Part shown: positions 1 through 64,000 of the stretch, piece after piece | Position numbering within the stretch: the stretch's first letter is position 1 | How the letters are laid out: every line of letters begins with the position of its first letter | NCBI GenBank assembly: GCA_003168265.1 | Contig: PMSV01000006.1 | Span: 62,001 to 126,000, forward strand | Source: Chitinophagaceae bacterium | GTDB taxonomy: Bacteria; Bacteroidota; Bacteroidia; Chitinophagales; Chitinophagaceae | DNA length: 64,000 nt | Direction: 5' to 3' | Position numbers and translations under genes: made by a program | Notes under the pieces: generated by a model | Told to the model about the DNA's origin: nothing | Seen by the model: only the letters and a program-made list of their open reading frames with translations | Database searches by the model: none

Positions 1-5
1 AATCT

Positions 6-509
6 TCAATGACCGGTTTGATCTTCATCGGCGCTGGGCCCATAGCTGCCAGGAATGGGTATATCCAATAGCCGGAGAAAAACTCCAAGTTGCGCCCTGT
101 GATGTACGGTTTGGCAAAATGCCAATCTAATCACCTCATGCCGGGGTTCCACTAAAAATATCATATTTCCGCTTCTGAACGTCCACTCAGGAAGCAGGTC
201 TTCTTCACTGGCATTTTGCAGAGAGGATTGCCCAGCCAACAGGGATTTTTCAAAAGTCTCTATTATTTCACGTGTACTGGCCACCGGAGTGGGTTTGTAA
301 TCCATTTTCGCAAAATCCAGTTCAGTCGTATTAAGAGCCATGGAAACCCAGGATGGCAGTTCGGCAAGATGGGTGCCGAGCTGCTTCAGGGACATGCTGC
401 GGGGATGGGGCCTCCACTCGAGGCGGTCATCCGGAATCAGGGATAACATTTTAAGGGTGGTAACCGCTTCTCTACCCATTTCTTTCTGAAACAGTGGAAT
501 TAAATTCAT
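6..509 (-). CDS. DinB-family metal-binding protein
   Basis: 167-residue four-helix-bundle protein of the DinB/YfiT type. Seen: a helical pattern throughout, with His47 in a GTHLAEL context and His136/His137 in TVHHRAQL; these match the three-histidine metal site of the family. Family members are often annotated as damage-inducible or as thiol-dependent transferases, but most have no assigned substrate, so the reaction here is unknown. It lies 76 bp downstream of a WYL-type regulator on the same strand and may be co-transcribed with it. The ATG at 509 gives a normal full-length family member. The stop codon lies eight bases inside the window edge, so the gene is complete. Confidence 0.85.
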   Translation of the reverse strand: MNLIPLFQKEMGREAVTTLKMLSLIPDDRLEWRPHPRSMSLKQLGTHLAELPSWVSMALNTTELDFAKMDYKPTPVASTREIIETFEKSLLAGQSSLQNASEEDLLPEWTFRSGNMIFLVEPRHEVIRLAFCQTVHHRAQLGVFLRLLDIPIPGSYGPSADEDQTGH

Positions 510-585
510 GATTTTTTTGTTTTATAAGCAAAGGAAATCATGCCCACTGTCAACCCTATGGCAGTGATAAGAGAACCTGGAAAAA

Positions 586-1275
586 TTAATAATTGACCGG
601 GATCTGGCTCAGGTAGCCGCCCAATTCAATATGGTTATTTTTTCTAAAAGAGGCCCCTGTCAATTTCAAGCTGAGCATATGCGGGATCTTAAAATCCCTA
701 TATCCCTGCCGCAGATGGCACCAGGCTATAAGATGCCAGTTCAATGCATAAAAGACCAGCCCAATGGATTCCACCTGTCTTTTACTGGATTCCCCTTTAT
801 TGTTCTGGTATTCGAGGTCCAGAACAGTCTTAGTTATGATCGCCTGCTGAATGGTGGGCAGGTGGTTGAATTGAATCTTCATGTCCCGGGGAAACTGTAC
901 ATGCATATTCCGGTTAAGGGTATCCAACCCCTCTTTCTGCGAAGACTTAAGGACCGCTTTCACTTTACTCAGGGCAGAGGAAAAATGACTGATGGTGGAT
1001 TGATCTGCGAAGAGACTGGTAATGGCCTCAATCAAAAGAAGAGAACGGGCTTCTTCATTGGTGAATGAAATCGGAGGCAGGAAATAACCATTTACAATGA
1101 AATAGCCCTTGTTTTTTTCAAAGCTTATCGGAATCCCGAGTTCACAGAGCGCCCTCACGTCCCTATAGACCGTCCGGATGCTGATCTCAAAGCGATCGGC
1201 GATTCTTTCGGCTGGAATAAATTTCCTTGACTGTATTATGGTCAATATTCCGAATAACCTGTCAATCCGATTCAT
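586..1275 (-). CDS. YafY/WYL-type HTH transcriptional regulator
   Basis: 229-residue DNA-binding regulator. Residues 1-60 form an HTH_11 domain (RLFGILTIIQSRKFIPAERI followed by IRTVYRDVRAL), which is the usual start of YafY-like proteins. The remainder resembles the WYL sensor domain, with a conserved NWHLIAWCHLR stretch near residue 180 in place of the canonical W-Y-L, and a following RDFKIPHM strand. WYL proteins generally sense nucleic acid or nucleotide ligands. The co-directional DinB gene downstream is the obvious candidate target. No operator was recognised. Confidence 0.85.
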   Translation of the reverse strand: MNRIDRLFGILTIIQSRKFIPAERIADRFEISIRTVYRDVRALCELGIPISFEKNKGYFIVNGYFLPPISFTNEEARSLLLIEAITSLFADQSTISHFSSALSKVKAVLKSSQKEGLDTLNRNMHVQFPRDMKIQFNHLPTIQQAIITKTVLDLEYQNNKGESSKRQVESIGLVFYALNWHLIAWCHLRQGYRDFKIPHMLSLKLTGASFRKNNHIELGGYLSQIPVNY

Positions 1276-1385
1276 CTGTATTGAGTAATTATTATAGGAA
1301 GGTTCATAAAATCAGGCAATTGTCGATAACCCGCCTCTAGGGGGATACCTATGAGTACAGCTCAGCCTTTTCGGAAATGAGTCAA

Positions 1386-1420
1386 GTATAAAAAGAGGCG
1401 GCATCTCCTGCCTCTTTCTT
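1386..1420 (-). terminator. Intrinsic terminator downstream of the C45-like gene
   Basis: A six-base-pair stem (AGAGGC at 1394-1399 pairing with GCCTCT at 1410-1415) is flanked by T-rich tracts on both sides. It could therefore serve the minus-strand gene at 1512-2930 and also act in the other orientation. Confidence 0.5.
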
Positions 1421-1511
1421 TTGAATAGGTATAGTTTTTTCTTATGTCCAGATTTGATCTTTCATAATTGATTCCCCCCGTGCGACAAGATACTCTTGCT
1501 GACTTATTTTA

Positions 1512-2930
1512 TCATTTTTTCGCTGAAAATTCTGTCCAGGGATAGGCGATCATATTCTGGAGCCATTTGGCCTGCCAACTGTATTCCGGATGGGCCTTAT
1601 AGAATTTTTCACCGATAAAATCAGCTCCGCAGGGATGACCCCTTCGTGCCCAAAAAGTCATTTTTTTTGCCAGATCAGCCGTCGTTACCTTGCCTTGTAC
1701 GGCGCCAAAAGGATAATAAGGTTTAAGGTCCCATTCCGTACAGCCCTTTGAATCTTCGTCGATATGGCCGCAAACTACGCAACGGTTATTGGCATTCTTG
1801 TTTTGAAGGGCGTCGACATGGTCTTCTTCCACTTTTTCCCCGCTGGCTAGATCCAGTTTTCCTTTGAGATCAACTTCCACGAGCTGCTCCATTCTTTTCT
1901 TACGGGCATTAGGAGATGAAGTAGGGTCATTGACTTTAAAAACGGTTTCTTCTTTGATCAATTTGGGATCGCTGGGGAAATTGGAACCGATCATCGCAGT
2001 ATCCTTACTCCTCCAGACCCTGTGATCTTTAAGGCCGAGTTCAAGTTTGGCAACTTCATTGCTGTTGATGTCTCCGATCAGCCAGTCATTGGCATAGCCC
2101 CCGTTATTGCCTGTAAGAAAGATCCGGATCACATCGTCAATATTGTTCGCATATTGTGAAGCTTTACGGGCCCGCATGAATTCAGGGATTCCTGTAGAGT
2201 CAAAAAGATAGAATTGTGTGATCGTGGTTTCCGTGACCAGGATACCGGTATCCGAAATAGCAAAATCATCACCGCTGTGAATAAAACCGGGCATGCAATC
2301 CATAAGGATCCGGTGTCCTTTTTGTGGAACAATATCGGCTATTACATTCCAGTGCTGGCCCACCAAATACGAGGTCCAGTTGTTATGCCCGATCACTATT
2401 TTTCCATCCCTGGTATAGCTTCCTGTGGCAATGAATGCGCTGCAATTACCGGGCGCCTTGTTCAATCCGCTGCCTGCCCTGGCTGCATTGTCAAGTGTGG
2501 GCACATAATAATAACCCAATTCTTCGAGTGCATTATATGCTGTGATATCGAGGCTGTCGTAAATCTTATGCTTGTCCTGGAGCCCTTTTGCGATCCCGCT
2601 GATCTCGTCCTTGTATTCCTGATCCAGTTTGTCCCACAAAAAATTCTTTGCCGCATTGCGATAGAACTGCCAATTCCGATGAGTTTCCTTTTCAAAAAGA
2701 TAGGATACACATTGAATGGACGTATCAATTTCGTTGGCCAACAGGTAGCCGTGCTGGTAGCCGATCTCAGAAGGAGACCCTTCGAGATGCACATAAACCC
2801 AGCCGTTCTTATTTTCTCTGGAAGCTTTGGCAAGGGGGCCGGCCCCGGACTGAGTATTTTGGGTGGTCGGATTTGAACAACCGCTCCAAATGACGATCGC
2901 AGACAGGAAGCAAATAATCAATTTTCTCAT
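1512..2930 (-). CDS. C45 / phospholipase B-like hydrolase, lipoprotein
   Basis: 472-residue predicted Ntn-hydrolase of the C45 (acyl-CoA:6-APA acyltransferase-like) and phospholipase B-like group. Seen: an N-terminal lipoprotein signal with lipobox Cys18 (IWSGC), a conserved GYQHGYLLA segment near 57-65, and the GNCSAF motif with Cys163. In this family that Cys becomes the N-terminal nucleophile after self-cleavage. The following IVIGHNNW strand is also typical. The protein is probably anchored in the outer membrane or faces the periplasm, and may hydrolyse amide or acyl-ester substrates; the actual substrate cannot be told from sequence. The gene stands alone, with a terminator-like hairpin downstream. 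Confidence 0.75.
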   Translation of the reverse strand: MRKLIICFLSAIVIWSGCSNPTTQNTQSGAGPLAKASRENKNGWVYVHLEGSPSEIGYQHGYLLANEIDTSIQCVSYLFEKETHRNWQFYRNAAKNFLWDKLDQEYKDEISGIAKGLQDKHKIYDSLDITAYNALEELGYYYVPTLDNAARAGSGLNKAPGNCSAFIATGSYTRDGKIVIGHNNWTSYLVGQHWNVIADIVPQKGHRILMDCMPGFIHSGDDFAISDTGILVTETTITQFYLFDSTGIPEFMRARKASQYANNIDDVIRIFLTGNNGGYANDWLIGDINSNEVAKLELGLKDHRVWRSKDTAMIGSNFPSDPKLIKEETVFKVNDPTSSPNARKKRMEQLVEVDLKGKLDLASGEKVEEDHVDALQNKNANNRCVVCGHIDEDSKGCTEWDLKPYYPFGAVQGKVTTADLAKKMTFWARRGHPCGADFIGEKFYKAHPEYSWQAKWLQNMIAYPWTEFSAKK

Positions 2931-3029
2931 TTATGTTAGTTTGAGTTCGAAAAATTTGGTCTGGGAAGTTAAGTCAAAAATCGACAGGCTGCTTTAGGAA
3001 TTAAAGTAGGGAAGAAAAAAATAAGTTGC

Positions 3030-3419
3030 CTATCTCAGCCATTTATTTTCAAAATTGATAAAATCCGATTTGAGTTGTTCGAAGGACTTGCGGTATTCCA
3101 GGTATTGATTTTCAAGGGTCTGGTGGTGTTCTGCTTCTGCTACCTTTTCTGGCAATTGCTGACCCTGCCTGGATTCGGCCGCAAGTTGCATCTTGTCGAG
3201 GTGCATGATATGACGCAGGTCGTCGATGGCTGTCCTTGTCTGCATAAAGCGTTCACCGAATCTTTCGGACTCTGAGAGGGCAACTGGGTCCATGTCCTTT
3301 CTCATGATATCGTGCCGGTAATCCTCGAGTATGCGCAAAATGCTGATATCATGGTTCAGTTCAGCAATCCAGAGGCGGTAACGCAGATGCAATCCCATAA
3401 TGGATGTTGTTGTAAGCAT
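3030..3419 (-). CDS. Hypothetical helical protein
   Basis: About 129 residues, mostly charged and helical, with a heptad-like C-terminal half (EAEHHQTLENQYLEYRKSFE), suggesting a coiled coil. There is no signal peptide and no recognised family. The TTG at 3428 is possible, but ATG at 3419 or at 3398 (MGLHLRYRLW) are better starts. It lies about 100 bp upstream of the C45-like gene on the same strand. Codon use looks normal, so it is probably a real gene. Confidence 0.6.
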   Translation of the reverse strand: MLTTTSIMGLHLRYRLWIAELNHDISILRILEDYRHDIMRKDMDPVALSESERFGERFMQTRTAIDDLRHIMHLDKMQLAAESRQGQQLPEKVAEAEHHQTLENQYLEYRKSFEQLKSDFINFENKWLR

Positions 3420-3580
3420 GCCAGGCAATTTATCGTTTTCGCCAATTTCTAAATCTACGCTATTTTTTCTACTAAATAAAAGTGTTGATTCCCGTCAAAT
3501 AGTCAGCAGGTCGGGAACCTTGATTGATATAAGGGATTTTACTGCAGATTCACTTAATTTCATTTCCTCAATTTGAAAAA

Positions 3581-4528
3581 ATGAAAAAATCTACGGTTTG
3601 CCGGATATTGGTGACTCTTGGTTGCTTGCTGGTATGGAATTCTTTCCAAATTCACGCCCAGGAAAATGCCAATTCTTCCCTTGAAGGAAGATGGGACATG
3701 ACCATTCATATGAACGGTCAGGAATATCCCTCATGGCTGGAAGTGGATCATTCCGGTTTTCATACACTTGTCGGCGAGCTCGTGAGTATTTCTGGGAGCG
3801 CACGCCCCATTTCCGTTATTCATTTTCAGGAGGGCAAACTCAATTTCAGCATCCCCCCTCAATGGGAAAGCGGAACTGGAGATCTTTATTATGAAGGAAA
3901 ACTGTCTGCTGACAGCCTGACCGGTACGGGTCATTACAGTGATGGAAAGGATTTTAAGTGGACAGCGCACAGAGCGCCCCAGCTTAAGAGAAAAAATGAG
4001 CCCCGTTGGGGCCAGCCCATCTCTCTTTTTAATGGCAAAAACCTGGATGGTTGGCATGCCACGGGAGCCAATCAATGGGTTGTGGAAGAAGGGATTCTGC
4101 GGAGCCCCCATTCCGGGGCCAATCTCGTTACTGACCGGACTTTTACTGACTTCAAATTGCATATTGAATTCCGCTACCCCGCAGAAAGCAATAGCGGTGT
4201 TTACCTGCGGGGCAGGTACGAAGCCCAGGTTGAGGACAGTTATGGAAAGGAGCCCGCTGTGGGCTTAATCGGCGCGATCTATGGGTTCATTGCGCCCACC
4301 GAAATGGCTGCAAAAAAAGCAGGGGAATGGCAGTCCTACGATATAACCTTAACTGGCAGAATGGTTACAGTGGCATTAAATGGAGTCACGGTAATATGCA
4401 ACCGGGAAATTCCTGGTATCACCGGAGGAGCCATCGACAGTAAGGAGGAAGATCCGGGCCCCTTGTTGATCCAGGGAGATCATGGCCCCGTAGATTATCG
4501 CAACGTTTTGATCACTCCGGCGCTCTGA
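3581..4528 (+). CDS. DUF1080 (3-keto-disaccharide hydrolase-type) exported protein
   Basis: 315 residues with a Sec signal peptide ending about residue 26 (SFQIHAQE). Residues about 30-130 form a small beta domain (GRWDMTIHMNGQEYPSWLEV). Residues about 145-313 match the DUF1080 concanavalin-like fold, with SLFNGKNLDGWH, SNSGVYLRGRYEAQVEDS and QGDHGPVDYRNVLI as hallmark segments. Some DUF1080 proteins hydrolyse 3-keto-glycosides; others only bind carbohydrate. It is probably periplasmic and acts on sugars. No partner oxidoreductase lies beside it, so the substrate is open. Confidence 0.85.
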   Translation: MKKSTVCRILVTLGCLLVWNSFQIHAQENANSSLEGRWDMTIHMNGQEYPSWLEVDHSGFHTLVGELVSISGSARPISVIHFQEGKLNFSIPPQWESGTGDLYYEGKLSADSLTGTGHYSDGKDFKWTAHRAPQLKRKNEPRWGQPISLFNGKNLDGWHATGANQWVVEEGILRSPHSGANLVTDRTFTDFKLHIEFRYPAESNSGVYLRGRYEAQVEDSYGKEPAVGLIGAIYGFIAPTEMAAKKAGEWQSYDITLTGRMVTVALNGVTVICNREIPGITGGAIDSKEEDPGPLLIQGDHGPVDYRNVLITPAL

Positions 4529-4574
4529 GTGGCTGTAACCTGTCTTAATTCAAAGAGCCACTGAAAGGGCTCGT

Positions 4575-5243
4575 TCAGCCCCATTTATTCTTATAAGCCA
4601 GGCTCATGATCTGGGAATTGTTGTTTACATGAAGTTTTTCGTAAATATTGGCGATATGTTTCCGCACGGTGAAAATGCTGATGAATAAGGTCTCGGCAAT
4701 TTGCTTGGGACTATATCCCTTTATTGTGTATTGAAGGATTTCTTTTTCTCTTTCCGAAAGAAGGCTCTCCAATGATGAAGAAGTATTTGGTTTTGGAGAA
4801 AGAGAAACCTTACTCAGTATGTCCAGGGCTTTTCTTGCGATCGAAGGACTCATCGGCGCACCGCCCTGTTCCAGGGAATTGGTGATTGCATTGCGCAGGG
4901 AAATGGCCGTGTCGTCCTTAAGCAGGTAGCCATTGGCCCCCGCCTTGATGGCTTCAAAAATCCGCTCGTCGTCATCGAAAACAGTTAGCACAATGAGGTG
5001 CATAAGGGGATAGAGTACCCTGACAATTTGAATTAGCTGTATCCCGTTCATCTCCGGCATTTCCAAATCCACAAATAAGACCTGGGGGAGCTTTTCTGGA
5101 TTTAATTCTTTAAGCTGTTCCAGGCAGCTATTCCCGTTAGGAGCAATAAAAACGATCTCCAGGTCATCAAAATGCTGAATTTTTCTTGCGAAAACATTGC
5201 GGTTAACCAGGTTATCGTCCACGAACGCGATTTTTACCGGCAT
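4575..5243 (-). CDS. NarL/LuxR-family response regulator
   Basis: 222 residues: a receiver domain (1-125) with acidic pocket FVDDN at 7-11 and phosphoacceptor Asp59 in LFVDLEMPEMNG, and a LuxR-type HTH at about 155-220 (LSEREKEILQYTIKGYSPKQ, then TVRKHIANIYEKL). It is the cognate partner of the histidine kinase immediately upstream on the same strand (68-bp gap). It should bind DNA as a phosphorylation-driven dimer. Its targets are not evident. Confidence 0.93.
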   Translation of the reverse strand: MPVKIAFVDDNLVNRNVFARKIQHFDDLEIVFIAPNGNSCLEQLKELNPEKLPQVLFVDLEMPEMNGIQLIQIVRVLYPLMHLIVLTVFDDDERIFEAIKAGANGYLLKDDTAISLRNAITNSLEQGGAPMSPSIARKALDILSKVSLSPKPNTSSSLESLLSEREKEILQYTIKGYSPKQIAETLFISIFTVRKHIANIYEKLHVNNNSQIMSLAYKNKWG

Positions 5244-5311
5244 AAGGATATTTTACAGTTAAAGGTCAAGCATTCCCAAACAAAAAGCAATAATCATATT
5301 TTATTATTTTA

Positions 5312-7189
5312 TCAGGAGGGTTTGGAAGTCAAATGCACAAGTGTTCCCTGGGGGCTGCTTTCAATTTTACATTCAAATCCCGCTTCCCTGGCCCGGCTCA
5401 TCATATTGGTCAACCCGTTTCCTGTATTGCGCCTCTTTTCCATTTCAAAACCCTGACCGTTATCACGGACCCTGATCCAGGCCTGCCCCAGGTCGCTGCC
5501 AATTTGTACGAGGATACGGTTTCCCTGACTGTGTTTCAGCGCATTGTTCAATGCTTCCTGGACTATCCTGAATAACTGCAATGCCTGGATAGGGGAGAGC
5601 CTGATATCCTCTTCAATTGATTCTTCGGCCTGGATGCTTATCTGAGGATAGGAAGGCTGCAATTTCTGTATATAGATCTTGATCCTATCACTAATGCCGG
5701 TAAGGTTCACTGATTCCTTGTTGAAGGCCCAGATCGTATCACGTAATGAATTGATGATTTCAGTGGCATTCCCTTTCAAATGGCGAAGGATGAGCGGATC
5801 TTTAATCAATTGGCGGTTCTCGATTTCATCCACCCCAGCACTGATGGCTGATGCATAAGCCCCTATATTGTCGTGCAGGTCTGCAGCAATGCGCTTTCTT
5901 TCCTTTTCTTCCGCATCGTGCAAGGCCAGTCGCTGATTTCTCCGGTTTCGTCGCAGGAGCAAATAGCCCCCTGAAAAAACTACCATAATGAACACGATAC
6001 TGCCGCCAAACCAAAGATCCTTGTGCAGGAGTTCGAGTTTTTGATGGGCGATAAAGGCTTCTTTACTGGTCAGGTCATATTGTGCTTCAAGCCTGGCCAG
6101 TTCCACGGCCTTACTCTTCTGATAAACGGAATCCTTAATATTCATCAGGCTGTCCAGGGTCTCTCCATAAGCCTCATAGTTCTTCAATTGTTTATAACAT
6201 TCCGCCAGATCGAGGTAGAACTGAAAAACAAGCGGCTCATTATATTTCCTGGAATAGGTTTCGGCCTGATGGATATAATCAATTGCTTTTTGATAATTTT
6301 TTTGCCTTGCATAAAATGTTTCTAATGCGTCGAGCCCTACTATTATGTATTGGATATTGCCAATTTGTTTTTGTATCGCAAATGCTTTTTGCAATACGAA
6401 TTCTGCAGAATCCATTTTGTTTTGTTCCGTGAATTCCAATCCCTGCAGAGTGAGGCAATCCGACTCCACTTTCAGGTTTTGCCCTTCCCGGGCCCTGGCC
6501 AGAACCTGGTTTAGAAAGAAGAATGCTGAATCCGGATTATTCCTGTAGAAATACACGGCAGACAAATTGACGAAAACCTGCAGGTAAGACTTGCCGCTGC
6601 TGTCGCTTTCTAAAACCTGGTAGGCCTGGTTGAACCAATGAAGCGCCTCATTCCTGTTCAGCAATACATTATAATTCACCCCCAGGCAATTGCTGGCAAT
6701 GCCCTGTGCCAGTATGTCTCCATGTTTTTCTCCCTCTTCAAGCAATCTGTAACATTCATCTATCGATTCTTTGATCTTTCGTAATTTGGTCAGGCTCACG
6801 ATCCGGTACCACATCATGTCCCTGTAAACATCAAACATCCTGTTCGTATCAGGAATTTCTTTTATGCCTTTCTCGCAAAGCCTGAGTGCAGTATCCGCTC
6901 GTCCCTTCATGTTATAACTGACAGCTATATAGAATTCCGACAATAACCGCCCGTGAATATCTTTTCTTTCCAAACTGATTTGTTCCGCCTTTTTTGCAAA
7001 ATATAATTCGCTGTCAGCAGGCATGGACTCGCCGTGATGGCAAATCTCAAATAAGGTGTTGAGTTGATCGGCAAGGGGATCCTTCAATTTTTGTTTCAGG
7101 CCGTCAATGATGGGAGTCTGGGCCTGAATTAATTGTATTGGAATGCCTGCCAGTAGCAAGAGGAAAATCAGTTTGAATATGGAAAGCAT
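5312..7189 (-). CDS. TPR sensor histidine kinase (HisKA_3)
   Basis: 625 residues. Signal peptide 1-23 (IQLIQAQ), then a helical TPR-rich sensor region (about 30-350), one membrane segment near 393-413, a HisKA_3 dimerisation helix with phospho-accepting His439 in RIAADLHDNIGAYASA, and a HATPase_c domain to the C-terminus (N-box EALNNALKHS, DNGQGF, GNGLTNM). The architecture is typical of Bacteroidota kinases with periplasmic or exported TPR sensors. It phosphorylates the LuxR-type regulator encoded just downstream. The signal is unknown. Confidence 0.93.
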   Translation of the reverse strand: MLSIFKLIFLLLLAGIPIQLIQAQTPIIDGLKQKLKDPLADQLNTLFEICHHGESMPADSELYFAKKAEQISLERKDIHGRLLSEFYIAVSYNMKGRADTALRLCEKGIKEIPDTNRMFDVYRDMMWYRIVSLTKLRKIKESIDECYRLLEEGEKHGDILAQGIASNCLGVNYNVLLNRNEALHWFNQAYQVLESDSSGKSYLQVFVNLSAVYFYRNNPDSAFFFLNQVLARAREGQNLKVESDCLTLQGLEFTEQNKMDSAEFVLQKAFAIQKQIGNIQYIIVGLDALETFYARQKNYQKAIDYIHQAETYSRKYNEPLVFQFYLDLAECYKQLKNYEAYGETLDSLMNIKDSVYQKSKAVELARLEAQYDLTSKEAFIAHQKLELLHKDLWFGGSIVFIMVVFSGGYLLLRRNRRNQRLALHDAEEKERKRIAADLHDNIGAYASAISAGVDEIENRQLIKDPLILRHLKGNATEIINSLRDTIWAFNKESVNLTGISDRIKIYIQKLQPSYPQISIQAEESIEEDIRLSPIQALQLFRIVQEALNNALKHSQGNRILVQIGSDLGQAWIRVRDNGQGFEMEKRRNTGNGLTNMMSRAREAGFECKIESSPQGTLVHLTSKPS

Positions 7190-7259
7190 GAAAATTGATT
7201 TTTATGAGGATTCAAAGTTGATGAAAAACCAGGAATGCTTAAATACTGAAATTTAGTTA

Positions 7260-7290
7260 TTGTCGCCGAATGGCTCTCTTTCTATTTTTA
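7260..7290 (+). promoter_or_regulatory. Bacteroidota-type promoter for the 7327 lipoprotein gene
   Basis: TTG at 7260-7262 and TATTTTTA at 7283-7290, separated by 20 nt. This is one mismatch from the Bacteroidota consensus TTG-N19-TAnnTTTG and lies 36 nt before the ATG. Confidence 0.45.
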
Positions 7291-7326
7291 CATGGTCAAC
7301 CAACGTAAAAAAATCAAATTAAAAAC

Positions 7327-7995
7327 ATGAAAAAGTTATTGACTTCCGCAGCATTTTTCAGTTTTGTTTTCACCTTTTCCTGTTCCAAGAGCAGCAGTTC
7401 CAATAACAATAATAACAGCAATTCCGGTAACCTGTTTCCTCTTGCCTTGAATAATGTGTGGAATTACCGATTGAAATACTACGATACGACGACAGGATCC
7501 ATAATTGATAGTTCCAATTTTTCGCTGACCGTGGTAGGACAGAATACCGTGAACGGCGCCACTTACTTCGAATTGCAGAATAGTGGAACTGGTAATGATT
7601 ACTGGCTGACCAACCTCAACAGCACTACTATTGGCAGTATTGACAGTGTCAATTCGGTTCAATATTACACATTATTCGCGTCCGGTACAGGAGACAGCGT
7701 TTCCAGTATTAGTTCCTGGCCGGTAAGCATCAGCGGAACCTGCACAGGCATGGATTATCTCTACGCTTATTATGCAGATACCACTCTTATCAACCTGGAT
7801 GGAACCGTTTATTCGAATTCCATTAAAAATGTGGTCGTTCTTACCGATTGTTCCGGAACCCCGGTACTGGCCCAGGTTTACTTTGTAAAACAGGGATTGG
7901 GTTTGGTTCGCTACGTGCAATATGTAATCAGTCCCAACAATACCTTATTGCTTCAACTGGCCTGGGTCCTCGAATCCGAAACGCTTACCCAATAG
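7327..7995 (+). CDS. Hypothetical lipoprotein
   Basis: 222 residues. The N-terminus is a lipoprotein signal (FTFSC) followed by a Ser/Asn-rich tether of about 15 residues, then a beta-rich domain with repeated W/Y-strand patterns (NVWNYRLKYYDTTTGS). It has no recognised family; the fold resembles small secreted beta-sandwich lipoproteins common in Bacteroidota. It is a single-gene unit with a promoter-like site upstream and a strong terminator downstream. Confidence 0.75.
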   Translation: MKKLLTSAAFFSFVFTFSCSKSSSSNNNNNSNSGNLFPLALNNVWNYRLKYYDTTTGSIIDSSNFSLTVVGQNTVNGATYFELQNSGTGNDYWLTNLNSTTIGSIDSVNSVQYYTLFASGTGDSVSSISSWPVSISGTCTGMDYLYAYYADTTLINLDGTVYSNSIKNVVVLTDCSGTPVLAQVYFVKQGLGLVRYVQYVISPNNTLLLQLAWVLESETLTQ

Positions 7996-8062
7996 ATTGC
8001 CATTATTTTTTATAACCCTTAATCCAGATTGATCCCTGTTTGATTAGCCAGGTTTTACGACC

Positions 8063-8098
8063 GGCCTGCCAGATATTACTTAGGCAGGCCTTATTTTT
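8063..8098 (+). terminator. Intrinsic terminator after the 7327 lipoprotein gene
   Basis: An eight-base-pair GC-rich stem (GGCCTGCC at 8063-8070 with GGCAGGCC at 8083-8090) is followed by TTATTTTTC. The tail overlaps the 3' end of the convergent EVE gene. Confidence 0.75.
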
Positions 8099-8501
8099 CT
8101 CCAGCCATTTCCAAAATAGTTTCCCATTCTCTTTCCGTTACTGGTTGTACGGAGAGCCTGCCGATACGTACCAGGGCCATGGAAGCAAGTTTTTTATTCT
8201 TTTTAATCGCTTCCAGCGAAACCGGGTTCTTCAATTTGCGCACAGACTTCAGTTCGATGGCCACCCAGGCTTTATCTGTGGTAGTTGGATCCTGGAAAGC
8301 CTCTTTGGTCACTTCGGCAATTCCTGCAATGGATACTCCCTCATTGCTGTGATAGAAAAAGACTTCATCTCCCTTTTTCATGGTACGGAGGTGAAGGCGG
8401 GCTGCATAGTTGCGAACCCCATCCCATGTGGTTTGCTTATCCTTCAGGAGTTGGTCGAAACTGTAGGCGCCAGGTTCTGATTTTACCAGCCAATAAGCCA
8501 T
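8091..8501 (-). CDS. EVE-domain protein
   Basis: 136 residues covering a whole EVE domain (PUA/YTH-like fold). Seen: MAYWLVKSEPGAYSFDQL at the start, WDGVRNYAAR, then a FYHSNEG strand, all hallmarks of the THYN1-like branch. EVE domains bind modified bases in DNA or RNA through an aromatic cage. In bacteria they occur alone or fused to restriction enzymes. No restriction partner is nearby, so this is probably the stand-alone housekeeping type. Confidence 0.92.
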   Translation of the reverse strand: MAYWLVKSEPGAYSFDQLLKDKQTTWDGVRNYAARLHLRTMKKGDEVFFYHSNEGVSIAGIAEVTKEAFQDPTTTDKAWVAIELKSVRKLKNPVSLEAIKKNKKLASMALVRIGRLSVQPVTEREWETILEMAGEK

Positions 8502-8667
8502 AGTCTTTGTTGGTTTATTTATTCAATTAAAGTTACCATCTTTCTGAAACAGACTTGCAAAAAAATAGGATATCAAATCCAACTCTTACCCGGTTCCGTA
8601 AATGATACAGACCGGTTACATGTAATCCCATAAAACTTAGAATCAAATTTAAACAAACTTAGCAGTT

Positions 8668-9228
8668 ATGAAATCAATCAAAACCGTGGCCATGATCCTC
8701 GCATCAGCATGTTTCATGTCCAGCTCTTACGCACAAATGGAAAAGACGGTTGAAGTCGGAGGCGCTCCGATGTATCCATCCAAAAATATTGTGGAGAATG
8801 CCGTCAATTCAAAGGATCATACTACTCTCGTCGCAGCAGTCAAAGCAGCCGGACTGGTCGAAACTCTGGAAGGCCCCGGACCTTTCACTGTATTCGCTCC
8901 AACCAATGAGGCATTTGACAAATTGCCTAAAGGAACAGTGGATAATCTGGTAAAACCGGAAAATAAGCAAATGCTTACTACCATCCTGACCTACCATGTT
9001 GTAGCAGGCAGATTGGATTCAAGAGATCTCGCCAAACTGATACAGGACGGCAATGGTACCGCAGAGCTCAAAACCGTGCAGGGTGGAAAACTTTGGGTTA
9101 TGATGAAGGGAAAGAAGTTGGTGATCAAAGATGAAAAGGGGAATATGGCCTGGGTCACCATTAAGGATGTCTACCAAAGCAATGGTGTCATTCATGTGAT
9201 CGATACCGTTCTTATGCCGAACAGCTAA
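8668..9228 (+). CDS. Fasciclin-domain exported protein
   Basis: 186 residues with a signal peptide ending near residue 22 (SSSYAQ) and one fasciclin (FAS1) domain at about 45-184. Hallmarks are the H1 motif PFTVFAPTNEAFDKLP and the H2-like NGVIHVIDTVLMP. These are secreted or surface proteins with presumed adhesion or matrix roles; in Bacteroidota they are common and often abundant. It is monocistronic with a clear terminator. Confidence 0.93.
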   Translation: MKSIKTVAMILASACFMSSSYAQMEKTVEVGGAPMYPSKNIVENAVNSKDHTTLVAAVKAAGLVETLEGPGPFTVFAPTNEAFDKLPKGTVDNLVKPENKQMLTTILTYHVVAGRLDSRDLAKLIQDGNGTAELKTVQGGKLWVMMKGKKLVIKDEKGNMAWVTIKDVYQSNGVIHVIDTVLMPNS

Positions 9229-9249
9229 GGCGACCGATTTCTTACTTAA

Positions 9250-9291
9250 AACCAGGAAAATTCCGATATTGGGGCCTTCCTGGTTTTTTTG
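9250..9291 (+). terminator. Intrinsic terminator after the fasciclin gene
   Basis: The stem AACCAGGAA pairs with TTCCTGGTT across a loop of about 19 nt and is followed by a run of T residues. Confidence 0.75.
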
Positions 9292-9471
9292 TTAATTAGG
9301 CTACTGAAGACATCCTTTTAATTCCGCGATCCGTACCAGTTAATAAAGAAAAAATCTTACCCGGTTTACCGGTCCTAATTTTTTGCGACAGGTTGTTTTT
9401 AAGGGGTGGCCGCCTGCTTGCATTTGCAATGTGGGCGGCTTTTTTTCTACTGCGTCAATTCTTCATGAAAT

Positions 9472-10185
9472 TCATCCGGCAAGCACATCCGCCAGATGCA
9501 GAGCTTTCAATGGCAGACCCTTATGCCGGATATATCCATCGATATGCATAAGGCAGGAAAGGTCGGTGGATATGATATATTGTGCGCCGGTGGCTGTTGC
9601 ATTGTCGACTTTTTGTTCGGCCATGGCGGCCGAGATCCCATCGAATTTTACTGCAAAAGTGCCTCCGAATCCGCAACAGGTTTCCGATTCGTTCATTTCC
9701 CTCAGTTCAAGCCCTCTTACATTTTTCAAAAGGCGGCGGGGCTCTTCCTTTATGCGACATTCCCTTAAGCCGGCGCAGGAATCATGATAGGTGGCAATGC
9801 CGTTCAGAGTGGCTCCCAGGTCTTCAACCTGAAGGACCTTGACCAGGAATTCCGAGAATTCAAATAATCTTTTCTGCAGATCCTTCATTTCATTGTGCAT
9901 TGAAGAATTTTCAAATAATTTATTATAGTAATTCCTCACAAAGCCAACGCAGGAGGCACTCGGTGCAATAATATATTCAGTGCCTGAGAAATCTTTGATG
10001 AATTTGGAACAAACTTCTTTGGAATCCTCCCAGAACCCTGCATTGAAGGCAGGCTGACCACAGCAGGTTTGGTTTTTATTGTAATGGACCTTACATCCTG
10101 CTTTTTGAAGTACCCTGACCATATTAAAAGCTGTCTCAGGGAAAAGCTGATCAACAAAACAGGGTATAAAAAGCTGCGTGTCCAT
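9472..10185 (-). CDS. LutA/YkgE-like (Fe-S)-binding CCG-domain protein
   Basis: 237 residues with two CCG cysteine-rich domains: NQTCCGQPAFNAGF near residue 37 and SETCCGFGGTFAVK near 190. These match LutA, one subunit of the LutABC L-lactate oxidation complex, related to GlpC and heterodisulfide reductase subunits. No LutB or LutC gene lies next to it here; it sits only 10 bp from ribH. It may work with LutB/C encoded elsewhere, or with another flavoprotein dehydrogenase. Confidence 0.85.
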   Translation of the reverse strand: MDTQLFIPCFVDQLFPETAFNMVRVLQKAGCKVHYNKNQTCCGQPAFNAGFWEDSKEVCSKFIKDFSGTEYIIAPSASCVGFVRNYYNKLFENSSMHNEMKDLQKRLFEFSEFLVKVLQVEDLGATLNGIATYHDSCAGLRECRIKEEPRRLLKNVRGLELREMNESETCCGFGGTFAVKFDGISAAMAEQKVDNATATGAQYIISTDLSCLMHIDGYIRHKGLPLKALHLADVLAG

Positions 10186-10195
10186 TGCTGTAGGT

Positions 10196-10681
10196 TTAAA
10201 TATGGATCATTTTCCATGCCGTAATGGCCGCTTCCTCACCCTTATGTCCATGTTTGCCGCCGGTTCTATCCGACGCCTGTTCGGCATTATCTACTGTCAA
10301 TACCCCAAAGATCGTAGGAACTGCCAACTGGAGATTGAGTTGAACCACTCCTTCTGTGACTGCACGGCAAACATATTCGAAATGCGGGGTATCTCCCCTC
10401 AATACGCAGCCAAGCGCTATAAAAGCATGTGGCCTTTGTTTTTTCTTGTCTTTATTTTCCTGCCAATATTTCTTGATCGCAAAGGCGATCTCGAATGCTC
10501 CGGGAACATGAATGACGAAAATTTTCTTTACACCTAGCTCTGTTAGTTTTTCAACGCATCCCTTTTCCAATTCATCCACTATCTGCGCATTCCACTCAGT
10601 TCTTGCAATGACAACAAAGACATCCTTTTTTAACGGGATGCCTGGCAATTTGAATAATTTGCTGTTTCCGACTTCTGCCAT
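10196..10681 (-). CDS. ribH: 6,7-dimethyl-8-ribityllumazine synthase
   Basis: 161 residues, the usual length for lumazine synthase, which condenses 5-amino-6-ribitylamino-uracil with dihydroxybutanone phosphate in riboflavin synthesis. Seen: RTEWNAQIVDEL, the HVPGAFEIAFA substrate loop, ALGCVLRGDTPHFEYV and PTIFGVLTVDNAEQASDRTG. It is flanked by a LutA-like gene (10 bp downstream) and a TPR gene (52 bp upstream) on the same strand. No FMN riboswitch is evident upstream. Confidence 0.97.
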   Translation of the reverse strand: MAEVGNSKLFKLPGIPLKKDVFVVIARTEWNAQIVDELEKGCVEKLTELGVKKIFVIHVPGAFEIAFAIKKYWQENKDKKKQRPHAFIALGCVLRGDTPHFEYVCRAVTEGVVQLNLQLAVPTIFGVLTVDNAEQASDRTGGKHGHKGEEAAITAWKMIHI

Positions 10682-10733
10682 TTACTTGTATTTCACTGCA
10701 GCTGTTTCTCTCAGGCACTACTTATTTCAGGCA

Positions 10734-11420
10734 CTACTTTATCGTGCCCAGCCTTGCCAGGTATTTGTCAATATCGATCCTGCTCTGCCTGCCCCAATTG
10801 GGATATTTTTCCTTGACCTTCTGGTACATTTCGATGGCTTCCTTGTTCTTTCCCATGCTCTCGTAAAGATATCCGGCTCTGAAAAGGTATTCGGGAGAAA
10901 TCAGATCGTCCTGTTCAAAATAAGTGCCAGCTTTCTTGTATTCTTCGACCGCATCTTCTTTCTTATTCAGTTCGGAATAGGCATCCCCTAGCAGGCCATA
11001 AGCTCTCGCCTGCAATTGGTCTGCCGATGTGGTAAAATCCTTCAGGTATTTGACAGCTCCATTGAAATCTCCCAGTTTTAATGCACAATTTCCTGCGTAG
11101 AATTCGGCAAGATTTCCTGCCTTGGTTCCCCCATATTTGGAAACGATTTTTGCAAAGCCGGGATTCACATTATCTCCTTTCAGGGCAAGTCGAAGAGAAT
11201 CCATCCGGTAATAGTATTCCGCACGGAACATAGATTCCGACGCCTTTTTTTCATTGGGTTCGACGATAAAATTCTTATAGCCAAGGTATCCGGCAATCAG
11301 GATTACAATGGCGCTGATCGCATAACTGATTACCTTTCCGTTTTTATTCCAGAACTGCTCAACTTCAGACACAACATTTTTCTCCGCTTCCAGATGAACA
11401 GGTTTTTTAATTTCAGACAT
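10734..11420 (-). CDS. Membrane-anchored TPR protein (YfgM-like)
   Basis: 228 residues: a cytoplasmic N-terminus of about 30 residues, one transmembrane helix (VISYAISAIVILIAGYLGY), then TPR repeats to the end (LGDAYSELNKKEDAVEEYKK, GYLYESMGKNKEAIEMYQK). The topology resembles YfgM, an ancillary SecYEG-associated chaperone. The family in Bacteroidota is usually annotated only as a tetratricopeptide repeat protein. It lies 21 bp downstream of pdhA and upstream of ribH on the same strand, so it may share a transcript. Confidence 0.85.
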   Translation of the reverse strand: MSEIKKPVHLEAEKNVVSEVEQFWNKNGKVISYAISAIVILIAGYLGYKNFIVEPNEKKASESMFRAEYYYRMDSLRLALKGDNVNPGFAKIVSKYGGTKAGNLAEFYAGNCALKLGDFNGAVKYLKDFTTSADQLQARAYGLLGDAYSELNKKEDAVEEYKKAGTYFEQDDLISPEYLFRAGYLYESMGKNKEAIEMYQKVKEKYPNWGRQSRIDIDKYLARLGTIK

Positions 11421-11441
11421 TTTTATTATTGCTTTTTTTTA

Positions 11442-12437
11442 TTAATCTACTATGAAAGGATAATGCTGGTCGACGTAAACATCCTTAAGCACTTCGTCAT
11501 CTGCGGGCCAGGGGGATTCTTCCGCAAATTTGACCGATGCGGCTACTGCATCGCCAACCCTTTTATTGATCGCATCGATTTCTTCCTGTTTGGCGAATTT
11601 TTGCGTAAGTATCGTACTGAGCACCTGCTGAATCGGGTCCCGCTGCTTATATTCATCCACCTCTTCCTTGGTCCTGTATTTCTGGGGATCTGAAATGGAA
11701 TGTCCCTTGTATCGATAGGTTTTAATTTCCAGAAGGGTCGGACCCCCACCTTCACGGGCTCTTTTAACTGCCCTGGATACGCCCTCATGAACTGCTTCGG
11801 CGCTCATTCCATCAATGGAATCACCTGGCATTTCATAGGCGTCTGCCAATTTATAAATATCTACCACATTGGAAGTTCTTTCAACTGAGGTTCCCATTGC
11901 GTAGTTATTGTTTTCGCAAATGAAGACCACCGGCAATTTCCAAAGCATGGCCAGGTTGAAGACCTCGTGCAATATTCCCTGCCGGGCGGCGCCGTCCCCG
12001 AAAAAGGTGAGGGCTACCGTATCGGTTCCTTTGTATTTTTCAGCAAAAGCAAGCCCTGCACCGGTTCCAATTTGAGCTCCGACAATGCCATGGCCGCCGA
12101 AGAAATTGACACCTACCCCAAAAAAATGCATACTTCCTCCCTTGCCTTTGGCAGTTCCGGTGGCCTTACCATAGAGTTCCGCCATGCAGGCGTCAGCACT
12201 TACTCCTTTGGCCAGAGCCAGGCCATGGTCCCGGTACCCGGTAACGAATTTGTCTTCAGGGCGGGTGGCGGTCATGCATCCTGCCGCGATCGCTTCCTGA
12301 CCGATATATGCATGGAAAAACCCACGAATCTTTCCATCCATCTTATATTTTTCTTCAGCGGTCAATTCGAACTGTCGTATCAATTGCATCAGTTCGTACC
12401 AGTACAGATAAGTATCTTTTGAGAATTTGGTGGCCAA
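11442..12437 (-). CDS. pdhA: Pyruvate dehydrogenase E1 component, alpha subunit
   Basis: 331 residues. The thiamine-diphosphate motif GDGAARQGILHE...ENN lies near 147-177; GSMHFFG and the phosphorylation-loop-like YRYKGHSISDP are also present. With the beta subunit it forms the alpha2beta2 E1 that decarboxylates pyruvate. No pdhB is adjacent, which is normal for many Bacteroidota. The start is TTG at 12437: an in-frame TGA lies nine bases upstream, and the next ATG (residue 17) would remove conserved sequence. Confidence 0.95.
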   Translation of the reverse strand: MATKFSKDTYLYWYELMQLIRQFELTAEEKYKMDGKIRGFFHAYIGQEAIAAGCMTATRPEDKFVTGYRDHGLALAKGVSADACMAELYGKATGTAKGKGGSMHFFGVGVNFFGGHGIVGAQIGTGAGLAFAEKYKGTDTVALTFFGDGAARQGILHEVFNLAMLWKLPVVFICENNNYAMGTSVERTSNVVDIYKLADAYEMPGDSIDGMSAEAVHEGVSRAVKRAREGGGPTLLEIKTYRYKGHSISDPQKYRTKEEVDEYKQRDPIQQVLSTILTQKFAKQEEIDAINKRVGDAVAASVKFAEESPWPADDEVLKDVYVDQHYPFIVD

Positions 12438-12509
12438 TTTCGCTCAAATTTAGGATGGTAAAGATAAGGTGTTGATTTTGGGTTGCAAATATACAGTGTA
12501 GAAGGGAGA

Positions 12510-12538
12510 ATAAAAAGCCGCCCGGTTTTCCGGGCGGC
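12510..12538 (-). terminator. Intrinsic terminator after the M28 peptidase gene
   Basis: A perfect nine-base-pair GC stem (12517-12525 with 12530-12538) and a four-base loop, followed on the minus strand by TTTTTA. It separates the peptidase gene from pdhA. Confidence 0.85.
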
Positions 12539-12557
12539 ACATATCTATTTAAGCCAA

Positions 12558-14126
12558 TCAATCCGGTAACAATCCGTCAAATATGAATTTTTCAGGGATT
12601 GGAATTGGTTTTCTTGGCAGCATTGCATTGCGCATGGCCGTATTGTAGACGAAGGCAGCCAGTATGGTTGACGCCTGCTTCAGATCATCGGGCTCCAGGT
12701 GATCATAGGTGTCGAAATTGGAATGATGGGTACGGGTCTCGTAATCCAGGGGATCCTGAATAAATTGAAAACCCGGAATTCCCACTGCATCGAAGGAAAG
12801 ATGGTCCGTCGACCCGGTATTATGAGGGGTAACCGTTGCAGCGCCCAGATCGTGGAAGGGTTCCAGCCATTTGGTGAATATGGGATTCACCTGTTCATTG
12901 CCCTGGTTGAAGATCCCTCTAATCTTACCTGTGCCGTTGTCCAGGTTATAATAGGCGGAAACCAGTTTTTGTTCCGGCTTTAATTTCATGTCCTGCGGGT
13001 CTCCAAAATGATTTTTGACATAATTGAAGGAACCGATCAGCCCCTGTTCCTCCCCGCCCCATAGAGCGATCCTGATCGTTCGTTTGGGTTGTATATGCAG
13101 GCTCTTAAGAATGCGGATGGCTTCCAGGGCAACAATACAGCCCGCTCCGTTATCTGTCGCTCCAGTCGCACTCTGCCAGGAATCCAGGTGGCCGCCGAGC
13201 ATGACCAGTTGGGCTTTTAGGCCGTGATCCGTTCCCGGAATTTCGGCAACCACATTATAGCCATTAAGATCATCACCATAATATTTTGTCCTGATATCCA
13301 GTTCAATTTTGACCGGGGTGCCTCCGAGAAGCAGCCTTTGCAATCGCAGATAATCCTCCTTTTCCAGAATCAGTTTTGGAAGAGCCGGCTGATCTCTTTT
13401 CCCATACCCTCCGAAACCATCCACAAAAACGGCCCCGTCTCCTGCTTCATCTGACATTTCGAGGAGCGCGAGGGCCCCGGTTGAGAACAGCAGGTTGCGG
13501 ATCTTCACCATCTTAATGAGTTGCGGGAGGAACATATTGATCATTTGCCGGCTGATCATGTATTGGTCTGTCATATGTTCGAGTGCGCTATCGGAATAGC
13601 GGCTTGCATCAGCCTTGAAATTGGGATCAACGACACTGTCCGAACGCAGCGCAATAACGATATGACCCTTGATCTGATCGGCGTGCTGAGTAATATAAGC
13701 GGAATCCATTTTTTCGATCAGGAAAACCGATGACTCTTTCAATCCATCCGTGCCGCCACTCCAGGGTGATGGATAGGAAATGAAATTTGCGTAATAAGGG
13801 GATTTCATAGCAGCATAGGATCTTTCAACTGACCATCCATAACCGAATTCACCCCAGGGTTCCAGTTTAACGTTCACGAGCCCCCATTGTTGAAGAAGAC
13901 CCTTTATCCAGTCTGCTGCACGATGGTATCCAGGGGAATTGGTGAGCCGGGAACCTGCGATATCGGTGATCTGATGGGCGATCCATTTCACTTGCGAATG
14001 ATTCATTCCTTCTTCCCTGATTTTTGCAATCATCGCCGTGTCGGTCGATTCTTCCTGCGAAAATAAAATGTCAGCCGGAAGGATCAAAACCAGAACAAGC
14101 ATTAATTTCCACTTTCTCATATGCAT
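12558..14126 (-). CDS. M28-family zinc metallopeptidase, exported
   Basis: About 522 residues from ATG 14126 (or 14120). An upstream in-frame TTG/ATG-rich extension would precede the signal peptide and reach into the recF intergenic region, so it is rejected. A signal peptide (LILPADILFS) is followed by a PA-like insert domain, then the M28 catalytic domain. Zinc ligands are visible as LGGHLDSW (His), ATDNGAG (bridging Asp), GGEEQG (general-base and ligand Glu), NLDNGTG (Asp) and TDHLSFD (His). It is a periplasmic or secreted aminopeptidase or carboxypeptidase of the PSMA/Q-like group. It is divergent from recF. Confidence 0.92.
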   Translation of the reverse strand: MHMRKWKLMLVLVLILPADILFSQEESTDTAMIAKIREEGMNHSQVKWIAHQITDIAGSRLTNSPGYHRAADWIKGLLQQWGLVNVKLEPWGEFGYGWSVERSYAAMKSPYYANFISYPSPWSGGTDGLKESSVFLIEKMDSAYITQHADQIKGHIVIALRSDSVVDPNFKADASRYSDSALEHMTDQYMISRQMINMFLPQLIKMVKIRNLLFSTGALALLEMSDEAGDGAVFVDGFGGYGKRDQPALPKLILEKEDYLRLQRLLLGGTPVKIELDIRTKYYGDDLNGYNVVAEIPGTDHGLKAQLVMLGGHLDSWQSATGATDNGAGCIVALEAIRILKSLHIQPKRTIRIALWGGEEQGLIGSFNYVKNHFGDPQDMKLKPEQKLVSAYYNLDNGTGKIRGIFNQGNEQVNPIFTKWLEPFHDLGAATVTPHNTGSTDHLSFDAVGIPGFQFIQDPLDYETRTHHSNFDTYDHLEPDDLKQASTILAAFVYNTAMRNAMLPRKPIPIPEKFIFDGLLPD

Positions 14127-14236
14127 TGTTTTTTTTTGGTAAGATGTAATTGACCGGGAAAAGTTACAGATTTTCGGAAATAGGAAGACAATTAGTTGAC
14201 AGGCGGCTCGATCCGGCCTGAGCAACAAGTCTTATA

Positions 14237-15337
14237 TTGCGCGGGAATAATCTCTTGCTTTTACTCAGGAACATATCGTTATTACAGTTTAAGAACTACA
14301 AGCAATCTGAATTTAGATTCGATCGAAGGCTTGTAGGAATCTGTGGCAGGAACGGAGTAGGGAAGACCAATCTGCTGGATGCCATTTATTATCTCTGTTT
14401 TACAAGAAGTTATTTCACAAAATCGGATGCACTTAACCAGTCGCAGGGGAGTGCCGGATTTCGCATCGAGGCCGCCTTCAGCCTGGGCAATCAGCATGAA
14501 GCGGTCCTTTGCATATTGCGGGAAAACGGTAAAAAGGAATTCCTCCGTAACGGGGAAGGCTATGAGAAATTCTCAGACTATGTGGGGAAATTCCCCTGTG
14601 TTATGGTAGCGCCTGATGATTTACATATGATCACCGGAGGCAGTGAAGAAAGAAGGAGATTTCTAGATACCCTCTTATGCCAATTAGACCCAAACTACCT
14701 GAAATGCCTGATCAAATACAACAGGACCCTCCAACAGAAAAATAGCCATCTGAGAGCCCTTGCCGAAAAACGACAGGATGACAATCAATTACTGGATGTC
14801 TATGATTCCCAACTGATGGAAAGCGGAAATTCTATTTTCCAAAAAAGAAAGGAATTTACATCAGGTCTGATCGAATCGATCAAAAAATTCTATTTTGAAA
14901 TTGCGGGCAGACCGGAGGCGCTCGAACTGGACTATGAAAGCCAATTGCTGGAACGCGGATTTGATCAGCTTTTGAAGGATTCCCGCGAAAGAGATCTTAT
15001 TACCCAGAGAAGCACGGCAGGCATTCAAAGGGACGAGATCGAAATAAAACTAATGGATCAGTCCTTCCGGGCAATTGCCTCACAGGGACAACGCAAAAGC
15101 CTGTTGTTCGCAATGAAAATGGCGGAGTTCGAAATCCTTAAAAAAGAGAAGGGTTTTGCCCCCATTCTTTTACTCGATGATGTTTTTGAAAAACTGGATG
15201 AAGGAAGGATGAGCAACCTGCTCAACTGGGCCTGCATACGCAATGAAGGACAGGTATTTATCACAGATACACATTGCCAGCGCATTATCCGGGAATTTCA
15301 GGAATTGGGAGTGGAAGGTCAGCAGATCCATTTATAA
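14237..15337 (+). CDS. recF: DNA replication and repair protein RecF
   Basis: 366 residues, the typical length. Walker A GRNGVGKTN at 37-45, ABC signature-like SQGQRKSL, and Walker B LLLDDVFEKLDEGR near the C-terminus. RecF loads RecA at gaps with RecO/RecR. No ATG fits the N-terminus; TTG at 14237 or TTG at 14255 (giving MLLLRNISLLQFKNYK) are the candidates, and the latter gives the more usual family start. The DciA gene follows after 35 bp. Confidence 0.96.
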   Translation: MRGNNLLLLLRNISLLQFKNYKQSEFRFDRRLVGICGRNGVGKTNLLDAIYYLCFTRSYFTKSDALNQSQGSAGFRIEAAFSLGNQHEAVLCILRENGKKEFLRNGEGYEKFSDYVGKFPCVMVAPDDLHMITGGSEERRRFLDTLLCQLDPNYLKCLIKYNRTLQQKNSHLRALAEKRQDDNQLLDVYDSQLMESGNSIFQKRKEFTSGLIESIKKFYFEIAGRPEALELDYESQLLERGFDQLLKDSRERDLITQRSTAGIQRDEIEIKLMDQSFRAIASQGQRKSLLFAMKMAEFEILKKEKGFAPILLLDDVFEKLDEGRMSNLLNWACIRNEGQVFITDTHCQRIIREFQELGVEGQQIHL

Positions 15338-15372
15338 ACTTCCAATTGAGCACCACTGCTTATCTTTAACCA

Positions 15373-15654
15373 ATGGGAGAATATTCATTGGGAGAAGCCA
15401 TGAAGCAGTTCCTGAAACAGAGCCGGATCAGGAATTCCATTCAAGCCTTCCAGATAGAAGAAGCCTGGGAAAAAATTGTAGGCAAGACGATTGCCAAATA
15501 CACTGAAAAAATTGAATTGCACGGACATACGCTGATTATCTCTACTTCTGTAGCGCCCCTGAAAAATGAGCTGCTTTATCAAAAAGAAAAAATCATCGAG
15601 CGGGTCAATGAAGAGCTGGGCGAAAAAAAAGTAAAAGAAGTGATGGTGAAATGA
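15373..15654 (+). CDS. DUF721/DciA-like protein
   Basis: 93 residues spanning a DUF721 domain (EAWEKIVGKTIAKYTEKIEL and PLKNELLYQKEKIIERVNEE). DciA proteins are the ancestral loaders of the DnaB replicative helicase in bacteria lacking DnaC/DnaI. This short form without a long C-terminal tail is usual in Bacteroidota and is commonly found directly behind recF, as here. It is likely cotranscribed with recF. Confidence 0.85.
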   Translation: MGEYSLGEAMKQFLKQSRIRNSIQAFQIEEAWEKIVGKTIAKYTEKIELHGHTLIISTSVAPLKNELLYQKEKIIERVNEELGEKKVKEVMVK

Positions 15655-15672
15655 TGATCTCAACCTACCCCT

Positions 15673-16830
15673 TCAATCATTAGAAGGGATTTCATTCATA
15701 ACCAATATCGCCTTGTCGAAATCCGCTCCAGCCCATTTATCCGCAATCGTTGGGCCTTTCAGAAGGTAGAGCGTCGGGTTTACACGGGAAGCTGTTTTGA
15801 TCGCCGTAGCGTCGCATTTGAAAACCGCGATGGATGAGGGCGAGGATGAGGATGAATCTATATCTAATCCGTTTTTTTCGATAAAACTCTCTGTGTTATC
15901 CGCCTCCGCCGTGATGAAAAAAACCGGGACATGCTTGGATTTGGCAAAAGTGTAGATAGCGGCAAATTCCTTGGCCCAGGAAGGGTCGGGTTCCTTCCAT
16001 TCTTTGACAAAGAGAAAAAGCTTATATCCTTTTAGTTCAAGAACCGCCTGTGTGATATCGGTACCTGAAAGGGTCATCAGGCTGAAGTCTTTTATCGCCG
16101 GCTCTGCATTTCCCTTCCGGATGAGTTTATCAAAACGTTTTACGAACTTATAGCTGCTGTCGAAATCACTGGGAAAGCGATCGGCGGTGAATTCGATCTC
16201 CCGGCCATTTTTATTATAAACAAAGGTAATCACGGTGCTATCGGGTATGGAACCGGGAGGTGGTTTCATGCCCTCAAGAATATTAGCTGATTTCCGGTAA
16301 GGCAGGCAATCGACCATGGGCAGGTGCTGCAACACGAACCATTGAAAGGCAAAAGAAAAGATGGTAGCCAGTACCAGGACCGCAATACTGATCTTCTGTG
16401 AAAGAAAGGGTTTGATCTGGTTTCTCCAGGCAAATAGAAAAAGGATCAGTATCAGCAGGATCAGGTCCTTGGTGAATGACTCTCCGGCAGTCAATGGAAT
16501 GCAATCCCCAAAACAACCGCATTCGCGGACCCTCCCGGAGAGGTAGGCATAACCCGTAAGAAAAGTAAAAAACACAATAAGGAGCAACAACAACCAACTG
16601 AATATTCTCATTCTCCAACCGACCAACAAGGCAAAACCGGCCACGATCTCGAATAGGATCATGAGTACGGAAAATGCCAGGGTAAGACTATCCAGCCAAT
16701 GGAAATTCCAGACATCAAAAAATTCCTGCATTTTATAGCTGAGCCCCAGAGGATCATTGGCTTTGACCAGCCCGGAAAAGATAAAGAACACCCCTACTAT
16801 AAACCTGATAATATAAACCGTACGTCGCAT
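15673..16830 (-). CDS. BT_3928-family DoxX/MauE-like membrane protein
   Basis: 385 residues. The N-terminal 150 residues carry four membrane helices of the DoxX/MauE type (FIVGVFFIFSGLVKANDPLG), with a CGCFGDC motif in the loop before helix 4. A fifth helix lies near 147-168. The C-terminal part (about 190-385) is a soluble, thioredoxin-like extracytoplasmic domain without an obvious CXXC. A Ser-rich patch (SSSSSPSS) sits near residue 330. In Bacteroidota this gene regularly lies next to DUF1599 and folP, as here. The function is unknown; redox handling across the inner membrane is a plausible inference. Confidence 0.85.
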   Translation of the reverse strand: MRRTVYIIRFIVGVFFIFSGLVKANDPLGLSYKMQEFFDVWNFHWLDSLTLAFSVLMILFEIVAGFALLVGWRMRIFSWLLLLLIVFFTFLTGYAYLSGRVRECGCFGDCIPLTAGESFTKDLILLILILFLFAWRNQIKPFLSQKISIAVLVLATIFSFAFQWFVLQHLPMVDCLPYRKSANILEGMKPPPGSIPDSTVITFVYNKNGREIEFTADRFPSDFDSSYKFVKRFDKLIRKGNAEPAIKDFSLMTLSGTDITQAVLELKGYKLFLFVKEWKEPDPSWAKEFAAIYTFAKSKHVPVFFITAEADNTESFIEKNGLDIDSSSSSPSSIAVFKCDATAIKTASRVNPTLYLLKGPTIADKWAGADFDKAILVMNEIPSND

Positions 16831-16847
16831 GATGATTTGAGTTTTGA

Positions 16848-17399
16848 TCAGGATCCGTGCATCCCTTCCTCAATCAGGATCAGGCCAAACAGGGAATAAT
16901 TGATTATGTCGATAAGGTTGGAATCGATGCCTTCACTGATCAGGGTCTTTCCTTCATTGGTGAGGATCTGGCGGATGCGTAACAATTTCACCAGGATCAG
17001 GTCAACGAAGCTCTCCTGGCTCATTTCCCGCCAGGCTTCACCATAATCGTGGTTTTTATCCAACATCGTGGATCTGGCAGCCTTCATCTTCCTGTCATAC
17101 CAATCGCTTGCCTGCTCCAAAGGCAGATCTTCAACCGACTCATTGCCAAAATCCAGTTGAATCAGGCCGATGACTCCATAGTTTGCCATTCCTTTGAACT
17201 CGCTTGCGATATCGTCGTCCACCCGCTGTTTTTTGATCTGCTGTATGTTTTTGATTCTTTGAGCTTTTATGAAGATCTGATCGGCGATGGAAATGGATCT
17301 AAGCACACGCCAGGAAGTTCCGTAGTCCTTAGTCTTATTGATAAAAATTTCTTTACAGGACTTGACCATGCTTTCATATTGCCGAACCGTATCCTTCAT
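16848..17399 (-). CDS. DUF1599 protein
   Basis: About 183 residues with the duplicated DUF1599 pattern: CKEIFINKTKDYGTSWRVLR near the start and TMLDKNHDYGEAWREMS in the second half. Each DYG-x-(S/A)W segment follows a helix. The family has been linked to nucleotide modification by association, but no activity is established for this branch. The ATG at 17399 fits family starts better than the TTG at 17423. It lies 17 bp upstream of the BT_3928 gene and is divergent from folP. Confidence 0.85.
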   Translation of the reverse strand: MKDTVRQYESMVKSCKEIFINKTKDYGTSWRVLRSISIADQIFIKAQRIKNIQQIKKQRVDDDIASEFKGMANYGVIGLIQLDFGNESVEDLPLEQASDWYDRKMKAARSTMLDKNHDYGEAWREMSQESFVDLILVKLLRIRQILTNEGKTLISEGIDSNLIDIINYSLFGLILIEEGMHGS

Positions 17400-17466
17400 T
17401 TCCTTATTTGCTGTTATATTCAATTAATTGGTGAAATTTACTGCCAAAAGTAAACATAAGTGATTA

Positions 17467-18303
17467 ATGTTCACGTTGAATTGTAAGGGCAAATTATTGA
17501 CTCTCCACCGCCCGCTCATAATGGGAATCATAAACCTGACCCCGGATTCATTTTATTCGGGAAGCAGGCTAATGTTAAACGATGAAATATTGCGAAGGGC
17601 AGAACAAATGCTTCAGGAAGGAGCTGACATCCTGGACCTGGGCGGACAGAGCAGCAGGCCAGGTAGCATTGCCGTAGGAGAGGAGATCGAATTGGAAAGA
17701 CTCCTGGAACCTATTTCCATGATTAAAAAAGAATTTCCTGATACCATCCTGTCGGTTGATACCTATCGTTCAAGGGTAGCCGCTGAGGCGGTGGAAGCCG
17801 GGGCATCAATCGTGAATGATATCAGCGGCGGCAACCTTGATCTTCGGATGTTGGAGGCCGTTGCAGGGCTTGGAGTGCCCTATATCTGCATGCATATGAA
17901 GGGGGATCCGGAAACCATGCAAAAGGAGCCTCAATATGATAATCTCATGGAGGAATTGCTTCGTTTTTTTGCAGATAAATTAAAACAATGCAGGCTGGCA
18001 GGGATCAATGATATTATTATCGATCCGGGCTTCGGTTTCGGAAAGACCCGACGTCACAATTTTGAGATCCTTGAGAAATTGTCGCTGTTCCGGATATTTG
18101 AAAGACCGGTAATGCTGGGAATTTCCAGAAAATCTACCATTTACAAAACTTTATCTATCACAGCAGAGGAAGCATTGAACGGGACCACCGTATTGAATAC
18201 GATCGGGCTTATAAATGGCGCTGATATCCTGCGAGTGCACGATGTAGAACCTGCCCTGGAAGTTGTGAAGCTTGTTGGCGCTTATAGGGATCAGGCGGTT
18301 TGA
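17467..18303 (+). CDS. folP: Dihydropteroate synthase
   Basis: 278 residues, complete. Seen: MGIINLTPDSFYSGSR, DLGGQSSRPGS, SVDTYRS, VNDISGG, MHMKGDPETMQ, DPGFGFGKT and GISRKS, covering all pterin and pABA site motifs of the TIM barrel. It joins p-aminobenzoate to dihydropterin pyrophosphate in folate synthesis. It overlaps the convergent methyltransferase gene by 13 bp. Confidence 0.97.
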   Translation: MFTLNCKGKLLTLHRPLIMGIINLTPDSFYSGSRLMLNDEILRRAEQMLQEGADILDLGGQSSRPGSIAVGEEIELERLLEPISMIKKEFPDTILSVDTYRSRVAAEAVEAGASIVNDISGGNLDLRMLEAVAGLGVPYICMHMKGDPETMQKEPQYDNLMEELLRFFADKLKQCRLAGINDIIIDPGFGFGKTRRHNFEILEKLSLFRIFERPVMLGISRKSTIYKTLSITAEEALNGTTVLNTIGLINGADILRVHDVEPALEVVKLVGAYRDQAV

Positions 18304-18965
18304 TCCGGGCCGTCTTCGAAGGTTTTTTGTTTTCCCCATAATACAAAGAGACTGTCCAAATAAACAGTTTGAAATTCAGGCTTGTCGAGAAGGCTGCCAA
18401 TTTCTATCAGGGGTTCCCATTTCAGGTCTTCCACCGAATAGGATTCGCCGAGCCAGCTTACAGTGAGCTTTAAGACCGGATTAGCGATGTTTTTCAGCCA
18501 GTTTTCGGGGTACTTATAGTCAATGAAGCAGAGTATGCCTTTGCCGGGTTTCAGATAATGACCCACCTGTTTGATCCATTGGGCGCCGATGAGGGGATCG
18601 TACCAGCAAAGGGCGAAAAATGCGAAATCAGCATTCTGGTCGGTATGAAAGTCCCGGATATCACCCTGTATAAACCTGATATTTTTCCAGTGATGCTTTT
18701 CTGCTCTTTTACGGGCTATGGAAAGCATTTTTTCATTGGCATCAATTGCCAGAATGGAGCCCTCCGGTCCAATAATGCTTTGGATTGGTTCCAGGCTAAG
18801 GCCACTCCCGCAACAAATATCCAAAACATTATCGCCCTTTTTGAGACCCGCAAGTTTCAGTGCCCTGGTACGGTGCAGTTGGTCGCGGCCAAGTTGAAAT
18901 AGGTTTACGATAAAATCATATTTCCAGTAAGAATGGTCATATACTTTATCAAACCTGCCTTCCAT
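18291..18965 (-). CDS. Class I SAM-dependent methyltransferase
   Basis: 224 residues with a Rossmann methyltransferase core. Motif I is NVLDICCGSGLSL (about 46-58), motif II LAIDANEKML, motif III-like FIQGDIRDF and motif IV ADFAFFALCWYDP. It resembles UbiE-like small-molecule methyltransferases, but the substrate is not indicated. The 3' end overlaps folP by 13 bp in convergent orientation. Confidence 0.85.
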   Translation of the reverse strand: MEGRFDKVYDHSYWKYDFIVNLFQLGRDQLHRTRALKLAGLKKGDNVLDICCGSGLSLEPIQSIIGPEGSILAIDANEKMLSIARKRAEKHHWKNIRFIQGDIRDFHTDQNADFAFFALCWYDPLIGAQWIKQVGHYLKPGKGILCFIDYKYPENWLKNIANPVLKLTVSWLGESYSVEDLKWEPLIEIGSLLDKPEFQTVYLDSLFVLWGKQKTFEDGPDQTA

Positions 18966-19137
18966 GAATTTTTTTTAATGTCAATTAAACTTATTTCATT
19001 TGAAGGGGTCAAAATATGGCCCGTTTTACCCCCGATATACCCAATCTGTGCTTACCCTACCTCTTTAGAACCTGCAAAAGACCACTGTTGAAAGTTAATT
19101 GATGTGGGTCAATTGTTGATTAATCAGCCTTTTATTT

Positions 19138-19170
19138 GCGCCTGACCGGTGGGTAAGGCGCTTTTTTTTT
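19138..19170 (+). terminator. Plus-strand hairpin plus T-run between two minus-strand genes
   Basis: GCGCC (19138-19142) pairs with GGCGC (19157-19161) and is followed by nine or more T residues. The T-run is on the plus strand, yet both flanking genes are on the minus strand. It may end an unannotated short plus-strand RNA, or work weakly in reverse for mntH. Confidence 0.45.
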
Positions 19171-19176
19171 ACCAGA

Positions 19177-21063
19177 TCAGAGATGTACCACGAGTACCGG
19201 AATTTTCAATTCATGCCGGACGCTGTTCACCGTTTCGCCGAATACCAGGTCCTTTAGACCTGTATGACCGTGCGCCCCGATCACCAACATATCGGCATCC
19301 ATTTCCCGGATTATCCGGACAATCTCCTGGGAACGGTTTTGAAAACCCAGGCTTGTTTGGGTGGAATACCCGTTCTTTTCCATCATTTCCTTATAGAAAT
19401 TCAATTGTTCGCGATCCTTTCTGGTTTCTAAATCATCGCTCTCGCGACCGAGGATCCTTGCCGATGCGCTTTCCACCACATGGATCAGCAAATAACTGGT
19501 CTCCTTAATACCCTGGCCTATCGCAAAATTCAGCAGTTTATCGTCATTCTCACTAAAATCCAGGGCAACGGCGATGAAATGGAATTCAGGTTTGACAAAT
19601 TGTTTGATCTCGGCCGGCCTGGCGTGCATTTGAATCACCGAGCCCCTGTACACTTTCTTAATGAAAGGGTGGAATAAAATAAAAAGAAGCAGTACTATAA
19701 GCCAGCAGGATGAAATTAGTATCAGGATCTTCCAGAAAAGATGGTCTCCATGCACAAAAAAATCGGAGCTTTCCTGGATTACCAGCTTACCGTTCAAATA
19801 GATGAGAAGGAAGGCCACAATCCAGGCCAGGGCCTTAATAACGGGGTTTATTGAAAATTTTCCCATCCTGGCGGGGTCACTGACGAAATGGATCAGCGGT
19901 ATTACCGCAAAACCCAGTTGCACGCTCAGAACGACCTGGCTCAGAATAAGCAACTGATCCACCTTATTCTCCCCAAAAAACAGGATTACGAATATCGAAG
20001 GAATGATCGCAAGCAGCCGGGTAATTAGCCTTCTCAGCCAGGGATTGATCCTCAATTGCAAATAACCTTCCATAATGACCTGGCCCGCCAGAGTGCCGGT
20101 GATCGTTGAACTCTGACCTGCGGCAATCAAGGCTATTGCAAAAATTGTGGAGGAGATTTTTGTACCCAAAGCACTGGGCAATAACCGGTAGGCTTCTTTC
20201 AATTCGACCACCTGGGTGTTTCCATGTTTGAAAAAAACGGTTGCCGACAGGATCAGGATAGCCGCATTTACGAGAAAGGCCAGGTTTAATGCTATCGAAC
20301 TGTCGAGGAAATTCAGCTTCAATGCGGTTCGGATATTTGCATCTCCAGGACCTATCTTACGGGTTTGTACTAATGCAGAATGGAGATAAAGATTATGAGG
20401 CATGACAGTGGCCCCGATGATGCCAATTGCGATATAAAGCGCTTCTTTTCCGGAGAGGATGGGCACAAATCCAGAGCCGACTTCCCGAAGATTGGGTTTG
20501 GCAAGAATGATTTCAGCCAGAAAGGCAAAAGCGACAATCGCGATCAATCCGATGATAAATGCTTCCATTTTGCGCATGCCAATCCGTTGCAGCAGAAGAA
20601 TTAAAAAAGTATCTAAAACGGTAAGAGAAACTGCATAAATAAGGGGGAGGCCCGTTAGTAATTGTATGCCGATAGACATACCGAGCACTTCTGCGAGGTC
20701 ACAGGCAGCTATTGCAATCTCAGCCAAAATATAGAGCGACCAATTGATGAGCCCGGGATAGGATTCACGGTTAGCCTGGGCCAGGTCCCGACCGCTCACG
20801 ATACCTAGTCTTGCCGAAAGGTTTTGCAAAAGAATTGCCATCAGATTGCTCATGAACAATACCCAGATCAGTTGATAACCAAACTGGCTGCCTCCTGCCA
20901 GGTCCGTGGCCCAGTTTCCCGGATCCATATAACCTACACTGATCAGATAAGCCGGGCCAAAAAAAAGGAAAAGCCTCCTCCAAAATGGGACTGTACTGGT
21001 AGCATCAATGCTCCCATTGACCTCGCTCAGGGAAATGCTTGTATCCTGCCTGATCTTATTCAT
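19177..21063 (-). CDS. mntH: NRAMP divalent metal transporter fused to UspA domain
   Basis: 628 residues. Residues about 25-450 form an NRAMP transporter of about 11 helices, with the metal-binding TM1 motif DPGNWATDLAGG and TM6 motif MPHNLYLHS. Residues about 485-628 are a universal stress protein domain, with its nucleotide motif GAHGHTGLKDLVFGETVNSV near the C-terminus. It should import Mn2+ or Fe2+ with protons; the UspA tail may sense ATP/ADP and gate the transporter, which is inference. The start overlaps the 3' end of the DtxR/MntR-type regulator gene by 8 bp, so the two genes are one operon. Confidence 0.92.
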   Translation of the reverse strand: MNKIRQDTSISLSEVNGSIDATSTVPFWRRLFLFFGPAYLISVGYMDPGNWATDLAGGSQFGYQLIWVLFMSNLMAILLQNLSARLGIVSGRDLAQANRESYPGLINWSLYILAEIAIAACDLAEVLGMSIGIQLLTGLPLIYAVSLTVLDTFLILLLQRIGMRKMEAFIIGLIAIVAFAFLAEIILAKPNLREVGSGFVPILSGKEALYIAIGIIGATVMPHNLYLHSALVQTRKIGPGDANIRTALKLNFLDSSIALNLAFLVNAAILILSATVFFKHGNTQVVELKEAYRLLPSALGTKISSTIFAIALIAAGQSSTITGTLAGQVIMEGYLQLRINPWLRRLITRLLAIIPSIFVILFFGENKVDQLLILSQVVLSVQLGFAVIPLIHFVSDPARMGKFSINPVIKALAWIVAFLLIYLNGKLVIQESSDFFVHGDHLFWKILILISSCWLIVLLLFILFHPFIKKVYRGSVIQMHARPAEIKQFVKPEFHFIAVALDFSENDDKLLNFAIGQGIKETSYLLIHVVESASARILGRESDDLETRKDREQLNFYKEMMEKNGYSTQTSLGFQNRSQEIVRIIREMDADMLVIGAHGHTGLKDLVFGETVNSVRHELKIPVLVVHL

Positions 21064-21712
21064 GGACCAGGATATTTTTTGCTACTTGTTCGCTTAAAGT
21101 GACAGGCAACTGATTCTTGATTTTGATTTCCACAGAATTATCAAAGGGTAATTTATTCCTGACTTCCAACCGGGTGCCGATCCGGATGTTTTTTTGACCC
21201 AACCATTCCAGCATTTCCTGGCTTTGGCCGGACACTCCAGATACAGTAAAAGCCCGGTTGAAGGGAAGGTTTAGCAAGCTGGTCTGCTTGAGCTGACTTA
21301 GTTTTCCATTTGCATCCGGAATCGGATCTCCATGCGGGTCCATCTGGGGAAATTCCAGGAACCGGTCGAGGCGGTCGATCAGCCTGGTACTGGTCAGGTG
21401 TTCGAGTTCTTCCGCCATCTCATGCACTTCGTCCCATCCGAAATGAAGTTTTTTCACAAGAAAATATTCCCATAGCCTGTGTTTACGAATGATCTGCAAT
21501 GCCACTTTTTTCCCTTCCTGGTTTAGCCGGAATCCCAGGTAGGGTTCATAATGGAGCAGTTTTTCCTTTTTTAGTTTTTTCAGCATATCTGTTACTGAAG
21601 CCGGCCTGGCTTGCAGGGAAGCTGCAAGTGAATTGGTGCTGACCATTTTGCTTTCTCCCTGCAGGTGATATATGGCCTTCAGGTAATTCTCTTTGGAACT
21701 AGAATATTTCAA
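21056..21712 (-). CDS. DtxR/MntR-family metal-dependent regulator
   Basis: 218 residues. Winged HTH 1-65 (SSSKENYLKAIYHLQGES, then ASVTDMLKKLKKEKLL), dimerisation and metal-binding domain about 66-140 (KKLHFGWDEVHEMAEELEH), and a C-terminal FeoA/SH3-like domain about 145-215. It is expected to repress the NRAMP gene downstream when Mn2+ or Fe2+ is plentiful. The start is TTG at 21712: the family N-terminus begins exactly there, and the reading frame upstream meets a TAG with no ATG. A nested palindrome lies six bases upstream of the start. Confidence 0.93.
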   Translation of the reverse strand: MKYSSSKENYLKAIYHLQGESKMVSTNSLAASLQARPASVTDMLKKLKKEKLLHYEPYLGFRLNQEGKKVALQIIRKHRLWEYFLVKKLHFGWDEVHEMAEELEHLTSTRLIDRLDRFLEFPQMDPHGDPIPDANGKLSQLKQTSLLNLPFNRAFTVSGVSGQSQEMLEWLGQKNIRIGTRLEVRNKLPFDNSVEIKIKNQLPVTLSEQVAKNILVHE

Positions 21713-21717
21713 CGTAT

Positions 21718-21744
21718 CTAAATAATTATTTAGGCTAATCTAAA
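21718..21744. promoter_or_regulatory. Nested palindromic operator of the MntR-type regulator
   Basis: A perfect 16-bp palindrome CTAAATAATTATTTAG (21718-21733) overlaps a second near-palindrome TTTAGGCTAATCTAAA (21729-21744). The second resembles DtxR/IdeR boxes (TTAGGNTA..CTAA). It sits directly before the TTG start of the DtxR-type gene, the right position for autorepression of the regulator-transporter operon. Confidence 0.65.
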
Positions 21745-21833
21745 AAAATATTTTTGTAATCCGAATTTTTTTTATTCCGGGTTCACGCCTGAAATGTTTA
21801 TTTTTGAACTGAGCAAAGGACCTTCCCTCAAGT

Positions 21834-22799
21834 ATGAATAGGAACAGTTGGCTCTTGATTCTGGTTTTTATATTGGGCTGCCATTCAAAACGGGTATCCC
21901 TTAGAGGCAATACAAAAGTGGATGCCGATGATTTTATATCCTCATTTGAAAGCTCCAGACCCCCTTTCAAACTCACCGATAGCATTTTCAATGGGGAACA
22001 GGATGATTCGGACCTGATCGGTTACCCTGTCTTCACACAATTCATTCCTGATTCCGTGATTGCACGGCATTATTCCCATGGTCCGAAGCCGGATATTTAT
22101 CCTGTGGCAGGGCTGATAGGGGATCATAAGATCAATTACCTGTTTTGCTTATCTGAAACAGAAACCAAAAAATTACTCTACCTGCTATGCCTGGACGGAT
22201 CGGGTCACTTTATAAATTCCAAAATGATATACCCCTATGATCCGGATTTCCATAGCAGTGTGTCTGTCGACAGCAAATTCACATTCAACACAGATAGAGA
22301 GCGGCATGGCCCCGACGGGGAGATCTATTACAGGAAAGAAGCTTTTTTCCTGAACGATAGCGGAAAATTCAACCTGATCCTTACCGAATCGAATGAACCT
22401 AGTGCACACCCCGCAGCCGTCCCCAATCCCATCGATACCCTTCCCAAAAAACACAGGTTATCCGGGGATTATTTACTGGATAAAAGAAATATTGTTTCCA
22501 TCCGCGACGGAAAAAATGCATCCTGGTTTCTGTTTTTCATTCATTTTGAAAAAGAGGGGGGGAGTTGTGTTGGCGAACTGAAAGGAGAAGCCAGATTTAA
22601 TTCCGGATCCACAGGCCGCTATCACAGTAGCAAGGACCCATGCACGATCGATTTTAATTTCAATGGAAATAAGGTGGAAATAAAAGAAGTGGAAGGATGT
22701 GGAAACCACAGGGATATCAAATGCTTTTTCGAGGGAAGTTATCCCAGGAAAAAAGAAACCAAATCCAGGCAGGCTATAACCAGAAAGAAAAGGTCATGA
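21834..22799 (+). CDS. Hypothetical lipoprotein
   Basis: 321 residues with lipobox Cys16 (FILGC). The rest is beta-rich with no recognised domain. Cysteines at about 104 and 118, and GSCVGEL and EVEGCGNHRDIKCF near the C-terminus, suggest disulfides, as expected outside the cytoplasm. The C-terminal tail is very basic (RKKETKSRQAITRKKRS). A TATTTTTG element at 21749-21756 could be its -7 promoter box. That box adjoins the MntR-type operator, so metal control of this gene is possible but unproven. Confidence 0.65.
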   Translation: MNRNSWLLILVFILGCHSKRVSLRGNTKVDADDFISSFESSRPPFKLTDSIFNGEQDDSDLIGYPVFTQFIPDSVIARHYSHGPKPDIYPVAGLIGDHKINYLFCLSETETKKLLYLLCLDGSGHFINSKMIYPYDPDFHSSVSVDSKFTFNTDRERHGPDGEIYYRKEAFFLNDSGKFNLILTESNEPSAHPAAVPNPIDTLPKKHRLSGDYLLDKRNIVSIRDGKNASWFLFFIHFEKEGGSCVGELKGEARFNSGSTGRYHSSKDPCTIDFNFNGNKVEIKEVEGCGNHRDIKCFFEGSYPRKKETKSRQAITRKKRS

Positions 22800-22996
22800 A
22801 CCTTTCAGGTGATAAGGTAGATTGGATAAGTGCCCGAAAACTGCTGACCCCTTCCCCGCTGGAATTAAGGCTTAATATTTAAGCAAAAGTTTAAACCGAA
22901 GACGATCACTGTTTAAACAATTGAATTTCATTTTTTCCGTTATATTGCGTCCCCTTTACACACTTAAACCATATGTAAGAACTAAAGATTGGGCTT

Positions 22997-24652
22997 ATGA
23001 GTTTCAGTAAATACACCGTACCTTATACCATTGATGATCGTTATTCAAAAAGGGTTGCGTATTTCTCGATGGAATTCGCTATTCACCAACCCCTCAAAAT
23101 CTACAGCGGCGGACTGGGATTTCTAGCCGGTTCGCATTTGAGAAGCGCTTATGAACTGAAGCAGAATTTGATCGGCATCGGGATTTTATGGAAATACGGA
23201 TATTATGACCAGGCCCGCAACCAGGACCAGACCCTTCAGGTGACCTGGATGGAAAAACAATATTCATTTCTGGAGGATACGGGGATCAAATTCCAGATCG
23301 ATATCCACGATCATCCGGTCTGGGTCAGAGCCTGGTACCTGAATCCGGAGACCTTTAAATCCGCTCCCCTTTTCTTACTGAGTACGGACCTTCCCGAAAA
23401 TGATTATGTATCTCAGACTATCACCCACCGACTTTACGATGCCAATGTGGCAACCAAAGTAGCCCAGTTTATATTACTAGGTGTAGGCGGCTCCAAATTG
23501 GTTGACGAACTAAATTTCGATCCGCAACGCTACCATCTGAATGAAGCCCATGGTCTGAGCGCTGCATTTTATCTTTACAGAAAGTTTGATCAGAACATCG
23601 AAGAAGTCAAAAAAAGACTGGTATTCACGACCCATACCCCTGAGGAGGCCGGCAACGAAAAGCACGATATCTACCTATGCCATAAAATGAGCTATTTCTG
23701 CGGTCTGTCAGTTGACGAAACCAGGAAACTCACCGGCATGGAGGATGATTCCTTCAACCATTCGCTTGCCGCCTTGAGGTTCGCCCATATCGCCAACGGG
23801 GTTTCCGAACTCCATGGACATGTATCAAGGGCCATGTGGAGCAAATACAAGGGAATCTGTCCCATTATCTCCATCACCAATGCGCAGAACTGGCAATATT
23901 GGGCAGATAAGCAATTGTATAAGAAAATGGAAGAAAGCGACAATTATTGGTTTGATGACCGAAAAAAATACCTGAAGAAAAGGGCTTTCGAAATCGTAGC
24001 AGATCAGACAGGAAAGATCCTGAATCCGGACGTCTTCACAATTGTGTGGGCGAGGCGATTTGCCGGATATAAAAGAGCCGAACTGATTACCCGCGATATC
24101 AATCAATTCAACGAACTCACTGCAGACAGTAAATTCCCGGTGCAGTTTATTTGGGCCGGTAAGCCATATCCAATGGATTACCCCGCCATCAATGATTTCA
24201 ACCACCTCGTTCATCTAAGTAAATCCTATAAGAATGTGGCTGTTTTGATTGGTTATGAATTGGCCCTTTCCAAAAGGCTGAAGCAGGCCGCCGATTGCTG
24301 GTTGAATAATCCTCGTGTGCCCCGTGAAGCCTCAGGAACCAGCGGCATGACCGCAGCCATGAATGGAGCGGTTAATTTTTCCACCGACGACGGCTGGATA
24401 CCTGAGTTCATTAATCACGGAAACAATGGTTTCGTAGTACCAAAGGCTGATTATGCCTCGATGAGCACCGAAGACCAGGATCAGTATGACCTGGAAAAAT
24501 TATACGAGATCCTGCACAAACAGATACTCCCTCTCTATTATGAGCAATTGGATACCTGGAGGCAGATCATCAAGAACGGCATGAGGGATGTGCGCTACCA
24601 ATTTGATTCGGGCAGAATGGCCGATGAGTATTATACCCTTCTTTATAAATAA
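22997..24652 (+). CDS. GT35 alpha-glucan phosphorylase-like protein lacking the PLP lysine
   Basis: 551 residues, like the shorter alpha-glucan phosphorylase group (TIGR02094) rather than 800-residue glycogen phosphorylases. Seen: YFSMEFAIHQPLKIYSGGLG at the start, LNEAHGLSAAF, VFTTHTPEEAGNEKHD, and WARRFAGYKRAEL. The cofactor segment reads EASGTSGMTAAMNGAVNFST: the residue aligned with the Schiff-base lysine of phosphorylases (NMK or GMK) is Thr452. It therefore may not be a PLP phosphorylase, and could be a retaining GT-B transferase on alpha-glucans. A glucanotransferase gene lies 10 kb away. Confidence 0.85.
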   Translation: MSFSKYTVPYTIDDRYSKRVAYFSMEFAIHQPLKIYSGGLGFLAGSHLRSAYELKQNLIGIGILWKYGYYDQARNQDQTLQVTWMEKQYSFLEDTGIKFQIDIHDHPVWVRAWYLNPETFKSAPLFLLSTDLPENDYVSQTITHRLYDANVATKVAQFILLGVGGSKLVDELNFDPQRYHLNEAHGLSAAFYLYRKFDQNIEEVKKRLVFTTHTPEEAGNEKHDIYLCHKMSYFCGLSVDETRKLTGMEDDSFNHSLAALRFAHIANGVSELHGHVSRAMWSKYKGICPIISITNAQNWQYWADKQLYKKMEESDNYWFDDRKKYLKKRAFEIVADQTGKILNPDVFTIVWARRFAGYKRAELITRDINQFNELTADSKFPVQFIWAGKPYPMDYPAINDFNHLVHLSKSYKNVAVLIGYELALSKRLKQAADCWLNNPRVPREASGTSGMTAAMNGAVNFSTDDGWIPEFINHGNNGFVVPKADYASMSTEDQDQYDLEKLYEILHKQILPLYYEQLDTWRQIIKNGMRDVRYQFDSGRMADEYYTLLYK

Positions 24653-24662
24653 CTCAGTCTGT

Positions 24663-25370
24663 TTATTTAGTGATTTCCACCAGTTCAACTTCAAATATAA
24701 GAGTAGCACCTGGAGGTATGGCCGCATTTCCCTGGTCTCCATAACCCAGATCAGAGGGAACATATAGTTTCCACTTGCTTCCAACAGGCATTAACTGAAG
24801 GGCTTCTGTCCACCCCCGGATCACCCCGTTTACCGGAAATTCAATGGGACCGCCGTGGTTGTCCGAAGCGTCGAAAACAGTGCCATCCAGAAGAGTGCCC
24901 TTATAATTGCATTTGACCTTATCGGTAGAGAGGGGTTTAGGTCCAGTGCCTTCTTTCAGAATTTCATACTGGAGCCCGCTTGGAAGGGTCACAATGCCAG
25001 GCCTGGCCTTGTTATCCGCAAGAAATGTTTCACCTACTTTTTTATTTGGTTCTGCCTTCGCTGCTTTTTGCTTCTGCACATAATTGATCAGGCAGGAATT
25101 GGCCTGCATCTCGTTCAAAAGCGGCTTACCGGATTTCAGAACATCGCTGATGGCCCTTGCAACGAGTGAGCCATTTACATTTTGTATGCCCTGTTCCTTG
25201 TAAAAAGCCGCGACACTAAGACCGATTGCATAACTGAGAGAGTCTTCAGAGGTTCTTAAAAGGGGGCCGGCTGGGGTTGCTGCCTTTTTTTGGACAGGTT
25301 TTTTTGAGGCTGTTTGTCCAATAACAAAAAGTGGTAGAAATCCCAGAATAAGCAACATATTTTTTTTCAT
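24663..25370 (-). CDS. FKBP-type peptidyl-prolyl cis-trans isomerase, exported
   Basis: 235 residues. Signal peptide about 1-20 (LPLFVIGQ), an Ala/Lys-rich linker, an FkpA/Mip-type N-terminal dimerisation region (SLSYAIGLSVAAFYKEQGIQ), then an FKBP domain about 140-234 with GTVFDAS, VIRGWTEALQLMPVGSKW and DLGYGDQGNAAIPPGATLIF. It should assist protein folding in the periplasm or outer membrane. The 3' end meets the glgP-like gene tail to tail with a 10-bp gap. Confidence 0.95.
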   Translation of the reverse strand: MKKNMLLILGFLPLFVIGQTASKKPVQKKAATPAGPLLRTSEDSLSYAIGLSVAAFYKEQGIQNVNGSLVARAISDVLKSGKPLLNEMQANSCLINYVQKQKAAKAEPNKKVGETFLADNKARPGIVTLPSGLQYEILKEGTGPKPLSTDKVKCNYKGTLLDGTVFDASDNHGGPIEFPVNGVIRGWTEALQLMPVGSKWKLYVPSDLGYGDQGNAAIPPGATLIFEVELVEITK

Positions 25371-25454
25371 AATGAGTTTTTAAAAAAGCGAATTTATTAC
25401 AAATAATGCGAAGCATTAATTTCGTCTTTAAAACTGATCCAATTGATCTTTAGT

Positions 25455-25889
25455 ATGAAGGAATATCAAAAAGAAGTCGACCTCCGCTGGTCGGACCTTG
25501 ACCCCAACTTTCATCTCAGGCATTCTGTTTATTATGATTTTGGCGCATATTGCCGGATCTGCTACCTGGAAGAACATGGACTCTCAAGTGCCAAAATGAT
25601 GGAATTGCATTTTGGGCCAATCCTTTTCAGAGAGGAGGCGGTTTTCAGAAAAGAAATAAGGCTCGGGGACAAATTATTCATCAACCTCAAGGTCCTGAAG
25701 GCCAGGAAGGATTTTTCACGTTGGAGCATTCGTCATGAGGTTCTGAAAGAAGGCGGTATCCTTTCAGCCACTCTTACCGTTGACGGGGCCTGGATAAATA
25801 CTTCCCTTCGAAAATTAGCCACTCCACCCGCCCTGGTATCCGAGGTTTTTGAAACCATGCCGAAGGACCCGGAATTTCAGTGGTTATAA
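25455..25889 (+). CDS. 4HBT-type acyl-CoA thioesterase
   Basis: About 144 residues of a single hot-dog fold. The segment RWSDLDPNFHLRHSVYYDF matches the catalytic loop of 4-hydroxybenzoyl-CoA thioesterase relatives, where Asp and Asn act near the helix N-terminus; it is followed by GPILFREEAVFRKEIRLGD. It is predicted to hydrolyse an acyl-CoA thioester of unknown chain type. The ATG at 25455 is preferred to the TTG at 25443. It is divergent from the FKBP gene. Confidence 0.85.
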   Translation: MKEYQKEVDLRWSDLDPNFHLRHSVYYDFGAYCRICYLEEHGLSSAKMMELHFGPILFREEAVFRKEIRLGDKLFINLKVLKARKDFSRWSIRHEVLKEGGILSATLTVDGAWINTSLRKLATPPALVSEVFETMPKDPEFQWL

Positions 25890-25989
25890 TTGAAGCGCAA
25901 CCAAAAGGGTTTAATATGCGTAAGATTCAATGGGGATTCGTTTCATTCCTGATAATTCATGTCTATTTTTACCAAATCAATTAAGATAT

Positions 25990-26664
25990 ATGAAAAAATT
26001 CGTTTTAGCGCTTATCTGCCTCGCAACCCAATCTTCTTTCATTCATGCACAGGGAGGGTTGAGCAATGGCGAGATCATTGACGGTCTGAAACAGGCATTG
26101 ACATTAGGAGCCCAGAAAAGCGCAGGGAAACTTTCCGCCACAGATGGTTTTTTTAAAGACGCCGTTGTAAAAATCCTGTTTCCTCCGGAAGCTCAGAAAG
26201 TGGAGAAGACCCTTCGTTCGGCAGGTATGGGCAATATGGTGGATGATGCAATTCTGAGAATGAACAGGGCAGCGGAAGACGCTTCCAAATCCGCAGCGCC
26301 CATCTTTGTGGATGCTATTAAGAATATGAGTGTAAGCGATGCTTTGGGAGTCTTACGTGGATCGGATACCGCAGCGACTTCCTATTTAAGGAAAACCACC
26401 ACGCCGCAATTAACCAGTTCATTCAAACCCGTGATCGACGCCTCACTCCAAAAAACCGATGCGACCAAGTATTGGAAGCAGGTTTTTGATACTTATAATA
26501 AACTGCCGATGGTTAAAAAAGTGAACCCCGATCTTTCGACCTATGTAACTGAGAAGGCACTAACAGGCCTGTTTTATTATGTCGCCCAGGAGGAAGCTAA
26601 GATCCGAAAGGATCCTGCAGCCCAGGTAACAGATATTCTGAAAAAGGTTTTTGGGGGGATTTAA
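25990..26664 (+). CDS. DUF4197 exported protein
   Basis: 224 residues with a clear signal peptide from ATG 25990 (MKKFVLALICLATQSSFIHA); the in-frame start 60 bases earlier would bury it. The mature part is helical and follows the DUF4197 pattern: SNGEIIDGLKQALTLGAQKS, VKILFPPEAQKVE, MNRAAEDASKSA, KNMSVSDALGVLRGSDTAAT and ALTGLFYYVAQEEAKIRKDP. The family is periplasmic, conserved across Proteobacteria and Bacteroidota, and functionally undefined. A strong terminator follows. Confidence 0.92.
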   Translation: MKKFVLALICLATQSSFIHAQGGLSNGEIIDGLKQALTLGAQKSAGKLSATDGFFKDAVVKILFPPEAQKVEKTLRSAGMGNMVDDAILRMNRAAEDASKSAAPIFVDAIKNMSVSDALGVLRGSDTAATSYLRKTTTPQLTSSFKPVIDASLQKTDATKYWKQVFDTYNKLPMVKKVNPDLSTYVTEKALTGLFYYVAQEEAKIRKDPAAQVTDILKKVFGGI

Positions 26665-26680
26665 TGGTTTCATCTGGTAA

Positions 26681-26713
26681 AAATCCTGAAAGCAGCGCTT
26701 TCAGGATTTTTTT
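26681..26713 (+). terminator. Intrinsic terminator after the DUF4197 gene
   Basis: A stem of at least ten base pairs (TCCTGAAAGC at 26684-26693 with GCTTTCAGGA at 26697-26706) is followed by a run of seven T residues. Confidence 0.9.
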
Positions 26714-26760
26714 ATTAGCGAACCTATCAGGCTGTTCAAATATTTTGGATCAACCAATTT

Positions 26761-26786
26761 TTGTTAGCATTACTGTGCTAAATTTG
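26761..26786 (+). promoter_or_regulatory. Candidate promoter of sdhC-sdhA
   Basis: TAAATTTG at 26779-26786 is an exact match to the Bacteroidota -7 box TAnnTTTG. The nearest TTG (26761-26763) is only 15 nt upstream, shorter than usual. It would give a leader of about 140 nt before sdhC. Confidence 0.4.
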
Positions 26787-26931
26787 CAACCGACTGATTC
26801 ATATATATCATCCATAATACGATCCAAAATAACATATTGCGTTATGAAACCTATCATGAGTAATTTACCGCACAAAGCTGTGTGTATAAGCGAGGTTCCA
26901 TCTGGCAAACAGAAAAATAAAAGATTTACAG

Positions 26932-27639
26932 ATGAAATGGTCTGAGTTATTCACTTCTTCCATAGGGAAAAAAATGGTGATGGGCCTTACCGGATTATTC
27001 CTTATCAGTTTTTTAGTTGTCCATGTCGGTGTCAATTCCTGTATCTGGGCTAACGACAACGGGGAAATGTTTAATAAAGCCGCCCATTTCATGGGCTCGA
27101 CCATTGTTGTCCGGATACTTGAAGTAGGATTGTTTGCAGGATTCTTCCTTCATATCATTCAGGGCTTTATCCTCGAATTCCAGAACCGGAAAAAAAGAGG
27201 GATTGCTTATAAAGTGAATTATGGCAACAGGGGCAGCAAATGGTATTCCCGTTCTATGGGTTTGCTGGGAACCCTGATCCTGCTTTTCCTGATCATGCAT
27301 ATCTATCATTTCTGGACTCCCAGCCGCCTGGGTGGGATCGCAGGCATCCATGAATTGCAGCCGGTTAGCTATGAGAGCGGAAAAGAGATCCATAATTTAT
27401 ATGCCGAAATGCTATCGGTTTTCCAGGACAATCTGCTGATCGTGATCTTATACGTGATTGGCTGCATTTCACTGGCCTGGCATCTGATGCATGGTTTTCA
27501 GAGCGCATTCCGTTCGATCGGGTTGTACAATAACCGCTACCTGAAAATTGTCTATGCCATTGGTGTCGGATTTTCTATAATTGTGCCGCTGGCTTTTGCG
27601 ATGATGCCCATATCCATGTACCTGCACTGGGTGGATTAA
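26932..27639 (+). CDS. sdhC: Succinate dehydrogenase cytochrome b subunit
   Basis: 235 residues with five membrane helices, as in the di-heme, single-anchor type used by Bacteroidota and epsilon-proteobacteria. Likely heme ligands are the helix histidines in [36 protein letters not shown] and [12 protein letters not shown]. It anchors SdhA/SdhB to the inner membrane and passes electrons to menaquinone. sdhA follows after 47 bp, but sdhB is not in this cluster. Confidence 0.95.
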
Positions 27640-27686
27640 ATAAATTCAGATCATTCATCATAGAATTCTCAAATTTTCAATCGAAC

Positions 27687-29660
27687 ATGCTCAATTCCAA
27701 AATACCTGTCGGGGACTTAGAGAAAAAATGGAACGACTATAAGGGCCATGTCAAATTGGTGAATCCAGCGAACAAGCGCAATCTTGAAATCATAATTATC
27801 GGAACAGGCCTGGCCGGTGCCTCGGCTGCCGCTGCTCTTGGTGAATTGGGTTATAAGGTGAAGGCATTTTGCTTTCAGGATTCTCCCCGCAGGGCGCACA
27901 GCATCGCCGCACAAGGGGGCATCAACGCAGCAAAAAATTACCAGAATGACGGGGACAGTGTTTTCCGTTTGTTCTACGATACCATCAAAGGGGGCGATTA
28001 TAGATCCCGTGAAGGCAATGTGCACAGACTTGCAGAAGTGAGCGCCAATATCATTGATCAATGCGTGGCCCAGGGAGTGCCCTTTGCCAGAGAGTACGGT
28101 GGCTTGCTGAGTAACCGTTCTTTCGGCGGCACCCAGGTGCAGAGAACTTTTTATGCGGCAGGTCAGACGGGACAGCAATTGCTGATCGGAGCCTACCAGG
28201 CACTGGAAAGGCAGGTCGCACTCGGCAATGTCAAAATGTATTCCCGTCACGAAATGCTGGACCTCGTCATTGTCGACGGAAAAGCGAGAGGCATTATCGC
28301 GCGCAACCTCGTCACCGGGGAACTGGAGAGATATTTCGGGCATGCTGTTTTGCTTTGCAGCGGCGGATATGGAAATGTTTTCTATCTCTCCACCAATGCC
28401 ATGGGCAGCAATGTGACCGCTGCCTGGAAAGCATATAAACAAGGCGCTTATTTTGGCAATCCCTGCTTTACTCAAATTCATCCGACCTGTATCCCTGTCT
28501 CCGGCGATCATCAGTCTAAATTAACCCTGATGTCGGAATCCCTTCGCAATGACGGAAGGATATGGGTCCCCAAAAAACAAAACGATAACCGGAAGGCTTC
28601 GGATATACCCGAAGAAGAAAGAGATTATTACCTGGAGAGAAGGTATCCTGCTTTTGGGAACCTTGTACCAAGAGATGTAGCATCAAGGGCAGCTAAGGAG
28701 CGATGTGATGCCGGCTTTGGGGTAGGTAGTTCCAAACAGGCAGTCTACCTTGATTATTCAGAAGCTATTGACAGGTATGGAAGAATTGAATGCGGCAAAC
28801 ATGGCAATGAACAACCTGGGGCGGAAGAAATCCGTAACCATGGGATCGAAGTCGTTAAAGAAAAATACGGCAATCTTTTCGACATGTATGAAAAGATCAC
28901 GGGAGAAAACCCTTATGAAGTTCCTATGCGTATCTACCCGGCCGTTCATTATACCATGGGCGGCCTTTGGGTAGATTATGAACTCATGACTACCATTCCC
29001 GGCCTCTATGCCCTTGGAGAAGCCAATTTCAGTGATCATGGAGCTAACAGGCTCGGCGCTTCGGCCTTAATGCAGGGACTTGCTGATGGATACTTCGTCA
29101 TCCCTTATACGATCGGGAATTATCTGGCTGACGAAATCCGGGTCAAGGAAATACCGACATCACATACCGCATTCGAAGATGCAGAAAAAGCCGTGTCTGA
29201 AAGGATTCAAAAACTGAAGAATATCAACGGCTCCCAATCCGTGGAGAGCTTCCACAAAAAACTCGGAAGGATAATGTGGGATAAATGCGGAATGGCCCGC
29301 AACGAACAGGGCTTGAAAGAGGCCATCCGGGAAATCGCCCGGTTAAAAGAGGAGTTCTGGAAAGATGTTCGTATTCCCGGAGAAATAAAAGAATTGAATA
29401 CCGAACTCGACAAGGCCAATCGCGTTGCCGATTTTATCGAATTAGGCCAACTCATGTGTCAGGACGCGTTGATGAGGCGGGAAAGTTGCGGAGGTCATTT
29501 CCGGGAAGAAATGCAAACAGAGGAAGGGGAAGCCAAAAGGGATGATGAGCATTTTTCCTTTGTTGCTGCCTGGGAATATAAAGGGGATGCCCCTGCGGAA
29601 TTGCACCAGGAAGGCCTGGTCTTTGAGGTCGCGAAGCCGAGTCAGAGGAGTTATAAATAA
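27687..29660 (+). CDS. sdhA: Succinate dehydrogenase / fumarate reductase flavoprotein subunit
   Basis: 657 residues, the usual length in this phylum. The FAD-binding Rossmann motif is [20 protein letters not shown] (residues 32-51). The covalent-FAD histidine lies in [18 protein letters not shown]. Active-site segments include [48 protein letters not shown] and [14 protein letters not shown]. It oxidises succinate to fumarate in the TCA cycle. It lies downstream of sdhC; after it the transcript continues into a T9SS gene, not sdhB. Confidence 0.97.
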
Positions 29661-29781
29661 TCCCCCTATTGCATAAGTCTCTCGAATTATCTAATATTAC
29701 ATATTGGTTTTGATAATTATCCACCCTTATTACTTATTTTAGGGTCAGGGTGTTGTAAGCACCTGTAACTGCTCATATCTG

Positions 29782-31773
29782 ATGAAGACCGACAAACCTC
29801 TGGAATTATTCCAATTGCATCCTCTGCAATTGAAATGTCAACCATTGTTGCTATGGTTGACTATATCTATTATTTGTCCGGTCTTTGCAAATGGCCAGAC
29901 CATCTCTGGAATTGTCAATAGTTATTACCAGGTTACCATGATCAATGCCGGCAGCAATACGGTTACAGTAAGCAATGCCAGCGGCCTAACAGCCAAGACC
30001 AGAGTCCTGTTGATCCAGATGAAGGGAGCTGCCATCGATGGCAGCAACAGCGCTTCTTACGGAAATATCACAGCCATCAACAATGCAGGCAATTACGAAA
30101 TAAATACCATTTGCAATGTCAGCGGAAACAATATCGTTCTGCAATACCAAATTCTCAATTCCTATACTACGACCGAACCTGTTCAACTCATCACTATTCC
30201 TTCCTATCCTTCTGTCACCGTTTCAGATACGGTCACTGCAATCCCCTGGAACGATACCGTTGGGATCGGAGGGGTAGTCGCTATCGAAGCCACCGACACG
30301 ATTTATTTGAATAGTGCGATCAATGTGGCCGGACAGGGTTTTGAAGGAGGCGCTCTCATCAATTATCCTACCCCTGACTATGATTGTTCTTTTGCAATTA
30401 ATGTGACAGATTATTACCTGGCGACTCCGGCCAGCGGAGATATTACAGCCGGGGAGAAAGGAGAAGGTGTAGCAGATTATATTTCCGGTGAGGAGAATGC
30501 CAGGGGCAATCTGGCCAATGGAGGCGGAGGCGGCAATGTCGAAAATACCGGCGGAGGGGGAGGTGGCAATGTCGGAACCGGAGGTCTTGGGGGAGAACGA
30601 ACTATGGAATCCGCTTTTGACTGCCACGGTTACTATCCGGGCCTTGGGGGGATTGGTCTTTCTGCCTTTGGCTATTCGGCCGCCAATAACCGGGTCTTTA
30701 TGGGCGGAGGGGGAGGAGCAGGGCACGAAAACAATGCCGTAGGTCTTCCCGGCGGCGGCGGTGGTGGTATCGTGCTTTTAACAGCCCCGGTAATCGTTTC
30801 AGATGGAATATCAATTTTAGCCGATGGGGGAAGGCCCTATAACGCGGCCCTTACGGACCCTTACCAGGCAAGCGGCGACGGAGCTGGTGGGGGAGGTGCA
30901 GGCGGAACGGTCTTGTTGAATGTGCAGACTGTCAGCGGCAGCCTGAATGTTTCTGTGACAGGAGCTGCCGGAGGAAATTCAAGTTATCCCTATGCCCCTT
31001 CCTGCATGGGACCTGGCGGCGGCGGCGGCGGCGGCATCGTTTGGGTGGAAGGCTCAAGTTTTCCTGGCAATATAACGGCTACGGTTACCGGAGGCGTTAA
31101 CGGTGTCATCAGCCCTGAAAATACCTTTGGATGTGCCGGGTCCGCCAATGACGCGACCCCTGGTACAGCAGGCACGTCCCAAAGCGGATATATCCTGCCC
31201 CAAAGTCCTACACGGATTTGCACACCCTTGCCGATTCCCGGGTTGCAATCTTTTACCGGCGCCATGAATGCAGATGGAACGGATCTTTACTGGTCAATGT
31301 ATAGCCTGGACCAGGTAGCCTATTATACCTTGCAAACGTCCCAGGACAGGGTCAATTTCACCAACCTGGCCATTATTCATAACAAAGGAAATATGAACCT
31401 GAGCTATATGGATGACCGTGTATTGGATGGTACAATCTATTACAGGCTTATCCTCACCAACACAGACGGGACCAGGTTCTATTCCGATATCATTGCTCTA
31501 ACCCGCACCATCAATAACAATATTCAATTTGTCTCCCTGAAACCCAACCCGGCAACTGATCAGTTGTCGGTCACATTATATGCAAAGGCAGCAGAGAGTT
31601 CACAATGGGTCGTCTGCAACAGCATGGGCCAGACAGTCTGCTCATCTACAGCGGAATTATCCGCCGGCTACAACAACATTAACCTTCCGGTTTCCGGATT
31701 AAGCAGCGGGGCCTATTTTCTCAAATTTTACGGGAGCGATTTCATCTATGTGAAAAACTTTATCAAACAATGA
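29782..31773 (+). CDS. Glycine-rich T9SS-secreted protein
   Basis: 663 residues. The signal peptide seems to sit behind a hydrophilic N-terminal stretch of about 25 residues (cleavage near ANGQ, about 39). The middle region (about 235-430) is rich in Gly runs (GNLANGGGGGNVENTGGGGG) with repeated GGGGGG-I-V/L blocks, as in glycine-rich surface proteins. Residues about 580-663 form a type A T9SS sorting domain (SLKPNPATDQLSVTLYA, then LSSGAYFLKF). It is probably exported to the cell surface as an adhesin or matrix protein. No enzyme domain was recognised. Confidence 0.85.
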   Translation: MKTDKPLELFQLHPLQLKCQPLLLWLTISIICPVFANGQTISGIVNSYYQVTMINAGSNTVTVSNASGLTAKTRVLLIQMKGAAIDGSNSASYGNITAINNAGNYEINTICNVSGNNIVLQYQILNSYTTTEPVQLITIPSYPSVTVSDTVTAIPWNDTVGIGGVVAIEATDTIYLNSAINVAGQGFEGGALINYPTPDYDCSFAINVTDYYLATPASGDITAGEKGEGVADYISGEENARGNLANGGGGGNVENTGGGGGGNVGTGGLGGERTMESAFDCHGYYPGLGGIGLSAFGYSAANNRVFMGGGGGAGHENNAVGLPGGGGGGIVLLTAPVIVSDGISILADGGRPYNAALTDPYQASGDGAGGGGAGGTVLLNVQTVSGSLNVSVTGAAGGNSSYPYAPSCMGPGGGGGGGIVWVEGSSFPGNITATVTGGVNGVISPENTFGCAGSANDATPGTAGTSQSGYILPQSPTRICTPLPIPGLQSFTGAMNADGTDLYWSMYSLDQVAYYTLQTSQDRVNFTNLAIIHNKGNMNLSYMDDRVLDGTIYYRLILTNTDGTRFYSDIIALTRTINNNIQFVSLKPNPATDQLSVTLYAKAAESSQWVVCNSMGQTVCSSTAELSAGYNNINLPVSGLSSGAYFLKFYGSDFIYVKNFIKQ

Positions 31774-32031
31774 TGAAGGTAAAGCCTGATCCTTATACTG
31801 TAAAAGGACACTGATAAAACACAGTCCGATTCCGGATTCAGAGACCGATCTGCTGAAAAAAGTATTCATGTTACATATAACCGTCAAATTATTTTCTGAC
31901 ATTCTATTTGCACTCTTATTTGTTTCAAAAGAAGCAAAGAGGTAGGTTTGCATTGTCTTATTATCGCAGACTCTCTCTGTGTTGCTCAATCGAGCTGTAA
32001 TAAATTAAACTAAACAAAGGCCAGGTATATT

Positions 32032-32238
32032 ATGAAAGGAGATCTCATGTCCAAACTCGTCCACATGGACGACCAATCAATGCTGCAGCTTGTTGCAGAT
32101 ATAAAGGAAATGCCAGCAAAGGATGCAGGAAGGGTCAAATCATCCATTAAAGTTGTAGAACTATGGAAGATCCTAAGGAGAAAAAAATCTGCGACCAGAA
32201 TTTTTTCCAGTCGCAGGAATCATATTCCCTTTACATAG
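32032..32238 (+). CDS. Small hypothetical basic protein
   Basis: 68 residues. It starts with ATG after an A-rich leader and reads as an amphipathic helix (MSKLVHMDDQSMLQLVADIK) followed by a basic tail (LRRKKSATRIFSSRRN). It has no recognised family. A seven-base-pair hairpin (CTGCGAC...GTCGCAG) is embedded near the 3' end, and a strong terminator lies 34 bp after the stop, so this strand is probably transcribed. The 258 bases before it, from 31774, show no gene. Confidence 0.5.
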   Translation: MKGDLMSKLVHMDDQSMLQLVADIKEMPAKDAGRVKSSIKVVELWKILRRKKSATRIFSSRRNHIPFT

Positions 32239-32271
32239 GAATTATCGGTTGTACGTTACCCTGACTCCTAA

Positions 32272-32299
32272 GGCTGCCGGTCCGGCAGCCTTTTATTTT
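32272..32299 (+). terminator. Intrinsic terminator, plus strand
   Basis: GGCTGCCGG (32272-32280) pairs with CCGGCAGCC (32282-32290) and is followed by TTTTATTTT. It ends the small gene at 32032 and abuts the stop of the convergent MutS-like gene. Confidence 0.85.
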
Positions 32300-34113
32300 C
32301 AAATGATCTGCATCTTCTTCATCAGGAAACTGGCATTCCTGTTTTTTGCAACGCCTTGCTGCAGCACATAATCAAAATGCAGTTCATCATTTTCAATCCG
32401 GCTTTCAAAACAATAATTGCTGACCTGGCCAGGCAATTTATCGCTCAAACCGGAAAGAACCAGGTCATGGGTAGCAAAGATGGTAAGACAATGCTTCTGC
32501 ACTAATCTTTTGATAAAGGCTTCCGAACCTTGGGTCTTGTCTTCTGAATTGGTTCCTTTCAATATTTCATCGACCAAGACTAGCGCAGGCTTGCCTGATT
32601 CAAGAAAGTGGATGATCATCTGCAATTTTTTCAATTCCGCCATGAAATAAGAAGTATGTTCCTGCAGGGAATCATCCACCCTGATAGAGCTTAGAACATA
32701 AAGAGGGGTGTAGTTGAAATATTCAGCGCATACCGGCAAACCACATTGGGCCATAATGATATTACAACCAATCGTGCGTAAGAAGGTCGTTTTCCCTGAC
32801 ATATTGGAACCGGTAAGGATCTGCAGTCTATCCTCCCGACCAATCCTGAAATCATTCCCTACGCTCTCCTTTTCCGGGATCAGCGGATGAAATAAGTTTT
32901 TGGCTTCAATGAACAATGGGCCTTCCTGCAATTTCGGAATGGCAAAACCGGAATGGTTATAGGCAAAAGTTCCAAGGGATGACCAGGCTTCAATATCAGC
33001 CGTGCAGTCCATGTATTTTTCAAAATCCCTTCGGTTCCTTTCTTTCCATCCTTCCAGCGCCAGCGTGATCTGAATGTCATATAAAAACAGGCTATTCAAC
33101 AATACATAGACCACCATGTTGAGTCGTTGATCGAACCAGCCGGATAGCCTGGAAAGTCTCTGAACATTCAGGTGCGCAAATCCAGCAGTCTCTTTAAGAC
33201 TGTCAAGCAAATCGGAACTTCCACTATCCACGCCTGAGAATTCTTTCAGAATATGTACATATTGGTTCAGAATTTTTTGTTTTTGGCCAATTAGCCGGTG
33301 CTGTTTGTTGATATATTTAGCATAGATACCTGTAATCAACCAGCTCAATATGATCCCTCCGATCAATGGCAGATAATTCTCCGTGCAGAGGTAATAAAAA
33401 ACCAAAAAAAGGTTCATAGCCGGGAGTGCCCAGCGAATAAACAATAAGGCCTTGTTTTGATCCAATTTTTCAGATAAGTTGATCCATTGAAGAACCTCTG
33501 AAAAATTCCCTTCAATTTCCCTGTTCCACAAGCCATGGGCCAATATTTTCTGCCTTTTGTCCACCTGTTCGCTAATGGTGCGTACGGCTTCCTGTTTTTG
33601 GCCTATCAGTTCTATCGAGATTTCTGGTTTTGCCAGCCAGGCAGCCAATCTTTTTGACCCATGGATCGTGGTAGTCCGGTTAAGTAAATGATAAAGCGAG
33701 CGGGGGCCGAATATATCCAGGTCCTGATCATACAGGGAACCTGATTTGAATTCCAGGCCATCCGGGAACTGATTCTCCGCCCCATTCAAAACCTCCAACT
33801 CATTCTCATTGATGAAGACGAGTTGATCCGTGAAGCCCCTGATGTCCTTCAGTCCATAGTAATAATTCACTAAGAGGAGAAAAATTGTAAAGGAGACAAA
33901 AATCAGGGAGATCCATAGAAACCGAGGTTCTCTAATTGATTCATAAACAGTGAAGAAAAGAAAAGCAAATGCAAGCAATCTCGCCACAGAAACCCAGATC
34001 AGTTTTATTCGGAGAGCAGTTTTTTGTTTCTGATATTTCTCCCTTTTTTGACGATAAGTTGTCGCAGGATGGTCCTTCATGGAGGCTCGGTTTAAACCCA
34101 TTGATTGAGGCAT
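32299..34113 (-). CDS. Membrane-anchored MutS-like ATPase
   Basis: 604 residues. The C-terminal third is a MutS ATPase: Walker A TGSNMSGKTTFLRTIG (near 435), Walker B ALVLVDEILKGTNS, and a switch His in IFATHDL. It lacks the mismatch-recognition domain of MutS and the Smr nuclease of MutS2. The N-terminal 90 residues carry two membrane helices (LLAFAFLFFTVYESI and WISLIFVSFTIFLLLVNYYY), and two more hydrophobic segments lie near 228-265. This MutS-related family is common in Bacteroidota with unknown function. The start may be M12 (MKDHPATTY). Confidence 0.9.
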   Translation of the reverse strand: MPQSMGLNRASMKDHPATTYRQKREKYQKQKTALRIKLIWVSVARLLAFAFLFFTVYESIREPRFLWISLIFVSFTIFLLLVNYYYGLKDIRGFTDQLVFINENELEVLNGAENQFPDGLEFKSGSLYDQDLDIFGPRSLYHLLNRTTTIHGSKRLAAWLAKPEISIELIGQKQEAVRTISEQVDKRQKILAHGLWNREIEGNFSEVLQWINLSEKLDQNKALLFIRWALPAMNLFLVFYYLCTENYLPLIGGIILSWLITGIYAKYINKQHRLIGQKQKILNQYVHILKEFSGVDSGSSDLLDSLKETAGFAHLNVQRLSRLSGWFDQRLNMVVYVLLNSLFLYDIQITLALEGWKERNRRDFEKYMDCTADIEAWSSLGTFAYNHSGFAIPKLQEGPLFIEAKNLFHPLIPEKESVGNDFRIGREDRLQILTGSNMSGKTTFLRTIGCNIIMAQCGLPVCAEYFNYTPLYVLSSIRVDDSLQEHTSYFMAELKKLQMIIHFLESGKPALVLVDEILKGTNSEDKTQGSEAFIKRLVQKHCLTIFATHDLVLSGLSDKLPGQVSNYCFESRIENDELHFDYVLQQGVAKNRNASFLMKKMQII

Positions 34114-34179
34114 CTAATAGCCCTCGGGGAAGGATCATATAAGGTGGACAGGATCGATTACTTAATGTTAAATTACGGG

Positions 34180-34335
34180 TTACATAATGTCCAATGCCTT
34201 GGCCAATCCGGTGCAAACAAAAGGAAGCGTCAAAATGCAAACCCCTCCGATAAACCGGTAGAGAATGAAAAAGGCGGCAACTGACAAAAGAAATAAGAAC
34301 CAGTAGATGCCGGTTGATTTTTTCGTTTCTTCCAT
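34180..34335 (-). CDS. Small membrane protein (51 aa)
   Basis: 51 residues: MEETKKSTGIYWFLFLLSVA followed by a second hydrophobic segment (GGVCILTLPFVCTGLAKALD). It has two predicted membrane helices, two cysteines and a clean ATG-to-TAA frame. It is co-directional with the MutS-like gene 66 bp downstream. The distinct helix-loop-helix pattern with the ending ALDIM suggests a conserved small protein, but no family name is known to me. Confidence 0.6.
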   Translation of the reverse strand: MEETKKSTGIYWFLFLLSVAAFFILYRFIGGVCILTLPFVCTGLAKALDIM

Positions 34336-34543
34336 ATTAAAAAATTTAAGTAAAATTAAAGCAAATCATTCAATCACAAAACTTAAGGTCTCCGTTTTCG
34401 TAATAAAAACTGAAGGCATGCAAAACCGTTAACTATTTAATCTCAAATCATATAGATATCGCCTTTTGTCTTTAATTTCGCCACTTAATGTAAAAAGAAC
34501 ATATTAAATCAGTCTAACCATTACCTAAAAAGGATGATCCCAT

Positions 34544-37237
34544 ATGAAAATCCAATTTTATTTACGGTTTCATACAAAATTTGGAGAATCGCTTTTTGTC
34601 ACTGGCAATATAGAGGAGCTGGGGATGGGTGATGCAACAAATGCATTTCCCCTTCAATACAGCAATGAGCAGTTTTGGCAGGGTTCAATCGAACTGAATG
34701 AGACGGTAGATGAGATCAAATACGGTTACTGCTTCAAAGAAAAGGATGGAACAACTATCCATGAATGGGGCAATGACCGGTTCCTGGATTGTTCCAGAGA
34801 TGGAAAAGAAGAAATACAGACTTTCGATACCTGGAACCACGCAGGGGAATTCGAGAATGCATTTTATACCTCTCCTTTCCAGAAAATATTGCTCAAACAG
34901 CATCGATCGGGATCCAAAATAAAGTCATTGAATTCCTATTCCCACATCTTTAAAGTAAAAGCTCCCTTGCTCAAACGCAATGAAACACTTTGCCTGCTGG
35001 GTAATGGAAAAACGTTAAAAAACTGGGATAAGAATGCGCCAATCCTGATGGCCCTCGAAGGGAATTGGTGGACCTGCAAACTGAACCTTCCAAAAGAATC
35101 CTTTCCCCTTGGCTATAAATATGGTATTTACAATAACGGGGAAAATGAATTTAAGCGATTTGAAGAGGGGGAGAACAGGGTATTATACGGGGACGCCCAG
35201 AAAAAAAAGCTAACGGTGGTTCATGATGGATTTGCCCACTTGCCAAATACTACCTGGCATGGTGCAGGCGTTGCGATCCCCGTCTTCAGCCTGAGAAGTA
35301 AAAACTCCTTCGGTATCGGAGAATTCATTGACCTGAAACTCTTAGTGGATTGGGCAAAAAAGACAGGATTAAAACTAATCCAGATCCTGCCCGTCAACGA
35401 CACGACTGCTACCCGCACCTATCTGGACTCTTACCCCTATGCCGCAATATCCGCTTTCGCACTACATCCGATCTATATAAACCTGGAGAAATTAGCAGGT
35501 AAAAAATTAGCAGCCGTCATAAAGCCTCTTTCAAAAAAACAAAAACAACTCAATGACCTTCCTGATGTGAATTATGAGGAAGTCCTGAAATTCAAATTAG
35601 CGGCCATCCAGGAATTATTTATTCTAAGAAAGGACGATTTTTTGCGGGATCCCGATTATTTGAAATTCTTTGAAAAAAATAAGCATTGGCTGATCCCTTA
35701 TGCTGCTTTCAGTTACCTGAGAGACCGGAACGGGACACCGGATTTTTCTAAATGGCCCCTTTACAGTGAATTCAATAAGGCATCCATCCACAAATATGTT
35801 TCGCCCAAATCAAGGCATTTCGATTCAATTGCCTTGCATTATTTCACGCAATTCCATCTACATCTTCAATTACACGAAGCAACAGAATATGCTCATAAAA
35901 ACGGGATAATCCTAAAAGGAGATATTCCCATCGGCATCTACCGTAACAGTTGCGATGCCTGGGTGAATCCCAAACTCTATCATATGGATTCTCAGGCTGG
36001 TGCACCTCCGGATGGCTTTGCACTGAGGGGTCAGAACTGGGGCTTCCCAACCTATAATTGGGAAGAAATGTCAAAGGATGGCTTTGACTGGTGGAAGAAA
36101 AGATTCGAACAGATGTCCAATTATTTCGACGCCTTCCGGATCGATCATATCCTGGGTTTTTTTCGGATTTGGAGCATCCCGATGAGCGCCGTCGAAGGGG
36201 TAATGGGACATTTCGCGCCAGCGGTACCCGTTCATGTCAACGAATTCAGCGAAAGGGATATCCCATTCAATTACTACCGTTATACCAAGCCCTTTATCAA
36301 TGATGCGGTGATCTGGGAATTCTTTCACAACGATTTCGAATATATCAAGACAGATTTCCTGGAACAAGGAAAGGACGGCCTTTACCAATTGAAAAAGGGA
36401 TTTGAGACCCAACAGGAAGTGGAAGCTTATTTTTCCCAACTGGAAGATAATGAGTTCAAACAACGGATAAGATACGGATTATTCAATCTTATCTCCAACC
36501 TGGTGCTTTTCGAACAGGAAGGCTCGGAAGGCAGACAATTTCATTTCCGCATTGAAATGGATAAAACACCATCCTACCGGTACCTAGGCTGGGACAAGAA
36601 TAAAATTTACGATCTCTATATAGATTATTACTACCGCAGACAGGACAATTTCTGGAGGGATGAAGCCTTGAAAAAATTGCCGGCTCTGAAGGCAGCGACC
36701 AATATGCTGGTCTGCGGTGAAGACCTTGGCATGGTTCCTACCTGTGTCCCCGATGTCATGAGCAGGCTTGGCATACTAAGCCTGGAGATACAACGCATGC
36801 CAAAGGGAGACAGCAATCGCGAATTCTTTCATCCGAACGATGCAAACTATCTTTCCGTAGTAACCCCTTCCACCCATGATATGAGTACGATCCGCGGCTG
36901 GTGGGAAGAAGACAGGGCCAGGACCCAGCGTTTTTATAATTATGAAATGGGCCAATGGGGAGAAGCTCCGTTCTTCTGCGAGCCCTGGATCAATAAGGCC
37001 ATTGTCCTTCAGCATCTTTTTAGTCCGGCGATGTGGAGTATTTTTCAATTACAGGACCTTCTCGGCATGAATGAACAAATCAGGAGGCAGAACCCTCATG
37101 AAGAAAGGATCAATAATCCGGCTGATCCGAAAAATTACTGGAAATACCGTATGCATATCAGCCTCGAAGACCTGATAAAACAAAAAGACTTTAATGAGGA
37201 ACTAAGGAGTTATATAGAGAGTTCCGACAGGGTTTGA
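34544..37237 (+). CDS. malQ: DPE2-like 4-alpha-glucanotransferase
   Basis: 897 residues: two N-terminal CBM20 starch-binding domains (about 1-105 and 125-230, each with a W-containing strand and NGE/NWD loops), then a GH77 catalytic domain with the DPE2-type insertion. Catalytic residues are visible: nucleophile Asp in FDAFRIDHILGFF, acid/base Glu in LVCGEDLGMVP, and third Asp in STHDMSTIRGWWEED. It disproportionates alpha-1,4-glucans, probably using maltose as donor like plant DPE2. It pairs functionally with the GT35-like protein at 22997-24652 in glycogen or maltodextrin turnover. Confidence 0.95.
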   Translation: MKIQFYLRFHTKFGESLFVTGNIEELGMGDATNAFPLQYSNEQFWQGSIELNETVDEIKYGYCFKEKDGTTIHEWGNDRFLDCSRDGKEEIQTFDTWNHAGEFENAFYTSPFQKILLKQHRSGSKIKSLNSYSHIFKVKAPLLKRNETLCLLGNGKTLKNWDKNAPILMALEGNWWTCKLNLPKESFPLGYKYGIYNNGENEFKRFEEGENRVLYGDAQKKKLTVVHDGFAHLPNTTWHGAGVAIPVFSLRSKNSFGIGEFIDLKLLVDWAKKTGLKLIQILPVNDTTATRTYLDSYPYAAISAFALHPIYINLEKLAGKKLAAVIKPLSKKQKQLNDLPDVNYEEVLKFKLAAIQELFILRKDDFLRDPDYLKFFEKNKHWLIPYAAFSYLRDRNGTPDFSKWPLYSEFNKASIHKYVSPKSRHFDSIALHYFTQFHLHLQLHEATEYAHKNGIILKGDIPIGIYRNSCDAWVNPKLYHMDSQAGAPPDGFALRGQNWGFPTYNWEEMSKDGFDWWKKRFEQMSNYFDAFRIDHILGFFRIWSIPMSAVEGVMGHFAPAVPVHVNEFSERDIPFNYYRYTKPFINDAVIWEFFHNDFEYIKTDFLEQGKDGLYQLKKGFETQQEVEAYFSQLEDNEFKQRIRYGLFNLISNLVLFEQEGSEGRQFHFRIEMDKTPSYRYLGWDKNKIYDLYIDYYYRRQDNFWRDEALKKLPALKAATNMLVCGEDLGMVPTCVPDVMSRLGILSLEIQRMPKGDSNREFFHPNDANYLSVVTPSTHDMSTIRGWWEEDRARTQRFYNYEMGQWGEAPFFCEPWINKAIVLQHLFSPAMWSIFQLQDLLGMNEQIRRQNPHEERINNPADPKNYWKYRMHISLEDLIKQKDFNEELRSYIESSDRV

Positions 37238-37253
37238 AGTCGCTTGCTTTTGT

Positions 37254-38273
37254 TCAATTAACAAAGACTGAATTGGCAACGGCCGTAGAGCCCAGAATAT
37301 ATACAGTTCCGTTTTTCCAATAGCAAGCATTTTGGTTGCTGAATCCGGCAACATACACATCGCTTCCATTGACAAATATGGAATTGGCGTCTGAATTGCC
37401 CGGAGCCGTTTCCAGGATGGTAGCGACCCCATCTTTCCAGTAAATTGCTACGCTAAAACCATTGATGCTCTGGTTGCCGCATGCATAAACATCAGTTCCG
37501 GATAAATAAATGTCATGGGCCTGCGAATTTCCTCCACCGGAAGATGGAAGGCTGACCGCGTTGCCGTCCTTCCAATAGGCAGCCTGTACATAATTGCTAT
37601 CGGCAATTTCACCTGTCACATAAATATCAGTTCCGGAACTGGCAACTGAAGAAGCGATGGTATTAGGAGCTGCTGAAATGCCGGTTTCCTTTCCATTCAT
37701 CCAATAACAGGCGCCGCTGGAGCCATAGCCTGCCGCGAGTATATTGTTGCCTGAAACAGTGATTGAATTGGCCGAGCAGGGAATGGTCTGCACAGAATCC
37801 AGATAAGGAATAGAATCCAGATAGGATGGCGTTCCATTTGTCCAGAGCACGGCATAGGTTGAATATCCCGGGGACTGGTTGCCAGTCGCTCCCGCAACGT
37901 AAACCGTGGAACCTGATACATTGATGGCGTTCAGGTATCCCAGGCCACTCGGGTCCGGAACGGTTAGAAAATTGGCCTGTCCATTCTTCCAATAAACCGG
38001 GATATTTCCAAAGCCATTCACAAAAACCGCTCCTGCGATATATACATCGCTTCCATTCACAAAAATAGCATTAGCCGAACTGATCGAATCGCTCGTTAAG
38101 GTCACAGAGATCCCATTATTCCAAAGCATCCCCGAATAGGCGGATGTTCCGGCGATATAAACATTAGATGCAGTCTCGGGAAAGCTCGTTACTTTTTTAC
38201 AGGCCGGGAGCACAATCGTTATTAAGGCCAAAAGGCCGATCAATTGGAATCTTAGTTCGGGGTATTTGTTCAT
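37254..38273 (-). CDS. Repeat lipoprotein, propeller-like
   Basis: 339 residues with lipobox Cys25 (IVLPAC). The mature part is built of about seven repeats of 40-48 residues, each with a G-(S/T)-D-(V/I)-Y-V/I-A/C-G strand and an aromatic YWKNG or LWTNG strand. The pattern fits a beta-propeller or similar closed beta repeat. The repeats are well conserved with each other, indicating recent internal duplication. It is exported and surface- or periplasm-facing, with no catalytic motif. Confidence 0.75.
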   Translation of the reverse strand: MNKYPELRFQLIGLLALITIVLPACKKVTSFPETASNVYIAGTSAYSGMLWNNGISVTLTSDSISSANAIFVNGSDVYIAGAVFVNGFGNIPVYWKNGQANFLTVPDPSGLGYLNAINVSGSTVYVAGATGNQSPGYSTYAVLWTNGTPSYLDSIPYLDSVQTIPCSANSITVSGNNILAAGYGSSGACYWMNGKETGISAAPNTIASSVASSGTDIYVTGEIADSNYVQAAYWKDGNAVSLPSSGGGNSQAHDIYLSGTDVYACGNQSINGFSVAIYWKDGVATILETAPGNSDANSIFVNGSDVYVAGFSNQNACYWKNGTVYILGSTAVANSVFVN

Positions 38274-38469
38274 CAGGGAAAATTGAATGATTCGGTTGTT
38301 TAGTTTGGGGTCCTTAGTCCTTGGGGCACCATACCGGGAAATAACCTAATCCATAAACGTCATAAAGGAGATTTTCTTATATGAAGGGCTCAAATGACAT
38401 GACAGTTGGTCCATTAATTAAATAAATGACTATGAATAGATTATAGACTGTTTGCTTTAAATTTACCAG

Positions 38470-39495
38470 ATGAAAATTCGCTATTGGCATTACAACCTAA
38501 GGTTCAGGTATCCTTTCACCATTTCCAAAGGCACAAAAACCTGCCAGCCTACCCTGATCGTAGAAATTGACCATTTGGGTCTAAAGGGCTATGGTGAAGC
38601 CCCGGCCATTAACTACTATGACATTACGGTGGAAAAAATGATCGCCGACCTTGAAAAATACCGGCCCATGATCGAAAAATTTGCCCTGACCACACCGGAC
38701 CGATATTGGCATTATCTTCATCACCTGATTCCAGGGAATCCTTTTTTGGTTTGCGCCCTTGATATAGCAGCCTGGGATCTTTTTGGGAAAATGCAACGCA
38801 AACCGCTATATGAAATCTGGAAACTGGATATGGCAAAAGCTCCTGTGACTGATTATACCATCGGTATGGACAGTATTGAACGGATGATCGAAAAAATCAA
38901 AGAAAAGCCATGGCCGGTTTATAAGATTAAGTTAGGAGGGGCCCGGGACATGGAAATTATAGAAGTCCTTCGCGAAAAAACGGGAGCGGGGATCCGGGTA
39001 GATGCAAATGCCGCCTGGCAGATGGGGGATATGATGAAAATCCTTCCCTCACTCCGGGAAGCCAGGGTCGAACTCATTGAACAACCTCTGGCGAAGGATG
39101 ATTGGGATGGGATGAAGGAACTTTACCGGCAATCCGAAATTCCCCTTATAGCAGACGAATCCTGTGTCTATGAAAAAGGCGTCGAAAAATGCCCCGGACA
39201 TTTTCATGGGATCAATATCAAGCTCACCAAATGCGGCGGAATCACCCCAGCCTTACGGATGATTGAAAGGGCGCGACAGTTGAACCTTCAGATAATGCTT
39301 GGATGCATGAACGAAAGCAGCATCGGAAGCGCAGCAATGGCGAATCTCTCTCCCCTGGTCGATTATCTTGATATGGACGGTCCTTTGCTTCTGGCCGATG
39401 AAATCGCAACCGGGATTAGTTATGATTATGGAAAATTCACGCTGTCCGGCAAACCGGGCCTTGGTGTCGAGCCCAAAGATCAAAGCCTGAATTAG
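38470..39495 (+). CDS. Dipeptide epimerase (enolase superfamily, L-Ala-D/L-Glu type)
   Basis: 341 residues. MLE-like barrel with catalytic Lys in YKIKLGG, metal ligands in RVDANAAW (Asp), ELIEQPL (Glu) and IADESC (Asp), and the second Lys in INIKLTKCGG. The substrate-determining C-terminus has GCMNESSIG and YLDMDGPLLLADE, characteristic of L-Ala-D/L-Glu epimerases. These recycle murein tripeptide-derived dipeptides, but other dipeptide specificities exist. The stop codon is just upstream of the tRNA-Pro promoter. Confidence 0.92.
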   Translation: MKIRYWHYNLRFRYPFTISKGTKTCQPTLIVEIDHLGLKGYGEAPAINYYDITVEKMIADLEKYRPMIEKFALTTPDRYWHYLHHLIPGNPFLVCALDIAAWDLFGKMQRKPLYEIWKLDMAKAPVTDYTIGMDSIERMIEKIKEKPWPVYKIKLGGARDMEIIEVLREKTGAGIRVDANAAWQMGDMMKILPSLREARVELIEQPLAKDDWDGMKELYRQSEIPLIADESCVYEKGVEKCPGHFHGINIKLTKCGGITPALRMIERARQLNLQIMLGCMNESSIGSAAMANLSPLVDYLDMDGPLLLADEIATGISYDYGKFTLSGKPGLGVEPKDQSLN

Positions 39496-39496
39496 T

Positions 39497-39526
39497 TTGC
39501 CGTGAGCCCATTTATGTTTAGATTTG
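39497..39526 (+). promoter_or_regulatory. Promoter of tRNA-Pro
   Basis: TTG (39497-39499) and TAGATTTG (39519-39526) with a 19-nt spacer: an exact match to the Bacteroidota consensus. The -7 box ends 23 nt before the tRNA 5' end. Confidence 0.75.
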
Positions 39527-39549
39527 CGATCCTGCCGAAATGCAGGTTT

Positions 39550-39623
39550 CGGGATGTAGCGCAGCCCGGTAGCGCATCACGTTCGGGACGTGGGGGCCGC
39601 TGGTTCGAATCCAGTCATCCCGA
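39550..39623 (+). tRNA. tRNA-Pro(CGG)
   Basis: 74 nt fold as a full cloverleaf. The acceptor stem is CGGGATG with CATCCCG, and the D stem GCGC with GCGC. The anticodon stem TCACG pairs with CGTGG around loop TTCGGGA, giving anticodon CGG (codon CCG). The T stem GCTGG pairs with CCAGT around TTCGAAT, with discriminator A. CCA is not encoded. The 3' part of this gene recurs twice downstream. Confidence 0.95.
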
Positions 39624-39624
39624 C
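39608..39624 (+). repeat. tRNA-Pro 3'-end direct repeat, copy 1 (in the tRNA gene)
   Basis: AATCCAGTCATCCCGAC covers the T-stem 3' strand and acceptor 3' strand of tRNA-Pro. It is the same sequence as at 39796-39812 and, for 15 bases, at 43875-43889. The position is typical of an attachment core used by tyrosine integrases. Confidence 0.7.
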
Positions 39625-39781
39625 AGACACAATCAATATAACCTCCACCTTGGTGGAGGTTTTTTGCGTTCGAGCCGGACGCGTCGAGCTTGCTCGATTA
39701 CGGAAGGCGAGATAAGCAAAAAAAGCCCGTTAGGGCTTTGTTGATTGTGTATAGGCCTCCCCCCTTTGGATGGCCGAGCGC
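39620..39781 (+). repeat. 162-bp dispersed element, copy 1
   Basis: It is near-identical to 41323-41483 (161 bp). Few differences are visible: TATA versus AAA after CACAATCAA, one A/G and one C/T. The unit has inverted ends ACACAATCAA (39628 on) and TTGATTGTGT (near 39740-39750), two hairpin terminators and a TCGAGCTTGCTCGA hairpin in the middle. It contains no ORF of its own that looks real. It begins at the tRNA 3' end. Confidence 0.75.
39640..39664 (+). terminator. Terminator of tRNA-Pro, inside the dispersed element
   Basis: ACCTCCACC pairs with GGTGGAGGT across a two-base loop and is followed by TTTTTT. The same hairpin occurs in element copy 2 near 41342-41364. A second hairpin (AAAGCCC-GTTA-GGGCTTT) lies at about 39722-39740. 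Confidence 0.85.
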
Positions 39782-39795
39782 TTTAGCGCGAAGGC

Positions 39796-39812
39796 AATCC
39801 AGTCATCCCGAC
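39796..39812 (+). repeat. tRNA-Pro 3'-end direct repeat, copy 2
   Basis: A 17-base exact match to 39608-39624. The upstream bases do not form a tRNA, so it is a 3'-end fragment only. A distinct terminator follows at once (39814-39845). Confidence 0.7.
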
Positions 39813-39813
39813 G

Positions 39814-39845
39814 AACTGTCCGGCTTGCCGGACAGTTTCTTTTTG
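39814..39845 (+). terminator. Terminator following tRNA-Pro fragment copy 2
   Basis: A ten-base-pair stem AACTGTCCGG with CCGGACAGTT and a four-base loop (CTTG), then TTCTTTTT. The hairpin differs from the one after copy 1, although both follow the same tRNA 3' end. Confidence 0.85.
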
Positions 39846-39856
39846 TAGGTTGAAGA

Positions 39857-41191
39857 CTAATATTTTAGATGGCAATACAAGTCAATTTCCTTCTCAGCAT
39901 CATCTAACCCCATATCCTTGGCTGAATTAAAATCTTCGCAGGCTTTGCTTTTAAGTTTTACTTTAATTTCACATTTTCCTCTATAGTAAAAATATATAGC
40001 ACTGTCAGAATTAAATTCGATCGCCTTGGTAAAATCGTCGATAGCTTGGTGCCAACTTTCCATATGGAAAAAAGCCAATACTCTATTAAAATAACCTATC
40101 GCATCATTTGGCTCAAGATTAATTTTTTTTGTAAAATCAATAACGGAATTATCGTAATTTTTCTATGCAAGCCTCACAATTCCTCTTTCATTGTAAAAAT
40201 CCGGATCATTTGGTTTTAAAATTATTGCTTCATTTAAATCGCTTAAGGCTGAATCGTATTGATGAGAATGGCACCTAAATTTTCCTCTCTCAAAAAAGCA
40301 AGTGCTATTTTTCTGATTCATATTAACGGCTTCATCGAACCATTTTGAAGCCAATTCTTTGTTATTTAGTTTTGAGTAAATCATTGCTATATATAAATAA
40401 GCGATTTCATCTTTTGGGTTTAAGATACAAGATTTTATGAAATCATTCAATGAGTTATTAAAATCATTTAATTTATATCTTAATAAGCCTCTTTCGTAGT
40501 AGGCATCTCCGTCGTTTATATTTAGCCGTATAGATTTTGTGTAATCTTTTATAGCTTCTTTAAAATCCCCCATTCTTCTTCTGGTATTACCTCTATTATA
40601 AAAAGCTAATGAATAGTTCGGATTCAATTTTATTGCATGATTGTAATTTAAAACTGCTTCTTTGAAATTTCCTAAATCATCAAACAAATTTCCTCGTGAT
40701 AAATATACATCAGGGTCTGAAGGGTCGAATTTTAAAGATTTGTTGTAATCACTCATCGCCCCATTATAATCTTTTAGCTCTTTCCTTGTTTGCCCTCTAT
40801 TATAATAAGCAAGAGCATATTCAGGGTTTAGCTTAATTGCTAAATTGAAATTTACAAGTGCTCCATTGAACTCCTTTAATTTTATTAATGATTTTGCTTT
40901 AGCCACGTAGGCTCTCTCATCACCTGAATTCAGGTCTATGGATTTATCGTAATCTTTTATAGCATCTTTATAACTACCTAACGCCGCTTTTGCAAGACCC
41001 CTTTCAATGTAGCATCTATGAAATGCAGGTTTTTGTTCTATTTCTAAATTGTATTCTTTAATAGCACCTTTGTAATCTCCCGAATCGTACTTTTTCATGC
41101 CGTTATCAAGATGCGTATCGTTTTTATGTTGAGCTATTAAAAAGGGGGGAAGTAAAATCAAAACCCATATGATGCGAAAAGGCTTAATCAT
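39857..41191 (-). pseudogene. Exported TPR protein gene broken by an in-frame TAG
   Basis: One continuous frame encodes a signal peptide (WVLILLPPFLIAQ) and at least ten TPR repeats, such as RGQTRKELKDYNGAMSDYNK. It is interrupted by TAG at 40163-40165. The frame resumes at once with KNYDNSVIDFTKKINLEPND and continues in phase to the real stop at 39857. The TAG falls where other repeats have Leu or Met (RKELKDY, RRRMGDF), so TTG-to-TAG is the simplest origin. The gene is markedly AT-rich compared with its neighbours. The start at 41191 (MIKPF) keeps the signal peptide; ATG 41272 is also in frame. The truncated first 340 residues might still be made. Confidence 0.75.
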
Positions 41192-41322
41192 ACACAATAA
41201 ATAAGGCATTAATTGAACCTTAAAGTAATAAAATAAGAGGTAGTTTACAAAAATTGGATAACTAATATTCACAAACCCTTTTCAAATCATTAATAACGTA
41301 GTTCGAACTCAGGCTACCAAAG

Positions 41323-41483
41323 CCGACAGACACAATCAAAAAACCTCCACCTTGGTGGAGGTTTTTTGCGTTCGAGCCGGACGCGTCGAGCTTGCTCGAT
41401 TACGGAAGGCGAGATAAGCAAAAAAGGCCCGTTAGGGCTTTGTTGATTGTGTATAGGCCTCCCTCCTTTGGATGGCCGAGCGC
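41323..41483 (+). repeat. 162-bp dispersed element, copy 2
   Basis: It is about 97-98% identical to copy 1 by eye over 161 bases, including both terminator hairpins. The bases just before it (GTTCGAACTCAGGCTACCA at about 41300-41318) look like the 3' end of another tRNA with CCA. This copy may therefore also have lain behind a tRNA gene. Confidence 0.75.
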
Positions 41484-41668
41484 AGTTCATCCAGCAGAAT
41501 AAACTAGTTGAAACCAATACAAGATCAGCTATCCGATCAGATGCCACGGCTTGGTTCGCTCCAGGAAAGAATTTGCGGACCTTAGCGCCCACAGAAAATA
41601 GCCAAGGATCTGTTTACTTTGAGGATACTCTAACAGGGAAAATGTTTATTTACGAAATACAGCTTTAG
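41484..41668 (+). pseudogene. Fragment of unidentified gene (C-terminal part)
   Basis: An open frame starting inside the repeat element continues after it with a protein-like C-terminus of about 60 residues (SDATAWFAPGKNLRTLAP, then VYFEDTLTGKMFIYEIQL). The abrupt join at the repeat end suggests the 5' part of the gene was lost. The family was not recognised. Confidence 0.3.
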
Positions 41669-41692
41669 TTGCCGGCAATCACAAAACAGGGT

Positions 41693-41932
41693 TTAGGCAT
41701 TTGCTGCTATATGCCAAAGGGTATCGGCACTTAGGTCAATATTATATTCCTTCCATTCTATAAAATACCCTTGATTCGAGAGCGTAGAGGAAAATACGCG
41801 TGGATCCAGGAGGGGTTTAAACGCTTCTGCACTTAAGTATGGCTTGATATCCGCAATTTTCTTGCTGCCGTCATTAAAAAGACATTCAAGTCGGAAATCA
41901 CTTAGTGCCTTTATGTTAGTAATTGTTCGCAT
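41693..41932 (-). CDS. DUF2442 protein (antitoxin-like)
   Basis: 79 residues with the DUF2442 fold pattern: a beta strand LSDFRLECLFNDGSKKIADI, then KPLLDPRVFSSTLSNQGYFI and the ending EYNIDLSADTLWHIA. DUF2442 genes usually follow a DUF4160 gene in a small toxin-antitoxin-like pair. Here the DUF4160 gene directly upstream is reduced to a fragment, with its stop one base before this ATG (TAAG ATG). Confidence 0.85.
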   Translation of the reverse strand: MRTITNIKALSDFRLECLFNDGSKKIADIKPYLSAEAFKPLLDPRVFSSTLSNQGYFIEWKEYNIDLSADTLWHIAANA

Positions 41933-41933
41933 C

Positions 41934-42075
41934 TTATTTCAACGCTTCAATTTTAAAAACCTGCTGTCCTTCTACTGCCAGCTTCCAGTCCGCCATCAAT
42001 TCGTCTTTGTGTATTTCAATCCATGCAATGACGAGCTTCAATTTGTCCTTAGGAATCGCAGATTTTTCTCTCACT
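41934..42075 (-). pseudogene. DUF4160 C-terminal fragment
   Basis: The minus-strand frame ending at 41934 reads KSAIPKDKLKLVIAWIEIHK and then DELMADWKLAVEGQQVFKIE, the C-terminal half of DUF4160. The N-terminal half, expected to add about 40-50 residues, is absent. Its place is taken by the 3' end of the RibD-like gene in another frame. No start codon with a plausible leader exists. Confidence 0.7.
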
Positions 42076-42628
42076 GTTTCAAATAATGAAGCGCAACAGT
42101 TCCTGATTTAAAAGTCTTTGACTCAACAAGTTTTATTTGTAATTTCTCCTCCAGGCTGATGCCTTCCAACAACCGTCTCCCTTCTCCTGCGATTACCGGG
42201 TGAACGACAAAATGATATTCATCAATCAGACCAAGCTGTATAAGTTGCGAGGGAATATCTGCACCACCGGTTAGTATATAACTACCTTGTTCCTGTTTCA
42301 ATTTTAGTATTTCGTCTTTAAGGTTCGTACGAACGATTTCCGTGTTTTTCCCTTCAGCTTTGTCCAGCGTTTTTGAAAAAACAATAATTTTCTTGGAGTC
42401 AAACGCCTGAGCAAATTCGATATCTGCTTTTGTCTCACCGGAAGGGTTCTTTGCGATGTCGGGCCAATAAGGAACCATCAATTGATAGGTTTTTCGCCCG
42501 TAGACGAGCAGGTCAGCATTTCGCACAAGGTCCGTATGGAATTCAAACATTTCTACTTCAGGGATCATTTTGGTATGGTCGCAACAGCCATCGATGGTAA
42601 GGTTGATTGCGTAGATTAGTTTTCTCAT
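42071..42628 (-). CDS. RibD C-terminal / DHFR-like reductase, paralogue A
   Basis: 185 residues of the RibD_C/dihydrofolate reductase-like fold. Seen: MRKLIYAINLTIDGCCDHTK, DLLVYGRKTYQLMVPYW, IIVFSKTL, GSYILTGGADIPSQLIQLGL and HPVIAGEGRRLLEG (the NADPH-site pattern). The substrate is unknown; such proteins are common accessory reductases in Bacteroidota. It is clearly paralogous to 43982-44542, including shared sequence just past the stop. The 3' end has overrun a DUF4160 gene. Confidence 0.9.
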   Translation of the reverse strand: MRKLIYAINLTIDGCCDHTKMIPEVEMFEFHTDLVRNADLLVYGRKTYQLMVPYWPDIAKNPSGETKADIEFAQAFDSKKIIVFSKTLDKAEGKNTEIVRTNLKDEILKLKQEQGSYILTGGADIPSQLIQLGLIDEYHFVVHPVIAGEGRRLLEGISLEEKLQIKLVESKTFKSGTVALHYLKQ

Positions 42629-42729
42629 CTGATTGCTTTTAGTTTTAATTTCTTCAGGTCCTGGTGATGCTGATCATTTTCAGGATTTTTGAATATGTTC
42701 GTCTTTGTATATTTCTATCCAATAATTAC

Positions 42730-43074
42730 TTATGAAACAAATGCCAGGATAATAACAATTTCTTTTTCTAGCTGATCCAGATTTAAATGTATTATATCTC
42801 ACATTATCGTATCGTCAATACCGAAATAATCGTGGATAATGAAGTTCCTGAAATCTTTCACTTCTCGCCAGTCAACAGAAGGATATTTATCCCTGAAAGA
42901 TTTGTCAATTCTTGCAACTGCTTCTCCAATAATTGAAAAATTCCGTTCTACGGCGTGCTTGGTTTTAAGATCACACAAGTACATATCAAAAGTTATACCT
43001 CTTGTAAAATCCTTTATGTTGCCGATGGCTTCGATAATATCCTGAAGCAATGACGGGATATCCCTTTCAGACAT
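42730..43074 (-). pseudogene. hepT: HepT (HEPN toxin) gene with an in-frame TGA
   Basis: The frame from ATG 43074 carries the HEPN catalytic motif R-x4-H-x-Y as RNFIIHDYFG and stops at TGA (42799-42801) after 91 residues. Without changing frame it goes on with DIIHLNLDQLEKEIVIILAF to a TAA at 42730. HepT proteins normally have Trp at that point (GID..IVWDI), so TGG-to-TGA explains the break. The last helix would be lost, although the catalytic motif is retained. It overlaps mntA by 8 bp. Confidence 0.75.
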
Positions 43075-43357
43075 GAATCAGGCTTTTTTCCACGAAAGGA
43101 AGATAACGAGGCTTGATAGCCCGGCGGGAAACAAGATCAATTTTTTGATTGAATAGGTCTTCTAATTCGTGCGCTAATTTGATAAACCCGATCCCAATGC
43201 GACCATTAAAATCAACTAGTATGTCAATATCGCTTTTTTCATTATAGTCTCCGCGAGCATAGGAGCCAAATAACCCCAATTCGGAAATAGGATAACGCCC
43301 CTGCAATTCAGGCTTTTTCAGGCTTAGTAAGTCTAATATCTTCTCTTTAGTGTACAT
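43067..43357 (-). CDS. mntA: MntA-type nucleotidyltransferase antitoxin
   Basis: 96 residues of a minimal nucleotidyltransferase with the GSYARGDYNEKSDIDILVDF signature (GSx10DxD). In MntA/HepT systems this protein AMPylates HepT to block its RNase activity. It looks intact. The partner hepT follows with an 8-bp overlap but contains a nonsense codon, so the module may be dead or attenuated. Confidence 0.9.
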   Translation of the reverse strand: MYTKEKILDLLSLKKPELQGRYPISELGLFGSYARGDYNEKSDIDILVDFNGRIGIGFIKLAHELEDLFNQKIDLVSRRAIKPRYLPFVEKSLIHV

Positions 43358-43551
43358 ATAGCAAACTTACAAAAAAACTGTCGTCTAGGCAAATGGATAG
43401 ATTCAGGTTGCACTGCGTCCTGAATTGAAAGATCCCTACCATTGGTCCCGTCAATGGCAGTTATACTGGAACGGGCCCGGCTTGTCCAGGAAATAGTTAC
43501 AGGCTCGGCCCTTTCTTTTTCTTCTTTTTGCGGCGGTAAGCATCCGTAAAC

Positions 43552-43908
43552 TCATAAGGTCAGCCACCTTCTGTTTCGATTGGTTTTAATAATTCCAGTA
43601 CCAGGGAGGTAAAACCTGTCTATTTTGCGGTACCGGAATAGGGTGCGCCGATTATTGGGTGGCAAATTTAATAAGAATCGCTCTTTTCCTATCATTAGGG
43701 GAAAGCAATGGGGCAAGTTGTCTACGACGGCCTGGTAGATCTTGTACCGGTTTACCTCTGACTGGCTGAGTGACAAAGAGAACCAGGTCGAAAGAAGATA
43801 TTTTGGTGGGTGAGCCGGTCCGTTTTCAAAATCAGAAAACCATATCCACGAAAGCTTTCTAAGATTTTTCGTCGTCCAGTCATCCCGACTTATTAAATGG
43901 ATTTTCAC
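43552..43908 (-). other. Doubtful ORF, likely degenerate DNA
   Basis: 118-codon frame with no recognised domain. Its N-terminus runs through the third tRNA-Pro 3'-end repeat (read as SRDDW), which makes it an unlikely natural start. Other frames of the same strand contain protein-like scraps (SLVLELLKPIETEGG and YEFTDAYRRKKKKKKGPSL), suggesting a frame-scrambled remnant of one or more genes. Confidence 0.25.
43875..43889 (+). repeat. tRNA-Pro 3'-end direct repeat, copy 3
   Basis: TCCAGTCATCCCGAC matches the tRNA-Pro 3' end over 15 bases. It is followed 24 bases later by its own hairpin terminator. It is probably the far end of the inserted region. Confidence 0.65.
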
Positions 43909-43912
43909 TAAG

Positions 43913-43948
43913 AGCTGTCCAAACAGATTTAGGACAGCTTTTTTATTC
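43913..43948 (+). terminator. Terminator following tRNA-Pro fragment copy 3
   Basis: AGCTGTCC (43913-43920) pairs with GGACAGCT (43932-43939), followed by six T residues. No plus-strand gene lies upstream except the tRNA fragment, so it may be the original tRNA-Pro terminator displaced by insertion. Confidence 0.75.
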
Positions 43949-43981
43949 TATTTAGCAAAAAGTAATGTTGGAATTTTTCTC

Positions 43982-44542
43982 TCATTGTTTCAAGTACTGA
44001 AGAGCAACACGCCCCGACTTAAAAACCGTCGACTCAACAAGTTTTAATTGTAATTTCTCTTCCAGATTGATACCTTCAAACAAGCGTCTCCCTTCTCCTA
44101 ATATAATCGGGAGAATCACAAAATGATATTCATCTATCAGACCAAGCTCTTCAAGTTGTAAAGGAATTGTTATACCAGTGGTCAAAATACTCTTTCCTTG
44201 TTCTTGTTTCAATTTAAGTATTTCGTCTTGAAGGCCCGTACGAACAATTCTCGTTTTTTTCCCTTCAGAGCTGTCTAATGATTTTGAGAAAACAATAATT
44301 TTGTTGATGGCGTCAAATGCCTGGGCAAATTCGTAATCTGCTTTTGGTTGCCCGGAAGGGTTTTTCGCCATATCGGGCCAATAAGGAACCATCAATTGAT
44401 AAGTTATACGCCCGTAAAGGAATGTGTCAACATCTTGAGTAAGCTGCGTAAAATACTCATGAGTTTCTTCATCAGTATTGAATTTGGTATGGTCGCAGTA
44501 GCCATCTATGGTCGTAGTGATAGCAAATATCAGATTTCTCAT
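43982..44542 (-). CDS. RibD C-terminal / DHFR-like reductase, paralogue B
   Basis: 186 residues, closely similar to the 42071-42628 protein along its whole length (for example ITYQLMVPYWPDMAKNPSG and LPIILGEGRRLFEGINLEEK). The differences are scattered, including a glycine lost in the cofactor segment: SYILTGGADI in paralogue A against SILTTGITI here. That may weaken nucleotide binding. The pair flanks the MntA/HepT module, which suggests a duplication. Confidence 0.88.
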   Translation of the reverse strand: MRNLIFAITTTIDGYCDHTKFNTDEETHEYFTQLTQDVDTFLYGRITYQLMVPYWPDMAKNPSGQPKADYEFAQAFDAINKIIVFSKSLDSSEGKKTRIVRTGLQDEILKLKQEQGKSILTTGITIPLQLEELGLIDEYHFVILPIILGEGRRLFEGINLEEKLQLKLVESTVFKSGRVALQYLKQ

Positions 44543-44775
44543 TTTATTGCGATTTATTTTAATTTTCCCTAAAATAGTAAATTTTCAAGGTTAATTTTTA
44601 TTGCCTGTTTAAATACCGAATAGGAAATGTCCAGAAACCTTTTTTCGATTCTTCATGTTTCTAAGAAATGTTGGTAGCCGATAAACTCCCGTCCTCATTT
44701 GGGAGATATTTTGGACTAATTTTCTAGTTTGGATCGAATGTTCAAATCACTAAATTCTTTCAATTTGGGTCAGGA

Positions 44776-45053
44776 ATGGGTCAGAGAAATAAGAACTCCA
44801 AGGGTAAGGTCAGCATCACTAATGTAGAACAGATGCTACGGGTCCCATGGCGATATAACGGTGAGCGGTACTCGTTAAATCTCCCCTACGCTTATACGGA
44901 CTACAATCTGCCCTGGCTACCACCGTCGCCATACAGATCAAGCTGGACATGCTCAAAGGTTGCAGTCGCTGGCAGGCGAACGACCAGCATGTAGTGCTGT
45001 GTGACGATAGCATGGTGGTTTGCCCCATGTTGGGACGCGGCTGCGGGCGGTAA
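44776..45053 (+). pseudogene. Frameshifted N-terminal remnant of a tyrosine integrase
   Basis: The frame from ATG 44776 gives KGKVSITNVEQMLRVPWRYN and GERYSLNLPY, matching the Arm DNA-binding domain (DUF3596 type) that begins some phage and ICE integrases. The continuation ATTVAIQIKLDMLKG lies in another frame from 44916, so there is at least one frameshift. No core-binding or catalytic domain follows; the frame ends at 45053 and an AraC gene occupies the space. It is a relic of the recombinase that could have acted at the tRNA. Confidence 0.55.
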
Positions 45054-45080
45054 GGCCAAAGCGCCAAAAAAACAGGCATT

Positions 45081-45959
45081 TCAAATAGCTGCAACATTTT
45101 TCATTGCCGAAGGACCTATTCCAAATCTCTGCTTGAAAACGCGGCTAAAATGCGACGGACTTTCAAAGCCGCTTTCGAAGGCAGCCTCTCCCACTGTCCT
45201 GTTCCGGTTGCGCATCAGATGCAGGGCATGGTGGAGGCGTTTTTCCAAAAGCCATTTACCGGGACTGCAGCCGAAGAGCTTTTCGAAATCGCGTTTGAAG
45301 GCGGAAAGGCTTCGGTTGCTTAATTCGGCGTAAACTTCCAACCTAAGGTTGTAGCAGAAATTATCTTCCATGACCCGATTAAGAGCTATAGCCTGCGGTT
45401 CATGCATCAATGAACAAAAATAGGATAAGAGATCCTTGTTCGCGGGGTTGTCGGCGATATTCAGCACGAGCTCTTTGAACTTGAGCTCCAGCAGCGCCGG
45501 GTCAGGATCCTTGGTCTCGGCGAAATAAGAGGACATAGAGATAAAGAAGCCCTTGAGTGTCTCATTGGATTCCAGCAACATGAGCGGTTCGAAATGCTGA
45601 TCGTATTGTGCCAGGAGCCTGCTTTTCATTTGTAAGGTCTGGCAGATGAACTCGTCTGGGATGAAAAACAGCATCACACAAAAACCCATATCAATGAATT
45701 GTTCCAGGATGAAACCGCCTTTCCTGACGAAAACACAGCTGTCCTTGCTAATGTCGTAAGAGCCATTAGCCGTGTGCCAGACCTTACGGCCATCGACCAC
45801 ATAGAAAAGGTAGTTGTACTGGGTCCACAGAGCCGAGAAACGGGTCTTCATCATCCGGGCTTCCATAGGACAACTAAAAGCCGTGATCAGCGAACCGTTG
45901 CAATCGAATTGCCTGTAGTATTGAGGGTGAAGTAACACCCGTTCAAGGAAGTTAACCAT
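45081..45959 (-). CDS. AraC-family transcriptional regulator
   Basis: 292 residues from ATG 45959 (the frame also allows TTG 45992). The N-terminal part resembles a cupin-like sensor (RKVWHTANGSYDISKDSCVF). Residues about 190-290 hold the paired HTH: RLEVYAELSNRSLSAFKRDF (first), then VGEAAFESGFESPSHFSRVF and KQRFGIGPSAM (second). It is divergent from a methyltransferase gene with about 110 bp between starts. A 10-bp palindrome GGACATGTCC (46029-46038) between them is a possible binding site. Confidence 0.9.
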   Translation of the reverse strand: MVNFLERVLLHPQYYRQFDCNGSLITAFSCPMEARMMKTRFSALWTQYNYLFYVVDGRKVWHTANGSYDISKDSCVFVRKGGFILEQFIDMGFCVMLFFIPDEFICQTLQMKSRLLAQYDQHFEPLMLLESNETLKGFFISMSSYFAETKDPDPALLELKFKELVLNIADNPANKDLLSYFCSLMHEPQAIALNRVMEDNFCYNLRLEVYAELSNRSLSAFKRDFEKLFGCSPGKWLLEKRLHHALHLMRNRNRTVGEAAFESGFESPSHFSRVFKQRFGIGPSAMKNVAAI

Positions 45960-46072
45960 GGCACTTGAATTTACTATTTTTCCCCGGATCAATCAACTGG
46001 CCTTTTAAGTCAGAACATTGAGCCGGTGGGACATGTCCGGATACTGTAAAATGTCTATCCTTGTAAAAAAAT

Positions 46073-46891
46073 ATGAATCCAAACAAAGCATTATGGGAAA
46101 AAGGTGACTTCACAAAGATCGCTGAAAGTATGCGGGAAAGTGGGTCTAACCTAGTCGCTCAACTGGGTATATCCAAGGGAATGGAGGTGCTGGACCTCGG
46201 TTGTGGTGACGGCACAACGGCTATACCGGAGGCAAGACTTGGGGCGGAGGTCTTGGGGGTGGATATAGCCAGTAACCTGGTAGCAGCCGGAAATGCCCGG
46301 GCTCAGGCGGAAGGGCTGACCAACTGCAGATTCCAGGAAGGTGATGCCTCGGATTTGCATGAGTTGGCTGACGAAAGCTTCGACCTGGTCGTGAGCATTT
46401 TCGGGGCCATGTTCGCACCGAAGCCGATGGACGTTGCAAAGGAGATGGTCAGGGTTACCCGTCGGGGAGGAAGAATAGTTATGGGAAACTGGATCCCTGG
46501 GGACCCGACCCTTGCGTCGCAAATTCTGAAGATCAGTTCGGCTTATACCCCGCCTCCGCCGGAAGGGTTTATCAGCCCGATGTTATGGGGTGTGGAAGCC
46601 CAGGTAATTGAACGTTTCGGCCAAGCCGGCATAGATGATGCTACGATCTCGTTCTTGAAGGACAGCTTTCTTTTTAGCCTGGACTGTACGCCAGGACAGT
46701 TCGTCAATATTTTTCGGGATTACTACGGCCCAACGATAAATGCCTTCGCCGCCGCGGAAGAGGCCGGAAAGCAGGTAGCGCTTCAGCAGGAGTTGGAAGC
46801 GTTGTTCGTGCGGGAGAATAAGAGCGGTAGGAGTGACTTCATCTCGATTCGTGCGAATTTCCTACTTGTCACGGTTCATCGCACCATCTGA
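46073..46891 (+). CDS. Class I SAM-dependent methyltransferase
   Basis: 272 residues. Motif I VLDLGCGDGTTAIP, motif II VLGVDIASNLV, then FQEGDASDLHEL and VVSIFGAMFAPKP. A long C-terminal cap includes AQVIERFGQAGI and a FVNIFRDYYGPTINAF segment. It resembles small-molecule or UbiE/COQ5-type methyltransferases often found beside AraC regulators; the substrate is unknown. It is probably controlled by the divergent AraC protein. Confidence 0.88.
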   Translation: MNPNKALWEKGDFTKIAESMRESGSNLVAQLGISKGMEVLDLGCGDGTTAIPEARLGAEVLGVDIASNLVAAGNARAQAEGLTNCRFQEGDASDLHELADESFDLVVSIFGAMFAPKPMDVAKEMVRVTRRGGRIVMGNWIPGDPTLASQILKISSAYTPPPPEGFISPMLWGVEAQVIERFGQAGIDDATISFLKDSFLFSLDCTPGQFVNIFRDYYGPTINAFAAAEEAGKQVALQQELEALFVRENKSGRSDFISIRANFLLVTVHRTI

Positions 46892-46934
46892 TCTAAGCAT
46901 GTCGCAGGTTTTTCTATATTCCTGAAGCTGTTTC

Positions 46935-49523
46935 TTATTTTAACTCCTTAATCGCCTTCTCAATATCAACCCCCTTGCCAAGCACTGGCTTAAACAGGTC
47001 ACCTTCAGTCTTTATCCTGGCAAGGGCGTTTTTAATGGTGAATTGCGTCATCTTAAGCCCCTTTTTAATTTCTGACCAATCCAGAGGCATTGATACGGTC
47101 GCTGCTGGTTTAGGACGTACAGCATAGGGCGCAGCCAGCGTTGCTTTCGCCCTGTTCTGCAAAAAATCTACGTATATCTTACCCTTACGATTGTTTGTCA
47201 TTCTCTCGATGCTGGTGAATGCCGGAAGTATTTGGTGTACCCGGGTGGCAATCAGCCTTGCAAATAACTGGCATTCATCATAGGAGTATTTTGCCTCTAA
47301 AGGAATATAGATATGGATGCCCGTTGATCCGGAAGTCTTTGGGTAACCGGTGATTTTCAGACTATCCAAAACCTTTTTGGCAGCCTGCGCACATTGCAAG
47401 ACCTGATCAAAGCTGTTTTTCTCTGTTGGATCAAGGTCAATGACGCACCAGTCCGGGTTATCAGGCTTTTGAATTGTACTGTTCCAGGGGTTCATTTCAA
47501 TGGCACCCAAATTTGCCATCCACAGGATGCTTGCTTCATCCTCAACTACAAGGAAATTTTTATCTTCTCCTTCGTTTGTGGTATAAGGAAACTGTTTCAC
47601 CCAATCAGGTGCGGTTGCTGTTACGTCCTTAAAATAAAAGCTCTTACCCTCAATGCCATTTGGAAAACGGTTGAGCGATTGTGGCCTGTCCTTTAAATAG
47701 GGCAAAATATATTCCGCGACCTGATAATAATAGTTCAGCAGGTCTCGTTTGGTATAACCTTCCCCGGGCCAAAAGATTTTACTAAGGTTGCTGAATTTCA
47801 ATTCATGTCCATTTACCGCTTTGACTTGTGTTTCTTCCGTAGGATTCAATAGTGTTTTACGGCCTCCGCTGGTTCCTTTTAACTTTACCCCTGTCTTTTT
47901 TACCAGATCCTTCGTATGACGGGCAACTTCTGCATGAACATCTTTTGCTGACTTGTCTTCCCGCATCCCCTGAAATGAGGGATGACGCATGACACCGTCC
48001 GATGTCAATTCAGCATAAACAACTTCGCAAACAAGTTTCGGTTTCAGCCAATAAGCTTTTGCATGGGGTGGATTAGGCCGGAATCGGGATGGCTCGTTAA
48101 CATCCGGGGTAATTTTAAAGGGAGATCCTTTAACCTTCAGTGGTTTGAATTTGGCCATCATTTCTTTTTGCAGCCTGACATTGAATCCCGTACCGACCTT
48201 ACCTATATAGTGGAGTTCGTTTTTGGAATACACACCCACCAGCAATGAACTGAAAAGTTTTGGCGAATCCTCATTTATGGTGTATCCGCCAATCACTGCC
48301 TCATGCCTTTTCTGTACCTTAATCTTCAGCCAATCCCTGCTTCTGTCTTTCTCTTTATAGAAACTGTCTGCACGCTTGGCTATAATCCCTTCAAGACCCA
48401 TTTTGGCGGCAGCGGTTAGCATTTCAGTTGCATTATTATCAAATGTTTCGCTTTCCCGGATTATGCCGTCTGCAGGCAGGAGTCCGTGCAATAATTCCCG
48501 CCGATCTGCCAAAGGCAGGTCCTTGAGATCATAACCGTTTAACCAAAGAAGGTCAAAAACATAATAGAAAAGTTCTCCATCCGCTTCGCTTCGCCAGTTT
48601 TGAAGAGCGCCAAAATTGGAAATTCCGTTTTCTTTGAGAACAACTATTTCGCCGTCAAGCACCGCATTTAATTTTAATTCCTGCAATGCGTCATGGATAG
48701 GGTAATACTTTTCGCTAAATGGTTTGTTATTTCGGGAGATAATTTCCACATTGTCCTTTTTGCATAGGCCTATGGCACGATATCCGTCCCATTTGATTTC
48801 AAAAAGCCAGCCCTTATCTGTTACGGGAGCATCCACCAGTGTTGCCAGCATTGGACTTATCGACTTAGGAAAGGGGGCCTTCTCAGCATCGTCGTTTTTA
48901 ATTTTTGAGGCAGCCTTGTTTTTTGAATTCTTTCCATATACCTTATCAGGCGCTTTTTCCATTCCGGCAATGGTTTTCCCTGATAAAACTGACTTTTCAT
49001 TTTTTGTAATATCCTCTTTCTGCGCGTATTTATCCCTGTGTTTGATGAGCAACCAGGCATTATCTCCCATCCCGTTTGTGCGAACCAGTGCAAATTCTCC
49101 CTTCAGTTTTTTGCCCTTAAGGATAAATTTCAGCGAGCCCTGCTTCAGTTGTTTTCGAAATAATTTATCCGCTTCTTTTTTGGATTTTACCGGATCAATT
49201 GGTTCATAACTACCTCGATCCCAAACAATTACCATACCTGCACCATAATTGCCTTTCGGAATGATCCCTTCAAAACCACCATAATCAAATGGGTGGTCTT
49301 CGACCATCATCGCCAGCCTTTTAATAGCTGGATCCAGTGAAGGTCCTTTAGGAATAGCCCAACTTTTAAGCACGCCATCCATTTCGAGGCGAAAGTCATA
49401 ATGTAAACGGCTGGCATCATGTTTTTGAATAACAAAGACCAAATTTTTCGCTTTGCTCTTGCCACCGCTTGGTTCCGGAGTCTGGTCGAAGGACCTTTTT
49501 TGTTTGTACTTTGATAGAGACAT
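46935..49523 (-). CDS. ligD: Multidomain ATP-dependent DNA ligase LigD
   Basis: 862 residues in the order 3'-phosphoesterase, ligase, polymerase. The phosphoesterase (about 20-160) has HDASRLHYDFRLEMDG and the EDHPFDYGGFEG metal site. The ligase (about 225-530) has adenylation Lys in FEIKWDGYRA, then EGIIAKRADS. The polymerase/primase (about 590-850) has FYFKD, CVIDLDP (metal Asp pair) and KTSGSTGIHIYIPLE. LigD performs bacterial non-homologous end joining with Ku. No ku gene is present in this window. The order with PE first matches the Bacteroidota type. The gene stands alone. Confidence 0.96.
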   Translation of the reverse strand: MSLSKYKQKRSFDQTPEPSGGKSKAKNLVFVIQKHDASRLHYDFRLEMDGVLKSWAIPKGPSLDPAIKRLAMMVEDHPFDYGGFEGIIPKGNYGAGMVIVWDRGSYEPIDPVKSKKEADKLFRKQLKQGSLKFILKGKKLKGEFALVRTNGMGDNAWLLIKHRDKYAQKEDITKNEKSVLSGKTIAGMEKAPDKVYGKNSKNKAASKIKNDDAEKAPFPKSISPMLATLVDAPVTDKGWLFEIKWDGYRAIGLCKKDNVEIISRNNKPFSEKYYPIHDALQELKLNAVLDGEIVVLKENGISNFGALQNWRSEADGELFYYVFDLLWLNGYDLKDLPLADRRELLHGLLPADGIIRESETFDNNATEMLTAAAKMGLEGIIAKRADSFYKEKDRSRDWLKIKVQKRHEAVIGGYTINEDSPKLFSSLLVGVYSKNELHYIGKVGTGFNVRLQKEMMAKFKPLKVKGSPFKITPDVNEPSRFRPNPPHAKAYWLKPKLVCEVVYAELTSDGVMRHPSFQGMREDKSAKDVHAEVARHTKDLVKKTGVKLKGTSGGRKTLLNPTEETQVKAVNGHELKFSNLSKIFWPGEGYTKRDLLNYYYQVAEYILPYLKDRPQSLNRFPNGIEGKSFYFKDVTATAPDWVKQFPYTTNEGEDKNFLVVEDEASILWMANLGAIEMNPWNSTIQKPDNPDWCVIDLDPTEKNSFDQVLQCAQAAKKVLDSLKITGYPKTSGSTGIHIYIPLEAKYSYDECQLFARLIATRVHQILPAFTSIERMTNNRKGKIYVDFLQNRAKATLAAPYAVRPKPAATVSMPLDWSEIKKGLKMTQFTIKNALARIKTEGDLFKPVLGKGVDIEKAIKELK

Positions 49524-49776
49524 ATGGTAAGTATTTCCTTATCAAATATTTAAAAATTGTGCCAGTTGAACAGATCGATTTTTAGCCAGCCGAACTCCTT
49601 CTATAATTTTGAGAAACAAATGATCATGGCGGAAGGCGGGAAGGAGGATAATCATTAAAAACCCACTATGTTCATTAATTGAAACTGCCTGCAAATATTT
49701 TCATTATGGCTGTTGCCGATCTTAAAAATAAAAACTAGAGCATACCGATAAGCCGGAATCGGTTTAGCCTTAGCTA

Positions 49777-50796
49777 TCATCCTTTTTTCACACGATACTT
49801 CCGCAGAAAATCTTTCTTTGAATCATGATAGGATGAAACAGCACCGATCTTAAACAGGCAGAAAATATAGATCCAGGGAAGGTCGAGCTGATAGGGGAGG
49901 AACCCTGCTCTTGCACTGGCTGGATATAAATGATGGTTGTTGTGCCATTCACCGGCAAAAAGGCCGGGCCGGGTTTGGTTGATGGAAAGATTGCTGCGGT
50001 CGAAGTCAATGCCGTCGACATATTTTTCCTTTCCCTTACCGTGGCCTGTGTAATTAAATGCGCGCACGAGCACAAACCATAAGAGGGCAGCGCTGAAAAG
50101 GGCGCAGGCGAGTGAATTCCCTCCGATTAAATAAAAAACAGCATACCAGAATGACCAGTTTAACAACCAGAGCCCGATAGTATAAAAGGGGCTTGCGAGT
50201 GAACCCCAATAGAGGTATTGCTTGTAGCTGTTGATTCTTACGCCTGTATGCTGAAGGAATAGTGAAGTTTTTTTATAATCGTTTTCGCTCAGGTTTTTTG
50301 AAATGGACTGGTGGTTGACATCCGCGAGCATGCAATACCAGAGGCCAGCCCTTGCATTATAGGGGTCGCCGGGCATATCCGATTTTACATGATGGACATG
50401 GTGCGATACGACATAGATCTCTTCACAGACTGTTTTGATGACGAGATTCTGGGTGAAGAAACGCCAGAAACTATTTCGAAACTTGAAGGCCTTGTGGGTG
50501 CAATAGCGATGGTACCAAATCGTACCATGCGTAGCCATAATGATCATGCTGTAGAAAATGATGAAAGCGACAAGTTTCCAGGAGAAATAATAGAAAATAA
50601 ACATATACAGAAAAGGGAGCATGCAGATGATCATTAGCCAGCCGACGAGCGAAATCCAGTTTTTCCTTGATTTGAATATATTTATTCTCCTTAATGCTTC
50701 CCTGAATAATTGTTTCGTAGTAGGAACTACCAATTCTCCCTTTTCATCTGCCCAACCATATGAAGGTCTTTCTAACAAATCGTCAATAAATGCCAT
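49777..50796 (-). CDS. Membrane fatty acid desaturase (acyl-CoA type)
   Basis: 339 residues with four hydrophobic helices (about 52-95 and 205-245) and three histidine boxes: HGTIWYHRYCTH, VSHHVHHVKSD and WHNNHHLYP. These bind the di-iron centre that introduces a double bond (probably delta-9) into a fatty acyl chain in the inner membrane. The closest architecture is the stearoyl-CoA desaturase group. It is a single gene. Confidence 0.92.
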   Translation of the reverse strand: MAFIDDLLERPSYGWADEKGELVVPTTKQLFREALRRINIFKSRKNWISLVGWLMIICMLPFLYMFIFYYFSWKLVAFIIFYSMIIMATHGTIWYHRYCTHKAFKFRNSFWRFFTQNLVIKTVCEEIYVVSHHVHHVKSDMPGDPYNARAGLWYCMLADVNHQSISKNLSENDYKKTSLFLQHTGVRINSYKQYLYWGSLASPFYTIGLWLLNWSFWYAVFYLIGGNSLACALFSAALLWFVLVRAFNYTGHGKGKEKYVDGIDFDRSNLSINQTRPGLFAGEWHNNHHLYPASARAGFLPYQLDLPWIYIFCLFKIGAVSSYHDSKKDFLRKYRVKKG

Positions 50797-50981
50797 GAAA
50801 AACTAAATATTACAATGTTTTTAATTACGATAAAGCCAATCATCAGAATGATGAAGCAAAAAGTAAGAGGCTAACTATGGTGCAGTTTCTGAAGCAGGAT
50901 AATTAACGAATACTTATTCAAAACCGGTTCGATGACCGGAAGGTAAGATTTTTTTCTGAAAATGGCCTCCTGTGTTGAAAA

Positions 50982-51605
50982 CTATTGGGTCCCTGCCTCA
51001 TAAAACTTGGCAGTGCAGAGACAGTTTTTGAATTTCTTGCTTTCCAGAATACTGTAATTGACACAATGCTGGCAACCCTGCCAGAAATTCAAGTCCCTTG
51101 TGATTTCAGTGAAGGAGACTGGCTCAAAACCGAATTTGCTGTTAAGTTTCATCATGGCAGAACCACTGGTAATGCAAAAAATATGGGCATTTGGGAAAAG
51201 ATTCCGGCTTAAATCGAATATTTGCCTTTTCAGGCTTTTTGCAATCCCCTGTTCGCGATATTTTGGCGATACTATCATTCCACTGTTGGAAACAAATCTT
51301 CCATTTTCCCAGACTTCCAAATAGCAAAACCCGGCCCAATCTCCCCGTGTTGTAGTCGCAATCACTGCATGGCCTTTTTCCATTTTTTCGCAGATGGACT
51401 CAACCGAGCGATAGGCTATTCCAATGCCACGGGCAAGGGCCGAGGCCCTCATTTCTTTTGCGATCAAAAAGGCGTATTTTGAATCCTGCTTTGCGGCCAG
51501 CCGTAGAATTACCGGTTCCGGATCTATGAGATGGCTTTCATCTGCTTTTGGGAACACTGTTTCAGCTTCCGGGATATAATAATGTCGGGCAATCTTGTTT
51601 TTCAT
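50982..51605 (-). CDS. GNAT-family N-acetyltransferase
   Basis: 207 residues. The acetyl-CoA site appears as GMIVSPKYREQGIAKSLKRQ (Q/R-x-x-G-x-A) with flanking strands AVIATTTRGDWAGFCYLEVW and HIFCITSGSAMMKLNSKFGF. The N-terminal 40 residues are unusual. The ending has several Cys (QGCQHC, KNCLC), which could bind metal. The substrate is unknown. A small gene lies 9 bp upstream on the same strand and may be coexpressed. Confidence 0.8.
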   Translation of the reverse strand: MKNKIARHYYIPEAETVFPKADESHLIDPEPVILRLAAKQDSKYAFLIAKEMRASALARGIGIAYRSVESICEKMEKGHAVIATTTRGDWAGFCYLEVWENGRFVSNSGMIVSPKYREQGIAKSLKRQIFDLSRNLFPNAHIFCITSGSAMMKLNSKFGFEPVSFTEITRDLNFWQGCQHCVNYSILESKKFKNCLCTAKFYEAGTQ

Positions 51606-51614
51606 TTGGGTAAA

Positions 51615-51968
51615 TTAATAAATGTGTGTGATCTGATGAATGTATTGTACGAATAAGGAGGCCGGAATTATTCCCTTAAATTCCTTTCTCTGCCATTTTT
51701 CAGTGGGCATGATTCCTGAAAAGGAGTAGACGAGTATATTTTCGATGGCTGTTCTTAGCACAGGATCTCCTTTCATGTAAATGATATCTGCAATTCCAAG
51801 GGTTGTTTTGACTGAAAGCATATCCCCTATAGCAAATCTGTTCTTTAAAAACTGTGTAAGACACGCGATCGTCTTATTTATATCAAAGGTCAATCTTCCT
51901 GACTTTTCGAATACATGAGCTTCGGGAAGTTTTCTTTCTATGAAAGAGGCGGCATCGTAAGTATTCAT
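51615..51968 (-). CDS. Hypothetical small protein
   Basis: 117 residues from ATG 51968 (the frame is open for 22 codons more upstream). It starts MNTYDAASFIERKLPEAHVF and reads as a mixed alpha/beta protein with a conserved-looking KGDPVLRTAIENILVYSFSG helix. No signal peptide. It has no recognised function; it is 9 bp upstream of the GNAT gene and likely one transcript with it. Confidence 0.6.
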   Translation of the reverse strand: MNTYDAASFIERKLPEAHVFEKSGRLTFDINKTIACLTQFLKNRFAIGDMLSVKTTLGIADIIYMKGDPVLRTAIENILVYSFSGIMPTEKWQRKEFKGIIPASLFVQYIHQITHIY

Positions 51969-52344
51969 AATGCGAATTTTACAATTAGGTCCCAATGAAA
52001 TGCCAGTTCTGACCCCAGGACTGCCGAAAACCATGAAAAGCCTCAGGGACGTGCATTCCAGGTTAAATGTTAGAGAATCCTTAAAGCCCGTATTAACAAT
52101 TAAAGCCTTCCATTATGAAAAAAGACATGCTATAATGTTAGGAATTTTCAAAATGGAAAATTGTCTTTCAAAATGATAGCTTATCAGAATTCGGGCAGAT
52201 TTGAAAAATCGGGTGAATCCTTCCGACATCAGGTTCATTAGCCTATTGGATCTGATAGTGAGGTTTTAAAAGAGCCTGCCGGGGATTGATCCAAAAAAAT
52301 CAATTCCCCATAGCATTTTGAAATGTAATTTTATTGTATTCTAA
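51969..52344. other. Intergenic stretch without a supported gene
   Basis: 376 bases between two divergent genes. One 68-codon frame (51970-52176, plus strand) exists but overlaps the start region of the minus gene and has no protein-like features. No RNA, repeat or palindrome stood out. Confidence 0.5.
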
Positions 52345-53775
52345 ATGGAAAAAGGCTATCCGTTCATAAAATGGGAATCCTGGTATCTGATACCGCTCGT
52401 GACCGTTGCTTATTTTAGCTTCCTGTACAGGCATTACCAGCTTGATGATGCGCTTATCTATCTCCGTTATATCAGGAATTTTCATGAGGGCCTGGGCCTT
52501 GTCTATAATCCCGGCCAGCGCTTCAATGGCCTGACTTCCCCGCTTTTTACCTGGCTAATGGTGATTTTGACCTTTTTCATCAGGAACTACCAATTGGCGA
52601 ATGTTCTCTTATCGGGTCTCTTTTTTTATTTTTCGATCATCCTGGGAGTAGGATTGGTCTCTAGCCAAAAACCTGTTCAACTCATTACGGCGGTGTTTAT
52701 TAGCCTGACCCAGTATTTCTATACGACTTTCGGCATGGATACCTGTCTTTTCCTGCTTTTGATAATGTGTTCTTTGCATCTTTATAAAAAGGGGTCAGAT
52801 TATTTTGTCCTTGCCCTGTCGCTTCTGGCCGTCACGAGAATTGAAGGGGGCTTGCTAGGTTTGGTATTACTGATTTCGTACATAATAGAAAAAGGAAGCA
52901 TTCCCCCCTGGCCCTTATTGTTGGGAGCAGCTATGATTTTTTTAGCGCCATTTGTTTTTAATGAGTTATACTATGGACAACCCCTTCCCGCTACCATTGC
53001 CGCAAAATGGGGCCAGGGGAGATCGGGTTTATGGGGGAGACTTATCTTCATTAATCTATTGGCGCTTGCCCGGAATTTTTTTATTGCGCCCTGGCTGCTA
53101 ATCAGCTCCATACCTTTAATCCTTTACGGGATCTTCCTTAGCCGGAGCCATCCGCTTATCAAAAAAGTGATTCTCTTTCTCCTCATACTTTTTTTGCTTT
53201 ATTCGGCTTTTAACCTGCCCAACTACCATTGGTACTATGCTCCCTTTGTCTTTTTTAGTCTGATTTTTTTTTCGATCGGACTCGCCGGGATTGCATCCAG
53301 GCGATTTGAACATTCAGCCCTAAGTTTTTCTTTATTGATCATTGCCCTCGTTGCTTTACTCGTCTCCAACCGGGACAAGCTAGAGTACAGGCAAAAGGAT
53401 TATGATCTGATCGCGGATTGGGTAAAGCAGTATACGGAAGGAGATTCGGATATTGCCATGGTGGAAGTGGGCACTATCGGCTGGTATTCGAACAGAAAAA
53501 TTGTTGATATCCTAGGGCTTGTGACTCCCTATAATGCGGGCTTTATCGGGCAGAGAAAATTTCATCGATGGCTGACCATCTACCAACCCGATTATATCCT
53601 GGTGCATAATCAACTTTGGTCGCAGGAGGCTTCAGTCGATTTTTTGATCCGGACCAAACTCTATATAGACGATCCGGATTTCTCAATAAGAGGCTACCGC
53701 CTTTTAGAAAAGGCAAAAAATACCGATAATCAGATGATCGTCGCCCTGATCAATAAGAATTTCAGAAACGAATGA
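52345..53775 (+). CDS. GT-C membrane glycosyltransferase-like protein
   Basis: 476 residues, with about ten membrane helices and a soluble C-terminal part of about 100 residues. The N-terminal loop motif DDALIYLRYIRNFHEG...NPGQRFNGLTSPL matches the first extracytoplasmic loop of GT-C transferases related to AftB/ArnT-type enzymes, which use polyprenyl-phosphate sugars. It probably transfers a sugar to an envelope glycan or lipid. No cell-wall gene lies beside it, so the acceptor is unknown. Confidence 0.8.
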   Translation: MEKGYPFIKWESWYLIPLVTVAYFSFLYRHYQLDDALIYLRYIRNFHEGLGLVYNPGQRFNGLTSPLFTWLMVILTFFIRNYQLANVLLSGLFFYFSIILGVGLVSSQKPVQLITAVFISLTQYFYTTFGMDTCLFLLLIMCSLHLYKKGSDYFVLALSLLAVTRIEGGLLGLVLLISYIIEKGSIPPWPLLLGAAMIFLAPFVFNELYYGQPLPATIAAKWGQGRSGLWGRLIFINLLALARNFFIAPWLLISSIPLILYGIFLSRSHPLIKKVILFLLILFLLYSAFNLPNYHWYYAPFVFFSLIFFSIGLAGIASRRFEHSALSFSLLIIALVALLVSNRDKLEYRQKDYDLIADWVKQYTEGDSDIAMVEVGTIGWYSNRKIVDILGLVTPYNAGFIGQRKFHRWLTIYQPDYILVHNQLWSQEASVDFLIRTKLYIDDPDFSIRGYRLLEKAKNTDNQMIVALINKNFRNE

Positions 53776-53782
53776 TGGTGTT

Positions 53783-54259
53783 TTATTTTTCAACCGCTTT
53801 TTCCTTCTTCTCTTTTTTGTTAGGTTTTCCCTTTCCGGTTTCAATAAGGTGCTTTAGGCTGTTTTGGACATAATCAGTCCAGGCATTGGAGCAGGCATCG
53901 AAACATTCATAACGGGGAACCAATCCCTTGTGAGTAAAGCGGACGGTGGTCTTGCCATCCTTTTCAGAAATATCGAAAACGATCTGAGTTCCATCCCATT
54001 CCTTTTTGTCCTCCACAAAACTCAGGTAGCTTTCCAATATCAGCCAAACCACTTTTTTACCAGGCACCAGCTCGGTTATTTTATGTTTGGTGAAATGGAA
54101 ATTCTTATAACGGTAGGTGAAGACTTCATTTAGTTTGTCTGTTACCCCTTCAATATCGCCAGACCACCAGCCCCTTACATCGTTGATAGCATCATAGGCT
54201 TCTTCGGGAGATTTGTCCACTAAGATTGTCGTAGTAAAATCTGAATTTTTCATTTTCAT
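53783..54259 (-). CDS. SRPBCC/AHSA1-like protein
   Basis: 158 residues of a START-like domain (KSPEEAYDAINDVRGWWSGD, then GKKVVWLILE, TQIVFDISEKDGKTTVRFTHKG). The C-terminus is Lys-rich. The family binds hydrophobic ligands or acts in stress responses; some members are activators of Hsp90-like proteins. It is divergent from a GlxA-type regulator, which may control it. Confidence 0.88.
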   Translation of the reverse strand: MKMKNSDFTTTILVDKSPEEAYDAINDVRGWWSGDIEGVTDKLNEVFTYRYKNFHFTKHKITELVPGKKVVWLILESYLSFVEDKKEWDGTQIVFDISEKDGKTTVRFTHKGLVPRYECFDACSNAWTDYVQNSLKHLIETGKGKPNKKEKKEKAVEK

Positions 54260-54382
54260 TTTTTTTTTTTAAAATTCAACACAGTAAAGTTAGTGTCCGG
54301 ATCCGGGCTTTAGCAAGTGTAAAATAGACATTCTTAGGGGCCAATTTGGACATTGGTCCCTAACTTTACAAAAACCCGAATA

Positions 54383-55378
54383 ATGAAGCATCTCACGCTA
54401 TTGGTGCCGGAGGGAGAAAACAACCTCAGCAGCATTGTTGGTCCTTATAAAATTTTCAGCAGGGCCAACCAATTTATTAAGGAAAATGGCAAAACCCCGC
54501 CATTCAAAATAGAGCTGGCGGGATTATCGGAAAATGTCGAATTCTATAATGGTCTTTTCTCGGTGAAACCACAGGTCCATATTTCGGAGATCAAAAAAAC
54601 AAATCTGATCATCATTCCTTCACTCAATCACAATTTCGATAAAGCCATTGAAGCAAATAAGCCCATTATCCAATGGATAGAAAAGCAATACAGAAAAGGG
54701 GCCGAAGTGGCAAGTATCTGCACCGGAGCTTTTTTGTTGGCCTCCGCCGGAATATTGGATGGAAAGGCATGCTCCCTTCATTGGTCGGCGGCCGATGCAT
54801 TCGGAAAGATATTTCCTGCTGTAAGGCTTAAAACTGATCTGCTGATCACCGATGAATTTGGGATCTACACGAATGGAGGCGCCTATTCTTTTCTCAACCT
54901 GGTGCTTTACCTTATTGAAAAATATTATGACAGACAAACAGCCATTTTTTGCTCAAAGGTCTTCCAGATCGATTTGGACAGACAGAGTCAGTCCCCCTTT
55001 GTGATCTTTACGGGTCAGAAATCGCATAGCGATGAACTCGTAAAAAAAGCCCAGACCTACATTGAGAAAAATTTTCAGGAAAAAATTTCAGTAGGACAGC
55101 TTTCCAATCAATTCGCTTCGGGACGGAGGAATTTCGATCGAAGATTTATTAAGGCCACCGGAAATACCCCTCTTGAATATTCTCAAAGGGTCCGGATCGA
55201 ATCAGCGAAGAAGGCACTTGAAACAAGCCGAAAAACCGCGAATGAAATCATGTATGAAGTAGGCTATTCGGATATGAAGGCATTTCGTAAGGTATTCAGA
55301 AAAATCACCGGCCTTTCCCCCCTGGAATATAAAAACAGGTACAATAAAGATGCTAAAGGGAATAAATCTACCATATAA
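54383..55378 (+). CDS. GlxA-type transcriptional regulator (DJ-1/PfpI plus AraC HTH)
   Basis: 331 residues from ATG 54383 (TTG 54353 is in frame but unlikely). Residues 1-190 are a DJ-1/PfpI-like domain with the conserved Cys in VASICTGAFLLASAGILDG; as in GlxA regulators it probably senses rather than catalyses. Residues about 220-325 are an AraC HTH pair (ISVGQLSNQFASGRRNFDRR, then ANEIMYEVGYSDMKAFRKVF). It is divergent from the SRPBCC gene. A motif shared with the other AraC promoter in the window lies upstream (54294-54331). Confidence 0.92.
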   Translation: MKHLTLLVPEGENNLSSIVGPYKIFSRANQFIKENGKTPPFKIELAGLSENVEFYNGLFSVKPQVHISEIKKTNLIIIPSLNHNFDKAIEANKPIIQWIEKQYRKGAEVASICTGAFLLASAGILDGKACSLHWSAADAFGKIFPAVRLKTDLLITDEFGIYTNGGAYSFLNLVLYLIEKYYDRQTAIFCSKVFQIDLDRQSQSPFVIFTGQKSHSDELVKKAQTYIEKNFQEKISVGQLSNQFASGRRNFDRRFIKATGNTPLEYSQRVRIESAKKALETSRKTANEIMYEVGYSDMKAFRKVFRKITGLSPLEYKNRYNKDAKGNKSTI

Positions 55379-56126
55379 AAGGTACCAGGATCCTGCGTTC
55401 AGCAGGATAACCGGGAAATTGGCTGTGATACCAACGGTGATTTGATATTGCTCTCGGCAGCAGGTTGGCGCAGGTCCAGATAAAAAAAGCCAGGGCAGGC
55501 AGGCTCCAGGTAAGCAATGCAAATCCACCCCATTCGATGATTTCTCCAAGAAGATTGGGAGAAGATACATAATTGAAAAGCCCGTTAACAGGCAATTTAT
55601 AACCAGTTTCTCCTTTGCCTCTAAGGCTTATCAGTTTATAATCAGCACTCATATTGATGGCCATTCCGGTTAAAAATAACCCAATTCCAATGATAAAATA
55701 AGGAGATATCAGCCAACTCAATGGATAACGGTTCCAATCGGCAAACCAACTGCCCAGCAGTTCTCCATTCACCATATTGAAGACCATGGCGGCGATCATG
55801 ATCACTAAAGGCATTTTCTTTCCCCTGGTCCTGATCATCAATGGATAAATCAGGCTTCTGTGAATATAATGGAGGAAGAACAGGCCGATCATAAGGCCAG
55901 CAGGGCTGGCCCAGTGAAAACTTTTAAAAGGAATCTTCCATCCAAAAGATACCATCACTGTTAATTCCATCAGGAACCATCCCCAGCGATTCGGGATCAT
56001 GGGTCCCCATCGTTCATTACTGAAACGGCCATAAGGCGCTTCCCTTCGGAGCAGATACAAACCGGCGCCGATCCCGACAATGATCCAACAGAGGATGAAT
56101 AGATTAAAATGATCGGGCAGGTGCAT
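55368..56126 (-). CDS. Steroid 5-alpha-reductase-like membrane protein
   Basis: 252 residues with five to six membrane helices. The C-terminal half has NGLFNYVSSPNLLGEIIEWG and WYHSQFPGYPAERRILVPFI, the conserved end of 3-oxo-5-alpha-steroid 4-dehydrogenases and related NADPH-dependent reductases. In bacteria the substrate is probably an unsaturated lipid. It overlaps the 3' end of the GlxA-type regulator by 11 bp, convergent. Confidence 0.85.
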   Translation of the reverse strand: MHLPDHFNLFILCWIIVGIGAGLYLLRREAPYGRFSNERWGPMIPNRWGWFLMELTVMVSFGWKIPFKSFHWASPAGLMIGLFFLHYIHRSLIYPLMIRTRGKKMPLVIMIAAMVFNMVNGELLGSWFADWNRYPLSWLISPYFIIGIGLFLTGMAINMSADYKLISLRGKGETGYKLPVNGLFNYVSSPNLLGEIIEWGGFALLTWSLPALAFFIWTCANLLPRAISNHRWYHSQFPGYPAERRILVPFIW

Positions 56127-56316
56127 GTCGGTTAGGGGTTACCGACAAACCTACTGATTTCTGATGAGAATGGTTTTTGGGTCCAGATGTTCCGGGAAAA
56201 AGAAAAAGATTCCCAAATTGAAAACAAAATGTTCGTGATTTAGAACGTAAGTCATTGAAAACCAGTTTACAAAAATTTGGCACTATCTGTGGATTATTAG
56301 GAAGAATCCAAATTAT

Positions 56317-57528
56317 ATGAAAAAACTGGTAACCATTTTCTCCATCCTTTTAGCCTTCTTACCCGGTAAAGCTCAGTTGATCATCAGTCAATTCAATTGG
56401 AACAATCCCAGCCAGAGCCCTGGTCAGTCTGTTATTGGACCAAACGCCATTTCCATAAGCAGTAGTGTGGAGATCGCATCCGGAGGGGTGCATGGTACGG
56501 ACGGCTTGAATCCCGGTTTGCCACAGCAAGGCATCAATATGGTTTTATCAGGCAATGATTTTGAACTTAGCGCCCTCGATATTTCCATCGATTTCAAAAA
56601 AGAACAAAACACGGCCAGTTTTTTTATGATGGGGATGTTCAATTTCGGATTCAGAAACAATTCCCTGTTTTTCACCCTGCCCCTGGATACTATCAATACA
56701 ACCAGCTACAAGATTATCAATGAATCGGGAATATATGAACTCCCTTCAGATAACCAGTTTCACACCTATCGGTTTATTTATAACAATGCCACAGGCTCTG
56801 CCATGGTATTCGTAGACGGCAACCTGGTATATTCCTACCAGGGAACTTCTTTTGACAATATGTATTGGAACGGAGCTGGAAATGCCACAATTGGATATCA
56901 GATGGATGGTGGCGGAAAGAACATTACGGTTCTCGATAATCTCCTCATCCAGAATAATTCACAGAATACGATCTTACCTCTTGTATTGCTCTCCTTCAAT
57001 GCGCAAAAATCCCAGAAACAGGCAGTACTGAACTGGTCGACAACACAGGAATTAAATGACAAGGAATTTCTGGTACAACGTTCTGCAGATGGCGTCCTCT
57101 ATGAAACCATCGGTATAGTTGAAGCCCAGGACGGTTATTCAACTACCAATAACTATCAATTCACGGACCCCAGTCCTTTAAATGGAAAGAATTTTTACAG
57201 ACTTTCTGTAGTTGACCACGAGGATAATCAAAGTGCTTCGCCGGTTCAATTTCTTTCTTTTACTACCGATTTTGCAAGTGGGTTTACCTGCTTTCCCAAT
57301 CCAGCGATAAATACTATCAATATCAATGCGGGTCAGGGACAGAACGGAAATTTCAACTATGCTATTTATGAATTGGATGGCAAATCCGTCCTCCGTGGAA
57401 CAATTAACCTTGTGGAAGGTAGCAGCAGCCAGATCAATATTGCAAATGCCCCGAAAGGATTTTTCTTCATTGAACTCTTCAATGAGGGCGGACAATCTGT
57501 TGGTACCCTGAAATTCATCAAAAGCTAG
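56317..57528 (+). CDS. T9SS-secreted protein with a LamG-like domain
   Basis: 403 residues. Signal peptide 1-19 (LAFLPGKAQ). Residues about 25-215 resemble a concanavalin/LamG beta sandwich (ISIDFKKEQNTASFFMMGMF, then NQFHTYRFIYNN and AMVFVDGNLVYSYQG). A fibronectin-like segment follows (LLSFNAQKSQKQAVLNWSTT...YETIGIVEAQDG). Residues about 325-403 are a type A sorting domain (CFPNPAINTININA...APKGFFFIELF). It is surface-exposed or released by T9SS. The role is unknown. Confidence 0.88.
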   Translation: MKKLVTIFSILLAFLPGKAQLIISQFNWNNPSQSPGQSVIGPNAISISSSVEIASGGVHGTDGLNPGLPQQGINMVLSGNDFELSALDISIDFKKEQNTASFFMMGMFNFGFRNNSLFFTLPLDTINTTSYKIINESGIYELPSDNQFHTYRFIYNNATGSAMVFVDGNLVYSYQGTSFDNMYWNGAGNATIGYQMDGGGKNITVLDNLLIQNNSQNTILPLVLLSFNAQKSQKQAVLNWSTTQELNDKEFLVQRSADGVLYETIGIVEAQDGYSTTNNYQFTDPSPLNGKNFYRLSVVDHEDNQSASPVQFLSFTTDFASGFTCFPNPAINTININAGQGQNGNFNYAIYELDGKSVLRGTINLVEGSSSQINIANAPKGFFFIELFNEGGQSVGTLKFIKS

Positions 57529-57541
57529 GCCCGGGCTGGAT

Positions 57542-57940
57542 TCATTGTTTAAGTTGATGGATCAATTCCCTAAAGCGCTCCTTCAATGGATGGCTCTCAG
57601 TTCCCTTTTTTACAAATCCGTTTGCCCCAAGTCGATAACAGAGTTCAAGCATGAAAGCCTCGGAGGATGTCGAATAAATATAGGTGGGGATATTTTGCAG
57701 TTTCGGTGACTTCTTCAATTCCTTCAGACATTCCATACCATTCATTTTGGGCATATTGATGTCCATGAATATAATATCCGGTACCATTTCAGTGTCTTCG
57801 TTCAATTGTCTCAATGCCTGTACTCCATCTGAAGCAAACCGGCAACGAATATAAGGATCGGCGGCCTTCATGACCATAGAAAAAAAATCCCGATCATCCC
57901 GGTCGTCGTCGATAAGTAATGTGATCAGGTCTTCAGACAT
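57542..57940 (-). CDS. Single-domain response regulator
   Basis: 132 residues consisting of one receiver domain. Acidic pocket LLIDDDRDDRDFF, phosphoacceptor Asp in IIFMDINMPKMNG, switch residues YIYSTSS, and Lys in GFVKKG. The type resembles Rcp1-like regulators that relay phosphate from phytochrome-like or hybrid kinases. No kinase gene is adjacent. Confidence 0.92.
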   Translation of the reverse strand: MSEDLITLLIDDDRDDRDFFSMVMKAADPYIRCRFASDGVQALRQLNEDTEMVPDIIFMDINMPKMNGMECLKELKKSPKLQNIPTYIYSTSSEAFMLELCYRLGANGFVKKGTESHPLKERFRELIHQLKQ

Positions 57941-58106
57941 TTTGCTGTTATATGCAATTCAAATTTAGTTATTTTATTCTACCCTGATTGGTTTCCCCTA
58001 TGAAGAAATGAAAATTGAAGGTTTCTGGTTAGAATCAATTTACTAATCTTTAACCTTGGTTTAATGCTCAACGGAAAGGAATCGCCGGATTTGGATTCGT
58101 TCCAGA

Positions 58107-58139
58107 TTGATCTTAATTGCCGATGTTTTGCTATTTTTG
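58107..58139 (+). promoter_or_regulatory. Promoter of sdhB
   Basis: TTG at 58107-58109 and TATTTTTG at 58132-58139 (exact TAnnTTTG) are separated by 22 nt. Transcription would start about 58146, which rules out the first possible start at 58117 and leaves ATG 58156 or 58171. Confidence 0.65.
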
Positions 58140-58155
58140 TTTTCTTATTGAAAAT

Positions 58156-58920
58156 ATGGAACATTACACGATGAACCTCATTCTGAAAGTCTGGAGGCAA
58201 AAAAATAAGGATGCAAAGGGTTATTTTGAAACCTTCACCGTCAGTGATATCTCCTCCGAAATGTCCTTTCTTGAAATGTTCGATGTGCTCAATGAAAGAC
58301 TGATCCTGGAAGGGAAGGATCCGATTGCCTTCGATCATGATTGCAGGGAAGGGATTTGCGGAATGTGCTCGATGGTTATCAATGGCAAGCCCCATGGGCC
58401 CTGGGAAGGAACAACAACCTGTCAACTGCATATGCGGGCATTCCATGACGGAGATACCATCGTGACGGAGCCATGGAGGGCAGGCTCATTCCCTGTCGTT
58501 AAGGACCTGATCGTAGACCGCAGTTCCTTCGACCGGATAATACAGGCTGGAGGTTATATTTCCGTCAATACCGGAAATGCAGTGGATGCTAATGCCATTC
58601 CGATCGAGAAGGATAAGGCGGATGCCTCTTTTGTTGCTGCGGCCTGTATTGGTTGCGGAGCCTGCGTAGCAGCTTGTAAGAACAGTTCGGCCATGCTATT
58701 TGTGTCCGCCAAGGTCTCCCACCTGGCTTTATTGCCGCAGGGTTCTCCGGAAAGGAGGTCAAGGGCCCTGTCCATGGTCACCCAAATGGATAAGGAAGGT
58801 TTTGGCGCGTGTACAGCCACAGGAGCCTGCCAGGCAGTTTGCCCTAAGGAAATTCCCATCACATATATCGCCAGACTGAATCATGAATTTCTGAACGCCG
58901 GCCTACTATCGGAAAAATGA
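58156..58920 (+). CDS. sdhB: Succinate dehydrogenase iron-sulfur subunit
   Basis: 254 residues from ATG 58156 (or 249 from ATG 58171, [12 protein letters not shown]). Three cluster motifs are intact: [13 protein letters not shown] with TCQLH (2Fe-2S), [15 protein letters not shown] (4Fe-4S) and [16 protein letters not shown] (3Fe-4S). It carries electrons from SdhA to SdhC. sdhC-sdhA lie 28.5 kb upstream, whereas in most Bacteroidota the three are contiguous. It has its own promoter-like site. It meets valS tail to tail. Confidence 0.96.
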
Positions 58921-58924
58921 TGGC

Positions 58925-61543
58925 TTAAAGACTATCCAGGCTTTCCTGTAATACTTTTATTTTCGTTTCCGCATCTGCTTTCTTCTTTTTCTCCAATTCG
59001 ATTATTTCCGTACGGGCATTACGGACAAAACGATCATTACCCAGCTTTTTATCTACGGATTGAAGGAATCCCTTCAGATAATGGATTTCCCTGATCAATT
59101 CCTCTTTTTGTCCCGTGCTGTCAATTGTCCTTCCGGTTTCTAAAATGAATTTATCCTTTCCGCAAACCACAGTGATGGACGATCCCGTAGGTTCGGCCTG
59201 ATAGCTGATGGCTGATGCTCCTGCCTGCCTTTCCAGGATCTTTTCGAAAGGCAGGTAATCTTCCCGGCTGGATGTAAGTATATGCAACTGAATCCTGTCT
59301 TTTTGCTTCATCTGATTTTTTTTGCGGACATCCCGGATCGCCGTGATGGCCTGCTTGAGCAAGAAGCCACGGTTTGCTATCGATTCATTTGTCCTGCCTG
59401 CCGGGCTCAAAAGTTTAACGCACAGATCATCCTGCCGATCCCTTAACCGATGGTAGATCTCTTCCGAGATAAAGGGCATAAAGGGATGGAGAAGTTGCAA
59501 TAGCCGTTCAAAAAATCCAACCGTCTTATGGAAGATCGCGGCATCCATGGGTTTCTCAAATTCCGGTTTCACCCATTCCAGATACCAACTGCAGAAATCA
59601 TCCCATATCAGAGAATAGATTGTCTTTAAGGCTTCACTTAATTTGAAATCTTCGTATAATCCTTCCAGTTGAATGACGACTTCATTCAAACGGTTATCAA
59701 ACCAATTTACTGCAAATTCGTATTTATCTTCAGGCGTTGATGCGACCCTCGACTCCCAACCCCTGACCAGTTTAAGTGCATTCCAGAGTTTATTGTTGAA
59801 ATTCCTGCCCTGTTCCAGGCTGGCCTCGTCGAAGAGTAGGTCATTACCCGCAGGGGAAGAAATCATGATGCCAAAACGCACGGCATCTGCACCATATTTG
59901 TCTATCAGGTCCAGCAGATCCGGTGAATTCCCCAGGCTTTTGCTCATCTTCCTGCCTTGTTTATCACGGACCATCCCTGTAAAATAAACATGATTGAAGG
60001 GCCTGGTCTTTTCAAATTCATAACCTGCCATGATCATGCGCGCCACCCAAAAGAAAATGATATCCTGTCCCGTAACAAGAACTGAAGTAGGATAATAGTA
60101 TTTGAAATCCCGGTTACCTGGCATTGTGATCCCGCGAAACACTTCTATGGGCCATAACCAGGAAGAAAACCAAGTATCAAGCACATCCTCATCCTGCAGA
60201 AGATCCCCCGAAGGGGCCCCTGACTCGGTAGCTAATTGACAGGCATCTTCCCTTGTTTCGGCAACATACAGATTTCCCTGTTTATCGTACCAGGCTGGTA
60301 TCTGCAGGCCCCACCACAATTGGCGGCTGATGCACCAGTCTTCAACATTTTCCAACCAGTTCTTATAGGTATTCAGGAAGCGGTCACCCGGATGAATTTT
60401 GATATTTCCGTTCAAAACAGCTTTCAATGCGGGCCCTGCCAGTTCTTTCATTTTCAGGAACCATTGGGTGGAAATCCTGGGTTCGACCACCGCATGGGTA
60501 CGTTGTGAAAAACCCAACCTGGTCTGGTAGGGTTCTTCCTTAAACAGCAAACCCAATTCTCTGAGCCTTGCTATCACGGCTTCCCTTGCTTCAAAGCGAT
60601 CCATACCCACAAATACTCTGGCCGATTCATTCAGGGTTCCATCCTCGTTGAGGGTATCGATAACCGGCAGGTTGTATTTCAGTCCGATATTATAATCATT
60701 TATATCATGGGCAGGAGTGATCTTCAAAACGCCTGTTCCGAATTCCGCATCGACATAATCGTCGAAAATGACGGGAACCTCTCTGTCGACGAGGGGAACG
60801 ATCACTTTTTTACCCTTCCAACTTGCATATCTTTCATCATGGGGATTAACGCAAACAGCTACATCACCCATAATGGTCTCCGGCCGCTGGGTGGCGATGA
60901 TGATGTGTTCATCATTAGCTTTTTCGCCTGCTGCCCGGTATTTGATATAATATAATTTGCCGCTTACTTCACGGTATTCGACTTCTTCATCACTCAAGGC
61001 TGTACCGGCAGATGGATCCCAATTGATCATTCGGGCTCCCCGGTAGATCAGGCCTTTCTCGTAGAGTTCGATGAAGACCCTGATGACAGCTTTATGGAAA
61101 TGGTCATCCATTGTGAAATTCACCCTATCCCAATCAACGCTGCATCCCAATTTCTCGATCTGATTATAAATAATGCCCCCATATTTGTCTTTCCATTCGA
61201 ATGCATAATGGAGAAATTCTTCCCTGGAAAGTTCTTTCTTTTCAATCCCTTTCTTCTTTAGCATCTCCACGACCTTTGCTTCTGTTGCAATGGAAGAATG
61301 GTCGCTTCCCGGTACCCAGCAAGCGTTTTTACCCAGCATGCGGGCCCGTCGAACCAGGATATCCTGAACCGTTTCATTAAGGGTATGGCCCATATGAAGC
61401 ACGCCGGTTACATTTGGAGGCGGAATGACGACAGTAAATGCTTCCCTGTCATCTGGAAGACTTTTGAAATAACCCTTTTCTTTCCAATGAGCAGACCAAT
61501 TGGCTTCGATTTCCGAAGGATTATAATGTTTGCTTAATTCCAT
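58925..61543 (-). CDS. valS: Valine--tRNA ligase
   Basis: 872 residues, class I synthetase. HIGH signature in PNVTGVLHMGHTLN, editing domain about 190-340 (ATQRPETIMGD, GTGVLKITPAHDINDYN), KMSKS loop GRKMSKSLGNSPDLL, anticodon-binding helices, and a C-terminal coiled-coil tRNA-binding arm (EEKKKKADAETKIK-like). Complete and normal length. A TAAATTTG-type -7 element lies about 35 bp upstream of the start on the minus strand (61578-61585). Confidence 0.98.
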   Translation of the reverse strand: MELSKHYNPSEIEANWSAHWKEKGYFKSLPDDREAFTVVIPPPNVTGVLHMGHTLNETVQDILVRRARMLGKNACWVPGSDHSSIATEAKVVEMLKKKGIEKKELSREEFLHYAFEWKDKYGGIIYNQIEKLGCSVDWDRVNFTMDDHFHKAVIRVFIELYEKGLIYRGARMINWDPSAGTALSDEEVEYREVSGKLYYIKYRAAGEKANDEHIIIATQRPETIMGDVAVCVNPHDERYASWKGKKVIVPLVDREVPVIFDDYVDAEFGTGVLKITPAHDINDYNIGLKYNLPVIDTLNEDGTLNESARVFVGMDRFEAREAVIARLRELGLLFKEEPYQTRLGFSQRTHAVVEPRISTQWFLKMKELAGPALKAVLNGNIKIHPGDRFLNTYKNWLENVEDWCISRQLWWGLQIPAWYDKQGNLYVAETREDACQLATESGAPSGDLLQDEDVLDTWFSSWLWPIEVFRGITMPGNRDFKYYYPTSVLVTGQDIIFFWVARMIMAGYEFEKTRPFNHVYFTGMVRDKQGRKMSKSLGNSPDLLDLIDKYGADAVRFGIMISSPAGNDLLFDEASLEQGRNFNNKLWNALKLVRGWESRVASTPEDKYEFAVNWFDNRLNEVVIQLEGLYEDFKLSEALKTIYSLIWDDFCSWYLEWVKPEFEKPMDAAIFHKTVGFFERLLQLLHPFMPFISEEIYHRLRDRQDDLCVKLLSPAGRTNESIANRGFLLKQAITAIRDVRKKNQMKQKDRIQLHILTSSREDYLPFEKILERQAGASAISYQAEPTGSSITVVCGKDKFILETGRTIDSTGQKEELIREIHYLKGFLQSVDKKLGNDRFVRNARTEIIELEKKKKADAETKIKVLQESLDSL

Positions 61544-61627
61544 ATCAATGATCGTGTGAATTGATTTTGCAGGGCTGCAAATTTATACAATGTTGGCCAT
61601 TGGAGCTTTGATGAAAAGGGGAATGTG

Positions 61628-61656
61628 AAAAAAAAATTCCCCACAAGATGGGGAAT
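61628..61656 (-). terminator. Intrinsic terminator after the 61711 small gene
   Basis: ATTCCCC (61636-61642) pairs with GGGGAAT (61650-61656), with an A-tract on the plus strand at the left that is a T-run on the minus strand. It separates the small gene from valS. Confidence 0.8.
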
Positions 61657-61710
61657 CATCCATTTAAGGAATACAATCTTTTTACCTGGTCAGTCGTTAG
61701 GATCTACCTA

Positions 61711-61824
61711 TTACGCAAACCAATACAGGTACGATAAGAAAAACACCAACCCGAGGAACCCAATACCAATAAGGGCCGTAACAGTAGATTCCCCTAAATG
61801 AAATTCGTTAGAATTCTTTTTCAT
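61711..61824 (-). CDS. Small membrane protein (37 aa)
   Basis: MKKNSNEFHLGESTVTALIG then a single hydrophobic helix (IGFLGLVFFLSYLYWFA) up to the stop. The clean ATG frame, the single membrane helix and the terminator 55 bp downstream support a real small protein. No family is known to me. Confidence 0.55.
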   Translation of the reverse strand: MKKNSNEFHLGESTVTALIGIGFLGLVFFLSYLYWFA

Positions 61825-62190
61825 AATACTAATTTTTGTGGTGAAACCATTATTCTTTTTGAGTTTCAAAGGGGGGATTGAATCTTAATAAGGTTTCTTC
61901 AGTTTAGGGCAGGATGTCAGTACGGTAAGCTAGGTTCGGAAAGTTAGATCTAATATATACTAAAAAAATCAACCATGCAAATTTATATCCAAATTATCAA
62001 TTCTAAATTAAGTAAATATCTGATAATCAGCATTTAATTTCTAACCTAACTAACAAATCTTCTTAATCATTAGATAGGCGAAGGACCGGAAAGTTTAAAA
62101 GTATATGGCTTTTTAACGGTTCTATTACTTCTCCCGCACTAGTCGCTTTAGCCCTAATTCAATACCTTTATTCCCGGAAACAATAGCCTG
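61825..62190. other. AT-rich intergenic stretch
   Basis: 366 bases, visibly AT-rich, between a small minus-strand gene and the plus-strand nuclease fusion. I see no protein frame, tRNA, large hairpin or repeat. It probably holds the two divergent promoters. Confidence 0.5.
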
Positions 62191-63564
62191 ATGTACGCAA
62201 TCGTCGATATAGAAACCACTGGCGGCTATGCAGCTAATAACGCCATTACGGAAATAGCTATTGTGCTGCATGATGGGAAACGGGAAACGGAGCGTTTCGA
62301 ATCCTTGGTCAACCCGGGTATGCCCATTCCTCGTTATGTCCAGGCACTTACAGGCATTCGCGACGAGACGGTAAAAGACGCACCGGGTTTTACAGAGATC
62401 GCATCAAAAGTGTCGGAGATGCTTCAGGGAAGGATCTTTGTCGCCCACAATGTAAATTTTGACTACTCCTTTTTAAGGCACCAGCTTCACTCTATCGGTA
62501 TCGGCTGGACTGCGAAAAAACTCTGTACGGTTCGACTGGGAAGAAAAATCTTTCCCGGCCTGCCAAGTTATAGCCTGGGCAATCTGTGTCGCAGCCTAGG
62601 CATTGAAGTAAACCACAGGCACAGGGCAGGAGGCGACGCAGATGCAACAGTTCGGCTATTTGAAAAATTATTGGAATCAGATACAAAGAGTCATTTACAG
62701 GAAATGCTCAAAGGCAGGAGCAGGGAGCAGTACCTTCCCTCTCATTTGCCGGCTGAAGAACTGGAAAGACTACCCAACCAACCGGGAGTATATTATTTTC
62801 ACGACAAGCAGGGGAAAGTGATCTATGTGGGAAAAGCCAGGAACCTGCTCAAAAGAGTCACAAGCCATTTTTCCAACAACAAGATCAACCGCCAAAAGCA
62901 GGAGTTCCTGCGCAATATTTATTCGATCACTTACCAGGCCTGCGGTACGGAACTTATGGCCTTTCTGTTCGAATGCATAGAAATTAAAAGGCTTTGGCCA
63001 AAGTACAACAGGAGCCTGAAAAGGTTCGAGCCGACTTTTGGACTCTATGTTTTCGAAGATCAAAACGGCTATCTGCGCCTGGCCCTTGAAAAAAAGAAAA
63101 GGCAGTTAAAGCCGGTTTACACTTTTTCGCTGATCATCGAAGGGCATAATCTGCTTCGAAAACTGATCCGCGAATACCAGCTTTGCCCCAAACTCTGCTT
63201 TATGCAAAAGGGAGAGGGTTCCTGTGAGGACTTCAATAACGGCAAATGTCTCGGGGCCTGTCAATTAGAAGAATCTCAGGAGACCTATAATCGCCGCGTT
63301 CTTGAATCAATTGCTTCCCTAAGTCAGGAACTGCCCTCCTTTACCCTGATCGATTCGGGAAGAAGCCGGGAAGAACAAAGCTGCATCCTCGTAGAAAAAG
63401 GGAGATTTTATGGAATGGGCTATTTGCCTGCAGATACGGCCATCCGTGATGAAAAGGAATTAAAAAATTACCTTACCGCCTACCCGGAAAATGATTATAT
63501 GCGCGGATTGATTTTTCAACATGCTTCAAAGTGGCCGAATAAAAGATATACTTTTAGTTCATAG
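62191..63564 (+). CDS. DnaQ-type exonuclease fused to UvrC-like GIY-YIG nuclease
   Basis: 457 residues. Residues 1-170 are a DEDDh 3'-5' exonuclease (IVDIETTGG, VAHNVNFDYSFL, HRAGGDADAT). Residues about 195-275 are a GIY-YIG endonuclease (NQPGVYYFHDKQGKVIYVGK then ARNLLKRVTSHF). The C-terminal part keeps UvrC-like cysteines in SCEDFNNGKCLGAC. The combination resembles the DnaQ-Cho/UvrC-N fusions used in repair. It lacks the UvrC RNase H-like and HhH parts. It is likely a DNA-repair nuclease; incision activity is inferred. Confidence 0.9.
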   Translation: MYAIVDIETTGGYAANNAITEIAIVLHDGKRETERFESLVNPGMPIPRYVQALTGIRDETVKDAPGFTEIASKVSEMLQGRIFVAHNVNFDYSFLRHQLHSIGIGWTAKKLCTVRLGRKIFPGLPSYSLGNLCRSLGIEVNHRHRAGGDADATVRLFEKLLESDTKSHLQEMLKGRSREQYLPSHLPAEELERLPNQPGVYYFHDKQGKVIYVGKARNLLKRVTSHFSNNKINRQKQEFLRNIYSITYQACGTELMAFLFECIEIKRLWPKYNRSLKRFEPTFGLYVFEDQNGYLRLALEKKKRQLKPVYTFSLIIEGHNLLRKLIREYQLCPKLCFMQKGEGSCEDFNNGKCLGACQLEESQETYNRRVLESIASLSQELPSFTLIDSGRSREEQSCILVEKGRFYGMGYLPADTAIRDEKELKNYLTAYPENDYMRGLIFQHASKWPNKRYTFSS

Positions 63565-63583
63565 TTTAAAATACATATCATCT

Positions 63584-64000
63584 GTGAAAAATAACTTCCG
63601 GATCCTGCTATCCCTGATGTTAATCTATTGCATTAATTCCTGCCACGGCCGGTTATCCGATCAGCAGAATAATTCAGACAGTCCCTCTTTCCTTTCTTCC
63701 CATCCGCCAATACCGGAAGAAAGAGCTGTCGTACACAAAGAACCTGTAGCCGAATACAAGATCAAATCGGATAATCCCCTTAATGATTGGTATTTCTCAG
63801 TCTCACTTTTTGAGACCAATAAGACCTTTAATTACCTGATGAAAATTCAATTCGAGGAAGTAAGGGGAGAGGATACGCTTAAACTCCCTGATCTTGGATT
63901 GGAACCTAAACCGGTTATTCAGAAGGGAAAGGAAAAATATTCCTGTGTGGTTGGATTCATGGACCAGAATAATCAATTCAGGGAATACAAGCTCATCTAT
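63584..64000 (+). CDS. Hypothetical lipoprotein, cut by window end
   Basis: The open frame of 139 codons starts at GTG 63584 and runs past the window end. It begins with MKNNFRILLSLMLIYCINSC, a lipoprotein signal with Cys20, then a Ser/Pro-rich tether and a beta-rich domain (NDWYFSVSLFETNKTFNYLM). No family recognised. It lies 19 bp after the nuclease fusion stop and may share its transcript. Confidence 0.65.
   Translation, partial: MKNNFRILLSLMLIYCINSCHGRLSDQQNNSDSPSFLSSHPPIPEERAVVHKEPVAEYKIKSDNPLNDWYFSVSLFETNKTFNYLMKIQFEEVRGEDTLKLPDLGLEPKPVIQKGKEKYSCVVGFMDQNNQFREYKLIY

Follow-up and report, generated by a model that had tools for sequence, protein, structure and literature searches.

Mobile DNA classically integrates at the 3′ ends of tRNA genes. 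The islands found there are characterised by tyrosine recombinases, attachment sites in the T-loop, repeats of the tRNA tail, a displaced original tRNA end and cargo genes. A different arrangement occurs at tyrT and tyrV of E. coli, where tandem units of about 178 bp, corresponding to RtT RNA (rttR, Rfam RF00391), follow the tRNA gene. To our knowledge these repeats, although long known, still have no agreed function. REP/REPIN elements and integron attC sites, which are hairpin elements, are compared here by their general features. Here we describe a locus in a 64,000-nucleotide stretch of a Chitinophagaceae genome (contig PMSV01000006.1; hereafter the window), in which a gene-free folded unit lies directly behind a tRNA-Pro gene, and the family to which this unit belongs.

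tRNA-Pro tail copies and the folded units of the window

A tRNA-Pro(CGG) gene occupies positions 39550–39624 of the forward strand (ARAGORN; Rfam RF00005, 62 bits), and all features of this section lie on the same strand. Its last 17 nt, which run from the T-loop to the base after the discriminator (AATCCAGTCATCCCGAC; tail copy 1, 39608–39624), recur exactly at 39796–39812 (tail copy 2), and a third copy ending at 43889 has 15 nt in common with them (43875–43889) and two mismatches over 17. Chance alone would give the window 0.15 matches to the 17-mer at up to three mismatches, and three matches were reached in none of 100 shuffles. These three copies had been pointed out in an initial annotation of the DNA, each with a terminator hairpin of its own, and both observations hold. 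The hairpins lie at 39640–39661, 39813–39838 and 43913–43939; the last (AGCTGTCC ... GGACAGCT, then TTTTTT, 43913–43945 in all) has an 11-nt loop and was read directly from the sequence, the loop limit of the terminator scan being 8. The 15-mer could have been common elsewhere, and a search of the 4.3-Mb genome found none outside tRNA-Pro loci: exact matches occur nowhere else, and allowing one mismatch gives six places, three in the window and three on contig C16, where they are located at or behind tRNA-Pro(GGG), 184–187 bp apart. This genome-wide uniqueness argues against a chance repeat as the source of the tail copies.

Copies 1 and 2 are spaced 188 bp apart because a structured, gene-free unit of 171 bp lies between them (unit A, 39625–39795, recognised by folding and from homologous units). 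Its architecture is a stem, P1, enclosing the three hairpins P2, P3 and P4, followed by a fifth hairpin, P5, whose 3′ arm begins the tail copy. In the predicted fold the P1 strands 39627–39637 and 39740–39750 pair with each other. P2 (39640–39661; terminator scan and fold) precedes a T-run and is terminator-like, and P3 (39662–39721; fold and covariation) is a long hairpin formed by this T-run and an A-run downstream of it, with an inner TCGAGCTTGCTCGA hairpin. P4 (39722–39739; terminator scan and fold) is terminator-like on the opposite strand too, and P5 (39767–39801, GGAT..CC..GG..AATCC; fold and motif scans) has the start of tail copy 2 as its 3′ strand. Together with its tail, unit A folds at −79.7 kcal/mol (z −6.0), and none of 200 shuffles folded as low. 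The features of intrinsic terminators, a GC-rich hairpin and then a T-run, are present in the units, termination itself being predicted; a T-run of at least four follows P2 in 76 of 83 units and an A-run closes P3 in 77 of 83.

The stretch of about 150 bp behind copy 1 occurs a second time in the window, which the initial annotation had overlooked. This unit B (41328–41483) is 97% identical to unit A overall and 99% identical over 142 nt, and its P5 is truncated.

Compensatory base-pair changes in the units exceed chance. Two-sided changes are seen at 38 of 58 pairs in an alignment of seven units and at 53 of 57 pairs in an alignment of 83 units, where 93.4% of cells are paired and none of 500 shuffles did as well on any measure; a point against this evidence is that the structure was used in fitting alignments A6 and A8. 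In a scan blind to G-U pairs, G-U outnumbers A-C by 24 to 0 in P2, 26 to 1 in P3 and 10 to 4 in P1, the excess in P1 alone not being significant; P4, which aligns poorly, tends in the opposite direction on the covariance alignment (13 G-U, 22 A-C). Because 53 of 57 pairs covary and G-U exceeds A-C in P2 and P3, the folded form is probably RNA of the sense strand. If P2 terminates well, P3 to P5 would rarely exist as RNA, which counts against this reading.

The positions of the P5 motif GGAT/ATCC pair as G-C, G-C, A-U and U-A in 72, 79, 82 and 83 of 83 units, as might also be expected if the fold were one of single-stranded DNA. P5 and the tail would then form a recombination or transposition end, comparable to attC or REP, and the units would be non-autonomous mobile elements, which would suit the filled and empty sites, the spread between tRNAs and the patchy occurrence described below. 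We consider this improbable: the excess of G-U over A-C indicates RNA, or at any rate the sense strand alone, both P2 and P4 resemble ordinary terminators, and the integrases and three Y1 transposase fragments of this genome are located elsewhere, away from the units.

A family of units behind tRNA genes of Bacteroidota

Gene-free, strongly folded units anchored to tRNA 3′ ends are a family in Bacteroidota. In the genome of the window, units of the same architecture stand behind the tRNA genes Pro(CGG), Pro(GGG) (two units), Ser(TGA), Ser(GGA) and Leu(CAG), each carrying the tail of its own tRNA, that of Ser(GGA) in decayed form. A covariance model built from the Pro units alone (R1) finds the Ser and Leu units at 41–48 bits and, the units being nearly palindromic, also scores the opposite strand of this genome's Pro units, up to 37 bits and thus not far below the Ser and Leu units. 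The exact P5 pattern of the window gave one match in one genome among 146 other genomes of the taxonomic family, with no unit there by eye, and a looser covariance model was needed to find relatives beyond this pattern. Matches to the covariance model occur in 70 of 394 genomes of the taxonomic family and in 14 of 395 genomes of the phylum, where another class is reached; both counts include the genome of the window.

Although the covariance model contains no tRNA body, the start of 71 of the 90 units inspected falls no more than 12 nt from a tRNA end; the other 19 are without an ARAGORN tRNA within that distance. At the loci of the phylum search, a tRNA lies directly upstream of the unit or array in 15 of 19 cases. 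The tRNAs concerned are those for Ser, Pro, Gln, Leu, Arg, Met, Cys, Val and Lys. Of 71 units, 17 have an exact tail copy and nine have one with one to three mismatches; it is otherwise decayed, the acceptor part in most units (match 0.44–0.65 per position), and in 57 of 63 units the tail agrees with the local tRNA at base 63.

Twelve viral loci with the P5 motif were also compared, and ten gave no match to the unit model at E 0.001. On two IMG/VR contigs (L194 and L195) the unit is preceded by a bare tRNA-Ser tail with no tRNA body. L195 also carries a RibD gene (Pfam scan). Outside Bacteroidota, two short sequences made up of P5 and a tail were noticed in other phyla (L221 and L275). The units have no match in Rfam 15, and a partial literature search, covering titles and the openings of abstracts, returned no description of them.

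Displaced tRNA end, filled and empty sites, and spread

Most of the 4.06-kb segment that precedes copy 3 is AT-rich. Besides unit B it contains the accessory and broken genes that the initial annotation had placed between the copies. On the reverse strand lie a broken, AT-rich TPR-repeat gene (39857–41272; ORFs 39857–40078 and 40163–41272) and, from Pfam scans, genes for a DUF2442 protein (41693–41932), a dihydrofolate-reductase-like RibD_C protein (42071–42628) and a HepT-like RNase with a nucleotidyltransferase (42799–43357), a pair that we take to resemble HepT/MNT toxin–antitoxin. Eleven of the 12 ORFs of at least 60 aa between 39813 and 43908 were scanned for families, which were found in six (TPR in two pieces, DUF2442, RibD_C, HepT and nucleotidyltransferase) and not in five. 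Neither the ORF scans nor a six-frame search of the genome for tyrosine integrases found one in the 39813–43908 segment. The genome has five tyrosine integrases in the six-frame search, the nearest one on this contig about 99 kb away, and these searches linked no recombinase to this genome's units.

Directly behind the unit-less tRNA-Pro(CGG) of a congener (G150, locus L356), the sequence aligns with 43890–43969 of the window, with a score of 58 against a maximum of 43 in 200 dinucleotide shuffles, and this site is the best of 23 unit-less sites. The likeness takes in 43890–43912 and the terminator hairpin at 43913. Three control stretches of the window scored 19–34 against the unit-less sites, which is not significant, and the terminator behind copy 2 had no match at these sites (its score of 30 was reached by 60 of 200 shuffles). 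A second congener, G167, also has an empty tRNA-Pro site, where 16.6 kb of sequence show no synteny with the right flank of the window; the flank similarity comes from G150, the empty site of G167 not being the match. As the initial annotation had proposed, tail copy 3 and its terminator are probably the displaced original end of tRNA-Pro, to judge by this flank alignment.

That annotation had read the whole locus as stacked integrase insertions. The displaced look of copy 3 agrees with this. For the pair at 39.61 and 39.80 kb an ordinary integrase island is not supported: the 188-bp segment between them belongs to a family of structured repeats found behind many tRNAs. We likewise reject a plain integrase scar for a segment so structured, recurrent and devoid of a tyrosine integrase. 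In its fullest form the integrase explanation holds that tyrosine recombinases with T-loop attachment sites left all the tail repeats, unit A being the remnant of one island and 39813–43889 another. The tail repeats, the displaced end and the mostly AT-rich accessory and broken cargo are as it predicts, and the bare tRNA-Ser tail before the unit on L194 and L195 is what one would expect if a provirus had used the site and displaced the unit. We regard it as rather unlikely nonetheless, since the segment lacks a tyrosine integrase and a covarying family, often in tandem and at many tRNAs, is not a random island end.

Filled and empty sites were compared using the 23 unit-less sites, each site counted once. 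The comparison was positive at five places (the window and four loci in three genomes), with scores of 54–59 and, in each of the five, none of 200 dinucleotide shuffles as high; besides the window, seven of 11 filled loci show no or weak flank matches. At the five filled places the terminator of unit-less sites stands behind the last tail, which places the unit within a site that is continuous apart from it.

Near-identical units are found at different Ser tRNAs of one genome (87–93% in G311, 82–91% in G134), and the Pro(GGG) units of two congeners are 85% identical. Among nearest neighbours with at least 70% identity, 17 are at the same tRNA of another genome, 20 at another tRNA of the same genome and 25 at another tRNA of another genome. 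Behind the 120 units examined, 41 further copies were found, of which eight are complete, 24 clearly 5′-truncated and nine unclear. The congener identity, the neighbour counts and the 24 truncated copies are compatible with units that do not move at all, old trailers inherited vertically, which gene conversion between tRNA-Ser or between tRNA-Pro loci would have homogenised and slippage at hairpins multiplied. The terminator arrangement at the five filled places speaks against this, and we think it unlikely.

Of the 24 truncated copies, 19 reach the 3′ end of the unit, as copies made by reverse transcription of a tRNA–unit RNA might. Retroviral reverse transcription of a tRNA primer stops near base 58, and the tail starts at A58 in the scored units, in part because units had to end in AATC. 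Such an RNA intermediate appears very unlikely: just 13 of the 71 tRNA ends carry CCA at the junction and all six units of this genome lack it, eight further copies are complete and nine unclear, and truncation has simpler causes. Retroviral-type priming with the CCA end of the tRNA is put low on the same junction count.

A proposed two-way terminator behind tRNA genes and its known counterparts

We favour, as the probable reading, a tRNA-anchored family of folded units that act as two-way terminators and trailers and are inserted at tRNA 3′ ends. Transcription of the tRNA would continue into the unit, which would form the 3′ trailer. Most transcripts would stop at P2 and its U-run; those that read through would comprise the whole of P1–P5 and end with the tail copy and the terminator after it. 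Together with the A-run, P4 could stop transcription arriving from the other side, making the unit a two-way terminator and trailer with a place and logic like those of RtT behind E. coli tyrT. The DNA of the unit would enter exactly at the tRNA 3′ end, leaving the stretch from T-loop to 3′ end on both sides, and would spread mainly between isoacceptor genes. The tail repeats would then permit arrays and the entry of larger DNA; in the window, the 4.06-kb stretch may have entered between copies 2 and 3 and pushed the original tRNA end to 43875.

More tentatively, and with some doubt, the units may be a class of mobile RNA elements, free of genes, that inhabit tRNA loci throughout the phylum. 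Each copy would enter exactly behind a tRNA, take over its terminator, fit its P5 stem to the local T-stem and spread between isoacceptors by a recombinase acting in trans or an RNA intermediate; the tyrT repeats of E. coli would then be a remote example of such a life.

A large covarying family of tyrT logic in another phylum, at many isotypes and with filled and empty sites, opens three questions to testing: what role the trailer has for the tRNA, why copying of the tail begins at the T-loop, and by what route units without genes pass from one tRNA gene to another. The tail repeats of the units may also pass for attachment sites of islands.

Such islands share with the window the direct repeats from T-loop to 3′ end, the displaced original end and the cargo between repeats. 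In contrast to them, the units contain no gene, are often tandem and have a covarying fold, and the window segment is without a tyrosine integrase. REP/REPIN elements and attC sites resemble the units in that a short conserved hairpin, here P5, ends a repeated gene-free unit; they differ in that the units are tied to tRNA ends, have a G-U excess suggestive of RNA and have no linked integrase or Y1 transposase in this genome.

Judged by place and layout, the E. coli tyrT/RtT repeats are the closest analogue. The RF00391 model has four matches in the E. coli locus (L130), at 133–138 bits; it matches nothing in the 13 Bacteroidota loci scanned (threshold E 0.1) or in 38–45 kb of the window (threshold E 1), and membership of the units in RtT is rejected for want of a match. 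The E. coli locus follows tRNA-Tyr, has an annotated protamine-like ORF and lacks a visible counterpart of the P1–P4 terminator module, whereas the Bacteroidota units have this module and follow tRNAs for Ser, Pro, Gln, Leu, Arg, Met, Cys, Val and Lys. In both, units can stand in tandem behind a tRNA and close with a copy of its 3′ end that starts in the T-loop and includes AATCC, a copy that is decayed in many of the Bacteroidota units. An GGGGAAGGAT strand inside the E. coli unit is complementary to the tail, analogous to the P5 pairing; in the predicted E. coli fold it pairs with the upstream tail, the tRNA's own, rather than with the downstream tail as in the Bacteroidota units.

The repeated tail of tRNA-Pro and the unit behind it

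The last 17 nt of tRNA-Pro(CGG) (39550–39624), the sole tRNA of the window, recur as an exact second copy at 39796–39812, and a 15-nt copy of the same tail lies at 43875–43889. Allowing up to three mismatches, only 0.15 tail matches would be expected in the window by chance. Across the 4.30-Mb assembly, six places match the 15-mer with at most one mismatch, three in the window and three on contig C16, where tRNA-Pro(GGG) is followed by two more tail copies in steps of 184–187 bp and forms a second locus with the same tail-copy spacing. The repetition of the tRNA-Pro tail reported in the initial annotation is therefore real.

The first two tail copies enclose a gene-free folded repeat, here called unit A. 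Together with tail copy 2 (39625–39812, 188 bp) it folds at −79.7 kcal/mol as against −54.7 in shuffles (z = −6.0, 0 of 200; z = −6.1 with DNA parameters). Helix P1 (39627–39637 pairing with 39740–39750) encloses P2 (39640–39661), P3 (39662–39721) and P4 (39722–39739), from which a C-rich linker leads to the P5 hairpin (39767–39801), and the AATCC that opens tail copy 2 is the 3′ strand of P5. Unit B (41328–41483) is 97% identical to unit A and has a truncated P5.

Distribution, local tails and folding strand

Using ARAGORN on the surroundings of 41 tRNA matches (some 3 kb each, shorter where a contig ended) we obtained 41 distinct tRNA sequences, and searched for the last 15 nt of each on both strands with up to two mismatches. 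In this search only Pro(CGG), Pro(GGG), Ser(TGA) and Leu(CAG) proved to be followed by further tail copies, which are exact and begin 170–177 nt past the tRNA end; Pro(GGG) has an additional copy at 357 nt. A unit is present at all four, each with the tail of its own tRNA. Ser(GGA) has a unit with a decayed tail, and Pro(TGG) and Leu(GAG) are followed by what look like partial units. A covariance model built on four Pro units (R1) scores the Ser and Leu units at 41–48 bits; with the same model the Pro units read on their opposite strand still reach up to 37 bits, so that sizeable scores arise from near-palindromy alone. In an alignment of seven units, 38 of 58 pairs are changed on both sides and 92.9% of cells are paired (0 of 500 shuffles); with slid partners, pairing falls to 34–42%.

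A second model built on these seven units (R2; threshold E = 0.001), run with strict filters that lose weak matches, matched 70 of 394 family genomes, the window's own included, in 32 of 101 genera, and 14 of 395 phylum-sampled genomes, ten of them outside the family and three of those ten in another class. Besides the carriers, the five searched genomes of the same genus gave no R2 match. From the best-scoring family matches downwards we took 88 loci containing 96 unit matches, reduced to 90 units by removing three antisense matches, two from a locus present twice and one identical copy. A tRNA end called by ARAGORN lies at most 12 nt before the unit start in 71 of the 90 (Ser 37, Pro 23, Gln 6, Leu 3, Tyr 1, Met 1, as called), and several of the other 19 stand behind a bare tRNA tail or a tRNA-like end. 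In 15 of 19 phylum-search loci the unit or array comes immediately after a tRNA, with Lys, Arg, Val and Met now included. Across 83 units, in an alignment fitted to the model, two-sided changes occur in 53 of 57 pairs and 93.4% of cells are paired (0 of 500 shuffles). Rfam 15 returned nothing beyond the tRNA and one sub-threshold match for window positions 38–45 kb. On 13 Bacteroidota loci it returned tRNA families, one DUF805b match outside the unit and sub-threshold matches overlapping tRNAs, one type of which, SpF41, runs on for roughly 40 nt into the unit that follows tRNA-Gln.

The P5 motif GGATCRSCGNAGSYAATCC, scanned across 84,980 species genomes, was found in at least 117 stretches. 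Among the 80 loci listed, 59 are Bacteroidota by organism name, including Chitinophagaceae, Flavobacteriaceae, Sphingobacteriaceae and Bacteroidales. A same-strand tRNA lies within 350 nt upstream in 36 of these 59 and, as a control, downstream or on the other strand in 3, while 7 more sit too close to the stretch start to be judged; 19 of the 59 have several P5 copies. One locus behind tRNA-Ser(GGA) (L266, 3221–3374, reverse strand) has four P5 hairpins at 45-bp spacing, a minimal repeat of P5 plus about 26 bp. Of the 21 listed loci from other organisms, two have a tRNA and the remaining 19 are taken as mostly chance. The two, a Gemmatimonadetes record (L221, 3008–3142, tRNA-Met) and Aurantiacibacter (L275, 2794–2940, reverse strand, tRNA-Pro), have a short P5-plus-tail 30–33 nt behind the tRNA.

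Tails were scored against the local tRNA in 63 units, 8 of the 71 having been left out for unclear motifs. Agreement at bases 58–61 is largely by construction, but it is 0.97 at base 62 and 57 of 63 at base 63, as against 0.44–0.65 at acceptor-side positions; P5 is thus adapted to the tRNA of its own locus, with decay in the remainder of the tail copy. When copies as far as 250 nt downstream are included, full tail copies are exact in 17 of 71 and nearly exact in 9.

A fold formed as double-stranded DNA predicts similar numbers of G-T and A-C mismatches in stems. In a duplex scan treating the two alike, G-T:A-C was 24:0 in P2 (p = 1e-7), 26:1 in P3 (4e-7) and 10:4 in P1 (0.18), and in the covariance alignment 24:11 in P1, 49:3 in P2, 49:16 in P3 and 16:6 in P5; P4, a poorly aligned helix, leans the opposite way (13:22). 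On balance this excess of G-T, P4 excepted, suggests that folding takes place in the sense strand, either in RNA or in single-stranded sense DNA. A T-run of at least four follows P2 in 76 of 83 units (10% in all windows of these units) and an A-run closes P3 in 77 of 83, so the unit carries a terminator-like hairpin for either direction; a terminator scan of unit A lists both, one per direction. P3–P5 would then, we assume, be transcribed by partial read-through past P2.

Proposed insertion and the segment before tail copy 3

Among 29 tRNA-Pro loci read in the same genus, tail copies follow two (L357 and L358), L373 seems to have a unit without a tail copy, contig ends cut off three, and the rest are without tail copies. 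We compared the 80 nt behind the last tail with 23 unit-less sites, using 200 dinucleotide shuffles each and also 60 composition shuffles. Scores of 54–59 (0 of 200 shuffles) were obtained at window position 43890, at L117 and L181 of one genome (G101), and at L145 (G147) and L139 (G145). Weak scores came from L129 (38; 1 of 200), L102 (33; 4), L357 (31; 9) and L151 (32; 13), and no match to the 23 sites was found at L126, L172, L173 or window position 39813. Three control stretches of the window scored 19–34, with shuffles as high in 25 to 194 of 200.

Within a single genome, units behind different tRNA-Ser genes can reach 82–93% identity (G311, G134), and the Pro(GGG) units of two congeners 85%. 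Among 84 units, the nearest neighbours with at least 70% identity are a mixture: 20 in the same genome at another tRNA, 17 in another genome at the same tRNA and 25 in another genome at another tRNA. A further copy follows 41 of the 120 units with enough downstream sequence; 8 begin at the unit start, 24 are clearly 5′-truncated (19 of these reach the unit end) and 9 are unclear. Flank, identity and further-copy data would fit insertion and local amplification.

The segment from tail copy 2 to tail copy 3 (39813–43874) contains a broken TPR gene, unit B, DUF2442, a RibD_C gene, a HepT-like RNase and minimal nucleotidyltransferase pair (42799–43357), presumably of the toxin–antitoxin type frequent on mobile DNA, and five other short ORFs without a Pfam match. 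RibD_C (dihydrofolate-reductase-like) genes at 42062–42651 and 43973–44565, 74–79% identical in DNA, flank tail copy 3. GC is 30–41% across 39900–43499 and 42–51% in the other 600-base windows of 37500–46499, except for 36% at 44100–44699. Because the segment is bounded by tail copies 2 and 3, and the flank of copy 3 looks ancestral, larger DNA does appear to have entered the tRNA-Pro site. The proposal that the 43.88-kb copy is the displaced original tRNA end is probably right, the flank at 43890 resembling a unit-less site.

The genome's five tyrosine integrases all lie outside this segment. Three, with open frames of 410–420 aa, are about 1 kb from tRNA-Lys (C18:2097–2525), tRNA-Ser(GCT) (C8:138286–138720) and tRNA-Asn (C12:24909–25385), and look like ordinary tRNA islands. 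Three Y1 (IS200-like) transposase fragments of identical score at the ends of contigs C2, C7 and C18 are probably one repeated element that breaks the assembly.

In two IMG/VR contigs the unit (L194, 5150–5318, minus strand; L195, 11710–11908) stands behind a bare tRNA-Ser-like tail without a tRNA body, the tail being identical to that of the tRNA-Ser in L113. This suggests that phages may integrate at the same tRNA stretch and displace units from their tRNA. The arrangement resembles the distal end of a provirus inserted at the T-loop site; in L195 a RibD_C gene (12124–12675) lies behind the unit.

Comparison with E. coli RtT

A partial literature search turned up no published description of the Bacteroidota units. 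Membership in RF00391 was rejected, since the 13 Bacteroidota loci gave no RtT match while the E. coli control in the same Rfam scan gave four. At E. coli tyrT/tyrV, the units are in tandem and the tail copy likewise holds AATCC from the T-loop on; within the unit, the strand complementary to the tail is GGGGAAGGAT, and the predicted fold pairs GGGGAAGGAT with the upstream tail. By analogy, the Bacteroidota unit would work like RtT in its place and tail logic, in which the two are alike, whereas they are unlike in sequence, inner structure and model.
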